From an uncultured Pelagibacteraceae bacterium (GTDB lineage: Bacteria; Pseudomonadota; Alphaproteobacteria; Pelagibacterales; Pelagibacteraceae), in assembly GCA_902611175.1 (NCBI GenBank), contig CACLYQ010000004.1:1-54694 (forward strand): a DNA stretch of 54,694 nucleotides, given 5' to 3'. The notes beneath the pieces were generated by a model. The model was not told the origin of the DNA. It worked only from the letters and a program-made list of their open reading frames with translations, and did no database searches. Positions 1 through 54,694 of this stretch are shown in pieces (the first letter of the stretch is position 1; each line of letters begins with the position of its first letter). The translations under genes were made by a program, and so were the position numbers.

Positions 1-3000
1 AATTGCATATGAATTTCCTTTTAAAGTTTTTTTTTCTTGAATTTTAAGAATTGTACATGCAACGTTTGAGCTCAATGAGTCTGTATTATTTACAAAATTT
101 TCATAGTTAAGAATATTATATTGACTAAAAATAGAAACATATTGATTTAAAGGGTGATCGGAAATATAAAAACCCAACGTTTCAAATTCTTTATTAAGTT
201 TTATATCAAGTTTCCAATCTTCAATATTAACTAAAAAACTATTTAGCTCAGATTGTTGATTGCCAAATAAATCTATTTGATTAAGAGATTTATTTTCGTG
301 AATATTTTTAGATTTCTGAATTATAGTTGGTATAGAATTAAATAAAGATTGCCTGTTAATACATATATTGTCAAAAGCTCCTGCTTGTACTAAACCCTCT
401 AATTGTAATTTGTTAATGTCTTTTGGGTTCACTCTATTCACGAAATCTGAAAGATCTTTATACTTTCCATTAATTTTTCTCTCCTGAACTAAGTTAGAAA
501 TTGCTTCAAAACCTACATTTTTAATTGCACCTAAAGCATAAAAAAAAGTTTTTCCATTTGAATAAAAATCAGCATGACAACTATTAATATCAGGACGTAT
601 AATTTTTATATTTAACCTTTTTAGTTCTTCGTAAAATTCACTCAATTTTTTTTGATTAGATATTTCCATTGACATAGATGCAACAAAAAATTCATGTGGA
701 TAATATGTCTTCAAATATGCTGTTTGATAAGCTATAACTGCATAAGCGGCAGCATGACTTTTATTAAAACCATATTCGGCAAAAGGTTCAATTTTTAAAA
801 AAATACTAGCAGCTATATCCTTGCTAATTCCATTTTTGTAAGCACCATCAACAAATCTTTCCTTTTGTTTCTCTAATTCAGCTCTTTTCTTTTTTCCCAT
901 TGCTCTTCTCAATATATCGGCTTCGCCCGCTGTAAATCCTGAGAGAACTTGGGCTATCTGCATAACTTGTTCTTGATAAATTATTACTCCATAGGTTGGT
1001 TTTAAAATATCCTCTAATTTTGGATGTAGATAGTCTGGCTCTCTTTTTCCATGCTTGCATTCATTATATATTGGGATATTGCTCATCGGTCCTGGCCTAT
1101 ATAATGCTACTAATGCAATTATATCCTCTAATCTGTTTGGTTTCATATTAATAAGAGCATCTTTCATTCCAGAACTCTCAAGCTGGAACAGACCTACTGT
1201 TTTACCACTTGAAAGTAATTCATAAACTCTCTGATCTTCGTAATTAATTTTATCAACTTTAAATTCAAGATTATTTTTATTTATTAATTTTTGTGCTTTA
1301 TCAATTACAGTAAGTGTCTTTAAACCCAAAAAATCAAATTTTATCAGTCCTGCATTTTCTGCTGAGTACATATCAAACTGTGTTGATGGTAATAGTAGGT
1401 CTGCTGTATTGTCTTTATACAAAGGCACTGTTTCTGTTAATTTTTTATCTGCAATAACTACTCCCGCTGCATGAGTAGCCACATTTCGGTTTAAACCTTC
1501 TAATTTAAGAGATAAATTGATTAAACGATCAACTCTTTTATCCTCTTTTAATAACTTTTGTAATCTAGGTTCAATATTAATACATTCCTGTAATGACATA
1601 GGTCTAGATGGGTCAAATGGTATCATTTTACAAATACTGTCAATAAAACCATATGGTAAACCAAGAACTCTACCAACATCTCTAATTACCATTCTTGCCT
1701 TAAGTTTACCAAAAGTAATAATATGAGCTACACTATCTTTATATTTTGTGGTTAAATATTCGAAAACCAAATCTCTTTTTTCCTCACAAAAATCTATATC
1801 AAAATCAGGCATTGAAATTCTATCAGGATTAAGAAATCGCTCAAAAATTAGATTGAATTTTATTGGATCAATGTCGGTTATTGATAAGCACCAAGCAACT
1901 AATGAGCCTGCACCAGATCCTCTACCAGGTCCTACTGGTATTTTATTTTTTTTAGCCCACTTAATATAATCAGACACTATTAAGAAATAGCTAGAATAAT
2001 TCATTTCAACTATAATTCTTATTTCATGATCTAATCTTTTTTTATATTCTAAATATTTTTTATCTCTTTCGATGTTAATGAAATCTATATCAAAAAATAA
2101 TTTAAATTTGCTTTTTAAACCTTCAATAGATAAATTTTTCAATATTTCATTCGCATTCTTTTCAGAAGATGAAATGTTTGGTAAGATAGGTTTAGAAAAA
2201 TTTGGCTTAAACGAACATCTAAAAGGTAAATTAAAATTGTTTTCTAATGCTTCAGGTAAATCCCTAAAAAGTTCAATCATCTCTGATGATGATTTTAAAT
2301 AATGTTGGTTTGTGAGTTTTATTCTATTTGAATCATTTACATATGTTTTTTCACCTATACACATTAATGCATCGTGAGCATCATGCATATCCTTATCTAT
2401 ATAATAAACTTCATTAGATGCAATAATTGGCAAATCTAACTTATTTGAAATTTTAAGATTATAATTTTCAAAATCTTTCTCATTCAAGTCACCATGTCTT
2501 TGAATTTCTAAATAAATATTGTCTCCAAATTTTTTTTTTAAAATTATTAAAATTTCTTCGATTTCATTAAATAAACCTTTGTTAAAAAGTGACCCAAAAA
2601 AACATTTAATTGAACCAGTTAAAACTATTATACCTTCTGAGTTATTTACTAAATCTTCAATGTCGCAATATGGAGTCGTTGCCTCTGAATTTTCTAAATA
2701 AGATTTAGATGAGAGTTTAATAATATTTTTATACCCATCAGAATTTTTTGCTATAAGAGGTATTAAACCCTTAAATTCTTTATATTTAAATAATATCTGA
2801 GTTCCAATTATAGGCTGTGTACCTACAGATGTTAAATTTTCTGAAAATTCTAATGCACCTGATAAATTATAAGTATCTGATAAACCTAATGATTTAATTT
2901 TATTTTTTTTGCAGAAATCTTTTAATTGATCTATTTTTACAGCACCTTCACAGATTGAATATTGAGTGTGTATTTTAAATTGATTAAATGTTTTGTTAAC

Positions 3001-3012
3001 TAATTCATTCAT
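1..3012 (-). CDS. dnaE: DNA polymerase III subunit alpha (partial, C-terminus outside window)
   Basis: Catalytic subunit of the replicative DNA polymerase. The reading frame is open from an ATG at 3012 to the window edge, giving about 1004 residues; the family is usually near 1,150, so roughly the last 150 residues (OB-fold and tau-binding part) are missing. Seen in order: an N-terminal PHP domain (HTQYS near residue 15), the palm motif GPGRGSGAGS, the catalytic aspartates in PDFDIDF, and the finger segment YRPGPMSNIP. In the PHP domain the usual TDHGNL motif reads SDTYNL, so a metal-binding histidine is lost, which suggests the PHP site is not an active exonuclease. The start overlaps the end of lolD by 8 nt, so the two are probably translationally coupled. 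Identity is secure. Confidence 0.96.
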   Translation of the reverse strand, partial: MNELVNKTFNQFKIHTQYSICEGAVKIDQLKDFCKKNKIKSLGLSDTYNLSGALEFSENLTSVGTQPIIGTQILFKYKEFKGLIPLIAKNSDGYKNIIKLSSKSYLENSEATTPYCDIEDLVNNSEGIIVLTGSIKCFFGSLFNKGLFNEIEEILIILKKKFGDNIYLEIQRHGDLNEKDFENYNLKISNKLDLPIIASNEVYYIDKDMHDAHDALMCIGEKTYVNDSNRIKLTNQHYLKSSSEMIELFRDLPEALENNFNLPFRCSFKPNFSKPILPNISSSEKNANEILKNLSIEGLKSKFKLFFDIDFINIERDKKYLEYKKRLDHEIRIIVEMNYSSYFLIVSDYIKWAKKNKIPVGPGRGSGAGSLVAWCLSITDIDPIKFNLIFERFLNPDRISMPDFDIDFCEEKRDLVFEYLTTKYKDSVAHIITFGKLKARMVIRDVGRVLGLPYGFIDSICKMIPFDPSRPMSLQECINIEPRLQKLLKEDKRVDRLINLSLKLEGLNRNVATHAAGVVIADKKLTETVPLYKDNTADLLLPSTQFDMYSAENAGLIKFDFLGLKTLTVIDKAQKLINKNNLEFKVDKINYEDQRVYELLSSGKTVGLFQLESSGMKDALINMKPNRLEDIIALVALYRPGPMSNIPIYNECKHGKREPDYLHPKLEDILKPTYGVIIYQEQVMQIAQVLSGFTAGEADILRRAMGKKKRAELEKQKERFVDGAYKNGISKDIAASIFLKIEPFAEYGFNKSHAAAYAVIAYQTAYLKTYYPHEFFVASMSMEISNQKKLSEFYEELKRLNIKIIRPDINSCHADFYSNGKTFFYALGAIKNVGFEAISNLVQERKINGKYKDLSDFVNRVNPKDINKLQLEGLVQAGAFDNICINRQSLFNSIPTIIQKSKNIHENKSLNQIDLFGNQQSELNSFLVNIEDWKLDIKLNKEFETLGFYISDHPLNQYVSIFSQYNILNYENFVNNTDSLSSNVACTILKIQEKKTLKGNSYAI

Positions 3013-3682
3013 CGGTGATACTTATCTTACCACCAATCATTTTAATTTTACAATCTGCCATATTGGCAAAATATCTATTGTGGGTTGCAAAAATTATGAT
3101 TCTTTTTTTATCTTTTAAATTAAATAGAATTTTAAATATTTGTTTTGCGTTTTCAAAATCTAAATTTCCGGTCGGTTCATCTGCCAAAATAATATTTGGT
3201 TCGTTAATTAGAGCTCTAGCAATTGCTATCCTTTGATTTTCACCACCTGAAAGTTCTGAAGGATAATGATATAGTCTTGAGTTTAAATCAAATTTTTTAA
3301 TCAATTTTTTTGCTAATTCCATTGATTTAGCCTTATTGTTAGATATTAACAAATTAGGCAATAATACGTTTTCAAGTGCTGTGAAATCAGGTAATAAATT
3401 TTTGTCTTGATAAATAATACCAATATTATTTGATCTTACAAAATCGTTCTGGATTGAGTTATTAATATCTAATTTCTTTTTATTAAATTCAATAAAACCT
3501 GATGAAGGTATATCAATTAATGATAATAAATTGAGCAATGTTGATTTACCAGATCCTGATGGACCAATAATTGAGTATATTTTTCCTGACTCAAATTTAA
3601 AGTTTATATTTTTTAAAACTTTAATAGATTTATTTCTTTTATATTTTTTTGATATGTAATTTAATTTTATAAAATTATTCAT
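3005..3682 (-). CDS. lolD: LolD-like lipoprotein-releasing ABC transporter ATP-binding protein
   Basis: ATPase of the LolCDE-type system that extracts lipoproteins from the inner membrane. The 225-residue protein has all ABC motifs: Walker A GPSGSGKST (about 40-48), Q-loop in YQDKNLL (about 91-97), signature LSGGE (about 144-148), Walker B IILADE (about 164-169) and the switch histidine in ATHN (about 201). It overlaps the permease gene upstream by 8 nt and dnaE downstream by 8 nt. Pairing with the LolC/E permease next door supports the Lol assignment over other MacB-type exporters. The order lolC-lolD-dnaE is common in alphaproteobacteria. Confidence 0.93.
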   Translation of the reverse strand: MNNFIKLNYISKKYKRNKSIKVLKNINFKFESGKIYSIIGPSGSGKSTLLNLLSLIDIPSSGFIEFNKKKLDINNSIQNDFVRSNNIGIIYQDKNLLPDFTALENVLLPNLLISNNKAKSMELAKKLIKKFDLNSRLYHYPSELSGGENQRIAIARALINEPNIILADEPTGNLDFENAKQIFKILFNLKDKKRIIIFATHNRYFANMADCKIKMIGGKISITDE

Positions 3683-4886
3683 ATTTTAAAGTTTGAATCG
3701 TATCTAATTTTGCTGCTTTAGAGGCTGGGTAAATTGAAACAATTGAAGTTGTTATTATGGAGCATAAAGCAATTAAGAATATTGAATTAACATTTATTTC
3801 TGATGGAAGAGTACTTAAAAAATAAATTTCCTCTGGAAATAATGTAATATCAAACGTATTAGAAATAAACTTCCTAATATCTTCAATATAGTATGAAAAT
3901 AAAGTCCCTAATAAAATACCAAATAAAGTTGCTGTAGTACCAATAATAAATCCAACAAAAAAGAAAATTTTTTTAATAGATGCATTTGTTACTCCAATGG
4001 ATTTTAAAATTCCTATATCTCTCGTTTTGTTTTTAACTAATATAGTTAAGCCAGAAATAATATTAAATGCAGCTACAATTATTATTAAAGATAAGATTAT
4101 AAACATTACATTTCTTTCAACTTTTAAAGCTGAAAATAATGACTCATTTAAATCTGCCCATGTGTAAACATAAGCTTCGGGAAATAACACTAATAAATTT
4201 TTTTTATAAGATTCAATATTTTTTGGATCTTTAAAATAGTACTCAGTAAATCTATTATCCTTATTTTTATCAAAAAAATCTTCTAATGTACTAAGATTGA
4301 CATATGCTACATTCTCATTAAATTCTCCTATTCCACTATCAAATATTGAAATTACTTCAAATTTATATTGTCTTGGAAAAGACCCTACAATTGTTTGGAC
4401 ACCGGATGGTGACATTATTGTTATTTGATCACCAATATCTATATTAAGTAAGAAGCTTAAATCCTTACCAATTGAAATTGAATTATTTTTCAAATCTTTT
4501 GAACCAAAATATTTTTGATTATTTGATATTTCTAGTTTCTTAAAATCATTTTTCAAATATCCTTTTAAAAGTACACCCTTTGTATTTAGTTTTGAGAGAA
4601 TTACTGCTTCTCCATCATTTGAAACAATGCCTTTCGCAAAATCTATATCAGGCATATAAACTAAAGGCTTGTTGTATGGTTTTACAACAGCATGAGCGTT
4701 AAAACCTACAATTTTATTTATTAGCTCTGTTCTAAAACCATTCATTACTGACATAACAATTATTAGTACAGCTACTCCCAATCCAATACCAATGAAAGAA
4801 AAAATAGAGATTACATTTAAAAAGCCGTCTTTTTTTCTAGCTTTTAAAAATCTAAATATAATCTCTTTTTCTAGTTGTGAAATCAA
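3675..4886 (-). CDS. lolC: Lipoprotein-releasing system permease LolC/LolE family
   Basis: Membrane subunit of the Lol lipoprotein-release transporter (403 residues). It has the MacB/LolC layout: a first membrane helix at about 25-50, a large periplasmic domain to about residue 260, then three C-terminal helices of the FtsX type, with ILKSIGVTNASIKKIF as the conserved cytoplasmic coupling segment. The start appears to be TTG at 4886, because no ATG lies before the conserved FLKARKKDGF segment; it overlaps the proS stop as TTGA. Only one permease gene is seen, so it probably works as a homodimer (LolF-like) rather than a LolC-LolE pair; that is inference. Confidence 0.9.
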   Translation of the reverse strand: MISQLEKEIIFRFLKARKKDGFLNVISIFSFIGIGLGVAVLIIVMSVMNGFRTELINKIVGFNAHAVVKPYNKPLVYMPDIDFAKGIVSNDGEAVILSKLNTKGVLLKGYLKNDFKKLEISNNQKYFGSKDLKNNSISIGKDLSFLLNIDIGDQITIMSPSGVQTIVGSFPRQYKFEVISIFDSGIGEFNENVAYVNLSTLEDFFDKNKDNRFTEYYFKDPKNIESYKKNLLVLFPEAYVYTWADLNESLFSALKVERNVMFIILSLIIIVAAFNIISGLTILVKNKTRDIGILKSIGVTNASIKKIFFFVGFIIGTTATLFGILLGTLFSYYIEDIRKFISNTFDITLFPEEIYFLSTLPSEINVNSIFLIALCSIITTSIVSIYPASKAAKLDTIQTLKYE

Positions 4887-6211
4887 TTTTGCTTAGCTTT
4901 TATTATTTGTGAGGCTATATCTTCAACTTTTAACTTTTGAGTTTCTCCATCAACTTCCTTGAACTCTAACAAATTTCCATCAGATTTACTTCCAATTATT
5001 AATTGATATGGAATTCCGATTAAATTAAATTTTTTGATTTTAGCTGAAATATTTTCATCTGTATCATCAATGATTGTATCAATATTTTTTGATTTTAGAA
5101 ATTCATATATTTTAATAGACTTTTCTAAATTAGATTTATCATTTTTGTTTATCATTGGAATAATCGCACAATCATAAGGTGTTACTGACATAGGCCATTT
5201 CATTAAACCTTCTATAGCGTTATATTTTGCCTCAATTATGGCACCAACAAGTCTAGAAACTCCTATTCCATATGAACCCATTTTAACAAATTCTTTTTTT
5301 CCATTAAAATCTACAGCAGCATTCATTGGTTTTGAGTATTTATCTCCAAAATAAAATATGTGACCAACTTCAATACCTTTGGTATTTACTCTAAATTCCT
5401 CTGGAACAGATTTTTCAAATTCATCTTTATTAAATTTTTCATCTGTTACAGAATAAAACTTTTCATATTGTTTTCTCAATGTACCTAATGATTCTTTGTC
5501 TAGAATTGTTTTAGAGCTGTCTACATCAAAAATTCTTTTATCAGTATAAATTTTGCTTTCACCAGTATCGGCAAGAATGATAAATTCATGAGATAAGTTT
5601 CCTCCGATAGGGCCAGTATCAGCAGCCATGGGAATTGCAGATAAATTTAATCTTTTAAAAGTTTTTAAATATGAAAGAAAAAATTTATTGTAAGAAAATA
5701 TTGCATCATCATCTGTTAAATCAAAAGAGTAGGCATCCTTCATATAAAATTCTCTACATCTCATAATTCCAAATCTTGGTCTTAACTCGTCTCTAAATTT
5801 CCATTGAATATGATATAATAATTGAGGTAAAGATTTATATGATTTAAAGGAAGATCTAAAAATTTCTGTCACAAGTTCTTCATTAGTTGGACCATATAAC
5901 ATTTCTCTGTTTTGACGATCCTTAATTCTTAACATTTCTTCACCATAATCTTCGTATCGTCCACTTTCCTTCCATATTTCGGATGATTGAATTGTGGGCA
6001 TTAATATTTCTTGAACACCAACACGATCTTGTTCTTCTCTAACTATTTGTTCTATTTTTTTCATTACTTTAAATCCAAGCGGTAACCAAGAATAAATTCC
6101 AGCAGAAGACTGTTTAATCATGCCTACTCTTAACATTAACTGGTGTGATTTAATTTTAGCTTCAGATGGATTATTTTTTAGTATTGGTATAAATGATTTT
6201 GAAAAAAACAT
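4883..6211 (-). CDS. proS: Prolyl-tRNA synthetase (short, alphaproteobacterial type)
   Basis: Charges tRNA-Pro with proline. The 442-residue length matches the short ProS form that lacks the inserted editing domain of the ~570-residue E. coli enzyme. Class II motifs are visible: motif 2 with FRDELRPRFG and the following REFYMKDAYSF (about 140-165), motif 3 GSYGIGVSRLVGA (about 315), and a C-terminal anticodon-binding domain ending SQIIKAKQN. The start shares the TAATG junction with the upstream DUF1467 gene, and the stop overlaps the permease start. Without the editing insert, clearance of Ala-tRNA-Pro would depend on a separate protein encoded elsewhere. Confidence 0.97.
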   Translation of the reverse strand: MFFSKSFIPILKNNPSEAKIKSHQLMLRVGMIKQSSAGIYSWLPLGFKVMKKIEQIVREEQDRVGVQEILMPTIQSSEIWKESGRYEDYGEEMLRIKDRQNREMLYGPTNEELVTEIFRSSFKSYKSLPQLLYHIQWKFRDELRPRFGIMRCREFYMKDAYSFDLTDDDAIFSYNKFFLSYLKTFKRLNLSAIPMAADTGPIGGNLSHEFIILADTGESKIYTDKRIFDVDSSKTILDKESLGTLRKQYEKFYSVTDEKFNKDEFEKSVPEEFRVNTKGIEVGHIFYFGDKYSKPMNAAVDFNGKKEFVKMGSYGIGVSRLVGAIIEAKYNAIEGLMKWPMSVTPYDCAIIPMINKNDKSNLEKSIKIYEFLKSKNIDTIIDDTDENISAKIKKFNLIGIPYQLIIGSKSDGNLLEFKEVDGETQKLKVEDIASQIIKAKQN

Positions 6212-6456
6212 TAATTTAAAAAGTTACGTAAATTTAAAATTTCATAAATTACTAATAGATATATAACTATAAAAATACCAGATGTAATTAAAGTACAATA
6301 AATTATTTTTTTAGTTATTTTTGGATTTTCTGGGGCCCCAGGATCAACACCCTCTATATTTCCCTTTTTTTCACGATTTACATCTATCGGAAGAATGGCA
6401 AAAAAAACTACCCACCACAAGCAGACATATACAACTATTGAGCCTGTAATACTCAA
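6211..6456 (-). CDS. DUF1467 family small membrane protein
   Basis: An 81-residue protein of unknown function with two predicted membrane helices: about 5-25 (VVYVCLWWVVFFAIL) and about 50-72 (IIYCTLITSGIFIVIYLLVI). The motif LWWVVFFAILP and the central GxxxGxxPGAPENP loop are typical of DUF1467, a family largely restricted to alphaproteobacteria and often found between rnj and proS. The start codon appears to be TTG at 6456, directly after the rnj stop, because no ATG is available before the first helix. It sits in a run of overlapping genes and must be co-transcribed with them. Confidence 0.85.
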   Translation of the reverse strand: MSITGSIVVYVCLWWVVFFAILPIDVNREKKGNIEGVDPGAPENPKITKKIIYCTLITSGIFIVIYLLVIYEILNLRNFLN

Positions 6457-8115
6457 TTAAATCCTCACTAAATTTATATTCGTATAAGGTCTTTTTCCTA
6501 ATTTTTCTTTTGTGTACTTTCTGCAAGTTATCTTAAGAGCATCAATTAAATTTGATTCTTGTTTTTTGTTATTTAAAGAAAAAGTTTTTGCTGTTTTTTC
6601 AATTTCTTCTTCAAGATTAAATTTGAATTCATCTTTTTCGTATATTGGTAAACCTCTAAATGTTAATAAAGGTTTGTTATGAATATTGCCATTTGGCGTT
6701 ATTACTATTGTTGCTTCTATTAATCCATTAGTAGACAAATTTTTACGCTCTTTGATAGATTGAGCATCTTCTTCAACACTAATTGAACCATCTACGTAAA
6801 GTCTTCCACTTGGTGCTTTATCATATACTTCAGGTTTATCGCCTGGACAGATTCTTACTATATCACCATTTTCTACTCTAACTGGATATGGAACTTGCAT
6901 TTCTTTAGCAAAATTTATGTGTTCAATCATATGTCGATGTTCACCATGAACAGGTATAACAGATCTTGGTTTTATCCAGTCATACATATCCTTTAAATCT
7001 TCTCTATTTGGATGTCCTGATACGTGAATGAATTCACTATCTTCTGAAATTACTTCTATGCCTTCTCTAACTAATTGATTGTGAAGTTTATATAATTTTT
7101 TTTCATTACCTGGAATAATTTTTGAAGAAAATATAACTGCATCGCCTCCCTCAATAAAAACATCCGGATGTGTGTAATTTGAAATACGGTTCATTGCACC
7201 CATTGGTTCTCCTTGGCTACCTGTACATAGGTAAACAATTCTTTCCCTTGAGATATTTTTTGAATCTCTTGCATCAAGTGGTTCAATAACATTTTGTAAG
7301 TAACCGCATTGCCTAGCAGCTTTATAAATTCTATGCATTGAACGGCCGACCAAAGCGATTTGCCTGCCTGTTTTTTCAGCACAATAAAAGGCTGACTCCA
7401 TTCTTGCTACATTTGAAGCGAAAGATGTAATAATTATTCTTTTCTTTAATCTTTCCATTATCTTTAGCATATTTTTTCTTACATCAAGCTCAGATCCTGC
7501 TCGTCCCGCACTAAATACATTTGTTGAGTCACATATCATTGTCAAAACACCTTCTTCGCCAATTTCCTTTAATCTTTTTGAATTCATATTATCTCCAGTT
7601 AATGGATCTGGATCACACTTCCAATCACCAGTGTGTAATATATTCCCAACAGGTGTTTCAATTTTTAGTCCATTAGGTTCTAGTATAGAATGTGTTAATG
7701 TAATAAATTCAATTTTAAAAGGACTTAAATCTACAATGCTGTTTAATTGAACAACTTCTAGATATCCTGTTACATCAATTTTTTTTTCCTTAAATTTTTC
7801 TGAAATTAATACTGAAGTAAATGGAGTAGCAAATATCTTACATTTTAGTTTTGGCCATATATGAGCAATTGCACCAATATGATCTTCATGTGCGTGAGTT
7901 AGAACAATACCTAATAGGTCATCTTTTTTATCAACAATAAATCCAGGGTCGGGATATATTAAATCAACTCCAGGAATTGCATCATCTGCAAAAGTAACTC
8001 CTATGTCTACAATTATCCATTTTCTATTATCTGGATTTCCATAGGCGAATAAATTCATATTCATCCCAATTTCTCCAGATCCCCCTAAAGGGCAAAAAAT
8101 TAATTCTTCTTTCAT
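6457..8115 (-). CDS. rnj: Ribonuclease J
   Basis: Metallo-beta-lactamase/beta-CASP exo- and endoribonuclease for mRNA decay and rRNA maturation (552 residues). The zinc motif HAHEDHIG is at about 74-81, followed by the HTGDWKCDP segment (about 162-170), the beta-CASP region, and the VSGHPNREDL and PVHGEHRHM histidine motifs (about 367 and 395). The C-terminal domain follows. The start ATG overlaps the coaX stop as ATGA. The neighbourhood birA-coaX-rnj-DUF1467-proS downstream of nuoN is the standard alphaproteobacterial order, which supports the assignment. Confidence 0.96.
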   Translation of the reverse strand: MKEELIFCPLGGSGEIGMNMNLFAYGNPDNRKWIIVDIGVTFADDAIPGVDLIYPDPGFIVDKKDDLLGIVLTHAHEDHIGAIAHIWPKLKCKIFATPFTSVLISEKFKEKKIDVTGYLEVVQLNSIVDLSPFKIEFITLTHSILEPNGLKIETPVGNILHTGDWKCDPDPLTGDNMNSKRLKEIGEEGVLTMICDSTNVFSAGRAGSELDVRKNMLKIMERLKKRIIITSFASNVARMESAFYCAEKTGRQIALVGRSMHRIYKAARQCGYLQNVIEPLDARDSKNISRERIVYLCTGSQGEPMGAMNRISNYTHPDVFIEGGDAVIFSSKIIPGNEKKLYKLHNQLVREGIEVISEDSEFIHVSGHPNREDLKDMYDWIKPRSVIPVHGEHRHMIEHINFAKEMQVPYPVRVENGDIVRICPGDKPEVYDKAPSGRLYVDGSISVEEDAQSIKERKNLSTNGLIEATIVITPNGNIHNKPLLTFRGLPIYEKDEFKFNLEEEIEKTAKTFSLNNKKQESNLIDALKITCRKYTKEKLGKRPYTNINLVRI

Positions 8116-8867
8116 TTATTTAAATACATAGCAGCCTTTAAAACTCCATCAGTGGTTAAATTAGATTTTATTTTTACTTTTAGTTTTAAAGAATTTTTAA
8201 ACATTTTTGCTAGTCCACCGGTAAATATTATTTTATATTTTTTTTTGGTTTGTTTAATAATGGAATGAATTATATTGTCAATCAGACCAGTATAACCGAA
8301 GAAAAATCCAGAATTAATAGCACTTATAGTATTTTTACCTAAAACGTTGTTTGATTTTTTAAATTTTACATTAGGTATTAAAGCTGCTTTTTTTGATAAA
8401 TTTACTAATGATAGATTTATTCCGGGAGCAATTACCCCTCCGTTATAACTATTTGCTGAGATTACATCAAAATTAGTCGCCGTTCCAAAATCTACTACAA
8501 TATAATTATTTTTATTGTCAATTACTGATATTGCATTAGCTAACCTGTCAGAACCAATTTGTTTTCTATTAACTTTTATGTTTATTAATTTACTTAAATT
8601 AAGATTTTTTAACTCATTACAATTTGTATTAAAATATAATTTAAAATAATTTTTAATTTTCTTGTAACAGTTGGGAACAACAGAACAGAATAAAATTTGT
8701 TTTAATTTTTTATCATATTTTCTCAAAACATTTAAATTTTTTTTTAAATATTTTAAATTCACTTTATTTGTAGAAAGTCTGATTTTTTTGACAATATTTT
8801 TATTTTTGTATACGTGGATTTTTATATCAGTATTTCCAATGTCTCCAATAATGTAAAAATTAAGCAT
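8112..8867 (-). CDS. coaX: Type III pantothenate kinase
   Basis: First step of coenzyme A synthesis, phosphorylating pantothenate in the cytosol. The ASKHA-fold ATP site starts at once: FYIIGDIGNTDIKIHV. Further motifs are GSDRLANAIS (about 110), VVDFGTATNFDVIS (about 125-140) and GGVIAPGI (about 145-152), followed by FTGGLA near the C-terminus. I place the start at the ATG at 8867 (251 residues), because the longer frame would begin with TTG and adds residues before the phosphate-binding strand. This start overlaps the birA stop by 8 nt. The family needs a monovalent cation and is not feedback-inhibited by CoA. Confidence 0.92.
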   Translation of the reverse strand: MLNFYIIGDIGNTDIKIHVYKNKNIVKKIRLSTNKVNLKYLKKNLNVLRKYDKKLKQILFCSVVPNCYKKIKNYFKLYFNTNCNELKNLNLSKLINIKVNRKQIGSDRLANAISVIDNKNNYIVVDFGTATNFDVISANSYNGGVIAPGINLSLVNLSKKAALIPNVKFKKSNNVLGKNTISAINSGFFFGYTGLIDNIIHSIIKQTKKKYKIIFTGGLAKMFKNSLKLKVKIKSNLTTDGVLKAAMYLNK

Positions 8868-9378
8868 AATAAGAATATTTTTTTTCAAAGTTATTTTTTA
8901 TAAAATTTATAATTTTAGATTTATTAATTTTATTATTATATTTATTTATATAAGTAGTTTCGTATTCTTTTATTATTGGACTACTTTTTATATTAATACC
9001 TACTCCAATAATTAGAAATTTAATTTCATTATAATAAATTATTTCTTGAAGAATTCCGCATACCTTTTTATTCATTATTTTTAAATCATTTGGTAGTTTA
9101 ATACTGATTTTATATGGAACAATATTTTTTAAAATATTTTTTATTATTTTAAGATTTGAAAATGTAATTTTTTTTAAATTCAAACTTTTACCAATAGGAA
9201 AAAAAATTGAAATAAAAAGATTTCCTCTTCTAGAAACCCATTTTTTTCCTCTTTGTCCTTTTCCATTAGTCTGAATATCGCTGGTAACTATACCTTGTTT
9301 TATATTTTTTTTGATTAATCTTATTGCTGTATCATTAGTGCTTTTGACACCCTTGTAAGAATATATTTTGAGTTTCAT
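8860..9378 (-). CDS. birA: Biotin-[acetyl-CoA-carboxylase] ligase, minimal catalytic-domain form
   Basis: Attaches biotin to the carboxyl carrier protein. At 172 residues it is far shorter than E. coli BirA (about 320) because it lacks the N-terminal DNA-binding domain and appears to lack the C-terminal SH3-like domain as well. The catalytic core is recognisable: STNDTA (about 13-18), the biotinyl-AMP loop GKGQRGKKWVSRRGNLF (about 39-55), KLPNDLKI (about 94-101) and KKVCGILQE (about 104-112), then IGVGINI (about 124-130). The start sits in a TAATG junction with the nuoN stop. It therefore cannot act as a DNA-binding biotin repressor. Loss of the C-terminal domain is inferred from length only. 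Confidence 0.85.
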   Translation of the reverse strand: MKLKIYSYKGVKSTNDTAIRLIKKNIKQGIVTSDIQTNGKGQRGKKWVSRRGNLFISIFFPIGKSLNLKKITFSNLKIIKNILKNIVPYKISIKLPNDLKIMNKKVCGILQEIIYYNEIKFLIIGVGINIKSSPIIKEYETTYINKYNNKINKSKIINFIKNNFEKKYSYYA

Positions 9379-10793
9379 TAATTAATGTTTATTTGTGAAA
9401 TTATATCTATTATTCCACTAGGATATATAAAGTAAGCAAGAATGAAAAAGGTTGATGTTACTAGTGTAAATTTTAAACCTATATTATGTTTCGATTCAAA
9501 TTTTTCTTTTTCTGGGTCGAAATATATAATTTTGATTATTCTTAGATAATAAAAAGCAGCAATTACTGTTGCTAACAGTCCAACTATTGCTAAAAAATAC
9601 ATTTTTTCATTTATTACAGCCACAAAAATATAAAATTTTGCAAAAAAACCAGCTAATGGTGGTATTCCTGCTAAAGAGAATAGCACAACAAGCAATGATA
9701 ATGAAAGTAATGGATGATTTTTTGAAAGACCCGATAAATCATCTATGTTCTCATAATATTCATCATTTCGCTTAAGCATAAACAAACAACTAAAAAATGC
9801 TAAATTCATTACAAGATAAATTGTTATATATGTAATTGAGCTCTGCACACCTTGCGTTGTACCTGTAGATAAACCTGCAAGAGCATATCCCATATGACTA
9901 ATTGAACTGTAGGCTATTAGTCTTTTTAGATTTTTTTGACCAATTGCTGCTACCGCTCCGAATACCATAGATGCAATAGACAAAAATATAATTATCATTT
10001 GCCACTGATCATCTAATTCATAAAAAGGAATATATAGAAATCTAATAAATACTGTTAATGCAGCAATTTTTGGAAGTAATGCGAAAAAGACTGTTACAGA
10101 TGTTGGTGACCCTTGATAAACATCAGGTGCCCACATATGGAAAGGAACAGCAGAAATTTTAAAAGCTAATCCAACTAAAATAAATACTATTCCAAAAGTT
10201 AATCCGTATTCTATTTCTTTTGTATTAACCAGAATTTGATTAAAATTAGTCGTTTCTGAAAAACCATATGTAAGTGAACACCCATATAATAAAAGTCCAG
10301 ATGAAAGGGCGCTTAAAACAAAATATTTTAATCCAGCCTCAGTTGATAGTAAATTATCTCTATTAAATGATGCTAAAACATATAATGCTAATGATTGCAA
10401 TTCTAATCCCATATAGAAAACAATAAGATCGTTTGAACTAATCATCACCATCATACCTAAGATTGAGCATAAAATAAGAATTGGATATTCAATTTTGTTA
10501 ATTTTACTAATCTGAATATATTTTGATGATGACAGCATTACAAAAATCCCAGACAAAATTAAAAGAATTTTCATAAATATAGCTAAACTATCTATATTGT
10601 AGCTATTATTAAATAATGAGGATTTAATTTGCGTGTCTAAGTTAATTATTAATACTAAAGCAGCAACTAAACTTACAGTTGTTAAATTATACACTAGTTG
10701 AGAACTATTTTTTTTAAATACCCCAAATAATAATAAAAACATAATCATTATAGAAATAAATAACTCTGGAATTATAAGTTGTAGATTTTCCAT
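9378..10793 (-). CDS. nuoN: NADH-quinone oxidoreductase subunit N
   Basis: One of the three antiporter-like proton-pumping subunits in the membrane arm of complex I (471 residues, about 14 membrane helices). The family signature is seen in FYMGLELQSLALYVLASFNR with the conserved Glu, and in the KISAVPFHMWAPDVYQGSPT segment with the key lysine of the broken helix (about 213-232). The segment NLKRLIAYSSISHMGYALAG is also typical. It is the last nuo gene. The stop shares TAATG with birA, so the operon probably runs on into birA, coaX and rnj. Confidence 0.97.
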   Translation of the reverse strand: MENLQLIIPELFISIMIMFLLLFGVFKKNSSQLVYNLTTVSLVAALVLIINLDTQIKSSLFNNSYNIDSLAIFMKILLILSGIFVMLSSSKYIQISKINKIEYPILILCSILGMMVMISSNDLIVFYMGLELQSLALYVLASFNRDNLLSTEAGLKYFVLSALSSGLLLYGCSLTYGFSETTNFNQILVNTKEIEYGLTFGIVFILVGLAFKISAVPFHMWAPDVYQGSPTSVTVFFALLPKIAALTVFIRFLYIPFYELDDQWQMIIIFLSIASMVFGAVAAIGQKNLKRLIAYSSISHMGYALAGLSTGTTQGVQSSITYITIYLVMNLAFFSCLFMLKRNDEYYENIDDLSGLSKNHPLLSLSLLVVLFSLAGIPPLAGFFAKFYIFVAVINEKMYFLAIVGLLATVIAAFYYLRIIKIIYFDPEKEKFESKHNIGLKFTLVTSTFFILAYFIYPSGIIDIISQININ

Positions 10794-12289
10794 TATTCGC
10801 CTAATGCTAATTTATTAATCTTGTCTAAATTGTTCATGTCTAACATATTTGCAACTGATACTTCTATAGAGTTAATCAAAGGTTCTGGATAAAAACCAAA
10901 AAATATAATCGGTAATACTAAAAGCCATAAGGTAACAATTTCGAATCTTTTTAAATCAACCATTTTTTTTACATCTTCATTAATTAAATTTCCAAAGATA
11001 ATTCTCTTATATAACCAAAGCATATATGCCGCCCCCAAGATCACACCTAGACTTGCAATTGTTGCTACTAGTATATTTTTTTTAAATGCGCCCATTAAAA
11101 CTAAAAATTCACCAACAAACCCACTTGTTCCAGGTAATCCAAGAGCTCCCAAAGTAAAAACCATAAAAACTATTGCATACTTTGGCATTATAGAAACTAA
11201 GCCTCCATATCTATTTATAAGTCTTGTATGAAGTCTATCGTAAACAACTCCAACACATAAAAATAGTGCTGCTGATACCAGACCATGACTTATCATTTGG
11301 AAGATGCTTCCTTCTATTCCTTGCTGTGTCATTGTGAAAATACCTAGTGTTACAAATCCCATATGAGCTACGGACGAATAAGCTATTAGTTTCTTCATAT
11401 CTTCCTGCATTAAGGCTACTAATGATGTGTAAATAATCGCTATCAAACTAAGTGTGTAAACTAAAGGAACAAAATATAATGAAGCATCAGGAAACAAACC
11501 TAGAGAAAACCTTATAAATCCATATCCAGCCATTTTTAAAAGTATTGCAGCTAGTAAAACCGAACCAGCAGTTGGTGCCTCTACATGAGCATCTGGTAAC
11601 CATGTATGTACTGGCCACATTGGTGTTTTGACAGCAAAGGAACTAAAAAATGCTAGCCACAATAAATTTTGGTACTTAGCGTCGATACCCAATTCATATA
11701 ACTTAATGACATCTGTTGTACCAGTTATCCAATATATTGATATGATAGCAACCAACATTAAAACCGAACCTAGCAAAGTATATAAAAAGAATTTAAATGC
11801 TGAATAAACTCTTCTTTCTCCACCCCATATACCAATAATTAAAAACATTGGTATAAGACCAGCTTCAAAAAATAAATAAAATACAACTAAGTCCAACGAG
11901 CAAAAGACACCAATCATAAATGTTTCGAGTATCAAGATTGCTATTAAAAAATCTTTTAATCTATTTTTGATAGTTGCATTTACAGTTATTACACAAATTG
12001 GGGTAATAAATGTGGTGAGTAAAATAAATAAGATTGATATCCCGTCTACTCCTACTTTATAATTAACAAATCCTGAAATCCATTCTCTTTCTTCAACAAA
12101 CTGAAAGTCAACTATAGATTTATCAAAAACAATCCATAGATATAAAGACAAGAAAAAATTAGCTAAAGTTATAAAAAGGGCAACATATTTGCTACTTTGA
12201 TATTGAGAATTAGACGATCTAACAAAAAATATAAATAAAGCTCCTATTGATGGAAGTAAAATTAATGATGATAGAATTGGAAAATTCAT
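10793..12289 (-). CDS. nuoM: NADH-quinone oxidoreductase subunit M
   Basis: Antiporter-like proton-pumping subunit of complex I (498 residues). The diagnostic segments are FYLFFEAGLIPMFLIIGIWGG with the functionally critical Glu (about 140-160), KTPMWPVHTWLPDAHVEAPTAGSVLLA with the key Lys (about 222-250) and KKLIAYSSVAHMGFVTLG (about 300). The start lies 1 nt after the nuoL stop, and its own stop overlaps the nuoN start, so translation is almost continuous through the membrane-arm genes. Confidence 0.97.
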   Translation of the reverse strand: MNFPILSSLILLPSIGALFIFFVRSSNSQYQSSKYVALFITLANFFLSLYLWIVFDKSIVDFQFVEEREWISGFVNYKVGVDGISILFILLTTFITPICVITVNATIKNRLKDFLIAILILETFMIGVFCSLDLVVFYLFFEAGLIPMFLIIGIWGGERRVYSAFKFFLYTLLGSVLMLVAIISIYWITGTTDVIKLYELGIDAKYQNLLWLAFFSSFAVKTPMWPVHTWLPDAHVEAPTAGSVLLAAILLKMAGYGFIRFSLGLFPDASLYFVPLVYTLSLIAIIYTSLVALMQEDMKKLIAYSSVAHMGFVTLGIFTMTQQGIEGSIFQMISHGLVSAALFLCVGVVYDRLHTRLINRYGGLVSIMPKYAIVFMVFTLGALGLPGTSGFVGEFLVLMGAFKKNILVATIASLGVILGAAYMLWLYKRIIFGNLINEDVKKMVDLKRFEIVTLWLLVLPIIFFGFYPEPLINSIEVSVANMLDMNNLDKINKLALGE

Positions 12290-12290
12290 A

Positions 12291-14204
12291 TTATTTTACT
12301 ATTAATAAAGTTAGTAGAATTGAAAAACCAAGAAGCATTATAAAGGCATACTGATAAATATAACCTGATTGAAACTTTACAGCTTTAAAAGAAAAAAGTT
12401 TTACTAAATTAGAAATTCCATCTGGTCCAAATTTATCGATTATTAATCCATCAATTTTTTTCCAAAGAAATATTCCAAAATTTTTTGAAGGTTTAATAAA
12501 AATTTGATCATACAATTCGTCAAAATACCATTTTTTTTGGAGAAAAATATAAACTGGCATGTTTATGGAAACTATTTCATCTACGATTTTAGTATTTTTA
12601 ACAAATAGATAATATGATAATGGAATTGTTAGTACTACCAACGTAGGAGTTAAAAACAAAAACCAAGTTGGAGGATGTTCTTTTCTTAAAGGTTCTAGAA
12701 ACTTTATAGACTCTCCCCAAAAATTATACATTGTATCATGACCGATAAATAATTCTTTAAATAAAAAGCCTGAAAAAATTGCACCAACAGCTAATAATAC
12801 TAAAGGTAACATCATGCTTAATGGAGACTCGTGCATTGTATCAATACTAAGATCTTTATTTTTGTAATCTCCATGGAAAGTTTTAAATATTAATCTCCAT
12901 GAGTATATAGAAGTCATTACAGCAGTTAATACGCCAATACCAGCGGCATAAATTCCAAATTTTGTTTCACTTATATAAGCAAATTCAATTATTGCATCTT
13001 TAGAATAAAAACCTGATAGGAAAGGAAATCCTGTTAAAGCTAAAGTACCTACAACCATTAATGCATAAGTGTAAGGTAATTTTCTAAATACTCCGCCCAT
13101 CTTAGTAACATCTTGTTCATCTTTAAATGAATGAATTACTGAACCAGAGCCTAAGAAAAGTAGAGCTTTAAAAAAAGCATGTGTAAATAAATGAAACATA
13201 GCAACATTATATGCACCTACACCTGCTGCAAAGAACATGTACCCCAATTGACTACAAGTAGAATAAGCAATAATTTTTTTTATATCTGTTTGCACTAAGG
13301 CAACTGTAGCTGCAAAAAAAGCTGTGGTCATTCCAACTAACGTGATTACAGACAAAGCTAATTCTGAATACTCATAAATTGGAGAACATCTAACTACTAA
13401 AAAAACTCCTGCTGTTACCATTGTGGCTGCATGAATTAATGCGGATACTGGTGTTGGACCTTCCATTGCATCTGGTAACCATGTATGAAGCAAAAATTGT
13501 GCTGATTTCCCCATTGCTCCAATAAAAAGTAATAAACAAATTAAATCTGTTGTATTAAATTCAAAAGATAGAAAATTTATTTTTTGATCTATAATTTCAG
13601 GTATTTTAAGAAAAACTTCGTCATAATTTACGGTACCAAAAATATAAAATATTAAAAAAATCCCTAATGCAAAACCAAAGTCGCCAACTCTATTTACTAT
13701 AAAAGCCTTAATAGCAGCAGCATTAGCAGTCTCTTTTTTATACCAAAAACCAATTAAAAAGTAAGAGCAAAGACCAACTCCTTCCCATCCGAAGAATAAT
13801 TGTAAAAAATTATCTGATGTTACTAAAGTTAACATAGCAAATGTAAATAATGATAAATAGGACATAAATCTTGGTTTATGTGGGTCGTGAGACATGTAAC
13901 CAATAGAATAAATATGAACTAAGGATGAAACTAGAGTAACTACGACTAACATTACTGCAGAAAGAGCATCAACTTTAATTGACCAATTTACATTTAAAGA
14001 TCCTGAATTTATCCAAGTTGCGATAATTGCATTATGCTCATATCCTGATGAAACAACTTTAAAAAATATGAACAAAGATAATAATGCCGAAACAGAAACC
14101 AAAACACATGTGATTAATTGAGATAATTTATCACCAATAGTTTTACCAAAGAAACCTGATATGATTGAACCTATTAAAGGTAAAAATAATATTAAATATT
14201 CCAT
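12291..14204 (-). CDS. nuoL: NADH-quinone oxidoreductase subunit L
   Basis: The largest antiporter-like subunit, at the distal end of the complex I membrane arm (637 residues). Conserved stretches are FFGWEGVGLCSYFLIGFWY with the key Glu (about 136-155), SAQFLLHTWLPDAMEGPTPVSALIHAATMVTAGVFL (about 233-268) and KKIIAYSTCSQLGYMFFA (about 308-325). The C-terminal part is expected to form the long lateral helix and the anchoring helix, the latter seen as YAFIMLLGFSILLTLLIV. It begins directly after nuoK with no spacer, consistent with one operon. Confidence 0.97.
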   Translation of the reverse strand: MEYLILFLPLIGSIISGFFGKTIGDKLSQLITCVLVSVSALLSLFIFFKVVSSGYEHNAIIATWINSGSLNVNWSIKVDALSAVMLVVVTLVSSLVHIYSIGYMSHDPHKPRFMSYLSLFTFAMLTLVTSDNFLQLFFGWEGVGLCSYFLIGFWYKKETANAAAIKAFIVNRVGDFGFALGIFLIFYIFGTVNYDEVFLKIPEIIDQKINFLSFEFNTTDLICLLLFIGAMGKSAQFLLHTWLPDAMEGPTPVSALIHAATMVTAGVFLVVRCSPIYEYSELALSVITLVGMTTAFFAATVALVQTDIKKIIAYSTCSQLGYMFFAAGVGAYNVAMFHLFTHAFFKALLFLGSGSVIHSFKDEQDVTKMGGVFRKLPYTYALMVVGTLALTGFPFLSGFYSKDAIIEFAYISETKFGIYAAGIGVLTAVMTSIYSWRLIFKTFHGDYKNKDLSIDTMHESPLSMMLPLVLLAVGAIFSGFLFKELFIGHDTMYNFWGESIKFLEPLRKEHPPTWFLFLTPTLVVLTIPLSYYLFVKNTKIVDEIVSINMPVYIFLQKKWYFDELYDQIFIKPSKNFGIFLWKKIDGLIIDKFGPDGISNLVKLFSFKAVKFQSGYIYQYAFIMLLGFSILLTLLIVK

Positions 14205-14516
14205 TTACCCTTTCAATCTGTCGATTTCTTCAACTCTTATTGTTCCTGAGTTTCTGTAATAAACCACAATAATTGCAAGTCCTATTGCAGCCTCAGCTGC
14301 AGCTACTGTTAATATGAATAATGTGAAAACCTGGCCACTCAGATCGTTAATAAAAATAGAAAAAGATACTAAATTTATATTTACAGCTAAAAGTATTAAT
14401 TCAATACTCATCAATATAACGATAATATTTTTTCTATTTAGAAAAATACCGACAATACCGATTGTGAATATAATAGCAGCGAGAGTTAAATAATGTCCAA
14501 GACCAATACTAAGCAT
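14205..14516 (-). CDS. nuoK: NADH-quinone oxidoreductase subunit K
   Basis: Small membrane-arm subunit of complex I (103 residues, three helices), the homologue of mitochondrial ND4L. The two buried glutamates of the proton path are visible in [17 protein letters not shown] (about 34-50) and in [16 protein letters not shown] (about 72-87). It overlaps the end of nuoJ by 8 nt and abuts nuoL, the usual arrangement. Confidence 0.96.
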
Positions 14517-15141
14517 CTATTTTAACTCCTTTATTATTTTCAACATCAACTAATTCGATACCATCTTTTCTATCTCTAGATATTTGTTTGAAATAACTTT
14601 GTCTTTTTACTCCAGATCTCTGTCTGAAGGTCAATACAATTGCTCCTATCATGGCTACCAATAAAACCATTCCAGATAATTGAAACAAATGAATATAATC
14701 AGTATATATAACACCTCCTAAAGATTGAGTATTTGTTAAGTCAGTATTTATTTCAATCGCAATTGAATCTAACAAATCTGGTTTATATTTCCATCCACCT
14801 ATAACAATAATTAATTCAAAAAATATAATTATACTTACTAATAGACCAACTGGAATATGAGAACTTCTTCCACTAGAATTAAACCATTCATTTTTTTGTT
14901 GAGCAACATTTAACATCATTACAACAAATAAAAATAATACTGCCACTGCTCCAACGTATACAATAAGCATTATCATTCCTAAAAATTCGGCACCAATCAT
15001 GATGAACAGACAAGAAATACTAATAAAGTCCAATATTAAAAAAAAAACTGAATTAACTGTGTTTTTCGAAACAGTTACCATAATTGCAGAAACAATTGCA
15101 ATCAGTGAAAATATATAAAAGATTATTGCGTGAGCAATCAT
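14509..15141 (-). CDS. nuoJ: NADH-quinone oxidoreductase subunit J
   Basis: Membrane-arm subunit of complex I (210 residues, five helices), the homologue of ND6. The characteristic third-helix segment [28 protein letters not shown] (about 50-77) carries the pi-bulge region involved in coupling, and the last helix is followed by [12 protein letters not shown] (about 170-182). The polar C-terminal tail of about 35 residues is hydrophilic and less conserved. It is 3 nt from nuoI and overlaps nuoK. Confidence 0.95.
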
Positions 15142-15144
15142 TGA

Positions 15145-15630
15145 TTATCTGTGGGAGCTATCAGCATTAATATTTGCTGCTAAAATATTCTCCCATCTAT
15201 CTCCATTCTCTAACAACTTTTCTTTGTTATAATAAAGTTCTTCTCTTGTTTCTGTAGCAAATTCAAAATTTGGACCTTGTACAATCGCGTCCACTGGACA
15301 GGATTGTTCGCACAAACCACAATAAATACATTTTAACATATCAATATCATAACGAGTAGTTTTTCTACTTCCATCTTCTCTCTCGCTAGACTCTATTGTT
15401 ATAGCCTGAGCAGGACAAACAGCTTCACATAGTTTACAAGCAATACATCTCTCCTCACCATTTGGATATCTTCTTAGCGCATGTTCTCCCCTTGCTCTCG
15501 GACTAATTGAACCTTTTTCAAAAGGATAATTAATTGTTTTTTTTGGTTTAAATATTTCTTTTATTGCCATGATTAATCCCGTTAAAAAATCAATCATAAA
15601 AATTGTTTTGAAAAATCTTATTAAGCTCAT
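15145..15630 (-). CDS. nuoI: NADH-quinone oxidoreductase subunit I
   Basis: Carries iron-sulfur clusters N6a and N6b between the peripheral and membrane arms of complex I. Two ferredoxin motifs are clear: [12 protein letters not shown] (about residues 60-71) and [12 protein letters not shown] (about 98-109). I place the start at the ATG at 15630 (161 residues, MSLIRFFKT) because the longer frame would start with TTG, and the sequence GGGGA lies suitably upstream of this ATG inside the end of nuoH. One nucleotide separates it from the nuoH stop. Confidence 0.95.
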
Positions 15631-15631
15631 T

Positions 15632-16630
15632 TTAATTCCCCGGTAATAAATCAAAATACATTAAAAAACTTGCAGTTAATACTACATAAATTAATGAAAA
15701 TGGTAGAAAAATTTTCCATCCAAGTTTCATTAATTGATCATACCTGTATCTAGGTACTATTGCTTTTATCAGAGCAAATAAGATAAATAGAAAGAGTATT
15801 TTCAAGATTAACCATATTGGCGCTGGAATAACGTTAAATGGAAATAAATCTATCGGAGATAACCAGCCGCCAAGAAATAAAATGGATCCCATTGCACACA
15901 TAAGTAAAATGTTAGCATACTCTCCTAACCAAAACATTGCATACATCATCCCAGAATATTCTGTCTGGTAACCCGCAACTAGCTCTGCTTCAGCTTCGGG
16001 CAAATCAAATGGTGGTCTGTTAGTTTCTGCTAATGCTGAAATAAAAAATATTATAAACATTGGGAATAGAGGTATTACAAACCATAAATCTTTTTGAGCT
16101 AAAACTATGTCACTTAGATTTAATGAACCTACACAAAGTAATACATTTATGATTATTACACCTATGGAAACTTCATAAGAAACCATTTGAGCTGCAGATC
16201 TAATTGCTCCTAGAAAAGGATACTTTGAATTAGATGCCCATCCACCCATAATTATTCCATAAACACCTAAAGATGAAACTGCAAAAAGATATAAAATACC
16301 AACATTGATATCTGCTAGTACAAAAGTTTCACTAAAAGGAATTACCGCCCAAGCAATTAGAGCCAGAGTCATTGTAACTATTGGCGCTAATATAAATATA
16401 ACTTTATTTGAGCTCGCTGGAATAATTATTTCTTTAAAGATATATTTTAATGCGTCAGCTAATGTTTGAAATAATCCAAATGGACCAACAACGTTAGGAC
16501 CTCTCCTTTTTTGAACAAAAGCCCATACTCTTCTATCTAACCAAACAATCATTGCAACAGATACTAAAACTGGGATCAATAGAAACAAAATTTTATAAAT
16601 TTGTTCAAAAAATATAAACAATTCAGCCAT
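15632..16630 (-). CDS. nuoH: NADH-quinone oxidoreductase subunit H
   Basis: Membrane-arm subunit (ND1 homologue, 332 residues, eight helices) that contacts the peripheral arm and forms part of the quinone chamber. The conserved [22 protein letters not shown] segment (about 37-58), the [28 protein letters not shown] loop with its acidic residues (about 205-232) and the [14 protein letters not shown] segment near the C-terminus are diagnostic. Its ATG overlaps the nuoG stop. Confidence 0.97.
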
Positions 16631-18660
16631 TAATTATCGGTTCCAGTTTTTGGTAAACTCATTCTAATATTTTTACACTCTGACATTGTTTTTGATGCTC
16701 TTGCTATTACATTGGAGTGATAATAATCAATCTCTTCAGTAATAATTTTTTCTGATTTAAAATTATATTCAGGCACCACAAAATCAGCTTCATTTTTGTT
16801 ATTAAGATGTAAATAATTAATTAATGAATCTATAAGTTGATTTTTATCTTTATATAAATTTTTTCTTTTAATAAATGAAGAGAGTTCATTTATTATTTGC
16901 CAATCCTCTTTAGCTTCACCTGGTGGATATGATGCCTTGTAGGCTTTTTGCAATTTTCCTTCTAAATTTGTAAAGTAACCATCTTGCTCTGTGTAAGCAG
17001 CACCAGGCAGAATTACATCAGCAATACTTGCACCTTTATCACCATGACTACCAATATAAATTATAAATTCGTTTTTTTTCTCAAATTTTAAATTATCTTG
17101 GCCGAATAAAATTAAAACTTCAAAGCTATTATTTTCTAATTTGTCTAATATTTCAAAGCTAGAATTTTTTGACAATACATTTAAGTCATATGAGCCCACT
17201 GTGGATGAATTTTTTGATAATAAATTTAATGCATTCCAATCATCAGAAATTTTATCATTTTCAACTAAATATTTTTTTAATTCTTCAAAAATATAAGATG
17301 CCGACTTAAGTTTAAGAATTGATTGTCCAAAAATTATAGCCGGATATTTTGATTTTTTAATTTTTTCTGAAATTTCGTGCTTATTATCAATAATATCTTT
17401 TATAGTGTTGGTATTATTCGATATAACTTGGTAAGGATAAGTTAAATCACCAACATCACCTAAAGAAATAATTTCGGTCTTATTTTTTAAATAATTTTTT
17501 CTAATTCGTGAGTTTAATATTGTTGCTTCAAATCTTGGATTTGTACCTATCAGAATTATTAAATCGCTTTTTTCTATTCCTTCAATTGAGCTGTTAAATA
17601 GATAATTACTTCTTACATTTGTATTAATATATAATTTTTCATTTCTAGATTCCAAATTTTCAGACTTGATCGTTTTTTCAAAAAAATCTTTTGCTGCATA
17701 TGTAGTTTCCATATTTGTCATATCACCAATAAATCCAGCAATATTCTCAGACTTTGTTTCTGAAATTCTTTCAGATACAGCTTTAAAAGCTTCGTCCCAA
17801 CTCGAAGGCTTTAATTTATTATTAATCTTTACATAAGGTATATCTAATCTTTGATTTTTTAGGCCATCACATGCATATCTTGTTTTATCAGATATCCATT
17901 CTTCATTTATTTCCTCGTTAATTCTTGGAAGAACTCTTTTAACCTCCCATCCGTATGTGTCTACTCTTATATTTGATCCTACTGCATCCATTACATCAAT
18001 TGTCTCAGTTTTTTTAAGTTCCCAAGGTCTTGCTTCGAAGACATAAGGCTTTGATGTAAGTGCACCGACAGGACATAAATCAATAACATTAGCTGAGAGT
18101 TCAGACTCCATTGCTTTTTCTAAGTAAGTGGTGATTTGCATATTCTCACCTCTGCCAATTGCACCAAGTTCTGGAACTCCAGCAACTTCGGTTGCAAATC
18201 TAATACATCTTGTACAATGAATGCATCTTGTCATTTGAGTTTTTATAAGCGGGCCCATATATTTTTCGGGTACATATCTTTTATTTTCTTTAAATCTTGA
18301 TTTATCTATTCCGTAGTACATAGATTGATCTTGTAAATCACATTCCCCACCTTGATCACATACTGGACAATCAAGTGGATGGTTTGCTAGTAAAAATTCC
18401 ATTACACCTTTTCTCGCTTTTTTGACTTTTTCAGTGTTAGTTTTCAGCACCATCCCCTCTGCAGCAGGCATAGCGCAAGATGCGATTGGTTTAGGAGATT
18501 TTTCCATTTCAACTAAACACATTCTACAATTTCCAGCTATAGATAATTTTTCGTGATAACAGAACCTTGGTATCTCTGCACCTGCTTGTTCACAGGCTTG
18601 TAAAACAGTTGTTCCTTCTTCTACTTCAACATCAATATCATTTACTTTAAGTTTAAGCAT
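16630..18660 (-). CDS. nuoG: NADH-quinone oxidoreductase subunit G
   Basis: Largest peripheral-arm subunit of complex I (676 residues). The N-terminal 2Fe-2S domain has [15 protein letters not shown] (about 34-48), followed by the His/Cys cluster motif [18 protein letters not shown] (about 94-111) and a 4Fe-4S motif [16 protein letters not shown] (about 142-157). The remainder is a degenerate molybdopterin-oxidoreductase domain, and no molybdopterin chemistry is expected. The start overlaps nuoF by 8 nt. Length and motif order are typical of alphaproteobacteria. Confidence 0.97.
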
Positions 18661-19984
18661 TTTCTTTTTCTAATAAATGTTGATCAACTAAATAAGGTAT
18701 ATCTTTTTGCTTTTTCACTATAGGATCAAACTTATTTCTTTCAATTATTTCGTCTTTAAAATTTCTGATTAATCCCTGAACAGGCCACGAAGATCCTTCT
18801 CCAAAAGCACAAATAGTATGGCCTTCAATTTGTTTTGTTACATCTAATAACATATCTACTTCATCTCTTGTAGCTTCACCTTTTGCCATTCTTTCTAACA
18901 TTCTCCACATCCAACCAGAACCTTCTCTGCATGGCGTACATTGACCACAGCTCTCGTGTTTATAAAATCTTGCTATTCTAGCCATACACTTAATAATATC
19001 TTGATCTTTGTTTATAACCACAATGCCAGCTGTTCCTAAACCTGTCTTATTCTCAACACATGCATCAAAATCCATTTTAATTGTTTCACATGTCTCTTTT
19101 GGTAGTAAAGGCATTGATGAACCGCCAGGTATAACTGCTTTTAAATTATCCCATCCGCCTATTACTCCACCTGCATGTTTTTCGATTAATTCTTTTAAAG
19201 GTATTCCCATTTCTTCTTCTACGTTGCAGGGATTATTTACGTTTCCTGAAATACAATATATTTTAGAACCAGTATTTTTTGGTCTACCTAGGGATGAAAA
19301 CCATTTTCCACCTCTTCTTAGGATAGTTGGCACCACTGAAATTGTTTCAACATTATTTATTATTGTCGGGCATCCATAAAGACCTATCAAAGCTGGAAAT
19401 GGAGGTTTTAATCTTGGTTGACCTTTTTTTCCTTCAATACTCTCAAGCAAAGCAGTTTCCTCACCACAGATATAAGCCCCAGCACCATAATGAATGTAAA
19501 TATCTAATTCCCAATCGGTGCCTGCAGAATTTTTTCCTAAGAGACCATCCTTGTACGCTTCATCGATAGCTGTTTGAAGCTTTTGTCCTTCATTAAAATA
19601 TTCTCCTCTTATATAAATATAGCACTTATGTGCATTAACTGCGTAAGATGCAATTAAACAGCCTTCTATTAGTTTATGTGGTTCAAATCTCAGAATATCT
19701 CTGTCTTTACATGTGCCTGGTTCAGACTCATCTGCGTTAATTACTAAATAATGCGGTCTTGATCCAACTTCTTTTGGAGCAAAAGACCATTTCAATCCTG
19801 TGGGAAATCCAGCACCTCCTCTCCCTCTAAGTTCAGAGGCTTTAATTTCATTAATTATCCATTCTCTTCCTTTACCACAAATTTCTTTCGTATCCTTCCA
19901 GTCTCCCCTCTGTTTTGCAGATGTTAAATCAGCACCAAAATCATTGTATAAATTTTGAAAAATTCTATCTTTATCTTCAAGCAT
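18653..19984 (-). CDS. nuoF: NADH-quinone oxidoreductase subunit F (NADH-binding)
   Basis: Binds NADH and FMN and carries the N3 cluster (443 residues). The glycine-rich loop [15 protein letters not shown] (about 53-67) and [13 protein letters not shown] (about 84-96) form the FMN/NADH site. [18 protein letters not shown] is also diagnostic, and the cluster ligands lie in [11 protein letters not shown] with a later Cys in TICAFGEG. It overlaps nuoE and nuoG by 8 nt each. Confidence 0.97.
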
Positions 19985-20585
19985 TTTTATTACCTATTAA
20001 TGTTTTTCTAGTATTTTCTGGCTCAGAACTTAATCTGCCTCTATAAGATCCTGGTTGAGGAACTTCATCATTACTTATTTTATCAATTATTTGCTCAAGT
20101 TTTGTTGTATCTAAATCCTCGTAATAGTCCTCATTTAATTGAAGCATTGGAGCATTCACACAAGCACCTAAACATTCTACTTCTAACCAAGAAGTTTTTC
20201 CATCCTCAGACAAACGATTTTCTTCCTCAGAAATTTTTCGTTTACAAACATCTACTAAATTATATGCACCCCTTAACATACATGGGGTTGTTGTACATAC
20301 TTGAAAGAAATATTTACCAACCGGAGTTAAATTATACATGCTATAAAATGTAGCCACTTCATATACTTTTATGTATGGCATGTCTAAATACTTTGCTATG
20401 TATTTCATTGCACTTAAAGGTATCCAATTATCATTTTGTTTTTGTGCTAAGTATAATAAAGCCATAACTGCACTTTGTTGTTTTCCAGAAGGATAATTTT
20501 TAATAATACTATCTGCTGTCTCTTTGTTTTTTTTACTAAACTCAAATTTTTCAGGTTGTACTTTTGATATTTTTTTAACAGCCAT
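19977..20585 (-). CDS. nuoE: NADH-quinone oxidoreductase subunit E
   Basis: Thioredoxin-fold subunit holding the N1a 2Fe-2S cluster (202 residues). The four cysteines are in [10 protein letters not shown] (first pair, about 97-102) and [10 protein letters not shown] (second pair, about 144-148). The segment [23 protein letters not shown] is typical. The C-terminal 40 residues are polar and variable. It starts at the TAATG junction with nuoD and overlaps nuoF by 8 nt. Confidence 0.96.
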
Positions 20586-21760
20586 TATCTATCTACCTCT
20601 CCAAAAACAATATCCATTGAACCTAAAACTGCAGGAACATCAGCTAACATATGACCTTTAATTAAGTAATCCATCGCTTGCAAATGAGAGAATCCTGGAG
20701 CTCTAATTTTGCATTTGTAAGGTTTGCTTGAACCATCTGAAATTAAATAAACACCAAATTCTCCTTTAGGAGCTTCTACAGCTGTATATATTTCATCTTT
20801 ATCAACCCTATAACCTTCGGTATACAACTTGAAATGATGGATCAATGCTTCCATAGATTGTTTTATTTCTTTTTTTGGTGGTGGACTGATTTTTCCATCA
20901 TCAGTTTTAATTGGTCCAACAGGTAAATTCGCCAAACATTGATTTATTATATTTACACTTTCTTTCATTTCCTCAATTCTGCATAGATATCTGTCATAAC
21001 AATCACCATTTTTTCCTACAGGAATTTTAAACTCAAATTGTTCATAACAATCGTAGGGTTGGGATTTTCTTAAATCCCATGGAACACCTGATCCTCTTAG
21101 CATTACTCCAGAAAAAGAATAATCTAGAGCATCCTGTTTTGATACTACTCCAATATCAACATTCCTTTGCTTAAATATTCGGTTATCAGTTAAAAGTAAT
21201 TCTAAATCATTTATTATTTTTGGAAATCTTTCACAAAAGTTTCCAATCTCTTTGTCTAATCCTTTTGGTAAATCTTGATGTACCCCTCCTGCTCTAAAAT
21301 AATTGGCATGTAATCTAGAACCAGAAACTTTTTCATAAAAACCCATTAATATTTCTCTTTCTTCAAATCCCCATAAGGTTGGGGTTAATGCCCCAACATC
21401 CATTGCTTGAGTTGTGACATTTAAAATATGACTAAGTATTCTTCCAATCTCACAAAACATTACTCTTATGTATTGAGCTCTGATCGGAACTTCAATTTTC
21501 AATATTTTTTCTATTGCTAAAGCAAATGCGTGTTCTTGATTCATTGGTGCAACATAATCTAATCGATCAAAATACGGAACAGCTTGAGTATAAGTTTTGT
21601 TTTCAATTAATTTTTCTGTCCCTCTATGCAATAAACCAATATGTGGATCTGCCTTTTCAACAATTTCACCATCCAACTGTAAAATTAATCTCAAAACTCC
21701 ATGAGCAGCAGGATGTTGAGGTCCGAAATTTAGATTTAAAGTTTTAGTCTCTTTTGCCAT
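20585..21760 (-). CDS. nuoD: NADH-quinone oxidoreductase subunit D
   Basis: 49-kDa peripheral-arm subunit that forms the quinone-binding site with NuoB (391 residues). Diagnostic stretches are [14 protein letters not shown] (about 12-25) with the quinone-site histidine, [14 protein letters not shown] (about 41-54), [14 protein letters not shown] (about 66-79) and the C-terminal [12 protein letters not shown]. It is a relative of [NiFe]-hydrogenase large subunits without the nickel ligands. It abuts nuoC and overlaps nuoE by one base. Confidence 0.97.
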
Positions 21761-22350
21761 TATTCTTTAGTTTGTTCTTTAATATACTTGGTTCCTTCCC
21801 AAGGACTTTCGTAATCAAAGTTTCTATAATTTTGTTCTAATTTTACTGGTTCATAAATAACTTTTTTAGTTTCGTGACTGTATCTAACCTCATTATGACC
21901 AGTTAAAGGAAAATCTTTTCTTAATGGATGTCCTTCAAAACCATAATCTGTAAGTATTCTTCTTAGGTCTGGATGATCTTTAAAATCAATTCCGTACATG
22001 TCAAATACTTCCCTTTCCATCCAATTTGCAGCAGGAAATATAGATGTTATTGAGCCAACAATTTCTTTATCTTTTACATCAATCTCTATGATGATTCTTT
22101 GATTAAATTCATGACTTAATAATAAATAAACTAATTTAAATCTTATTTCGTTTTCAGGAAAATCTACAGCAGTGATATCTATCAATTGTCTAAATTTAGT
22201 CTTTGAATTTGTTTTTAAAAATAAAATAACTTCAGTTAAATCTACTTCATCAATTTTTAAATAAATTTGATTATGTTTGATAAAAGAACTTTTTATTTTA
22301 GTATTTAGTTCTGAATTCAAAATTTTTTCTAAATCCTGGATATTTTGCAT
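21760..22350 (-). CDS. nuoC: NADH-quinone oxidoreductase subunit C
   Basis: 30-kDa peripheral-arm subunit (196 residues). The signature ERE-FDMYGI segment ([22 protein letters not shown], about 131-152) and the following [13 protein letters not shown] (about 157-169) are the family hallmark. It is a separate protein here, not fused to NuoD as in some gammaproteobacteria. It lies 3 nt after nuoB. Confidence 0.96.
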
Positions 22351-22353
22351 TTT

Positions 22354-22875
22354 TTATCTTTCCAGAGAACCTTTGTTCCTGATTTTCTTTTGAAGTTGCA
22401 TTATACCATATAGAAGTGCTTCAGCAGAAGGAGGGCACCCAGGAACATACACATCAACTGGTACAATACGATCACATCCTCTTACTACAGAATAAGAATA
22501 ATGATAATATCCTCCACCGTTTGCACAACTTCCCATGGAAATCACATACCTTGGTTCCGGCATCTGGTCATAAACTTTTCTTAATGCAGGAGCCATTTTA
22601 TTTGTAAGAGTTCCAGCAACAATCATAACATCCGATTGTCTAGGTGAAGCTCTAGGGGCAGCACCAAATCTTTCTAAGTCATATCTTGGCATTGAGGTTT
22701 GCATCATTTCGACTGCACAACATGCAAGACCGAAGGTCATCCAATGCAATGATCCAGTTCTAGCCCAGTTAACTAGATTATCTAGTGATGTTGTTATAAA
22801 ACCATTATCACTAAAATCTTGTGCTAATTGTTTAAATTCTTCAGGAATATTTTTTTTTCTTTGTTCTAAATTCAT
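22354..22875 (-). CDS. nuoB: NADH-quinone oxidoreductase subunit B
   Basis: Carries the terminal cluster N2 next to the quinone site (173 residues). The ligands are the tandem cysteines in [11 protein letters not shown] (about 49-58), one in [12 protein letters not shown] (about 114-125) and one in [12 protein letters not shown] (about 144-155). [21 protein letters not shown] is also typical. Its ATG lies 1 nt after the nuoA stop. Confidence 0.97.
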
Positions 22876-22876
22876 T

Positions 22877-23245
22877 TTATTCCCAGTCTAATGCTCCTTT
22901 TTTCCATTCGTAAATAAACCCTATTGTAAGAATAAATAAGAAAATCATCATTGATATAAATCCGAATATTCCGATTTTGCCTAGAGATATTGCCCAGGGA
23001 AATAGAAAAGCGATTTCTAAATCGAAAATAATGAATAATATAGCAACAAGATAAAATCTAACATCAAATTCCATTCTAGAGTCATTAAATGGTTCAAATC
23101 CACACTCATATGCTGATAGTTTTTCTGGATCAGGATTTTTTGGAGATGCCAAATAATTCACCGCAACAAATGCTACACTTAATACAAGTGCAACTAGTAA
23201 AAATACAATTATTGGCAAATAATCTTTTAAAAATTCCGCAAGCAT
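22877..23245 (-). CDS. nuoA: NADH-quinone oxidoreductase subunit A
   Basis: First gene of the complex I operon, homologue of ND3 (122 residues, three helices). The conserved loop [40 protein letters not shown] (about 46-85) identifies it. I choose the ATG at 23245 ([12 protein letters not shown]), which fits the family N-terminus; a GTG at 23263 would extend it by six residues. Only about 83 nt separate it from tRNA-Asp, and I see no convincing promoter there, so part of the nuo transcript may come from the tRNA promoter upstream. Confidence 0.94.
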
Positions 23246-23328
23246 GATGAGTCTATATAGCACCTTTTAGATCAACTGAAAGAGCAGATAGGTCACATTT
23301 TAAGGCTCTATTTTATTCATTTATTTGA

Positions 23329-23405
23329 TGGCGGGAGTGAAGGGACTCGAACCCTCGACCTATCGCGTGACAGGCGATCGCTCTAACCAACTGAGCTACA
23401 CCCCC
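23329..23405 (-). tRNA. tRNA-Asp (GUC anticodon)
   Basis: Read on the minus strand, 77 nt including an encoded CCA. The acceptor stem GGGGGTG pairs with CACTCCC with one G-T pair; the D-arm is GCTC..GAGC; the anticodon loop CTGTCAC gives GUC for aspartate; the T-arm loop is TTCGAGT. It lies 6 nt downstream of tRNA-Val, so the pair is one transcript. Confidence 0.96.
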
Positions 23406-23411
23406 GTGTTT

Positions 23412-23487
23412 TGGTGGGCAGTAAAGGACTCGAACCTTTGACCCCCTCGGTGTAAACGAGATGCTCTACCAACTGAGCTAACCGCCC
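23412..23487 (-). tRNA. tRNA-Val (UAC anticodon)
   Basis: Read on the minus strand, 76 nt including CCA. The acceptor stem GGGCGGT pairs with ACTGCCC, the D-arm is GCTC..GAGC, the anticodon loop TTTACAC gives UAC for valine, and the T-loop is TTCGAGT. From the anticodon loop to its 5' end, plus five bases upstream, this gene is duplicated exactly at 25081-25123. A good sigma-70-like promoter lies just upstream at 23508-23535. Confidence 0.96.
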
Positions 23488-23492
23488 AAAAC
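23450..23492 (-). repeat. 43-bp direct repeat, left copy (5' half of tRNA-Val)
   Basis: Identical over 43 bases to 25081-25123. It covers the tRNA-Val anticodon loop, D-arm and 5' acceptor strand, and five bases upstream of the tRNA. The match stops sharply at both ends. It is interpreted as the attachment-site core of an integrated element (attL). This copy is within the intact tRNA gene. Confidence 0.9.
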
Positions 23493-23507
23493 CAAAAAGT
23501 AACGTGT

Positions 23508-23535
23508 TTTATATCTTTTAGAACGTGTAGGTCAA
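23508..23535 (-). promoter_or_regulatory. Predicted promoter of the tRNA-Val-tRNA-Asp transcript
   Basis: On the minus strand, TTGACC (23530-23535), a 16-bp spacer and TATAAA (23508-23513). The expected start site is 10-15 bases before the tRNA-Val 5' end at 23487. It lies on the island side of the left repeat, so the present tRNA promoter would have been brought by the inserted DNA. Confidence 0.6.
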
Positions 23536-23577
23536 GATTTATTACCCTTGAAAAATGGCTAAAAAATTTATTTTTGT

Positions 23578-23604
23578 TACTCAACTGTGCATACAGTGTG
23601 CAAA
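23578..23604. repeat. 27-bp direct repeat, left copy
   Basis: Identical over 27 bases to 24993-25019, same orientation. It contains a tandem pair of the hexamer TGTGCA at an 11-base period (TGTGCATACAGTGTGCA), and the inner inverted pair CTGT/ACAG on the minus strand. It lies 85 bp to the right of the left 43-bp repeat. It could be an integrase arm-type site or a regulatory operator. Confidence 0.85.
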
Positions 23605-23689
23605 AGTTTTTTTAAAGATTATCAACATTATTTTAAAAATACAACGGAACCGGACAGCGTATAGTTTTCATGAATTTAAGCAATTAATC

Positions 23690-24922
23690 TTAATTTTTTA
23701 ACTCACTGTAAAAAGCTTTTTGTGAATTTTGATTTTGAGCAATAAATTTCTTTATTTCTTTGCCTGTCATCCAACAATCTAAATAGACAGTTGCTTCAGT
23801 TATTAATGTTCCAAGTTCCTTTTTTTTCATCACTCTTCTATTTGGAGTTAAAAACTTAATTTGATTTGCTTTCCCAAAAATTTGTAAAACTGAAGATTTA
23901 ATTCCAAAGTTAAAACTCTCAACTCCTTCTTTTTGAATTTTTGAAACTGCAACACCTACTACATTTCCAAATTCATTAATTATTGGGCCTCCGCTATTTC
24001 CTGAGTTCATAGCAGCATCAGTTTGAAATTCTGCATAATTGTCTCCTAATCCAGCTAAAGCTGTTATAGTTCCACTTGTCGCTTTAATAGAGGCACTTAT
24101 TTTTTTACCTAATGGATATCCAGCTACAATAACTTCCTCTAATAAACTACCATCTTCATCTGATATAGAATAAACTTTTTTGGGTTTAATTTTAGATTTT
24201 ATTATTGCGAGATCATTAACTTTGTCTACAGCTAAAACTTTTGAGTCAACCTCATTTCCGTTGTGTAAAGCTTTTATAATCGAACAACCATCGATAACAT
24301 GATGATTAGTAACTATATGTCCACTTTCTGAAACAAAAAAACCAGTTCCTGATGATGCTGCAATAATTTCATCATCTTTTATATTAGGCAGACTCTCAGT
24401 TTGACCAGATAATTGTGCATATAATTTTTCCGAACCGGAACAAATAGCATCAAAATCTTTATAATAAGTTGTTACACCAAATTTATTTGAATTTCTTATT
24501 ACATCAAACTGTCCAACATAAGTTGAATTAGCAATTGAAAATCTAGTTTTAGAACCTTTAATATTTGTAATTGATCCATCGCTATGTGTTATAGAGTTAT
24601 CTTTTGATTTAAGTAAAATTGTTAAATTATCTTTAGAAATTTTCAGATTATTAAGACTTTGCTCATACAAAGGTGATCTATTATACGCATGGCTCCAGTT
24701 TTCTAGATCTATAGATACTATGTTTGTTCCATGACCAGTAACAATAAAATCCTCATAAAACCTTTCTTGTCTTTTTTTTAAGACATCAGCATTTGGAAAA
24801 TTCTTATTATATCCTTCTGATGTTAAAATACCTTCACATGAAATAGAAATAGACCAAGGTTCACTACTTGCTGAAGTAATTTGAAGCGAAAAAACTAATA
24901 AAATTATAAATATTCTTTTCAC
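23690..24922 (-). CDS. Secreted trypsin-like serine protease (DegP-type catalytic domain, no PDZ)
   Basis: A 410-residue exported protein with a signal peptide (MKRIFIILLVFSLQITSASS). Residues about 21-180 form a domain I do not recognise. A trypsin-like domain follows, with the triad His208 (TNHHVIDGC), Asp237 (KVNDLAII) and Ser310 (GNSGGP). There is no PDZ domain; the last 60 residues carry one Cys (LDCW). It should act in the periplasm or outside the cell on unknown substrates. It is the only gene between the tRNA-Val direct repeats, directly downstream of the lon operon. A possible promoter lies at 24989-25018. It resembles proteases of the Do/trypsin_2 class but is not a standard DegP, which has one or two PDZ domains. 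Confidence 0.88.
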   Translation of the reverse strand: MKRIFIILLVFSLQITSASSEPWSISISCEGILTSEGYNKNFPNADVLKKRQERFYEDFIVTGHGTNIVSIDLENWSHAYNRSPLYEQSLNNLKISKDNLTILLKSKDNSITHSDGSITNIKGSKTRFSIANSTYVGQFDVIRNSNKFGVTTYYKDFDAICSGSEKLYAQLSGQTESLPNIKDDEIIAASSGTGFFVSESGHIVTNHHVIDGCSIIKALHNGNEVDSKVLAVDKVNDLAIIKSKIKPKKVYSISDEDGSLLEEVIVAGYPLGKKISASIKATSGTITALAGLGDNYAEFQTDAAMNSGNSGGPIINEFGNVVGVAVSKIQKEGVESFNFGIKSSVLQIFGKANQIKFLTPNRRVMKKKELGTLITEATVYLDCWMTGKEIKKFIAQNQNSQKAFYSELKN

Positions 24923-24988
24923 GATACAAGATTATCAAATCTTTAACATAGAGTCTTCAGCAAAAAAATGTAACGAGATTCTAGATTT

Positions 24989-25018
24989 TTTATACTCAAC
25001 TGTGCATACAGTGTGCAA
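24989..25018 (-). promoter_or_regulatory. Possible promoter of the island protease gene
   Basis: On the minus strand, TTGCAC (25013-25018), an 18-bp spacer and TATAAA (24989-24994). Nearly the whole -35 and spacer are the 27-bp repeat. The left copy of the repeat is followed by TAACAA at the same distance, a much poorer -10, so only the right copy looks like an active promoter. Confidence 0.4.
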
Positions 25019-25019
25019 A
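24993..25019. repeat. 27-bp direct repeat, right copy
   Basis: Second copy of the 27-bp repeat, 61 bp to the left of the right 43-bp repeat, so the two copies sit inside the island near each end. On the minus strand it supplies TTGCAC as a possible -35, with TATAAA beginning at its downstream edge 18 bases later, ahead of the protease gene. Confidence 0.85.
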
Positions 25020-25080
25020 TACGAATTATAAATTAAAAAAAGTGTTTAGAAGAAATGATTAATTTTAAATAAAATTAGTT

Positions 25081-25123
25081 GTGTAAACGAGATGCTCTAC
25101 CAACTGAGCTAACCGCCCAAAAC
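25081..25123 (-). repeat. 43-bp direct repeat, right copy (orphan 5' half of tRNA-Val)
   Basis: Exact copy of 23450-23492 in the same orientation, but without the 3' half of the tRNA. The flanking bases differ at once on both sides. It lies 42 nt from the lon stop codon. It is interpreted as the displaced 5' half of the original tRNA-Val gene, left behind when an element inserted (attR). The tRNA 5' end would be at 25118. Confidence 0.9.
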
Positions 25124-25145
25124 ATGGTACTATTACATCAAGGTT

Positions 25146-25173
25146 ATTATAATGTAAATTGTTTATTACTGAA
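25146..25173 (-). promoter_or_regulatory. Possible original tRNA-Val promoter, now facing the orphan tRNA half
   Basis: On the minus strand, an exact TATAAT (25146-25151) with a weak TTCAGT (25168-25173) 16 bp upstream, overlapping the lon stop codon. The -10 lies 28 bp from the orphan tRNA 5' end (25118). If the island inserted into tRNA-Val, this was the ancestral tRNA promoter and would now read into the tRNA fragment and the island. Confidence 0.4.
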
Positions 25174-27553
25174 TACTAGCTTGAGATTTATTGTCTTTTT
25201 TAGTCTCTGTTAATTTATCTACTTCTGTCCACTCTGTAGGCTTTAATTCTTTTATTAAAGCAATTTTTATTACTTCATCAGCTGTTTCAACTGGAACTAT
25301 TTCAATGTCATCTTTTACTTTTTTCGGAACATCAACTAAATCTTTTTCATTCTCTTTTGGAATTAGAACTTTTTTTACACCAGCTCTATGAGCAGCTAAT
25401 AACTTTTCTTTTAACCCACCAATTGGCAAAACCTGGCCAGTGATTGTTACTTCTCCAGTCATAGCAATTTCTCTTTTAACCGGAACTTTAGTAATTGAAG
25501 ACACAATTGATGTTACCATTGCAATACCTGCAGATGGACCATCTTTTGGAGTTGCACCTTCTGGAACGTGAATATGAAAATCTTTTTTCTCAAATAATGG
25601 GGGTGTTACCCCAAATTCTAAACATTTGGATCTAACGTAAGACTTTGCTGCTTTTACAGACTCTTGCATTACATCACCTAGCTTACCAGTTATTTGCATT
25701 CTACCTTTTCCTGGCATATTAACAGTTTCTACTTTTAATATTTCACCGCCAAACTCTGTCCATGCCAAACCTATTACTATTCCGACTTTATCTTTAGTTT
25801 CTAGTTCACCAAATTTAAATTTCTTAATTCCAAGAAAATCAGGTATATTTTGTTCGTTAACTTCCACGCTTTTTTCTTCATTATTAACAACTTTCTTAAC
25901 AACTTTTCTAGTTACTTTTGATATTTCTCTCTCTAAATTTCTTACACCACTTTCTCTTGTATAGCTTCTTATAATTTCTTTAATTGTATCATCTGCTAAC
26001 TTCATTTCACCATCTTTGACACCGTTATCTTTTATTTGTTTAGGAAGCAAATATTTATTAGCAATATTTATCTTTTCATCTTCTGTGTATCCAGGAATTC
26101 TTATCACTTCCATTCTATCTAAAAGTGGAGGAAGAATATTAAGTGTATTTGCTGTCGTAACAAACATTACATCAGATAAATCATAATCTACTTCTAGATA
26201 ATGATCGTTGAAAGTCGTATTTTGCTCAGGATCTAGAGCTTCCAACAATGCAGATGAAGGGTCTCCTCTATAATCATTTCCAACTTTGTCTATTTCGTCA
26301 AGTAAGAATAAAGGATTTTTTGTTCCAGCTTTTTTCATCATTTGAATTATTTTACCAGGAAGTGATCCGATGTATGTTCTTCTGTGACCTCTAACTTCAG
26401 CTTCATCTCTAACTCCTCCTAGGGACATTCTTACAAATTGTCTGTTGGTCGCTTTGGCAATTGATTTCCCTAAAGAAGTTTTTCCTACACCTGGGGGTCC
26501 TACTAAACAAAGTATTGGACCTTTAATTTTATCCATTCTTTTTTGTACGGCTAAAAATTCAATTATCCTCTCTTTAACTTTTTCTAATCCAAAGTGATCT
26601 TCCTCGAGAATTTTTAATGCCTTATTTAGATCTATATCAACTTTATCTTTTTTAAACCAAGGTAAATCAATCATCCAATCTAAGTAATTTCTCACAACTG
26701 TTGCCTCAGCTGACATTGGACTCATATTTTTTAATTTTTTTAGCTCAGACATACATTTTTTTTCTACTTCTTTTGGCATCTTCGCTTTTAATATTGATTT
26801 CTTTAAACTTGTTGTTTCATCTTTGCCTTCTTCAATTTCTCCTAATTCTTTTTGTATAGCTTTAAGCTGTTCATTCAAATAATACTCTCTTTGGGTTTTC
26901 TCCATCTGAGTTTTAACTCTTCCTCTTATTCTTTTTTCAACACCGATGATACTTGCCTCATTTTCCATAATCTTAATGACACTGTTTAATCTTTTTTTAA
27001 CATCCAATATTTCAAATATTTGCTGCTTCTCAGATATAGTTGCGTTGATATGTGAAATTATATTATCTGCTATTTTAGATGGGTCCTTTAATTGTTTAAT
27101 ATTGTTTATAGTCTCTGATGATATTTTTTTATTAACTGAAGTTAACTTTTCTAACCTTTTAATGGCAGTTAGGCTTAATGGAAGCAAATCATCTTCCTTT
27201 GAAATTACATCTTTTTGATATTCAAACGAGCAATTTATGAATTTTTCATCATCTTTAAAATCTACAATTTTAACTCTTTTAGTTCCTTCCACCAAAACTT
27301 TTACTGTGCCATCTGGAAGCTTAAGTAATTGTAGAATATTACTTTCACATCCATAACTAAAAACATCGTTTTTTTTTGGGTCATCAACTTCTGAATTTTT
27401 TTGTGTGACAAGCACAATTTTCTTATCACCCTTCATTACCTCATTCAGTGCTGTAATTGATTTATCTCTACCAACAAATAAAGGGATTACCATACTTGGA
27501 AAAACTACAATATCTCTTAATGGTAATAATGGTAATGTCACTTTTATGTCCAT
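25166..27553 (-). CDS. lon: ATP-dependent protease Lon
   Basis: Cytosolic AAA+ serine protease that degrades misfolded and regulatory proteins (795 residues, normal length). The N-terminal substrate domain begins LPLLPLRDIVVFPSMVIPLFVGR. Walker A is GPPGVGKTS (about 355-363) and Walker B is LFLLDEIDKVG (about 418-428). The proteolytic Ser is in PKDGPSAGIAM (about 683-693) and its partner Lys in GGLKEKLLAAHRAG (about 722-735). It is the last gene of the tig-clpP-clpX-lon run and sits 62 nt after clpX. In that gap TATAAT and TATAAA boxes occur but no matching -35, so I do not call a separate promoter. Confidence 0.98.
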   Translation of the reverse strand: MDIKVTLPLLPLRDIVVFPSMVIPLFVGRDKSITALNEVMKGDKKIVLVTQKNSEVDDPKKNDVFSYGCESNILQLLKLPDGTVKVLVEGTKRVKIVDFKDDEKFINCSFEYQKDVISKEDDLLPLSLTAIKRLEKLTSVNKKISSETINNIKQLKDPSKIADNIISHINATISEKQQIFEILDVKKRLNSVIKIMENEASIIGVEKRIRGRVKTQMEKTQREYYLNEQLKAIQKELGEIEEGKDETTSLKKSILKAKMPKEVEKKCMSELKKLKNMSPMSAEATVVRNYLDWMIDLPWFKKDKVDIDLNKALKILEEDHFGLEKVKERIIEFLAVQKRMDKIKGPILCLVGPPGVGKTSLGKSIAKATNRQFVRMSLGGVRDEAEVRGHRRTYIGSLPGKIIQMMKKAGTKNPLFLLDEIDKVGNDYRGDPSSALLEALDPEQNTTFNDHYLEVDYDLSDVMFVTTANTLNILPPLLDRMEVIRIPGYTEDEKINIANKYLLPKQIKDNGVKDGEMKLADDTIKEIIRSYTRESGVRNLEREISKVTRKVVKKVVNNEEKSVEVNEQNIPDFLGIKKFKFGELETKDKVGIVIGLAWTEFGGEILKVETVNMPGKGRMQITGKLGDVMQESVKAAKSYVRSKCLEFGVTPPLFEKKDFHIHVPEGATPKDGPSAGIAMVTSIVSSITKVPVKREIAMTGEVTITGQVLPIGGLKEKLLAAHRAGVKKVLIPKENEKDLVDVPKKVKDDIEIVPVETADEVIKIALIKELKPTEWTEVDKLTETKKDNKSQASIQ

Positions 27554-27615
27554 TTGAGAAATATGGATATTATATTTTATAATGCAATAGGTAATTATGG
27601 TTTATTAACGTGCAA

Positions 27616-28878
27616 TTATGCTGCTGAAGTCTTGTCGGTTTTAGTTTTGTTCTTCGAATGAACAATAACAGGTGCTGATACACCTTTCGCCGCACCAGAA
27701 TCAATTATAACTTCTTCAATATTATCTTGACTTGGTAGATCAAACATTGTTTTCAATAATATATTTTCTAGAATCGATCTAAGTCCTCTTGCACCAGTTT
27801 TTTTAGATATAGCTTTGTTGGCAATATCTTTCACTGACTGATCTTTAAAAGTAAGTTTGACACCTTCTAATTTAAATAGCTCTTGATATTGTTTTATTAA
27901 AGAATTTTTTGGTTCAAGTAAAATTTTAACTAAAGATTTTTCATCAAGATCATCTAATGTTGCAGTTATAGGTAATCTTCCAATAAATTCTGGTATCAGT
28001 CCATATTTAAGCAAGTCTTCTGGCTCTAGATTTTTCATCCACTCGCCTACTTTTTTATCCTCTAAACTTTTAACCTCAGCACCAAAACCAATCGATGAAC
28101 CTTTGTCTCTTTGTGAAATTATTTTATCTAATCCAGCGAACGCACCACCGCATATAAATAGAATGTTGGTAGTATCCACTTGTAAAAATTCTTGTTGTGG
28201 ATGTTTTCTTCCACCTTGAGGAGGTACACTGGCAACAGTTCCTTCCATTATTTTTAATAAAGCTTGTTGAACTCCTTCACCAGAGACATCTCTAGTAATT
28301 GATGGATTTTCTGATTTTCTACTTATTTTATCTACCTCATCAATATAAACAATTCCTCTTTGTGCTTTCTCAACATTATAATCAGCTGCTTGTAATAGTT
28401 TTAATATTATATTTTCAACATCTTCACCAACATAACCGGCTTCAGTTAATGTAGTTGCATCTGCCATTGTAAATGGCACATCTAAAATTCTTGCTAGTGT
28501 TTGAGCTAATAAAGTTTTTCCGCATCCTGTTGGTCCAACTAATAAAATATTTGATTTTGAAAGTTCGACATTTTTACTAGTTTTATTTTCGTAATTTAAT
28601 CTTTTGTAATGATTATGAACAGCAACCGATAAAACTTTTTTTGCATGATCTTGTCCGATTACATAATCATCTAGAACTGCGCAAATCTCTTTTGGTGAGG
28701 GTAATCCATCTTGATGTTTTACAAAAGTATCTTTGCTCTCTTCTTTGATGATGTCCATACATAATTCAACACACTCATCACAAATAAAAACAGTTGGGCC
28801 AGCAATTAATTTTCTAACCTCGTGTTGACTCTTTCCACAGAAAGAACAGTAAAGAATATTTTTATTATTGTTGCTCAT
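27616..28878 (-). CDS. clpX: ATP-dependent Clp protease ATP-binding subunit ClpX
   Basis: Hexameric unfoldase that feeds ClpP (420 residues). The N-terminal zinc-binding domain has CSFCGK and [10 protein letters not shown] (about 11-41). Then come Walker [10 protein letters not shown] (about 114-122), Walker [10 protein letters not shown] (about 177-185), the pore loop GYVGED, the sensor segment [17 protein letters not shown], and the ClpP-contacting IGF-type loop, probably SIGFGAE (about 266-272). The gene lies 89 nt downstream of clpP; the gap holds no clear promoter or terminator. Confidence 0.98.
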
Positions 28879-28967
28879 AGTTTTTTATAACGAATCAATT
28901 TGAATACTTTATTACAAAGATTACTTCTTAATCAAGTATAGGTTGTGAATAAACTATATATTGTTGT

Positions 28968-29579
28968 TTAGTCTCTTTTTTCTACTACTTTATCTATCAA
29001 ACCAAAATCTTTTGCGTTATCTGGAGTCATAAAATTGTCTCTCTCCAAAGCTTCTTTAATTTGATCAACTGACTTACCTGTATGTTTAGAATAAATTTCG
29101 TTCAATCTTTTTTTCAAAGACATAACCTCATTAGCATGGATTTCTATATCAGTTGCTTGACCTTGAAAACCTGCAGATGGTTGGTGAACCATTATTCTTG
29201 AATTGGGCAAAGATAATCTTTTTCCTTTTGATCCTGCAGCTAACAAAAATGATCCCATACTTGCAGCTTGACCAATGCACAATGTGCTAACTTCAGGTTT
29301 GATATATTGCATCGTATCATAAATTCCTAAACCTGCAGTAACTAATCCACCTGGACTATTAATGTATAAAGAAATTTCTTTTTTAGGATCTTCAGACTCT
29401 AAAAATAATAATTGAGCAGTAACTAAAGATGCAACAGCATCATTAATTGGTCCAACTACAAAAACTATTCTCTCCTTTAATAATCTTGAATAAATATCAT
29501 AAGCTCTTTCACCACGGCTTGATTGCTCAACAACCATTGGTATCAAAGTGCTTAAGTGTTCTGGAATTTTTGTTGTCAT
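28968..29579 (-). CDS. clpP: ATP-dependent Clp protease proteolytic subunit ClpP
   Basis: Barrel-forming serine peptidase that partners ClpX (203 residues). The catalytic Ser is in [15 protein letters not shown] (about 101-105) and the His in [10 protein letters not shown] (about 127-131), with the Asp further on. The N-terminus [23 protein letters not shown] is the usual mature form with little propeptide. It follows tig by 31 nt in the conserved order tig-clpP-clpX-lon. Confidence 0.98.
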
Positions 29580-29610
29580 AAGTGATTCGATTTACTTATA
29601 CAACTTGTGA

Positions 29611-31080
29611 TTACTTTTTGCTAACTTTTTTTGTCGATTTAGTTTTTTTAGCTACTTTTTTTGGAGCTTTAGATGGTTTCGCTATTTTCTTTTCTTTTTT
29701 ATCTTCAGACTTAACTTCTTTTTTCTCTTTTACTTTATCATCGGCACCTTCAGATAATTTTGCTAATTTCTCTTGTTCTTTGAGATTTTTTTCATTCTCT
29801 TCTTTTAAAATTTTTTCAGCTTCATCTTTGCTAATTTCTTTTTTGTTTACTTTCGCAATTTTTTTAAGTTCACCTATTATTTTTTCTTCATAAATAGAAC
29901 CTCTTAAACTCTCAATAGCTCCTGGGTTTTTCTCATAATACTCTTTGACCATCTTTTCTTGTCCAGGCATCATTCTAAACTGCTTTTGTATTTCTGCATT
30001 TAGCTCTTCTTGAGAAACTTTAATTTTATTTTTTTCACCAAATGCATTCAATATTAAACCAGTTTTAATTCTTTTTTTGGCTTGTTCCTCAAAGTATTTC
30101 ATATTTTTTTTCTTTTCTTCTTCCTTCATACCTTGAGCTAATAAATTTACCTCTTGTTCAATAAGGTTAGCTGGTAGCTGATCTAGTTTTTGTTTTTCAA
30201 TTTGTTCAAGAATTTGTTTTTTTGATATCATTTCCAATGAATTTTTAAATTCATCATTAATTTGTTTAGATATTAATTCTTTTAAATTATTTAAGTCTTT
30301 TGCTCCTAAATTTTTCGCAAAGTTATCATCAATTTTTGTTTCTTCTGGTTTTTTTACAGCTGTAATTTTACATTCAAACACTGCAGATTTATTAGCTACT
30401 TCTTTTTCTGGAAAGTTTTCTGGTAGTTTAACTTCTACTTTTTTATCTTGTTTGTTTTTGACTCCTTCTAATTGCTTATCAAACCCTTTAATAAATAAAT
30501 CTTTTCCAAGTTCTAGTTGAGTATTTTTTCCTTCATTTCCTTTAAAATCTTTACCATCAACTGTTGCCTTATAATCAAAAACAACTAAATCACCAACTTT
30601 AGCTACGTAACTTTCTTCAGCATCTTTAAAGTTTTTTTGAGTTTTTGCTATTTGATCAATTCTTTTATCTGTTTCTTTTGGATCAATTTTAACGACGTAT
30701 TCGTCTACCTTAAGATCTTTTAATGAACCGACTTCAACATTTGGTAATTCTGTTACTGAAATTGTATATTCAAGATCTTTTCCTTCACCAAAAGACTTTA
30801 AATCAATTTTAGGCTGACCAGCTGGTTTAATCTTATTATCCTCAAGAGCCTTTGTTGTCGTATCTTTTAATACTTTATCGATTACTTCTCCATAGACTGC
30901 TTTTCCAAATTGTCTTTTTAAAATTTCTGTGGGAACTTTTCCTGGTCTAAATCCTTTTAAAACAACATCTTTTTTTATCTCTTCATATTTTTCTTCGAGA
31001 TATCCAGATATAGTTTTTTTATCGATAAAAACTTTTATATCTTTTTCTAAACCTTTTTTATTTTCTACTGTTACTTTCAT
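29611..31080 (-). CDS. tig: Trigger factor (ribosome-associated chaperone) with lysine-rich tail
   Basis: Nascent-chain chaperone and peptidyl-prolyl isomerase (489 residues; the family is usually about 430-450). The N-terminal ribosome-binding domain contains the signature as KGFRPGKVP (about 41-49). An FKBP-type domain follows at about 160-240 (VGDLVVFDYKATVDGK), then the helical chaperone domain. The last roughly 60 residues are an extra low-complexity tail, almost only Lys, Glu, Ala, Ser and Val, ending in repeats such as KKVAKKTKSTKKVSKK, which resembles histone H1-like tails. The ATG lies only 6 nt after the CCA end of tRNA-Leu, leaving no room for a Shine-Dalgarno site outside the tRNA. 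Confidence 0.96.
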   Translation of the reverse strand: MKVTVENKKGLEKDIKVFIDKKTISGYLEEKYEEIKKDVVLKGFRPGKVPTEILKRQFGKAVYGEVIDKVLKDTTTKALEDNKIKPAGQPKIDLKSFGEGKDLEYTISVTELPNVEVGSLKDLKVDEYVVKIDPKETDKRIDQIAKTQKNFKDAEESYVAKVGDLVVFDYKATVDGKDFKGNEGKNTQLELGKDLFIKGFDKQLEGVKNKQDKKVEVKLPENFPEKEVANKSAVFECKITAVKKPEETKIDDNFAKNLGAKDLNNLKELISKQINDEFKNSLEMISKKQILEQIEKQKLDQLPANLIEQEVNLLAQGMKEEEKKKNMKYFEEQAKKRIKTGLILNAFGEKNKIKVSQEELNAEIQKQFRMMPGQEKMVKEYYEKNPGAIESLRGSIYEEKIIGELKKIAKVNKKEISKDEAEKILKEENEKNLKEQEKLAKLSEGADDKVKEKKEVKSEDKKEKKIAKPSKAPKKVAKKTKSTKKVSKK

Positions 31081-31086
31081 AAGTTA

Positions 31087-31171
31087 TGGTAGGCGAGAAA
31101 GGACTCGAACCTTCACAGTTTGCACTATTGGTTCCTAAGACCAACGCGTCTACCAATTCCGCCACTCGCCC
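31087..31171 (-). tRNA. tRNA-Leu (UAG anticodon)
   Basis: Minus strand, 85 nt with encoded CCA and a long class II variable arm. The acceptor stem is GGGCGAG with CTCGCCT (first pair G-U), the anticodon stem-loop TTGGT-CTTAGGA-ACCAA gives UAG, and the T-loop is TTCGAGT. It is the first element of the tig operon, followed 6 nt later by the tig start codon. Confidence 0.96.
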
Positions 31172-31177
31172 AAATTA

Positions 31178-31206
31178 TTGGTGCTTTATATATGATTGTT
31201 TATAAT
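31178..31206 (+). promoter_or_regulatory. Predicted promoter of the 59-residue membrane protein gene
   Basis: Plus strand: TTGGTG (31178-31183), a 17-bp spacer and an exact TATAAT (31201-31206). The expected transcript starts near 31213, giving a leader of about 36 nt before the ATG at 31249. It occupies the same DNA as the opposing tRNA-Leu promoter. Confidence 0.5.
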
Positions 31207-31213
31207 TGTCCAA
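31185..31213 (-). promoter_or_regulatory. Predicted promoter of tRNA-Leu - tig - clpP - clpX - lon
   Basis: Minus strand: TTGGAC (31208-31213), a 17-bp spacer and TATAAA (31185-31190), 13 bp before the tRNA-Leu 5' end. It overlaps almost completely a divergent promoter on the other strand (31178-31206). Confidence 0.6.
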
Positions 31214-31248
31214 TTAGAATAATAGTGTAAAACATTAGCTTAATTGAT

Positions 31249-31428
31249 ATGAGCAAAACAAATATTGCAATTGTTATTTATCTCGTCGGTCTTGCATTAG
31301 GTGCAATCTTTTTAGATATATGGAGTGCTGAAACTAGTCCAAAAGCTTTATTAGGAATTGGATGGACAACTTTATTTGCGATTGCTTTATTCTTTGCTGA
31401 AAAAGAAAAAGAAGAAAAAAAAGATTAA
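31249..31428 (+). CDS. Small hypothetical membrane protein (59 residues)
   Basis: An ATG at 31249 opens 59 codons to TAA. Two hydrophobic stretches (IAIVIYLVGLALGAIFLDIW, about 6-25, and LLGIGWTTLFAIALFFA, about 34-50) are joined by a short polar loop with SAETSPKA. A strongly charged tail EKEKEEKKD follows, so a two-helix hairpin with a cytosolic tail is likely. No family recognised. Support for a real gene: an exact TATAAT promoter upstream, good membrane-protein composition, and a stop interlocked with the neighbouring convergent gene at TTAA. Confidence 0.65.
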   Translation: MSKTNIAIVIYLVGLALGAIFLDIWSAETSPKALLGIGWTTLFAIALFFAEKEKEEKKD

Positions 31429-32279
31429 TTCTTCTTTATTAATTCACTTATAAAAAGTTCACCGTCACCATCATCAACTGCTTTTTTATAAAAAGATTTT
31501 GATAAATCTGATAATTTTTCTGCATTATCCATGCCTTTTAATAAGTCTGATATATAAGTTAAATCTTTTAGTGTATTAGTCGCTGTAAACTTAAAACCTG
31601 TGTAATCATCCTCTAGAACCTTGTCAAAAATCCTTTTTAAAGCATTAGAATTACCTGATCCTAATTGTGCTACTTTATAAAGTTTATCTAAATCAATATC
31701 TAATTTTTTTGCAGCTTTAATTAATTCAATTACATAAGTAGCTGTTCCTAAAGATAAAAAATTATTTAATAATTTTGTTTTTGCGCCATTTCCAATACCA
31801 CCAAAATGATAATAATTTTTACAAAAACATTTTAAAAGTTCTTCAGATCTTTTTAAATTTTCCTGAGATCCACCAACAATTCCACCCAATATTCCTTCTT
31901 CTGCTTGAACAGGACCTCCCATTACAGGGCACTCTAAATAAGGAATATTATTTGCATTTAATATTTGCTCCATTTCAATAGATCCATTTTGGTTATGAGT
32001 AGTAATATCAATGACAATTGTTTTATCAGTCAGTAATGAAACTATTTTTTTTCCAATTTCGTGTGCTATAGGAGAGTTCGTGACGCATAAAAACAAAGCA
32101 TCTAATCCACTTTTACAAAGTTCATCGTAGGAATTAACTTCTTTTGCCCCCTCTTTAACTATTCTATCAATTGGCTTTCTGTTCTTGTTAGCAATTACAA
32201 ATAATTCATGATTATTTTTAAGGATGTTATTTGCGATACCAAATCCCATCCATCCAACACCTATAAATCCAACTTTCAT
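31425..32279 (-). CDS. NAD(P)-dependent beta-hydroxyacid dehydrogenase (3-hydroxyisobutyrate dehydrogenase family)
   Basis: A 284-residue oxidoreductase with an N-terminal Rossmann motif GFIGVGWMGFGIANNIL (about 4-20). ECPVMGGPVQAEEGILGGIVGG (about 116-137) is the substrate-binding motif, and the catalytic Lys lies in GAKTKLLNNFLSLG (about 164-177). The family oxidises 3-hydroxyisobutyrate, tartronate semialdehyde, gamma-hydroxybutyrate or similar substrates, and the exact substrate cannot be set from sequence. It is a single-gene unit with its stop interlocked at TTAA with the small gene on the plus strand. Confidence 0.88.
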   Translation of the reverse strand: MKVGFIGVGWMGFGIANNILKNNHELFVIANKNRKPIDRIVKEGAKEVNSYDELCKSGLDALFLCVTNSPIAHEIGKKIVSLLTDKTIVIDITTHNQNGSIEMEQILNANNIPYLECPVMGGPVQAEEGILGGIVGGSQENLKRSEELLKCFCKNYYHFGGIGNGAKTKLLNNFLSLGTATYVIELIKAAKKLDIDLDKLYKVAQLGSGNSNALKRIFDKVLEDDYTGFKFTATNTLKDLTYISDLLKGMDNAEKLSDLSKSFYKKAVDDGDGELFISELIKKN

Positions 32280-32306
32280 AATTCAATATATAATCATGTA
32301 TAATTA

Positions 32307-32861
32307 CTACATGGTTTCAATACTTCCTATAAATTTATAATCTTTATCTATAACAACAATTTCACCAGATGAAGTACCAAAATTTAACATTTCTGAAATA
32401 ACTACAAAATGTGTAACTAAAATAAGATTTTTCTCACCATTCCAATTAGATATATATTTTTTTAAACTCTTAATTTGTTCATCTTTATATTTATAAAACT
32501 TCTCTTGATAAAAAGAGTTTAGACCTTTGAAGGTTTCATAATTATTAAAGGCAAACCTTGCTGTATCTTTACATCTACACCATTCACTAGATAAGACTTT
32601 ATCAATTTGAATATTATTTACGCTAAATAATTTTCCAATTTTTTTTGATTGCTCTATTCCCTCTTGATTTAAATTTCTTTGAGTATCACATTTTTTTAAA
32701 TCAATATTATCAGGATCTCCATTTCCTGGTGCAAGTGAATGTCTTATAAATACAATTTTTCCACCCCTCTGTAATTCTTTAATAACTGATTGATCAGCTA
32801 TTACAGTATTTGAAATAAAAAGATTTAGAATAAAGAAAATAGAGATATAAATATATTTCAT
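32307..32861 (-). CDS. Secreted histidine phosphatase (PGAM/SixA-like)
   Basis: A 184-residue protein with a signal peptide ending near NTVIADQ (about 24) and a histidine phosphatase domain. The catalytic RH motif is IVFIRHSLAPG (about 36-46), the second Arg is in SSEWCRCKDTA (about 93-103), and the second His is in LILVTHFVVISEM (about 146-158). It likely removes phosphate from small molecules in the periplasm; the substrate is unknown. Its start codon lies only 2 nt from that of the divergent uracil-DNA glycosylase gene, so its promoter must lie inside that gene. Confidence 0.85.
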   Translation of the reverse strand: MKYIYISIFFILNLFISNTVIADQSVIKELQRGGKIVFIRHSLAPGNGDPDNIDLKKCDTQRNLNQEGIEQSKKIGKLFSVNNIQIDKVLSSEWCRCKDTARFAFNNYETFKGLNSFYQEKFYKYKDEQIKSLKKYISNWNGEKNLILVTHFVVISEMLNFGTSSGEIVVIDKDYKFIGSIETM

Positions 32862-32863
32862 AA

Positions 32864-33538
32864 ATGACAGTTAAATTTGAAAAATTAAAAAAAACAATAA
32901 TTAAATGTAATAAATGCACTAGACTTGTGAAGTTTAGAAAAAAAATATCTAAAGAAAAAAGAAAACAATATGTGAACCAAACTTATTGGGGGAAACCAGT
33001 TACAGGATTTGGAGATATAAATGGAAAAATAATGATTGTTGGTCTAGCACCTGCAGCCCATGGTGGAACAAGAACAGGTAGAGTATTTACAGGCGATAAA
33101 TCCTCAGACTTTTTATATAAATGTTTACACAATGTAAAAATAGCCAATCAAAGTAATTCAGATCATATAAATGATGGATTGAAAATAAAAAATACTTTCA
33201 TAACCCCAGCCTTAAAGTGCGTTCCTCCAGGAGATAAACCATTAAATGAAGAGTTAAAAAATTGCTTTGGTTATTTTAAATCTGAATTTGAAATACTCAA
33301 AAATCTAAAAATTATTGTGGCTTTAGGGAAAATTGCGTTTGATACTTGTGTAAAATTTTATAGAGAAAATTTTGATTACACTGAAAAAGTAAAATTTGGT
33401 CATGGAACATATTTTAAATTACCTAACAACGTGTTGTTAATGGGGTGTTATCATCCAAGTCCAAGAAATGTAAATACCGGACGAATTAACGAAAAACAAA
33501 TGACTAAACTATTTAAAAAAGTAAAAGAACTAGTTTAA
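32864..33538 (+). CDS. Uracil-DNA glycosylase, family 5 (UDGb type)
   Basis: Base-excision repair enzyme (224 residues). The 4Fe-4S cysteines are C15 and C18 (KCNKC) and C119 and C134. The active-site motif GLAPAAHGGTRTGR (about 60-73) is the family 5 form, where the catalytic Asp of family 1 is replaced. The second motif is GCYHPSPRNVNTGR near the C-terminus. Family 5 enzymes act on uracil and also on hypoxanthine or other deaminated bases. The start at 32864 is forced because the first cluster cysteine is at residue 15. It is convergent with ybgC, overlapping it by 9 nt. Confidence 0.92.
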   Translation: MTVKFEKLKKTIIKCNKCTRLVKFRKKISKEKRKQYVNQTYWGKPVTGFGDINGKIMIVGLAPAAHGGTRTGRVFTGDKSSDFLYKCLHNVKIANQSNSDHINDGLKIKNTFITPALKCVPPGDKPLNEELKNCFGYFKSEFEILKNLKIIVALGKIAFDTCVKFYRENFDYTEKVKFGHGTYFKLPNNVLLMGCYHPSPRNVNTGRINEKQMTKLFKKVKELV

Positions 33539-33922
33539 TTTATTAATAAATACTTTTGGAAGTTTTACTGGTTTTCCCAACTTATTTAGAGACACCAATT
33601 TAATCTCTGCATCACATAAAATGTCTGATTTTCTTTTAATTACTTGTGACATAGTAATTGTAGTCAGGGTATTAGATTTAACTTTTGTGAAAACGGTAAT
33701 TTTATACTCAAATTTTGCTGGTTTTTTAAAGTCTACGTTGCAAGTTTTTACTGCTATTAAAACGTTATGTTTATCTAATAACTTTTTATTTGAATAACCT
33801 ATTGAATAAATAAGCTCAGATCTTGCTCTTTCAAAGTACTTTAAATAATTTGCATGGTAAACTATACCGCCAAAATCAGTATCCTCATAGTATACTTTTA
33901 AACTATACTTAAATACTTTCAT
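33530..33922 (-). CDS. ybgC: YbgC-like acyl-CoA thioesterase (4HBT hotdog fold)
   Basis: A 130-residue hotdog-fold thioesterase. The catalytic motif YYEDTDFGGIVYHANYLKYFERARSE (about 9-34) contains the active Asp and is characteristic of YbgC/4-hydroxybenzoyl-CoA thioesterases. I choose the ATG at 33922; the codon before it is TTG. YbgC usually sits beside tol-pal genes, but here it stands alone, so its link to the envelope complex is not shown by context. The substrate is probably short-chain acyl-CoA. Confidence 0.88.
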   Translation of the reverse strand: MKVFKYSLKVYYEDTDFGGIVYHANYLKYFERARSELIYSIGYSNKKLLDKHNVLIAVKTCNVDFKKPAKFEYKITVFTKVKSNTLTTITMSQVIKRKSDILCDAEIKLVSLNKLGKPVKLPKVFINKLN

Positions 33923-33941
33923 CAATTGATATTAATAAAAT

Positions 33942-34595
33942 TTATTGAGAAGAAAAATAGATATTTTGATAGTAAGTAATTGATTTTTTCTTTGAATTAT
34001 CTGTATCTGACATGATAGCTATACCATCTAGCTCATTAACATCTAAATTATGGAATTTCTTGAAATCTTCTTTAACGTTTGCTTTGACAGTTACCCATTC
34101 ATTTAAATTTGTTTTGGTAGTAGCAAGGACATTATCTATGGACTTTTTAGTATATGGGCTTGGAAAGTTGCTTCCAACTTCTTGATTACTCGAAAAAACG
34201 TAATTTATTGCTCTATTGGATAAAGGTGTTGCCCCAGTTTTTTTAATGACGAATACTCTTCCTGCAAAGTCATGACCTTTTTTAGTTGTTTCATCTATCC
34301 CAGGTATATCTTTCTCAATTTTCCAGGTAATATTTATGAAAGGGGTTTTATTTAAATCAATTTTAATCTCCTTACCGAGGCCAGAAGCGGCGTTATCTGC
34401 AATAGCTTTTAAGTAATTACCATTCTCATTAGATCCAACTGAATATGTAGTCTTATTATCTGCCCCTCTTACTTTTCTCACAGTTAATTCTGATAATTCT
34501 TTGTCTGTAAACTCAAATACTTTTACTTCCTCGGCGTACAATATTGTTTGTAACAATGCAGTAACTAAAATTAATTTAAATAAAAATCTAAACAT
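33942..34595 (-). CDS. Secreted DUF3047 family protein
   Basis: A 217-residue exported protein with a signal peptide (cleavage near ILYAEE, about 21). The motifs ITWKIEKDIPG (about 89-99), AGRVFVI (about 111-117), NRAINYVFSS and the C-terminal LDGIAIMSDTDNSKKKSITYYQNIYF fit DUF3047, a periplasmic beta-rich family of unknown function. A strong ribosome site AGAGAGG precedes the ATG. It lies 19 nt upstream of ybgC on the same strand. No function assigned. Confidence 0.8.
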   Translation of the reverse strand: MFRFLFKLILVTALLQTILYAEEVKVFEFTDKELSELTVRKVRGADNKTTYSVGSNENGNYLKAIADNAASGLGKEIKIDLNKTPFINITWKIEKDIPGIDETTKKGHDFAGRVFVIKKTGATPLSNRAINYVFSSNQEVGSNFPSPYTKKSIDNVLATTKTNLNEWVTVKANVKEDFKKFHNLDVNELDGIAIMSDTDNSKKKSITYYQNIYFSSQ

Positions 34596-34690
34596 GTCCT
34601 CTCTATATAAAAGATAAAATAATTTTCAAATTCAAAATTTTGACATTATTTAAACATGCATAAATCATTATTGTTCTCTATTTAGAAGAT

Positions 34691-34822
34691 ATGAAGTTAG
34701 CAGTTCTTTTTGGTTTGATGATTTATTGGTCTATAATTATAACCGCACCTGTTATTTCAAAAAATTCTGAAAAATTTGGAGAAAAAAAGGTATTAGTACC
34801 TCTTAAAAAACCAAGAATTTAA
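34691..34822 (+). CDS. Possible 43-residue small membrane protein
   Basis: An ATG at 34691 opens 43 codons: one hydrophobic segment (LAVLFGLMIYWSIIITAPVI, about 3-22) and a basic tail ending PLKKPRI. No family recognised. A consensus TTGACA is upstream at 34640-34645, but I could not find a well-spaced -10, and the ribosome site is weak. Its TAA interlocks with the TAA of the convergent alcohol dehydrogenase gene at TTAA, the same junction seen at 31425. Could be chance, but the composition is typical of a single-pass peptide. Confidence 0.4.
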   Translation: MKLAVLFGLMIYWSIIITAPVISKNSEKFGEKKVLVPLKKPRI

Positions 34823-35826
34823 GGCAGAAGTACTATCTTTGGGGCCGAACAGGTTCCATCATGAATTTCTTTAAAAGCTCCCCACCCGTCTTTAAGATTT
34901 CTGTACTCAATCCACTCTATCTTGCCTAGCTTGTTATTAGTTAAAATATCAATAGTTTCTCCAAATTCTTTGTTTGTATAACAATAAGTTCCAATAAAAG
35001 TAACTTCTTGTAGAGTTGCTTTCCTAAAATTAAAAGATCCTGCGGGCTGAGTTAGTCCGATATGAACTATTATTCCACCCGGTTTTACTACACTGATTGC
35101 CTGTTGTCGTGAAACTTCAAGTCCAACAGTATCAAAAACTAAATCAAAGCTGCTCTCTTTAATATCTTTATGATCTGGTGATACTGTTTTTGCATCTACA
35201 TATTTAGAGCATTCATTTAGTCTTTTTTGATTAGGATCAGAAATTGTCAAATTAATATTTCCCTGGATTTTGGATAAAATTAATGCACATAATAGCCCAA
35301 TTGCTCCACCACCCTGAACAAGAGTTCTACATTCATTTAATGGTTTTTTTGATGCTTCTACTGCTAATAATACTGCATGATATGAGACTGCTGTTGGTTC
35401 TGCAACTGCAGCCTCTTTTACATCAAGCTTTTCAGGAACTTTGAAAATATTATGATCTGGAACTGTTATAAGTTCAGCAAATGCACCTTGCCTTTCGTAA
35501 GGTCTATTCATTCCTAAAAGAACTCTATCTGGACATAAATGTTCTCTTCCGCTCTTGCAGTATTCACAATTTCTACAAGTTATTAATGGATTAAGAACTG
35601 AAATTTGATCTTTAAGCTTACCGTTAATTATTTGACCACTAACTTCATGACCTAAAATTAATGGTGGAATTCTTCTCTCGTCTTTTCCGTGGTAAGCATG
35701 CATATCTGAGCCACAGATACCTGATGCATGAACTTTAAGAATACTTTCCCCAGGTTTTTCGGAAGGCTCTTTTTCCTCCCTGAATTCCATCTCCTCAACA
35801 CCAGTATAAACAAGCGCTTTCATCAT
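34819..35826 (-). CDS. Zinc-dependent medium-chain alcohol/polyol dehydrogenase
   Basis: A 335-residue MDR-family dehydrogenase related to threonine, sorbitol and galactitol dehydrogenases. Catalytic-zinc ligands are in CGSDMHAYHG (C38, D41) and GHEVSG (H60, E61). The structural-zinc cysteines are CRNCEYCKSGREHLC (C84, C87, C90, C98). The cofactor fold follows at about 165 (RTLVQGGGAIGLLCAL). It starts at the TAATG junction with the NCS1 permease gene and is last in the TRAP-NCS1 run, so it probably oxidises a hydroxyl compound brought in by one of these transporters (inference). Confidence 0.87.
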   Translation of the reverse strand: MMKALVYTGVEEMEFREEKEPSEKPGESILKVHASGICGSDMHAYHGKDERRIPPLILGHEVSGQIINGKLKDQISVLNPLITCRNCEYCKSGREHLCPDRVLLGMNRPYERQGAFAELITVPDHNIFKVPEKLDVKEAAVAEPTAVSYHAVLLAVEASKKPLNECRTLVQGGGAIGLLCALILSKIQGNINLTISDPNQKRLNECSKYVDAKTVSPDHKDIKESSFDLVFDTVGLEVSRQQAISVVKPGGIIVHIGLTQPAGSFNFRKATLQEVTFIGTYCYTNKEFGETIDILTNNKLGKIEWIEYRNLKDGWGAFKEIHDGTCSAPKIVLLP

Positions 35827-37280
35827 TATTTATTATTTATTAAATAATATACTAAATAAGATGCGAATGCTCCAATAATCCATCCAAAAGATTGATATTG
35901 TATTAAGTTTTCATTTAGCAAAGATGATAAAGAAAAGATTGATCCAATTAATAGAGCATACAATGCTTTTAAGTTCCAACCGTTACTATAAATATATTCC
36001 GTATGTTCTTTAGGATAAAAAAGCTCTTTGTGATTAATTTGTTGTTTTTTAAACAAGTAATAATCTGCAACCAATACTCCAAAAATTGGGCCAAAAGTCG
36101 TCGCTACGGCTTCAACAAATATCAAAACATTAGCTTTACTGAAAATTGAAAGCCAAAACGTTGAAATAATTAATCCAATTATTGATATTACAATTCCTGT
36201 TTTTTTTAACGTTAAAGAATTAGGGAAAAAATTTATCAATGTATTTTGCGAAGGAATATAATTTGCTATCAAATTAGTTGATAACGAAGAGATAATAATA
36301 AATATCAAACAAAAGAAAGTTAAAAAATTATTATTAAATTTTCCAACTATGTCATTTGGATTAGTAAGTAGACTTGAAGCATTTAAACCTTTACTGGTAA
36401 GAATGATATCTGAACCTAATGTGAGTAATACAGAGAAAAAAGAAAAGAATATTAAATTTAATATTATACTTAAGTTACCTTTGGTCATTTCTTTATAATT
36501 CATTGAGTACCTAGAAAAATCTCCAAATGTAAGGAGAACTATAGCAAAATAAGCAAATAAAGTTCCTGTGATTGAAATTATTGGAGCGATATTTGACTGA
36601 ATTGCAAAATTGCTAAAGACTAAGCTTAATTTTATTCCATTTAGGAGTTCATTGTAATACTCAGATAAAATAACAATTAATAATACAGATAACCCCAAAT
36701 ATATTGAAAGACCTGAAAAATTAATAAATGATTTTAGAAAATTCTGTCCTTTTGTAAAAAGGATATATTGAAATATTAAAGTTAAAAATAAACAAACCCA
36801 ATCAATTAAATTTAAACCAAAAAAGAATAATAAAAATATTTCATTCTGTAAAAGTTGATTATCTATTTTAAATAGAATTATCCTTGCAATATAACCTAAT
36901 GATTTTGATATAAAAAATGTTTGTACACCAAACATGAACAAACCAACTAATCCTCTTATCATCCCTACATATCTTGCACCAGTAAAACCCATTGAAAGTC
37001 TGAGAATTGTTGGAAAACTTAATCCGCTACTTTGAGAAATTTTTCCAATGATATTAGCAAAAAAGAATACTAATAATCCTGCTAGCAATGATCCTGTTAA
37101 GACAACAAAAAAATTTAGATCATAAAATAAATATAAAGCTGATATTAAAGAGAACCCAACAATTGTTTGAATATTTATAGCCCAAAAGTTAAAGTAATTT
37201 TTCCAACTCCAGTCTCTATTATTAGGATTTATTGAAACTAGTTCCCAATTTCTTAGTTGAAATTTTTCGCTTTGATTCAC
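35826..37280 (-). CDS. NCS1 family permease (nucleobase/allantoin/hydantoin type)
   Basis: A 484-residue inner-membrane transporter with about 12 helices. The N-terminal NRDWSWKNYFNFWAINIQT (about 19-37) and the SFPTILRLSMGFTGARYVG segment (about 93-112) are typical of the NCS1 (Fur/cytosine-purine/allantoin) family, as is LFAYFAIVLLTFGDFSRY (about 241-258). The start appears to be GTG. Substrates in the family include cytosine, uracil, allantoin, hydantoins and thiamine-like compounds. It lies between dctM and the zinc dehydrogenase with very short gaps, suggesting one operon. Confidence 0.86.
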   Translation of the reverse strand: MNQSEKFQLRNWELVSINPNNRDWSWKNYFNFWAINIQTIVGFSLISALYLFYDLNFFVVLTGSLLAGLLVFFFANIIGKISQSSGLSFPTILRLSMGFTGARYVGMIRGLVGLFMFGVQTFFISKSLGYIARIILFKIDNQLLQNEIFLLFFFGLNLIDWVCLFLTLIFQYILFTKGQNFLKSFINFSGLSIYLGLSVLLIVILSEYYNELLNGIKLSLVFSNFAIQSNIAPIISITGTLFAYFAIVLLTFGDFSRYSMNYKEMTKGNLSIILNLIFFSFFSVLLTLGSDIILTSKGLNASSLLTNPNDIVGKFNNNFLTFFCLIFIIISSLSTNLIANYIPSQNTLINFFPNSLTLKKTGIVISIIGLIISTFWLSIFSKANVLIFVEAVATTFGPIFGVLVADYYLFKKQQINHKELFYPKEHTEYIYSNGWNLKALYALLIGSIFSLSSLLNENLIQYQSFGWIIGAFASYLVYYLINNK

Positions 37281-37302
37281 CTAACTGATATTAGTCAATT
37301 AT

Positions 37303-38640
37303 TTACTGCTGTCCATATAAGAGAGTTGGTAACCATAGTACTATTTTTGGATACGCTATGATTATAATTAATCCAATTATCTGCAATACCATGAACTGCA
37401 TCATTCCAAGATAAATATCTTTTAAATCCCAACTTGGAACTACACCTTTTAAGAAATAAGCAGATAACGCTACGGGGGGTGAGAGCCAGGCGGTTTGCAA
37501 ATTAACAGCAACAAGAATTGCAAACCAAGTTAAATTAAATCCTAATGCTTCCACTAATGGTAAAATAATAGGAACCACTATCATAACAATAGGTACCCAC
37601 TCTAATGGCCATCCTAAAAGAAAAATCATAATCATGATTATTCCTAAAATTAAATATTTATTCATCTCTAGTGATAAAAGGAAATCTGTTAAGACCATTG
37701 GAGTTCCTAATCTTGCAAACACTGCTCCAAAGAAATTAGAAGCAGCAACTAAAACCATTATTAATGCTGAAATTTCTAAAGTTTTAACCAAAGCATCTTG
37801 TAATTTTTTTAATGTTAATTTTTTGTAAGCTAATGAAAGCAATAATGCACCACCAGCACCACATCCTGCAGCTTCTGTTGGAGTAGCAAATCCAAATAAA
37901 ATACTACCTAATGCAGCAAATACTAATGCAGCGGGTGGAACTAATCCTAAGAAAAATTCTAGCCATAATTTTTTTAAATCTGTTGTTCTTAATTCTTCTG
38001 GTATGGGTGGACCTAATTTTGGATTCATCATACATCTGAATGTAGTGTATGCAGCATATAAGCATGCCAATAGAATTCCTGGAACAATTGCTGCAGCAAA
38101 TAAATCAGTTACGGGAATTTCCATAATTGGACCCATAACTACAAGCATAATGCTCGGTGGAATTAGAATACCTAAAGTTCCTCCAGCAGTAATCGTACCA
38201 GCAGCTAATTTTACATCATAGTTTGATCTATTCATTGATTTTGCAGCCATAATTCCAAGAATTGTAACTGATGCACCAACTATTCCAGTTGCAGCTGCGA
38301 ATATTACTGACACAAACAAAACTGCATAATATAAAGAACCTCTAACTCTTGCCAACATCATTTGGAAAGCTGAGAATAATCTTTCCATTAAACCTGCTTG
38401 TTCCATCATTATTCCCATAAATACAAATAAAGGGACGGCGGCGAGAGTTTGTTCAGTCATCACCATCGAAAATTGTAGTGTCATTAAATAGAAAACTAAT
38501 TTTCCAAAACCTAAATATCCAAAGACAAATCCTAAAAAAATAAGAGTAAATGAAATTGGAAATCCTATAAAAATTGCAAACAACATCACACCAATAAGTA
38601 TGAAACCTAAAATTGCTGGGTCTATTAAATGTGAAAGCAT
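37303..38640 (-). CDS. dctM: TRAP transporter large permease (DctM)
   Basis: The main membrane subunit of a tripartite ATP-independent periplasmic transporter (445 residues, about 12-14 helices). Hallmarks are FIGFPISFTLIFLG (about 24-37), VPLFVFMGIMMEQAGL (about 70-85), ATGIVGASVTILGIMAAKSM (about 116-135), GGTLGILIPPSIMLVVMG (about 152-170) and the late WLSPPVALSAYFLKG. Uptake is driven by a sodium or proton gradient. It begins at the TAATG-type junction with dctQ. Confidence 0.95.
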   Translation of the reverse strand: MLSHLIDPAILGFILIGVMLFAIFIGFPISFTLIFLGFVFGYLGFGKLVFYLMTLQFSMVMTEQTLAAVPLFVFMGIMMEQAGLMERLFSAFQMMLARVRGSLYYAVLFVSVIFAAATGIVGASVTILGIMAAKSMNRSNYDVKLAAGTITAGGTLGILIPPSIMLVVMGPIMEIPVTDLFAAAIVPGILLACLYAAYTTFRCMMNPKLGPPIPEELRTTDLKKLWLEFFLGLVPPAALVFAALGSILFGFATPTEAAGCGAGGALLLSLAYKKLTLKKLQDALVKTLEISALIMVLVAASNFFGAVFARLGTPMVLTDFLLSLEMNKYLILGIIMIMIFLLGWPLEWVPIVMIVVPIILPLVEALGFNLTWFAILVAVNLQTAWLSPPVALSAYFLKGVVPSWDLKDIYLGMMQFMVLQIIGLIIIIAYPKIVLWLPTLLYGQQ

Positions 38641-39245
38641 TAACTACCTGGCCATTTACCTTTGACGGCTGCGTAATAACTTTTAAAAAGTTCTGAAACT
38701 CCTTGAATTAGAAGAAAAACAATTCCAATCCATAGACAAGATTTTATCGGCCACATATATGGCATCCATGTTGTATCCATCCCTCTTTCGTTTCTCATTA
38801 TACTTTCTTGGACAAAGCCTGTTGTCATATACAAAAAGACTATTAATCCTGGAAAATAAAATAATAAGTAAAGCCAAAAATCTATTCTGCCTTGAGTTTT
38901 AACTTTAAAATTTCTATATAAAAAGTCTGCTCTAATATGAACACCTTTTGAAAGAGCATATCCTGCTCCTAACATAAACAATGCTCCATAAAAAAATCTG
39001 CTCATATCATAAGCCCAGATTGTAGGAGCTAAAAATAATTTTCTTGCTAAAACCTCATAAACCATCCCAAGCATTAGTGGGATCGTAATCCAACAAACTA
39101 TGTTTCCTATTAATTTACTAAATTTGTCTATGTTAACTATAGTTTTAGCCATCCAAGTTGGCATATCATCAGGCATCTTTCCGGATCCTGATCGCCTTTC
39201 GGCTATCATTTCATCTGAAATATCTAACTTTGGATTATCCGACAT
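38640..39245 (-). CDS. dctQ: TRAP transporter small permease (DctQ)
   Basis: Four-helix small membrane subunit of the TRAP transporter (201 residues). After a polar N-terminus of about 30 residues, the family pattern appears: WITIPLMLGMVYEVLARKLF (about 53-72), TIWAYDMSRFFYGALFMLGAGYALSKGVHIRAD (about 75-107) and two more helices. Its gene follows a strong terminator-like hairpin that separates it from dctP, so it is probably expressed at a lower level than the binding protein. Confidence 0.93.
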   Translation of the reverse strand: MSDNPKLDISDEMIAERRSGSGKMPDDMPTWMAKTIVNIDKFSKLIGNIVCWITIPLMLGMVYEVLARKLFLAPTIWAYDMSRFFYGALFMLGAGYALSKGVHIRADFLYRNFKVKTQGRIDFWLYLLFYFPGLIVFLYMTTGFVQESIMRNERGMDTTWMPYMWPIKSCLWIGIVFLLIQGVSELFKSYYAAVKGKWPGS

Positions 39246-39256
39246 ATAAATTTTAG

Positions 39257-39287
39257 AAAAAAAAAGCGGGCTTAAAAAAGCCCGCTT
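39257..39287 (-). terminator. Intrinsic terminator or attenuator between dctP and dctQM
   Basis: A perfect 10-bp stem (AAGCGGGCTT at 39264-39273 with its complement at 39278-39287) and a 4-base loop, followed on the minus strand by a run of nine T (39257-39265). It lies 11 nt after the dctP stop and 11 nt before the dctQ start. Partial readthrough would give much binding protein and little permease. It is the only clear intrinsic terminator I found in the window. Confidence 0.88.
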
Positions 39288-39298
39288 AATAACTTTAT

Positions 39299-40396
39299 TT
39301 ATTTCTTCAACGAATTAGCATAAGCCATTCCTAGCTTAGCATTCGATGTTTGTGCACCAGACCAGAATGGTACAGCAGTATTAGCAAAGCTTATCATTGA
39401 ATCATAAACTTCTTTAAAGAATGCGTTTTCTTTTGCATTTTTCTCTAAAGTTGCTTTCGCTGCAGCCATATAAGCTGGGAAATAATCAGCTGGTGTATCT
39501 TCAAGTATCACACCATGATTTTCAGTTAGATCTTTAAGTGCTAATCCATTAGTGTTGATTCTATAAGCTAAAGCTCTCATCAACGATGCATCAGCAGCCA
39601 TCTTCATTGAAAATTTCTCATGGTCAGTGAATTTATCGTAAGTGCTTTTATTTAAGTAAAAGTCAGCATTTACGACTACTTGGTGCAAACCTTGTAGATA
39701 GTAGTGTTTTAATACTTTATGTATACCAAACACTTTATCTGGTTGAGGACAACACCACTCAGCAGCATCAATAGTTCCTGCTTCCAATGCTGGAAGAATA
39801 TCTCCACCACCCATTGCAACTGAAGCTATTCCAATGTCCTTATAAGTTTGACCTGGAATTCCTGGAGGAGTTCTAAACTTAAATGTTCTGAAATCATCCA
39901 TATCTTTGATTTTTCTTGGGAACCATCCTAGAGCTTCTGGACCAACTGGTTGAAGCATGAAACCTTTAATGTCTCTTTTCATTTCTCCCCAAAGTCTGTC
40001 ATATAGTTGTTCTCCACCACCATATAAAAACCATGATAAGAATGCGATGTTATCAATTCCTACACCACCACCTGCTACTGGCGAACCAAATAACATAGCA
40101 GCTGGATGTTCTCCAGACCAATAGTGAGTCCAAGCAAATCCGCAATCAATCAAACCTTTATCAACAGCATCTAGAGTTTCTTTAACTCCAACAACTGTTC
40201 CTGCTGGCATAATTTCAAATTTTAGAGATCCACCTGTTAGTTTTGTTACATTGTCAGTAAAGTCTTTTAACATTACCGCTTCATCACCTTTAGCGCTAAT
40301 AACCGTCTGACACTTTAACGTTTTTGCAGCATTTGCATTTGAAATAAATCCAAATACTAAAAAAGCAGCAAACAACGCTGAAACGATTTTTTTCAT
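39299..40396 (-). CDS. dctP: TRAP transporter substrate-binding protein (DctP/TakP-like)
   Basis: Periplasmic solute receptor of the TRAP system (365 residues) with a signal peptide (MKKIVSALFAAFLVFGFISNANA). The FKFRTPPGIPGQTYKDIG segment (about 167-184) holds the conserved arginine that binds the substrate carboxylate. GTIDAAEWCCPQPDKVFG (about 207-225) matches the TakP/mannitol-chloroaromatic subgroup, so a keto acid or other organic acid is plausible. A strong ribosome site AGAGGG precedes the ATG. The divergent 136-bp gap to the GMC gene must hold its promoter; I see AT-rich boxes there but no clean -35/-10 pair. Confidence 0.94.
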   Translation of the reverse strand: MKKIVSALFAAFLVFGFISNANAAKTLKCQTVISAKGDEAVMLKDFTDNVTKLTGGSLKFEIMPAGTVVGVKETLDAVDKGLIDCGFAWTHYWSGEHPAAMLFGSPVAGGGVGIDNIAFLSWFLYGGGEQLYDRLWGEMKRDIKGFMLQPVGPEALGWFPRKIKDMDDFRTFKFRTPPGIPGQTYKDIGIASVAMGGGDILPALEAGTIDAAEWCCPQPDKVFGIHKVLKHYYLQGLHQVVVNADFYLNKSTYDKFTDHEKFSMKMAADASLMRALAYRINTNGLALKDLTENHGVILEDTPADYFPAYMAAAKATLEKNAKENAFFKEVYDSMISFANTAVPFWSGAQTSNAKLGMAYANSLKK

Positions 40397-40532
40397 TATA
40401 TCCCTCTCTTTTTATTTATAATGTGAAGATCCTCTCAAAAATCAAAGCCAGATACAAGTGTCATTTCGACGTTTTTTATGAGAAAAATGTTTAAAATCAT
40501 CAAATATTCATTAAAGATTATTTATAAAAAAT

Positions 40533-42143
40533 ATGGATAAATTTGATTACATAATTATTGGTGCTGGTTCAGCAGGATGTGTATTAGCAAATAGATTATC
40601 CGCAAATCCAAAAAACAAAGTTCTATTATTGGAAGCAGGAGGCAAAGATACGTATCCGTGGATACACATACCAGTTGGATATTACAAAACTATGCATAAT
40701 CCAAAAGTGGATTGGTGTTTTCATACTGAAAAAGATAAATCTATGAATGACAGATCAATTAGATATCCCAGAGGTAAAACACTAGGAGGGAGCTCTTCTA
40801 TTAATGGACTTTTATGGATTAGAGGTCAAAGTCAAGATTATAATAACTGGAGGCAGCAAGGAAATGCAGGTTGGGGTTGGGAAGATGTACTACCATACTT
40901 CATAAAATCAGAAAATAATGAATTAGGAAAAAATGAATTTCATAATGATTCAGGCCCAATAGTAGTTTCGAATAAAAAAATCAAACTCAAAATGTTAGAT
41001 GAATTCATAAATGCGGCAAATGAAATAGGAATTCCAAAAGTAGATGATTTTAATAAAGGAAATAACTTTGGAGTTGGTTATTTTCAATTTACTACAACAC
41101 GTAATAGATTTGGACTAAAATTAAGATGCAGCGCTGCTAAAGGATATCTAAATCCTGTAAAAAATAGAAAAAATTTAGAAATAATAGTAGATGCTCATGT
41201 TAAAAGAATTGTTTTTGAAAATAATAAAGCAATTGGCATAGAGTATTTCAAAGATGATAAACTAATAAATTCTACAGCAAATAGAGAAATAATATTATCA
41301 GCAGGATCAATCGGATCTCCTCATATTCTACAAACATCAGGTATTGGTGACTTAGATAATTTAAAAAATTTTGGTATTGATGGCGTAAAACATTTAAAAG
41401 GTGTTGGAAAAAACCTGCAAGATCACTTAATGTTTAGACCAGTTTATAAAGTTAAGAATCTCGAGTCTCTTAATAAAAAAATAAATAGTTTATTTGGAAA
41501 CTTTTTAATTGGTTTAGAATATGTACTTCAGCAAAGCGGTCCTATGACTATGGGGGCAAGTCAAGTATGTGGTTTTGCAAAAAGTGATAGTTCGAGGGAG
41601 ACCCCAAATTTACAATTTCATGTACAACCTATAAGCACTGATGTTTTAGGAAAATCAAAATTACATGACTTTCATGGTATTACTCCTACAGTTGCAAATG
41701 TAAGACCATCTAGTAGAGGAGAAATTTCACTTAAAAGTGCTGGCAATAGAGAACCACCAAAAATTCAAATGAATTATTTATCTACCGAAGACGATAGAAT
41801 GGTTGCTGCAAAAGGTTTAAAACTTGTGAGAAGAATAATTATGGAAACAGAGACATTTAAAAAATACGAACCAGAGGAATATCGACCTGGAGCAAATATT
41901 GAAGACGATGAAGAGTTAGTTAAAGCAGGTAGCGAATATGCACAAACCATTTTTCATCCTGTTGGAACATGTAAAATGGGAAGTGATGAAAACGCAGTTG
42001 TTGACGATAAACTTAGAGTTCACGGAATTAACAATTTAAGGGTTATAGACGCATCGATTATGCCAAATATTACATCTGGAAATACTAATTCACCAACAAT
42101 TATGATAGCTGAAAAGGGTGCAGATATGATATTGAATAGCTAA
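40533..42143 (+). CDS. GMC family FAD-dependent oxidoreductase (choline/alcohol dehydrogenase-like)
   Basis: A 536-residue flavoprotein of the glucose-methanol-choline family. The FAD site is [18 protein letters not shown] (about 6-23) with LLLEAGG. GMC signature 1 is [14 protein letters not shown] (about 76-89), and signature 2 is [19 protein letters not shown] (about 251-269). The catalytic His is in [11 protein letters not shown] (about 472-482) with a second active residue in [14 protein letters not shown]. It oxidises an alcohol to an aldehyde or acid. It closely resembles BetA but the substrate is not certain, and no betB or choline transporter is next to it. It starts the plus-strand run 40533-46205, divergent from dctP. 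Confidence 0.93.
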
Positions 42144-42724
42144 TGATATCAGAACAAATTCTTATTTTTTTTCAAATAGTCTTTATTGATTTAGTTTTAG
42201 CTGGAGATAACGCAATTATAATTGGAATGGTTGCATCCCAATTCCCAACTGAACAACGAAAAAAAATTATTTTTTGGGGAATTGGTGCAGCGGTAGTTTT
42301 AAGAATTTTATTTACACTAATAACTGCTTATCTATTACAAATCACAGGACTTAGACTTATAGGTGGAATATTACTACTTTATATATGTTACAGACTTTAT
42401 GTGGATGTAATTAAAATGAATAGTAACGCTGAAGAAAATATCAAAAAAGTTGATAGCTCATCATTTATGAAAGCTATAACAACTGTAATTCTAGCAGATG
42501 TAACAATGAGTTTAGATAATGTGTTAGGAGTAGCGGGTGCAGCTAGAGATCACTACATGTTATTAATATTTGGTCTTGTTTTATCAATAGTTTTAATGGC
42601 TACTGCAGCAACATTGATATCTGGCTGGATTAAAAAGTATAAATGGATAGGATGGGTTGGATTATTAGCAATATTATTTGTTGCAATAGAGCTAATATAT
42701 ACTGACGTAAAACTATTTTTATAA
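42143..42724 (+). CDS. TerC/YjbE family integral membrane protein
   Basis: A 193-residue membrane protein with about 6-7 helices. The paired acidic motifs FIDLVLAGDNAIIIGM (about 13-28) and ADVTMSLDNVLGVAG (about 117-131) are the TerC-family hallmark and may bind a metal ion; the family is linked to manganese export and tellurite resistance. It starts at the TAATG junction with the GMC gene, and the next gene begins straight after its stop. A functional link with the dehydrogenases is not evident. Confidence 0.88.
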   Translation: MISEQILIFFQIVFIDLVLAGDNAIIIGMVASQFPTEQRKKIIFWGIGAAVVLRILFTLITAYLLQITGLRLIGGILLLYICYRLYVDVIKMNSNAEENIKKVDSSSFMKAITTVILADVTMSLDNVLGVAGAARDHYMLLIFGLVLSIVLMATAATLISGWIKKYKWIGWVGLLAILFVAIELIYTDVKLFL

Positions 42725-43483
42725 ATGTATTTAAAAAAAATTAATTTAAAAAATAAAGTTGCTTTAGTTACTGGCGCAGGAAAAGGTATTGGTAGAGCAT
42801 GCTCTATTGCTCTTGCAGAAGCTGGTGCAATTATAATTGGAGTAAGTAGAACTACTTCTGATCTTGACAAGCTTCAAAAAGATATAAAAAAAGTTAAAGG
42901 AAAATTAGTAAAAATTACTTGTGATATAATGGATTATGAGGATCTTTCCTCTAAATTAAAAAAAATTAAGAAAGTTGATATTCTTGTAAATAACGCAGGT
43001 ACAAACATTCCTGAACCTTTTGAAAAAATCAAACAATCAAGTATGAACTATCTTGTCGATTTAAATATGAAAGCAGCATTCAATGTTGCACAATTAGTAG
43101 TCCTAAAAATGTTAAAAAATAAAAAAAAAGGTGGATCTATAATTAATATGTCCTCACAATTAGGGCATGTTGGTATGTCAGGTAGAAACATTTATAACAT
43201 GACAAAATTTGGAATTGAGGGATTAACAAAAGGAATGGGGGTTGAACTTGCAACAAAAAATATTAGAGTAAACACTGTTGCACCTACATTTGTTGAAACT
43301 CCAATGGTTAAGAAATTCTTTAAAAACAAAAAATTTAAACAGCTTGCTTTAAGCAATATACCGATGGGAAAAGTTGCAACAGAGTCTGATGTGGCTACAG
43401 CAGTATGCTTTTTAGCTTCTGATGCAGCATGTATGATAACTGGGACGTCAATTGTAATTGATGGGGGTTGGACAGCAAAATAA
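42725..43483 (+). CDS. Short-chain dehydrogenase/reductase (classical SDR)
   Basis: A 252-residue NAD(P)-dependent oxidoreductase. The cofactor motif is VTGAGKGIGRACS (about 15-27), then NNAGTN (about 88-93), the active Ser in NMSSQLG (about 141-147), YNMTK with catalytic Tyr and Lys (about 158-162), and the C-terminal ITGTSIVIDGGWTA. The family includes gluconate 5-dehydrogenase and 3-oxoacyl reductases; the substrate is unknown. It begins directly after the TerC stop and ends at a TAATG junction with the M23 gene. Confidence 0.9.
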   Translation: MYLKKINLKNKVALVTGAGKGIGRACSIALAEAGAIIIGVSRTTSDLDKLQKDIKKVKGKLVKITCDIMDYEDLSSKLKKIKKVDILVNNAGTNIPEPFEKIKQSSMNYLVDLNMKAAFNVAQLVVLKMLKNKKKGGSIINMSSQLGHVGMSGRNIYNMTKFGIEGLTKGMGVELATKNIRVNTVAPTFVETPMVKKFFKNKKFKQLALSNIPMGKVATESDVATAVCFLASDAACMITGTSIVIDGGWTAK

Positions 43484-44271
43484 TGAAAAAATTGTTGCTT
43501 TTTTTAGCAATTATATTTTCTACACACTCTCATGCTTTAGAGTTTCAAGGTAAATTTTTACAAGGACATTTTATTTTAGGTAAAGCAGAAGCTGGGTCAA
43601 AGGTATTTGTAGATAAAACACAAGTTAAAGTATCTGAGGATGGATATTTTGTATTCGGTATTGATAGAGATCGAAAATTTGATGTAGCTATTACTGAAAT
43701 AAATAATGGAAAAAAAAATAAAATTATAAAAAAAGTTTTTAAAAGAAAATATAATATTCAAAGAATAGATGGTCTGCCTGAAAATAAAGTTACACCGCCA
43801 GAATCTGTTTATAAAAGAATTAAAGAAGAAAATGGAAGAATTGGAAAAGCAAGAGCGATCAATTCAGATTTAACTTTCTTTACTGAACAATTTATTATGC
43901 CAGTTAAAGGAATAATTAGTGGAGTTTATGGTAGCCAAAGAATTCTTAATGGCAAACCTAAATGGCCTCACTATGGAATTGATATTGCAGCTAAACAAGG
44001 AACTGAAATCAAATCATCTGGAACTGGAATAGTGACTATGGCAGAAGATGATCTTTATTATACAGGTGGTACTGTAATAATGGACCATGGACATGGAATT
44101 TCAACGATATATTCACATCTAGAAAATGTAATGGTTAAAGTTGGTGATGAAGTTAAACAAGGAGATATTATTGGAACTGTTGGATCCACTGGAAGATCAA
44201 CCGGGCCTCATTTAGATTTTAGGATAAATTGGTTTCAAACTAGACTTGATCCAATGAGCATTCTTCAATAA
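43483..44271 (+). CDS. Secreted M23 family metallopeptidase (murein endopeptidase-like)
   Basis: A 262-residue exported protein: signal peptide MKKLLLFLAIIFSTHSHA, an N-terminal beta-rich domain (about 20-130), then a LytM/M23 domain. The zinc ligands are in HYGIDIA (His and Asp, about 164-168) and HGHGISTIYSHL, ending in PHLDFRINWF. All residues needed for activity seem present, so it should cut peptidoglycan peptides, unlike EnvC/NlpD-type degenerate activators. I choose the ATG at 43483, overlapping the SDR stop as TAATG; the longer frame would need a TTG start. Confidence 0.9.
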   Translation: MKKLLLFLAIIFSTHSHALEFQGKFLQGHFILGKAEAGSKVFVDKTQVKVSEDGYFVFGIDRDRKFDVAITEINNGKKNKIIKKVFKRKYNIQRIDGLPENKVTPPESVYKRIKEENGRIGKARAINSDLTFFTEQFIMPVKGIISGVYGSQRILNGKPKWPHYGIDIAAKQGTEIKSSGTGIVTMAEDDLYYTGGTVIMDHGHGISTIYSHLENVMVKVGDEVKQGDIIGTVGSTGRSTGPHLDFRINWFQTRLDPMSILQ

Positions 44272-44280
44272 GTTCTGGCT

Positions 44281-45054
44281 ATGAAAAATGAAATTAATCG
44301 TATCGCTGGAAGACTTGTAAAAGCTTTCAACACAAATACAGTCATCAACCCTATCCCGGTAAAATATTGTAAAAATATTAATTTAGCTAACAAACTTAGG
44401 AAATTGTGTGAAGATCAAATTAAAGATGAAACAATTGGAATAAAAGCAGGTGGAACTGGAATTCAAGCTTTAAAAAAATTAAAGGAAAAAGAACCTTTTA
44501 CAGCTAAAGTTTTTAAAAAAAGGTTAGTTAAATCTGGTCAAAATGTAAAAATTAATCAACACACTAAAGGTATAGAGGTTGAAGTTTATTATTTTATTAA
44601 GAAATCTTTCTTTGATTTTAAAGGTAAAGTTACAAAATCAAATGTCACTAAATTTATTAAATATATGGGACCTTGTTTTGAAATAGTTGGATTTAGACAA
44701 AGAAATAAAAAATTTACATATTTGGGAGATATTTGTGGAGATTTTGGGTTCAACATAAAGTTTGTTGTTGGAAGAAAAACAAAATTTAAAAAATTAAACT
44801 TAAATAATTTGAAAACGTCACTAGTCAGCAAGAAGAATGGAGTAAAAGTAAGCGGAAATACAAATATTGTTTATATTAACCCATTAAATTCTTTAAGATT
44901 TGTTTTAAATAAAGTTAAGAAAGAAAAGATTAACTTAAATAAAGATTTTTATGTTTTCACAGGCTCAACTGTGGGAGTAGTTCCATTTAAAGGAAAAGGA
45001 TTATACAAAGGAACAGTTGATAAAATTGGTTCCGTTAGTGTTAACATTCGTTAA
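44281..45054 (+). CDS. 2-keto-4-pentenoate hydratase-like protein (FAA superfamily)
   Basis: A 257-residue protein resembling the MhpD/2-hydroxypentadienoate hydratase family. Seen are an N-terminal helical part with IAGRLVKAF and IGIKAGGTG (about 51-59), the metal-region segment GPCFEIVGFRQ (about 130-140) and FTGSTVGVVPFKGKG near the C-terminus (about 229-243), where the family has TGSLTG. The protein is lysine-rich and diverged, and the usual DNAS motif reads CGDFGF, so the reaction may differ. It follows the M23 gene by 9 nt and overlaps the M24 gene by 1 nt. The M24 neighbour suggests small-molecule catabolism. Confidence 0.7.
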   Translation: MKNEINRIAGRLVKAFNTNTVINPIPVKYCKNINLANKLRKLCEDQIKDETIGIKAGGTGIQALKKLKEKEPFTAKVFKKRLVKSGQNVKINQHTKGIEVEVYYFIKKSFFDFKGKVTKSNVTKFIKYMGPCFEIVGFRQRNKKFTYLGDICGDFGFNIKFVVGRKTKFKKLNLNNLKTSLVSKKNGVKVSGNTNIVYINPLNSLRFVLNKVKKEKINLNKDFYVFTGSTVGVVPFKGKGLYKGTVDKIGSVSVNIR

Positions 45055-46205
45055 TGGGTCTTCATTTTAGTAAAGAAGAATTCTCAAATAGAAAAGAAAA
45101 GACAATAAATTCTATGAAAAATGAGGGTGTAGATGCTCTTATCATGTTTAGACAGGAGTCTATGTATTGGCTCACTGGTTACGACACTTTCGGATATGTT
45201 TTTTTTCAAGCATTAGTTTTAGATCAAGAGGGTAATTTAATATTATTAACTAGAGCCCCTGATTTAAGGCAAGCTCAAAATACTTCCAACATTAGTGATA
45301 TAAGAATTTGGGTTGATAAAGATGGTGCTAATCCTGCTGATGATCTCAAAATAATTTTAGATGAACTAAACTTAAAAGGAAAAAAAATTGGTGTTGAATA
45401 TGAAGCATACGGTCTTACAGGAAGAAATGCATTAAGACTTAATACGGTTTTACAAAACTATTGCTCAATTGAAGATAAATCAGAATTAATTACAAAACTA
45501 AGAGTAATAAAATCTAAAGAAGAAATTAATTATGTAAAAAAAGCAGCAAATTTAGCTGACAAAGCTTTAGATGAAGTTTGGAAGTATGCAAAAGCGGGAG
45601 TAAGTGAGTCTAAAATTTTAGCTGAAATGAACAAAGTTATATTTGAAGGAGGTGGGGATTATCCTGCTAATGAATTTATAATAGGGTCTGGAAAGAATGC
45701 CCTACTCTGTCGATATCAAGCAGAAAAACAAATACTTAATAATCAAGATCAGTTAACCATTGAATGGGCTGGAACCTATAGGCATTATCATTCAGCAATG
45801 TTTAGAACAATACCAATAGGAAAAGCTGATCCTAAGCATCATAAAATGCATGAAGCATGCGTTGAAGCTCTTACAAATTGTGAAAATAAATTAAAGCCTG
45901 GAAATAAAATTGGAGAAGTTTTTGATGTTCATGCAAAAACTTTTGATGATCGTGGCTTTAAAAATTCAAGAATGAATGCATGCGGTTACTCATTAGGAGC
46001 AACTTTTTCTCCCAACTGGATGGATTGGCCAATGTTATATACAGGAAATCCATATGAGATTCAGCCAGGAAATATATTTTTTATGCACATGATATTGATG
46101 GACTCTGAAAATCAATTAGCCATGAATTTAGGCGAAACTTATCTTGTTACTGAAAAAGGTAATGAAAGATTAGGTAATCAAAAATTAGATCTTACAACTC
46201 TTTGA
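45054..46205 (+). CDS. M24 'pita-bread' hydrolase, creatinase/DoeA-like (metal ligands lost)
   Basis: A 383-residue protein with an N-terminal creatinase-type domain (about 1-150, with FRQESMYWLTGYDTFGY) and a C-terminal M24 domain. The five metal ligands of Xaa-Pro peptidases are mostly missing. The usual Asp...Asp pair reads IEWAG...HYHSAMFRT (Asp to Glu, and Asp to Ala), the ligand His is replaced in CGYSLGA, and the EPG glutamate is His in FFMHM. This fits metal-free members such as creatinase and ectoine hydrolase DoeA, which break a C-N bond with a catalytic His, rather than an aminopeptidase. It is the last gene of the plus-strand run. Confidence 0.85.
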   Translation: MGLHFSKEEFSNRKEKTINSMKNEGVDALIMFRQESMYWLTGYDTFGYVFFQALVLDQEGNLILLTRAPDLRQAQNTSNISDIRIWVDKDGANPADDLKIILDELNLKGKKIGVEYEAYGLTGRNALRLNTVLQNYCSIEDKSELITKLRVIKSKEEINYVKKAANLADKALDEVWKYAKAGVSESKILAEMNKVIFEGGGDYPANEFIIGSGKNALLCRYQAEKQILNNQDQLTIEWAGTYRHYHSAMFRTIPIGKADPKHHKMHEACVEALTNCENKLKPGNKIGEVFDVHAKTFDDRGFKNSRMNACGYSLGATFSPNWMDWPMLYTGNPYEIQPGNIFFMHMILMDSENQLAMNLGETYLVTEKGNERLGNQKLDLTTL

Positions 46206-46210
46206 AATTA

Positions 46211-46681
46211 TTAATTATTGGATTTCCATTTTTTATTACAATCAAAGAAAGAAATATATTTTTCATTATCTTTAGTATTCATATTTTTAGTGACTTCGTG
46301 AATTAATTCACCAGTTGATCGATTTAAAAATACTGATTCTGAGTATTTTTTTTCTTTATCTATATTTTTAAATAAAATGGTATCGTTTTTAGCAATTCTA
46401 ACATTATCTTTACTAACATTTGAATAAGTATCTATAAATTCTGATAAACCATTAATAGTAAGTTTACTTGGTTGTTCTGCTACAACTTTTAAAACTTTTT
46501 TTTTATCAACTTCAATATTATCTGCTGTAAATGTTTGATAATTAAAATCTTTATTTTTGATCATTATTTTTTCTAATTTACAATCGAAAGTCATTTTAAA
46601 GTCATGGATAATATCAGTATTTTTGGAATAACTAACTGATGATGAAAAAAGTAAAATTAAAATTGAGAATATGATTATCAT
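46211..46681 (-). CDS. Secreted protein of unknown function
   Basis: A 156-residue protein with a signal peptide (MIIIFSILILLFSSSVSYS) and two cysteines (FDCKLEK and FFDCNKK) that could form one disulfide. The middle is polar, with alternating beta-like and charged segments, and I recognise no domain. It lies 7 nt after the prepilin gene on the same strand, so it is probably co-expressed with it. It may be a periplasmic partner, but that is inference from position alone. Confidence 0.7.
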   Translation of the reverse strand: MIIIFSILILLFSSSVSYSKNTDIIHDFKMTFDCKLEKIMIKNKDFNYQTFTADNIEVDKKKVLKVVAEQPSKLTINGLSEFIDTYSNVSKDNVRIAKNDTILFKNIDKEKKYSESVFLNRSTGELIHEVTKNMNTKDNEKYISFFDCNKKWKSNN

Positions 46682-46688
46682 TAATTTA

Positions 46689-47195
46689 TTATTCTTTTTC
46701 GATTAAATAACTTTTTAATCTTTCGGGGTATTTTGTATTGCCAAATTCATCTAAAGCTCCTGAATTACAGAAAAATGAACATTGATTATCTGTGTTTGAT
46801 CCAACGGCACAATGAAAGTTTAAACAACCATTTGGAGGTATATGGTTTGTAGACTCTCTCATATAAACCCACGAAGGGTTAATTGAATTAGAGAAGCCTT
46901 GGAATTCAAAGTGATCTTTCCAATATTTAGAATGTTTTTTACCAGTTAGTGTACATGAAACCTTTACAATATTACCATTTTTATCAAAGTAATCAATATT
47001 CTGTTGTGCTCCCGTAGTGCATTTAAAAAATTCACCCTGTACCCATTTAACAATATTAGAACAATTTTGAGTGGAGACATTTATCTTAGCGCCCGATGTA
47101 TATCCGCTATAAGCAACAACACCCACCGCAGCTAAAATGCCGATTATTGCTACTACGACTAAAAGTTCTATTAAGGTGAAACCATTACGTTTCAT
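46689..47195 (-). CDS. Type IV pilin-like prepilin
   Basis: A 168-residue prepilin. It has a short basic leader MKRNG and the prepilin peptidase site G|FTLIELLVVVAIIGILAAVGVV with Glu at mature position 5, followed by the N-terminal assembly helix. The mature domain has seven cysteines, including HCAVGSNTDNQCSFFC near the C-terminus, more than the usual two. No pilus ATPase, platform or peptidase gene is nearby. It could be a major or minor pilin, a DNA-uptake pilin or a pseudopilin. Confidence 0.9.
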   Translation of the reverse strand: MKRNGFTLIELLVVVAIIGILAAVGVVAYSGYTSGAKINVSTQNCSNIVKWVQGEFFKCTTGAQQNIDYFDKNGNIVKVSCTLTGKKHSKYWKDHFEFQGFSNSINPSWVYMRESTNHIPPNGCLNFHCAVGSNTDNQCSFFCNSGALDEFGNTKYPERLKSYLIEKE

Positions 47196-47207
47196 AAGAT
47201 TATTTTA

Positions 47208-48173
47208 TTATATTTTTTTAAATAAGTCTTGTGCACTTAACCATCCATTTTCCAATCTTGGTCCGCCAAAATAATCACCACACAAGCCTAATTTTAAAGA
47301 TTTATTCCATAAAGATAATTGTTTGAGTGGCTTTGAATTGGATGAATACATCCAGCCATGAATTCTTGAGTGATGAATTTTTTTGATTTTTAACTTTGTT
47401 AATTTTTCAAATTTTTTAACTAGTTGATTTGTGTAGTATTTTCTTTTGTTTCTATAATCTTTAGTGAATTTATTACCATATTTGTATGTGCTTTGAAGTG
47501 TCCATAAATCATACTTAAATTTAAATCTTTTCTTACTATTTTCGTGTGCAGCCCAACCAAGCATATCATCATTAAAAAAATAACTACTATTTGATTGTTT
47601 AAGCTTATTAGTGACAATCATAACTGTTAAATTAGCATCCATTTTAACTTTTTGATTTAAATAGGATTTATTTAAATATTTTTGTCCTAATTTCTTACTT
47701 TGAGGAAATGGACAAGTCAAAATAAGATTTTTACAAATTTGTTTTACATCATTTTTAAATGTTAATTCCCAATGATCATTTAATCTCTTTATATTTGTAA
47801 GTTCATGTTCAAAATTACATTTAATTTTCTTTAATAAATGTTTGCTAATAGAGTTGTTTCCTTTTGTTCCAATTAATTTTAAATGATTTTTAATTTCTTT
47901 AACCGTTTTATGCAGAAATAAATGATTTCCTTCCCACTTTTTTAAAATTTTTTTCTTAATAAGTTGATTAGTAAATGTTTTAAATTTTTTAGATTTTGGA
48001 GAGATATATTGAAGTCCATGATCAAATCCAACTTTATCTTTGTATTTTTTAAATGAACTTCTTCCACCATAACCTCTTGCTTTATCATAAACTGCAACGG
48101 AATATTTTTTATTTAATAAGTTTGCTATCGTTGATCCAGAAATTCCCGATCCTATGATGCAAAAATCAAGCAT
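47208..48173 (-). CDS. FAD-dependent oxidoreductase, renalase/amine oxidase-like
   Basis: A 321-residue flavoprotein. The FAD-binding dinucleotide motif is FCIIGSGISGSTIANLL (about 4-20), followed by VAVYDKARGYGGRSS (about 30-44), where renalase-like proteins bind the FAD ribose. The C-terminal motif GLCGDYFGGPRLENGWLSAQDL (about 291-313) closes the FAD site. It looks like bacterial renalase-type NAD(P)H-related oxidases, but the substrate is uncertain. It sits between the prepilin and the aminotransferase on the minus strand with short gaps. Confidence 0.82.
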   Translation of the reverse strand: MLDFCIIGSGISGSTIANLLNKKYSVAVYDKARGYGGRSSFKKYKDKVGFDHGLQYISPKSKKFKTFTNQLIKKKILKKWEGNHLFLHKTVKEIKNHLKLIGTKGNNSISKHLLKKIKCNFEHELTNIKRLNDHWELTFKNDVKQICKNLILTCPFPQSKKLGQKYLNKSYLNQKVKMDANLTVMIVTNKLKQSNSSYFFNDDMLGWAAHENSKKRFKFKYDLWTLQSTYKYGNKFTKDYRNKRKYYTNQLVKKFEKLTKLKIKKIHHSRIHGWMYSSNSKPLKQLSLWNKSLKLGLCGDYFGGPRLENGWLSAQDLFKKI

Positions 48174-48191
48174 AATTCACAACTTGATTGA

Positions 48192-49364
48192 TTAACAAAG
48201 ATACTCAAGTGCCTTAAGTATTCCACCTTTTTTATAAGGTATTTTAGATTTCATTAAACCCATTTCAACACCTGCCAATGTTCCAGCTAACATTAGTTCA
48301 TTAAAATCACCTAAGTGGCCAATTCTAAAAATTTTACCAGCAACTTTTGCAAGTCCTGTTCCCAATGACATGTTGTAGTGATCTAAAATAGTTTTTCTTA
48401 AAAAATCTGCATCATGACCATCTGGAACCATTACTGCTGTTAATGAATCTGAGTATTCTTCTGGATTTTTACAAAGTATTTCTAATCCCCACGAATTGAC
48501 TGCAACTCTTGTAGCTTCTGCAAATCTTTTGTGTCTTTTGAAAACATTATCTAAACCTTCTTCTGTAAGCATATTGATTGCTTCATCCAAACCATAAAAT
48601 AAATTTGTGGCTGGTGTGTAAGGAAAGTAACCTTTTTTATTGTTTTCTAACATCGGTCCCCAATCCCAGTAAGATTTTGGTAATTCAGATGTTTTATATG
48701 CCTCTAAAGCTTTAGAACTTATTGCATTAAATGAAAGTCCTGGTGGTAATAGTAATCCTTTTTGAGAACCACCAACTGTTACGTCAACTTTCCACTCTTC
48801 ATGTCTATAATCAATAGAGCCTAATGAAGATATCGTATCAACAAATAATAAAGCTGGATGTTCCGCATTATCCATAGCTTTTCTAATTTCTCCAATTCTA
48901 CTTGTAACACCAGTAGAAGTTTCATTATGTACAGCACAAACTGCTTTAATTTTTTTATCTTTGTCTTCTTTTAGTTTTTGTTCAACGATGTTTGGATCAA
49001 CACCTGTTCTCCAATCACCTTCAACAAAGTCTACTTCAATTTTAAATTTTTGAGCAATATCCCACCAAAGAGTTGAGAAATGTCCAGTTTCAAACATCAA
49101 GATTTTATCTCCAGCACTTAAAGTGTTTACAAGTGCAGCTTCCCAAGCACCCGTTCCTGAAGCCGGAAAAATTATTACAGGTTCAGAAGTTTTAAAAATT
49201 AATTTTATTCGATCTAAAACTCTTAATCCTAATTCAGCAAAGTCTGGACCTCTATGATCTATAGTTGGATAATCCATAGCTCTTAGAACTCTATCTGGAA
49301 CGTTTGTTGGTCCTGGAATTTGCAAAAAATGTCGACCAGGTCTTATATTATTTGAAATTGCCAT
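48192..49364 (-). CDS. sgaA: Serine-glyoxylate / alanine-glyoxylate-type aminotransferase (class V)
   Basis: A 390-residue PLP enzyme. The N-terminus GRHFLQIPGPTNVPDRVLRAMD (about 11-32) and HRGPDFAELG (about 37-46) are the serine-glyoxylate aminotransferase signature. The PLP lysine is in GGSQKGLLLPPGLSF (about 193-207), with the cofactor Asp in FVDTISSLGSID. It moves an amino group between serine or alanine and glyoxylate, making glycine. A minus-strand TATAAT lies at 49386-49391 in the 45-bp gap to the divergent dehydratase gene. The 2-hydroxyacid dehydrogenase nearby could supply glyoxylate if it uses glycolate; that is inference. Confidence 0.9.
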   Translation of the reverse strand: MAISNNIRPGRHFLQIPGPTNVPDRVLRAMDYPTIDHRGPDFAELGLRVLDRIKLIFKTSEPVIIFPASGTGAWEAALVNTLSAGDKILMFETGHFSTLWWDIAQKFKIEVDFVEGDWRTGVDPNIVEQKLKEDKDKKIKAVCAVHNETSTGVTSRIGEIRKAMDNAEHPALLFVDTISSLGSIDYRHEEWKVDVTVGGSQKGLLLPPGLSFNAISSKALEAYKTSELPKSYWDWGPMLENNKKGYFPYTPATNLFYGLDEAINMLTEEGLDNVFKRHKRFAEATRVAVNSWGLEILCKNPEEYSDSLTAVMVPDGHDADFLRKTILDHYNMSLGTGLAKVAGKIFRIGHLGDFNELMLAGTLAGVEMGLMKSKIPYKKGGILKALEYLC

Positions 49365-49409
49365 ACCGCTGTATATGCTAAAGAAATTATATAAGCAAAT
49401 TTATAATGT

Positions 49410-50564
49410 ATGACAAATAGTAGTAATTTAATTGAAAGCTTAGAGGTTTATGTTCTTAATAATCCAGATGAAGTAAAACCACATTGGGTTAGTCACTTTA
49501 TTGTACCAACAGCTAATGAACTCTTAATTAAAATTAAAACTAAAGATGGTCATTCAGGATTTGGTTTAGCAACAAGCTACACTGATATAGCTCCTATCAT
49601 CAAACCATTTTCAAATGGCTTACAAGATTTAATAATTGGGGAAGATCCATTTTGCCCTGAAAAAATTTATGAAAAAATTTTCAAATTAACTGATACTCGA
49701 GCCAGTAGCGAAAAAGGCTGGAGCAGAGAAGCATTAATCAGAATTTCAGCAGCTTTAGATATTGCATGTTGGGATTTGATAGGAAAAGCTTCAAACATCC
49801 CATTGTATAAATTATTTGGTGGATACAGAAATAAAATTCCTGTTTATGTTACATGTGCTTACTACAGAGATGGTAAAGATGAAAAAGAATTAAGAGATGA
49901 AATTCAAAAATTAGTAAATATCGGTCATCAAAGTTTTAAAGTTAAAGTTGGAGGACTTAGTATCAAAGAAGATGCTAAGAGATTAGAGATTATTAGAAAT
50001 GAAATTGGAGATCAAAAAGGTTTAATGATTGATGTCAATAGAGCGTGGGATCTAAAAACTGCAATTGAAGGTGTAAAAGAATTTGAGAGATTTAATCCCA
50101 CATGGATTGAAGAACCAGTTAGATGGGAAGATGATAGAAGAACTTTAAAACTTTTATCAAAACAAACCAAAATTCCATTGTCAGGTGGTGAAAGTGAAAT
50201 AACTATTTATGGATGTAGGTCCATGATTGAAGAAGAGGCAATACAAATTTTACAATTTGATTGCACAATGTTTGGTGGTTTTACTAATGGAAAAAAACTT
50301 TCTGCATTGTGTGAATTAAATCATATAGATGTAGCTCCACATCATGATTGTTATATTCATGCTCCATTAGTAGCATCAACTCCAGCTGGGAGAATTGTTG
50401 AGTCATTTGATGATGAAAGAGATCCTCTTCAGGCTCAATTATTTGAAAATCCACACAAAATGAGTGATGGATGGATACATTTAAATGAAAAACCTGGTTT
50501 AGGTTTAGAGATTTCAGAAGCCGCGTTAAAAAAGTTCGGTAAACTAGTTTACAAAAATAAATAA
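49410..50564 (+). CDS. Mandelate racemase/muconate lactonizing family enzyme (sugar-acid dehydratase-like)
   Basis: A 384-residue enolase-superfamily enzyme. The catalytic KxK pair lies in SFKVKVGG (K177, K179). Metal ligands are Asp208 (MIDVNRAWD), Glu234 (WIEEPV) and Glu261 (SGGESE). The C-terminal His is in APHHDCYIHAPLVAS (about 310-324). It abstracts a proton next to a carboxylate and would act as an acid-sugar dehydratase or a racemase; the subgroup is not clear. The ATG is only 3 nt after a TATAAT on the plus strand, so this box cannot be the promoter for this start. Confidence 0.88.
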   Translation: MTNSSNLIESLEVYVLNNPDEVKPHWVSHFIVPTANELLIKIKTKDGHSGFGLATSYTDIAPIIKPFSNGLQDLIIGEDPFCPEKIYEKIFKLTDTRASSEKGWSREALIRISAALDIACWDLIGKASNIPLYKLFGGYRNKIPVYVTCAYYRDGKDEKELRDEIQKLVNIGHQSFKVKVGGLSIKEDAKRLEIIRNEIGDQKGLMIDVNRAWDLKTAIEGVKEFERFNPTWIEEPVRWEDDRRTLKLLSKQTKIPLSGGESEITIYGCRSMIEEEAIQILQFDCTMFGGFTNGKKLSALCELNHIDVAPHHDCYIHAPLVASTPAGRIVESFDDERDPLQAQLFENPHKMSDGWIHLNEKPGLGLEISEAALKKFGKLVYKNK

Positions 50565-50581
50565 ACCTTTAATTAAGTTTT

Positions 50582-53485
50582 ATGCGGTTTAATTCAGATC
50601 AGATACAAAAAATTGGTAAAGAAATTAGTAGTAAAGTTGATGGAAAAACTTTATTCGATGAATTCTCACGTGGAAGATACAGTACTGATGCTTCTGTATA
50701 TCAAATTAAACCTCTTGGTGTAGTTCTTCCAAAAGATACCAATGATGTTTTAAGTTTAATGGAGTATTCACAAAAGAATTCTGTACCTCTATTAGCTAGA
50801 GGAGGTGGAAGTTCTCAATGTGGTCAGACTGTTGGCGAAAGTGTTGTACTCGATTACAGCAAACATCAAAATAAAATTTTAGAACTTAACGTTGATGAAA
50901 AATATGTATGGGTTCAGCCAGGTGTCGTATTAGATCATCTAAATGCTTATTTAAAGCCTCACGGTCTTTGGTTTCCAGTAGACGTTTCAACAAGCAGTAG
51001 AGCAACTATTGGAGGAATGTCAGCTAACAATTCCTGTGGATCAAGATCTTTATATTATGGCAACATGGTTCATAATGTATTAGCAATTGAAGCAATATTG
51101 GATGATGGGTCCATATTTAATTTTGATCAAATAAATAAGAATTATTTAGCTACTAAGAACAACCAAGACAGACTTTATAAAATCATAGACAAATTCATAG
51201 ATGTTAGACAACAGGTTGGAGGTGAAATTGATGCTAATTGGCCAACAACACAAAGAAGAGTTGGAGGATATAACATTGATTTAATTGATCCAGAAGGATT
51301 TAACTCATCCAATCTTCTTGTTGGCTCTGAAGGAACATTGTCTTTATTCAACAAAATAAAATTAAAATTGTCAGAAATACCAAAGAATAAAATTTTAGGT
51401 GTCTGCTACTTTGATAATTTTCATCAAGCAATGGAATTATCAAAAGAGATCGTAAAATTAAAACCTACTTGCGTTGAGTTGATGGACCAAAATTTATTAA
51501 ATTTAGCAAAAGAAATACCAATGTATGCTGGGGGTATAAAAAAATACATCAAAGGAAATCCTGAAGCTGTTTTGATGGTAGAATTTATTGATACCGAGAA
51601 AAGTGTATATGAAAAGAAAATTAAGGATCTAGAATATTTAGTTTTAAACCAAAACAAAAAAAATGAGTTTTCATATTATTCAGATCTTTCAGAACAGAAA
51701 GAAGTTTTTGAAATAAGAAAAGCTGGATTGAATATTTTGATGTCAATGAAAGGTGATAGAAAACCAGTTGCCTTCATTGAAGATTGTGCAGTTTCTTTAG
51801 AACACTTAGCTGACTACACAGCTAGATTAAAAGAAATATTTAAAAAATATGGAACAAGTGGAATGTTTTATGCGCACGCATCTGTTGGAACTCTCCATGT
51901 AAGACCAGTTTTAAATATGAAATCTGACAAAGATATACAAAACATGAGATCCATATCTGAAGAAGCTTTTGAAATGGTTAAAGATTATAAAGGTTCTCAC
52001 TCAGGAGAACATGGTGATGGTATTGTTAGATCAGAATTTCATGAAATGATGTTTGGTAAAAAAATCACAAATGCATTTGAAGAAATAAAAGATACATTCG
52101 ATAGTAAAAACCTTTTAAATCCTGGAAAAATTGTACGGCCATTTAAATCAAATGATAGATCTCTAATGAGATACAAGTCAGGTTATCAAACTGAAAATAT
52201 AGATACACATTATGATTGGTCTAATTGGGGTCAATTCTCTGATGCTGTTGAGATGTGTAATAACAATGGTGCTTGTAGAAAATTAGATTCTGGTGTGATG
52301 TGTCCATCATACAGAGTAACTAAAGAAGAAAAAGATTTAGTCAGAGGTAGAGCAAATACTTTAAGATTAGCTTTATCTAATCAACTTCCAGAGGGTTCAT
52401 TTGCATCAAAAGAAATGTATGAAACTATGGAGTTATGTGTGAGCTGTAAAGCTTGTCAAAGAGAATGTCCTATGTCGGTTGATATGGCTAAGATGAAATC
52501 TGAGTTCCTCTCTCATTATTATAAAAAATTTAGTATGCGAATTAAAGATAAAGTTATCTCAGATATGCCAAGACTTATTTGGTTATTAAAAATTGTTGCT
52601 CCTATATTCAACAAGGTTAAAAACCTACCACTAATCTCAACAATCGTAGAAAGGTTTGGTTTTGCAACAGCAAGGTCAATGCCTGAAGTTCAAAACCAGA
52701 ATGCATTAAGAGAAATTTACAACAGTCAGACAGTATCAGAAAATAAAGTAATTCTGTTTGCAGATACATTTAATATTAATTTTGAAAATGAAAATTTAGT
52801 TTATACAATTAAAGTACTAAATAAATTTGGTTATCAGGCAGTTATTCCAAGTTTCGGTAAAGATAAATTAAAGAGACCCCTTTGTTGTGGAAGAACTTAT
52901 ATATCTTACGGTCAATTAGACAAAGCCTCTGAAGAGCTAAATAGATTTAATGATTACGTTATACAAAATAATTATGTAGATTTCCCAGTTGTAGGTATTG
53001 AACCATCCTGTTTATTAACTTTTAACGATGAATATCAAACTTTAAAAAATGTGAAAAATAGAGAACAAATTAAAAATAAATTTTATCTACTTGAGGAATT
53101 TATTTTAGAACAAATAAGAAATAATAATAAAATTAAAGCAAACAAGTTTGATCAAAATGTATTAATTCATGGACACTGTCATCAAAAATCACAGGATAGA
53201 ATGAAAGGGCTAACTAATCTTTTATCAGAATTAAATATTAATAATAAAATGATAGATTCTAGTTGTTGTGGTATGGCTGGTTCATTTGGATATGACAGTA
53301 AGACTTACGATGTCTCCAAAAAAATGGCAAATCTTTCTTTGATACCTGCAATCAATAATAGTGGTGAAAAAGATTTTATAGTTGCAAATGGTACGAGCTG
53401 CAGACATCAAATATCTGATTTATCTGAGAAAAAAGGTAAGCACGTCTCAGAATTATTATTTAAAATTTTTGAAACTGTTAATTAA
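50582..53485 (+). CDS. FAD-linked oxidase / Fe-S 2-hydroxyacid dehydrogenase fusion (YdiJ-like)
   Basis: A 967-residue fusion. Residues about 30-530 are an FAD-binding oxidase of the glycolate/D-lactate type (PCMH domain with GGGSSQCGQTVGESVVLDYS, then TIGGMSANNSCGSRS, and SHSGEHGDGIVRSEF). A GlpC-like domain follows, with 4Fe-4S motifs CNNNGACRKLDSGVMC (about 559-574) and CVSCKACQRECP (about 620-631). Two cysteine-rich CCG-type motifs follow (RPLCCGRTY; DSSCCGMAGSFGYD). This layout matches YdiJ, a D-2-hydroxyglutarate dehydrogenase, and D-lactate/glycolate enzymes. Electrons probably go to the quinone pool. It lies 17 nt after the dehydratase. Confidence 0.92.
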   Translation: MRFNSDQIQKIGKEISSKVDGKTLFDEFSRGRYSTDASVYQIKPLGVVLPKDTNDVLSLMEYSQKNSVPLLARGGGSSQCGQTVGESVVLDYSKHQNKILELNVDEKYVWVQPGVVLDHLNAYLKPHGLWFPVDVSTSSRATIGGMSANNSCGSRSLYYGNMVHNVLAIEAILDDGSIFNFDQINKNYLATKNNQDRLYKIIDKFIDVRQQVGGEIDANWPTTQRRVGGYNIDLIDPEGFNSSNLLVGSEGTLSLFNKIKLKLSEIPKNKILGVCYFDNFHQAMELSKEIVKLKPTCVELMDQNLLNLAKEIPMYAGGIKKYIKGNPEAVLMVEFIDTEKSVYEKKIKDLEYLVLNQNKKNEFSYYSDLSEQKEVFEIRKAGLNILMSMKGDRKPVAFIEDCAVSLEHLADYTARLKEIFKKYGTSGMFYAHASVGTLHVRPVLNMKSDKDIQNMRSISEEAFEMVKDYKGSHSGEHGDGIVRSEFHEMMFGKKITNAFEEIKDTFDSKNLLNPGKIVRPFKSNDRSLMRYKSGYQTENIDTHYDWSNWGQFSDAVEMCNNNGACRKLDSGVMCPSYRVTKEEKDLVRGRANTLRLALSNQLPEGSFASKEMYETMELCVSCKACQRECPMSVDMAKMKSEFLSHYYKKFSMRIKDKVISDMPRLIWLLKIVAPIFNKVKNLPLISTIVERFGFATARSMPEVQNQNALREIYNSQTVSENKVILFADTFNINFENENLVYTIKVLNKFGYQAVIPSFGKDKLKRPLCCGRTYISYGQLDKASEELNRFNDYVIQNNYVDFPVVGIEPSCLLTFNDEYQTLKNVKNREQIKNKFYLLEEFILEQIRNNNKIKANKFDQNVLIHGHCHQKSQDRMKGLTNLLSELNINNKMIDSSCCGMAGSFGYDSKTYDVSKKMANLSLIPAINNSGEKDFIVANGTSCRHQISDLSEKKGKHVSELLFKIFETVN

Positions 53486-54675
53486 AGAATTACTTTTCTA
53501 TTATAAAAATCTTCAATTTGGTCATCTTTGTAACCAAAGATTTGCATAACTTCTTTTGTATGTTCTCCTAAGTTTGGAGCACCTTTTGATTTTTCTGTTT
53601 TACTTTTTGAAAATTTAATTGGCATACCAATAGCTGTACTTTTACCAGCTTTTTTATTATCTACTTCTATAACCATTTCTCTTTCAATTGTTTGAGGATC
53701 TTTAAACATTTCTGTTATAGAGTTAATAGGTCCGCATGGTAATCCATTATCATCAAAGATTTTTAACCATTCACTAGAAGTTTTTTTTATTAGTTCTTCG
53801 TTAAGAATATCAACTAATTCTTTTAAATTTTGTTTTCGATTTAAATTTGATGTAAATTTTTCATTTTCTTGCAAGTCTTCACGACCAATTGCTTTAAGTA
53901 ACATCAACCAAGTGTTTTGATTTGAAGCACCTACAGTAATCCATTTATCTTTTGTTTTAAATGCTTGATAAGGAGCTGTTAAAGGATGTGCTGAACCTAA
54001 AGGTCCAGGCGACTCTCCAGTTGCACCTGCAATAGCAGACTGCCAGTAAGTATGAACAATACCAGCTTCATATAAAGAAGTATCAACTTTTTGTCCTTCA
54101 CCTGTTTTTTCTCTATGAACTAATGCTGCTAAAATTCCACTAGCCGCAAGTAAACCAGCTGTTATATCAGTAATAGGTGCACCTACTTTCATTGGTGGTT
54201 TATCTTTGCTTTCGCCAGTAATACTCATTAATCCACTCATTCCTTGCGCGACTAGATCAAATCCTCCTTTATCTGCATAAGGACCAGTTCTACCGTATCC
54301 AGATATTTCACATAAAATGATTTTAGGATTAATTTCTGACATAACATCATATCCGACTCCTAATTTTTCTAATGTCCCTTTTCTAAAATTCTCCAAAACC
54401 ACATCAGAATTTTTTACCATCGTTTTAAATATCTCAATTCCATCTTTGTCTTTTAAATTTAATGCAATACCTTTCTTATTTCTATTCATCATCATAAAGG
54501 CTGCAGACTCTCCGTTAATTTCTGGTGGCAAGAAATTTCTGGTATCATCTCCTCCGGGTGTCTTTTCTATTTTAATTACCTCTGCTCCAAGATCAGCTAA
54601 TAACAGTCCACAAGTGGGACCAGCCATTATTTGTGCCATCTCAAGTACACGAATGCCTTTTAATGATGCAGTCAT
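53482..54675 (-). CDS. CoA transferase, CaiB/BaiF family (class III)
   Basis: A 397-residue class III CoA transferase that moves CoA between carboxylic acids. The N-terminal GIRVLEMAQIMAGPTCGLLLADLGAEVIKIEKTPGGDDTR (about 7-46) is the family signature, as are NRNKKGIALNLK (about 69-80) and ENFRKGTLEKLGVGYD (about 95-110). The catalytic Asp is in GGFDLVAQGMSGLMSITGE (about 137-155). The substrate (formyl-, succinyl-, or another acyl-CoA) cannot be set from sequence. It is convergent with the hydroxyacid dehydrogenase gene; their stops interlock at TTAA. Nineteen bases remain upstream within the window, with no promoter visible. Confidence 0.94.
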   Translation of the reverse strand: MTASLKGIRVLEMAQIMAGPTCGLLLADLGAEVIKIEKTPGGDDTRNFLPPEINGESAAFMMMNRNKKGIALNLKDKDGIEIFKTMVKNSDVVLENFRKGTLEKLGVGYDVMSEINPKIILCEISGYGRTGPYADKGGFDLVAQGMSGLMSITGESKDKPPMKVGAPITDITAGLLAASGILAALVHREKTGEGQKVDTSLYEAGIVHTYWQSAIAGATGESPGPLGSAHPLTAPYQAFKTKDKWITVGASNQNTWLMLLKAIGREDLQENEKFTSNLNRKQNLKELVDILNEELIKKTSSEWLKIFDDNGLPCGPINSITEMFKDPQTIEREMVIEVDNKKAGKSTAIGMPIKFSKSKTEKSKGAPNLGEHTKEVMQIFGYKDDQIEDFYNRKVIL

Positions 54676-54694
54676 CTATTACTTATTTTTGAAT

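Follow-up and report, generated by a model that had tools for sequence, protein, structure and literature searches.

The window, as we call the whole 54,694-nucleotide stretch of DNA analysed here, contains on its minus strand, in order, lon, an orphan 5' part of tRNA-Val, a 1.6-kb insert, an intact tRNA-Val(TAC), tRNA-Asp and nuoA. ARAGORN predicted a single intact tRNA-Val(TAC) at 23412–23487 (−), adjoining tRNA-Asp, with the second copy present as an orphan 5' part. Both contain a direct 43-bp copy, one inside the intact tRNA at 23450–23492 (−) and the other at 25081–25123 (−), 42 bp from the lon stop (25166). The copies, found by repeat search, are identical at 43/43 positions, with a start-to-start spacing of 1,631 bp. 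Each comprises positions 1–38 of tRNA-Val plus a 5-bp leader, GTTTT, and these 38 positions end with the anticodon loop TTTACAC, flanked by the stem halves CTCG and CGAG, in which the crossover probably occurred. As the leader is also present in the empty site, and the extent to which other elements have it in common varies, the common core is the 38-bp tRNA-Val half. Alignment with the empty site identifies the intact tRNA as the attachment-site product on the tRNA side, its 5' half now supplied by the element, and the orphan copy as the product on the far side. A single large ORF with a GTG start fills the insert at 23690–24922 (−), and its 410-aa product, the sole cargo, matches Trypsin_2 (PF13365, 4.4e-25) and has a hydrophobic N-terminus, by inspection a probable signal peptide. 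No integrase ORF was found between the 43-bp copies, and the sole PF00589 match in the genome lies on another contig. The initial annotation had described two exact 43-bp copies bounding 1.6 kb, the intact tRNA at the left end and the orphan half 42 bp from lon, one signal-peptide-bearing trypsin-like protease gene, no integrase and a SAR11-type genome, and all of this held, the host group being SAR11. PADLOC matches of the proteases were rejected as evidence of defence, as they mainly covered the protease domain.

Several further features lie between the copies. A promoter-like pair precedes the rebuilt tRNA at 23508–23535 (−), with TTGACC at 23535–23530 and TATAAA at 23513–23508 separated by a 16-bp spacer, and a conserved right-end box, TTTTTTAGCCATTTTT, lies at 23551–23566 (−), with TTTTTAGCCATTTTT present at the right ends of all 11 elements of this kind described below. 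A tandem iteron pair, GCACACTGTATGCACAGTTGAG, at 23580–23601 (−) was read as a putative integrase arm-type site. Beyond the protease gene, the left-end box AGAATCTCGTTAC at 24970–24982 (−) is identical in 11/11 tRNA-Val elements and resembles the core sequence ATCTCGTTTAC, and a left iteron pair equal to the right one occupies 24995–25016 (−), where the distances of its half-sites to the 38-bp core are 63 and 74 bp. The segments 23580–23601 and 24995–25016 also form a further direct-repeat pair nested inside the 43-bp pair; the initial annotation had neither this pair nor the promoter-like one.

For comparison with the empty site, 30 nuoA loci were fetched, the window being one of them. In the four closest relatives (G018, G013, G039 and G027), lon, with about 98% protein identity, lies directly before tRNA-Val, of which a single copy is present, and when the joined flanks of the window were aligned to these loci and to that of G023 the difference was exactly the insert. 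The repeat pair of the window is therefore not due to chance, because single-copy relatives exist that lack exactly this segment. Loci in which lon adjoins tRNA-Val have a TTTACW/TAATAG-like pair ahead of the tRNA; in the window this native pair (TTTACA/AATAGT, 25129–25158 (−)), which stands directly before tRNA-Val in the empty relatives, has been left behind the orphan half and apart from the tRNA, with the TTGACC/TATAAA pair in its place. TTGAC and TATAA occur at 11/11 right ends of tRNA-Val elements. Since 13 of 26 other loci lacking a listed second half have a similar pair in front of tRNA-Val, the pair may predate the element. In a promoter scan the count was 8, not above the shuffled mean of 9.1; the scan demands T as the sixth base of the second hexamer, and TTGACC/TATAAA is thus not among its listed pairs.

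With up to 3 mismatches allowed, the tRNA-Val half was detected in 279 of 399 genomes of the genus, with two copies in 14 of them. These 14 comprise 10 inserts of 1.6–8.8 kb, three tandem duplications of 248 bp and one inverted copy. The duplications, which cover tRNA-Val-Asp (G038, G320 and G442), and the inverted copy (G053) were rejected as elements. The former show that this locus can be duplicated in tandem, which is what an ordinary duplication, or an assembly chimera, would propose for the window; nevertheless, an orphan without its 3' half, empty sites without the insert, and the same architecture in independent genomes with different cargo make this explanation highly improbable. Eight of the 10 inserts, the window's included, have common ends and no integrase. 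A search of 84,980 genomes with the right-end pattern returned 9 stretches, all from uncultured Pelagibacteraceae and a lower bound, because the pattern misses members such as G127; six were taken as genomes already found, and three were new elements of 2,018, 1,666 and 1,950 bp, whose last gene is common with G444.

This brings the tRNA-Val elements of the window's kind to 11 (eight from the genus set and three by pattern). Among their ORFs no integrase or integrase remnant was seen. In all 11 the compact ends abut the cargo, and within each one the ORFs longer than 52 aa run in a single direction. The cargo itself varies: a relative of the window protease plus one gene in G134; three genes, one of them distantly trypsin-like, in G422; a PrsW-like protease, DUF805 and two further genes in G205; small proteins, some with signal-like N-termini, in G127, G408 and G444; and, in G145, a mixture that includes ABM and T5orf172 domains. 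Among the proteases the protease domain is conserved and the N-terminal parts are mostly divergent. Thus, two expectations of the initial annotation, that related strains would have an empty site with a single copy and that others would hold different cargo between the same repeats, were borne out, the latter by 10 further tRNA-Val elements whose genes mostly differ, and of its two alternatives, a cargo element or a shrunken remnant, the compact, integrase-less 11/11 with common ends fit the former better.

Both ends of the elements hold a tandem pair of 11-bp iterons whose form, KCACACT-N4-KCACA, varies little. Across the 11 tRNA-Val elements the distance to the core is constant for the right pair and 51, 62 or 63 bp for the left pair, the first of these positions being about one helical turn from the other two. 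A specific iteron pattern had 9 matches in 7 of 399 genomes, all inside tRNA-Val elements, and a broader one had 13 matches in 8 genomes, 12 of them in tRNA-Val elements and the thirteenth in a 2.3-kb insert at tRNA-Gly (G403), in which no integrase match was found. We refer to the base before CAC as the dialect. Left and right dialects agree in 13 of 14 elements as scripted (permutation p 5e-5, with relatedness ignored); the miss, G205, stems from the script's choice of register, and G165 was left out, as the regular expression found nothing there. The right end of G408 is otherwise like those of its relatives, yet 4/4 of its half-sites read TCAC rather than GCAC. Right ends are near identical within one host clade. 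When the 18-mers common to left and right were compared with the shuffle maximum over 20 rows, 11 were above it, 5 tied and 4 (AG918E02, AG892I03, G011 and G027) below, so that some repeat pairs are not significant when taken singly.

To the window protease, matches at E ≤0.001 were present in 167 of the 200 relatives searched, most of them weak, and only 9 matches besides the window's own reached 54% identity or more. One of these, in G134, is at tRNA-Val; the contexts of the other eight were inspected, and five lie in small tRNA-bounded inserts, the remaining three being G126, G145 and G153. In G069, G165 and G151 the insert is bounded by repeats of the 3' half of tRNA-Thr(TGT), the contig of G151 beginning inside the insert; those of G011 and G027 are bounded by the 5' half of a tRNA-Met-like sequence. 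The family therefore has four tRNA-type targets: tRNA-Val, tRNA-Thr, tRNA-Gly and tRNA-Met-like. Moreover, a cargo gene at tRNA-Val in G127 and one at tRNA-Thr in G151 are 95.2% identical over 480 bp. The protease elements of G011 and G027, which belong to two species and have no integrase, are identical at 1498/1502 positions (99.7%), and the flanking genes at 1573/1739 and 1160/1266 (90.5–91.6%). On the right side the similarity drops at the anticodon-loop junction. The contrast between element (99.7%) and flanks (about 91%) constitutes direct evidence of recent transfer between species, and near-identity without an integrase implies that the element moved after losing its integrase or without ever having had one. 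The locus was found in 9 of 10 genomes probed; the 25-bp site is unoccupied in G134 and, with one mismatch, in G444, and in the other seven no such site was present in the 300 bp read.

SAR11 recombines freely, and an alternative is that the locus is swapped by homologous recombination through the lon/nuo flanks, the tRNA halves being relics of one ancient insertion. Free recombination and the near-identical right ends within one host clade would suit such exchange. Against it, the empty relatives hold exactly one copy and no scar, related ends occur at other tRNAs in unrelated flanks, and in G011/G027 the jump from 99.7% to about 91% on the right side falls at the anticodon-loop junction. We regard this alternative as very unlikely.

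A lon tree was built from 68 of 82 genomes assembled (74 plus 8 added); lon adjoins the insertion site. The tips comprise 40 empty loci, 16 with a longer gap between lon and tRNA (including the duplicated or inverted cases G442 and G053), 11 elements of the window's kind and G380, frequencies that are not population estimates, because two-copy genomes were included on purpose. The 11 occupied tips imply at least 10 changes of occupancy, eight of them forced by starred branches; the sister pairs G134/G018 and G422/G039 differ in occupancy, and occupancy on this tree was not clustered beyond chance expectation (a value as low in 214 of 500 shuffles). The outcome that the initial annotation named as refuting, with the protease and both repeats in all related genomes, is excluded by the empty sites and this scattered occupancy.

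Integrases do occur in other inserts. Four of 399 genomes have relatives of the G144-type integrase, in one case a fragment at a contig end. Near each lies a tandem layout with its own word: TCTACGCA in G144 at tRNA-Val; GGGATAC in G318, also at tRNA-Val, with one side visible; TTGACTAC in G039 at tRNA-Thr; and GGTATGA and GGGTGCCGCA in G275. In lambda-type integrases, repeats of this sort are the arm sites. The G144 insert (8.8 kb) has matches to an integrase, a terminase small subunit (Terminase_2) and DNA polymerase A (DNA_pol_A). That of G380 (6.2 kb) carries a type I restriction-modification system and no integrase, and the two have common end sequences and TCTACGCA arms. Judged by these sequences, G380/G144 is a putative second pair of helper and hitcher. 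The G144 insert resembles the window's in its tRNA-Val half, anticodon-loop junction and tandem 11-bp iterons, and differs in its length, its integrase and phage genes, and its dialect. No relative of its integrase was found among the viral contigs.

Searching viral contigs with the 38-bp half gave 31 stretches, of which 28 have a GC of 0.58 or more and 16 a complete tRNA-Val. L145/L412 and L136/L413 (IMG/VR, 5.9–6.2 kb, GC 0.34) carry the exact half as an orphan, so that the attP with the core beside an integrase, for which the initial annotation had proposed a search, was found with iterons in the elements' dialects. The integrases of L412 and L413 (318 and 317 aa, PHROG 1, PF00589 at 1.6e-14 and 6.4e-15, mutually 87% identical) start just past the left arm. 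Left half-sites in both lie 63 and 74 bp from the core, the positions seen in the window and in G408. They read AGCACA/AGCACA in L412 and TGCACA/TGCACA in the window, both in the G dialect, and GTCACA/GTCACT in L413, the same letters as in G408 (T dialect). In core, arm-site word and arm position, the left arms of the window insert and of G408 agree with these integrase-bearing relatives. Right arms differ (−117/−109 in L412, a single −117 in L413, −115/−104 in the window), and beyond core and arms the viral ends show little resemblance to those of the elements, and the place next to the left arm that cargo fills in the elements is taken by the integrase. A third integrase relative, L414 (66%), carries a half of tRNA-Gly(GCC), at which the G403 insert is also located. 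The viral contigs further encode helicase- or primase-like proteins, consistent with phages; for the helicase-like protein of L145, a search of 50,697 phage records gave no match. Among the viral contigs the L412 integrase has two relatives, and in 41 genomes of the SAR11 order it has one strong relative (49%, in G010). We infer that the L412 and L413 enzymes may act on the elements.

Arm patterns were also run over the viral contigs. Three gave 0 stretches and two others 81 and 64; of 144 of these stretches one passed the filter, and was rejected as it had no tRNA motif and only a weak, distant integrase match, and the 145th had no integrase match. By inspection, the patterns used on viral contigs and genomes require last bases that the left arms of L412 and L413 do not have, so these searches are no proof that the remaining parts of the genomes lack prophages of this type. 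In the genomes checked that bear CACA-kind elements, which are incomplete (the window's is at 73%), no extra integrase was detected; G144 apart, the element-bearing genomes checked have one or no integrase-family protein of the 318–325-aa frame, located elsewhere. The enzyme would therefore come from an infecting phage, or the elements would be stranded between infections.

A further explanation is that these are decayed integrative elements, CIMEs in the strict sense, which have lost the integrase, kept attL and attR, and are fixed or move in cis with a neighbour. The definition of a CIME, with both att sites kept and no genes for integration or transfer, as given in the part of the source cited here (PMC5704250), suits the anatomy of the window insert, which keeps attL and attR (its repeats and the matching empty site) and has no integration or transfer gene, only a single large ORF. 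The same tRNA is used by integrase-bearing elements or phages (G144, G318, L412 and L413), and the 16/68 genomes with a longer lon-tRNA gap are as expected of worn elements. However, although the elements may once have arisen by loss from an ICE or IME, 11/11 are compact, with cargo abutting the ends and no integrase or remnant seen among their ORFs, and a 99.7% identical integrase-less element in two species does not fit fixation. Nor does the neighbourhood suit accretion in cis, as the distance from lon to the orphan half is 51–54 bp in 10 of 11 elements and 74 bp in G205, no tandem neighbour being interposed, and no integrase-bearing element is adjacent at the window locus; tandem neighbours are present at tRNA-Thr in G151. 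Decay in this sense is, in our judgement, unlikely.

We consider it probable, at roughly 0.84, that the window insert is a non-autonomous element, inserted precisely and site-specifically and moved in trans by a phage tyrosine integrase. Its ends would copy the attachment site of a phage, with the 5' half of tRNA-Val as core and iteron arms on both sides, and the enzyme would be supplied by a phage whose tyrosine integrase is of matching dialect, such as the integrases of L145/L412 and L136/L413. The element, in a presumed circular form, would recombine with the tRNA-Val anticodon loop after travelling between cells as DNA; the tRNA would be rebuilt from the element's own 5' half plus upstream sequence, possibly using the promoter-like pair that it carries, and the native half would remain as the orphan beside lon. 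With somewhat less assurance, we think it likely that SAR11 populations carry cassettes of one to several genes that are non-autonomous parasites of phage tyrosine integrases. Such cassettes would copy the arms of attP, with dialect and position specific to the integrase, enter the anticodon loop at several tRNAs and restore each tRNA from their own half and upstream sequence. They would carry proteases, restriction systems and small secreted proteins from species to species with no mobility genes of their own.

SAR11 bacteria are among the most abundant, and their genomes are streamlined. A minimal integrase-less vehicle with recognisable ends would offer a testable route by which accessory genes move between SAR11 cells, with the iteron dialects predicting which phage integrase moves which cargo. 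If this is true, the elements would be for phage-type tyrosine integrases what MITEs are for transposases. The insert has no phage structural, packaging or replication genes, only the protease gene, in which it differs from a prophage or phage satellite. An IMEX is a Xer-exploiting element that inserts at a dif-like site by means of the host XerC/D; the target here is a tRNA anticodon loop.

Integrase-less, att-flanked (CIME-like) islands are known, and the elements described here form a family of them with phage-matched arm sites. In Dehalococcoides, 15 ssrA islands without integration modules have been described (PMC3146451). Like CIMEs, as far as the cited portions describe both, they resemble the present elements in having cargo between repeats of a (t)RNA-type target and no integrase, and differ from them in that here there is an iteron-armed family with four tRNA-type targets, cargo shared across sites, arm-matched phage contigs and recent movement without an adjacent integrase-bearing element. 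In E. coli the microcin H47 island, which is small and lies between direct repeats, excises and integrates without a recombinase of its own, although its repeats are long and imperfect rather than a tRNA half, and no arm-site family is described in the portion cited (PMC3191183). Tycheposons, quoted here second-hand, are tRNA-bounded elements of 4–200 kb with a tyrosine recombinase in streamlined marine bacteria (PMC10872708); the window insert is likewise a tRNA-bounded cargo element in such a bacterium, but measures 1,631 bp and has no tyrosine recombinase. MITEs and CALINs depend on a helper recombinase in trans, according to the cited part of a review (PMC11389934), and differ in following a transposase or integron logic and having no tRNA target. 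The open-access literature searched, with subscription papers mostly outside this scope, yielded no description of a SAR11 family of this integrase-less kind. In the excerpts cited, marine phages with an integrase and a tRNA-matching attP are known (PMC3861242), and tyrosine recombinases and tRNA genes have been noted next to one transferred operon in work on lateral transfer among marine single cells (PMC12416821).

Finally, blastn of the element against phage isolates returned 120 records, the best 20 of which cover 4–5% of the query, mostly at tRNA-Val. The 38-bp half is also present, exactly, in two Synechococcus phages, beside an integrase in the one examined, as a parallel to the arrangement described here.

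A 13-bp box (AGAATCTCGTTAC), located at positions 24970-24982 of the window, was invariant at the left ends of the window element and of 10 other elements, and its sequence is similar to the tRNA core. At the lon/tRNA-Val junction of six further SAR11 genomes (G281, G336, G282, G031, G004 and G056), lon and tRNA-Val were separated by 0.8-3.4 kb with no recognisable orphan half; these stretches are possibly old elements that have lost one end.

Additional copies of tRNA-Val were also found at SAR11 loci. In genomes G320 (L113), G038 (L114) and G442 (L116), tRNA-Val and tRNA-Asp were duplicated in tandem over 248 bp, and these copies are ordinary duplications. Genome G053 (L117) carried an extra, inverted copy of tRNA-Val with 3 mismatches in its 5' half; the distance between this copy and the normal tRNA-Val/Asp pair was about 1.6 kb.

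Elements were likewise detected at other tRNA genes. The tRNA-Thr gene of G151:C20 (L108) was occupied by two tandem elements, the inner one containing five small ORFs and the outer one, within which the contig starts, holding the protease gene. At tRNA-Gly(GCC) of G403:C19 (L411), a 2.3-kb insert (approximately 631-2960) with an orphan 5' half displayed arms of the GGCACA type and included a Phage_CP76-like gene; no integrase match was found within this insert.

Integrase genes were also observed at SAR11 loci. In the cellular genome G010 (C2, around position 91529; L415/L425), an integrase 49% related to that of the viral contig L412 adjoined an apparent tRNA 3' fragment with anticodon CAT, together with GTACTCACTCTCGTACTCA iterons. 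In G275:C24 (L241, approximately 7600-8000), GGGTGCCGCA iterons accompanied an integrase gene that adjoined a tRNA 3' fragment. The fragment abutted a TGTGATCAGATTGTGATA repeat resembling the CACA-type arms, and this locus may represent a helper beside a hitcher.

Synechococcus phage Yong-M3-232 (L006, OM868076.1) contained an exact copy of the 38-bp tRNA-Val 5' half at 4001-4038, just downstream of its integrase gene; here the attP of an unrelated phage corresponds to the 5' half. In four high-GC viral contigs (L128, L138, L144 and L148), a TTGAC box was located at most 50 bp upstream of an orphan tRNA-Val 5' half, suggesting that phages combining the 5' half with a promoter-like sequence may be widespread.
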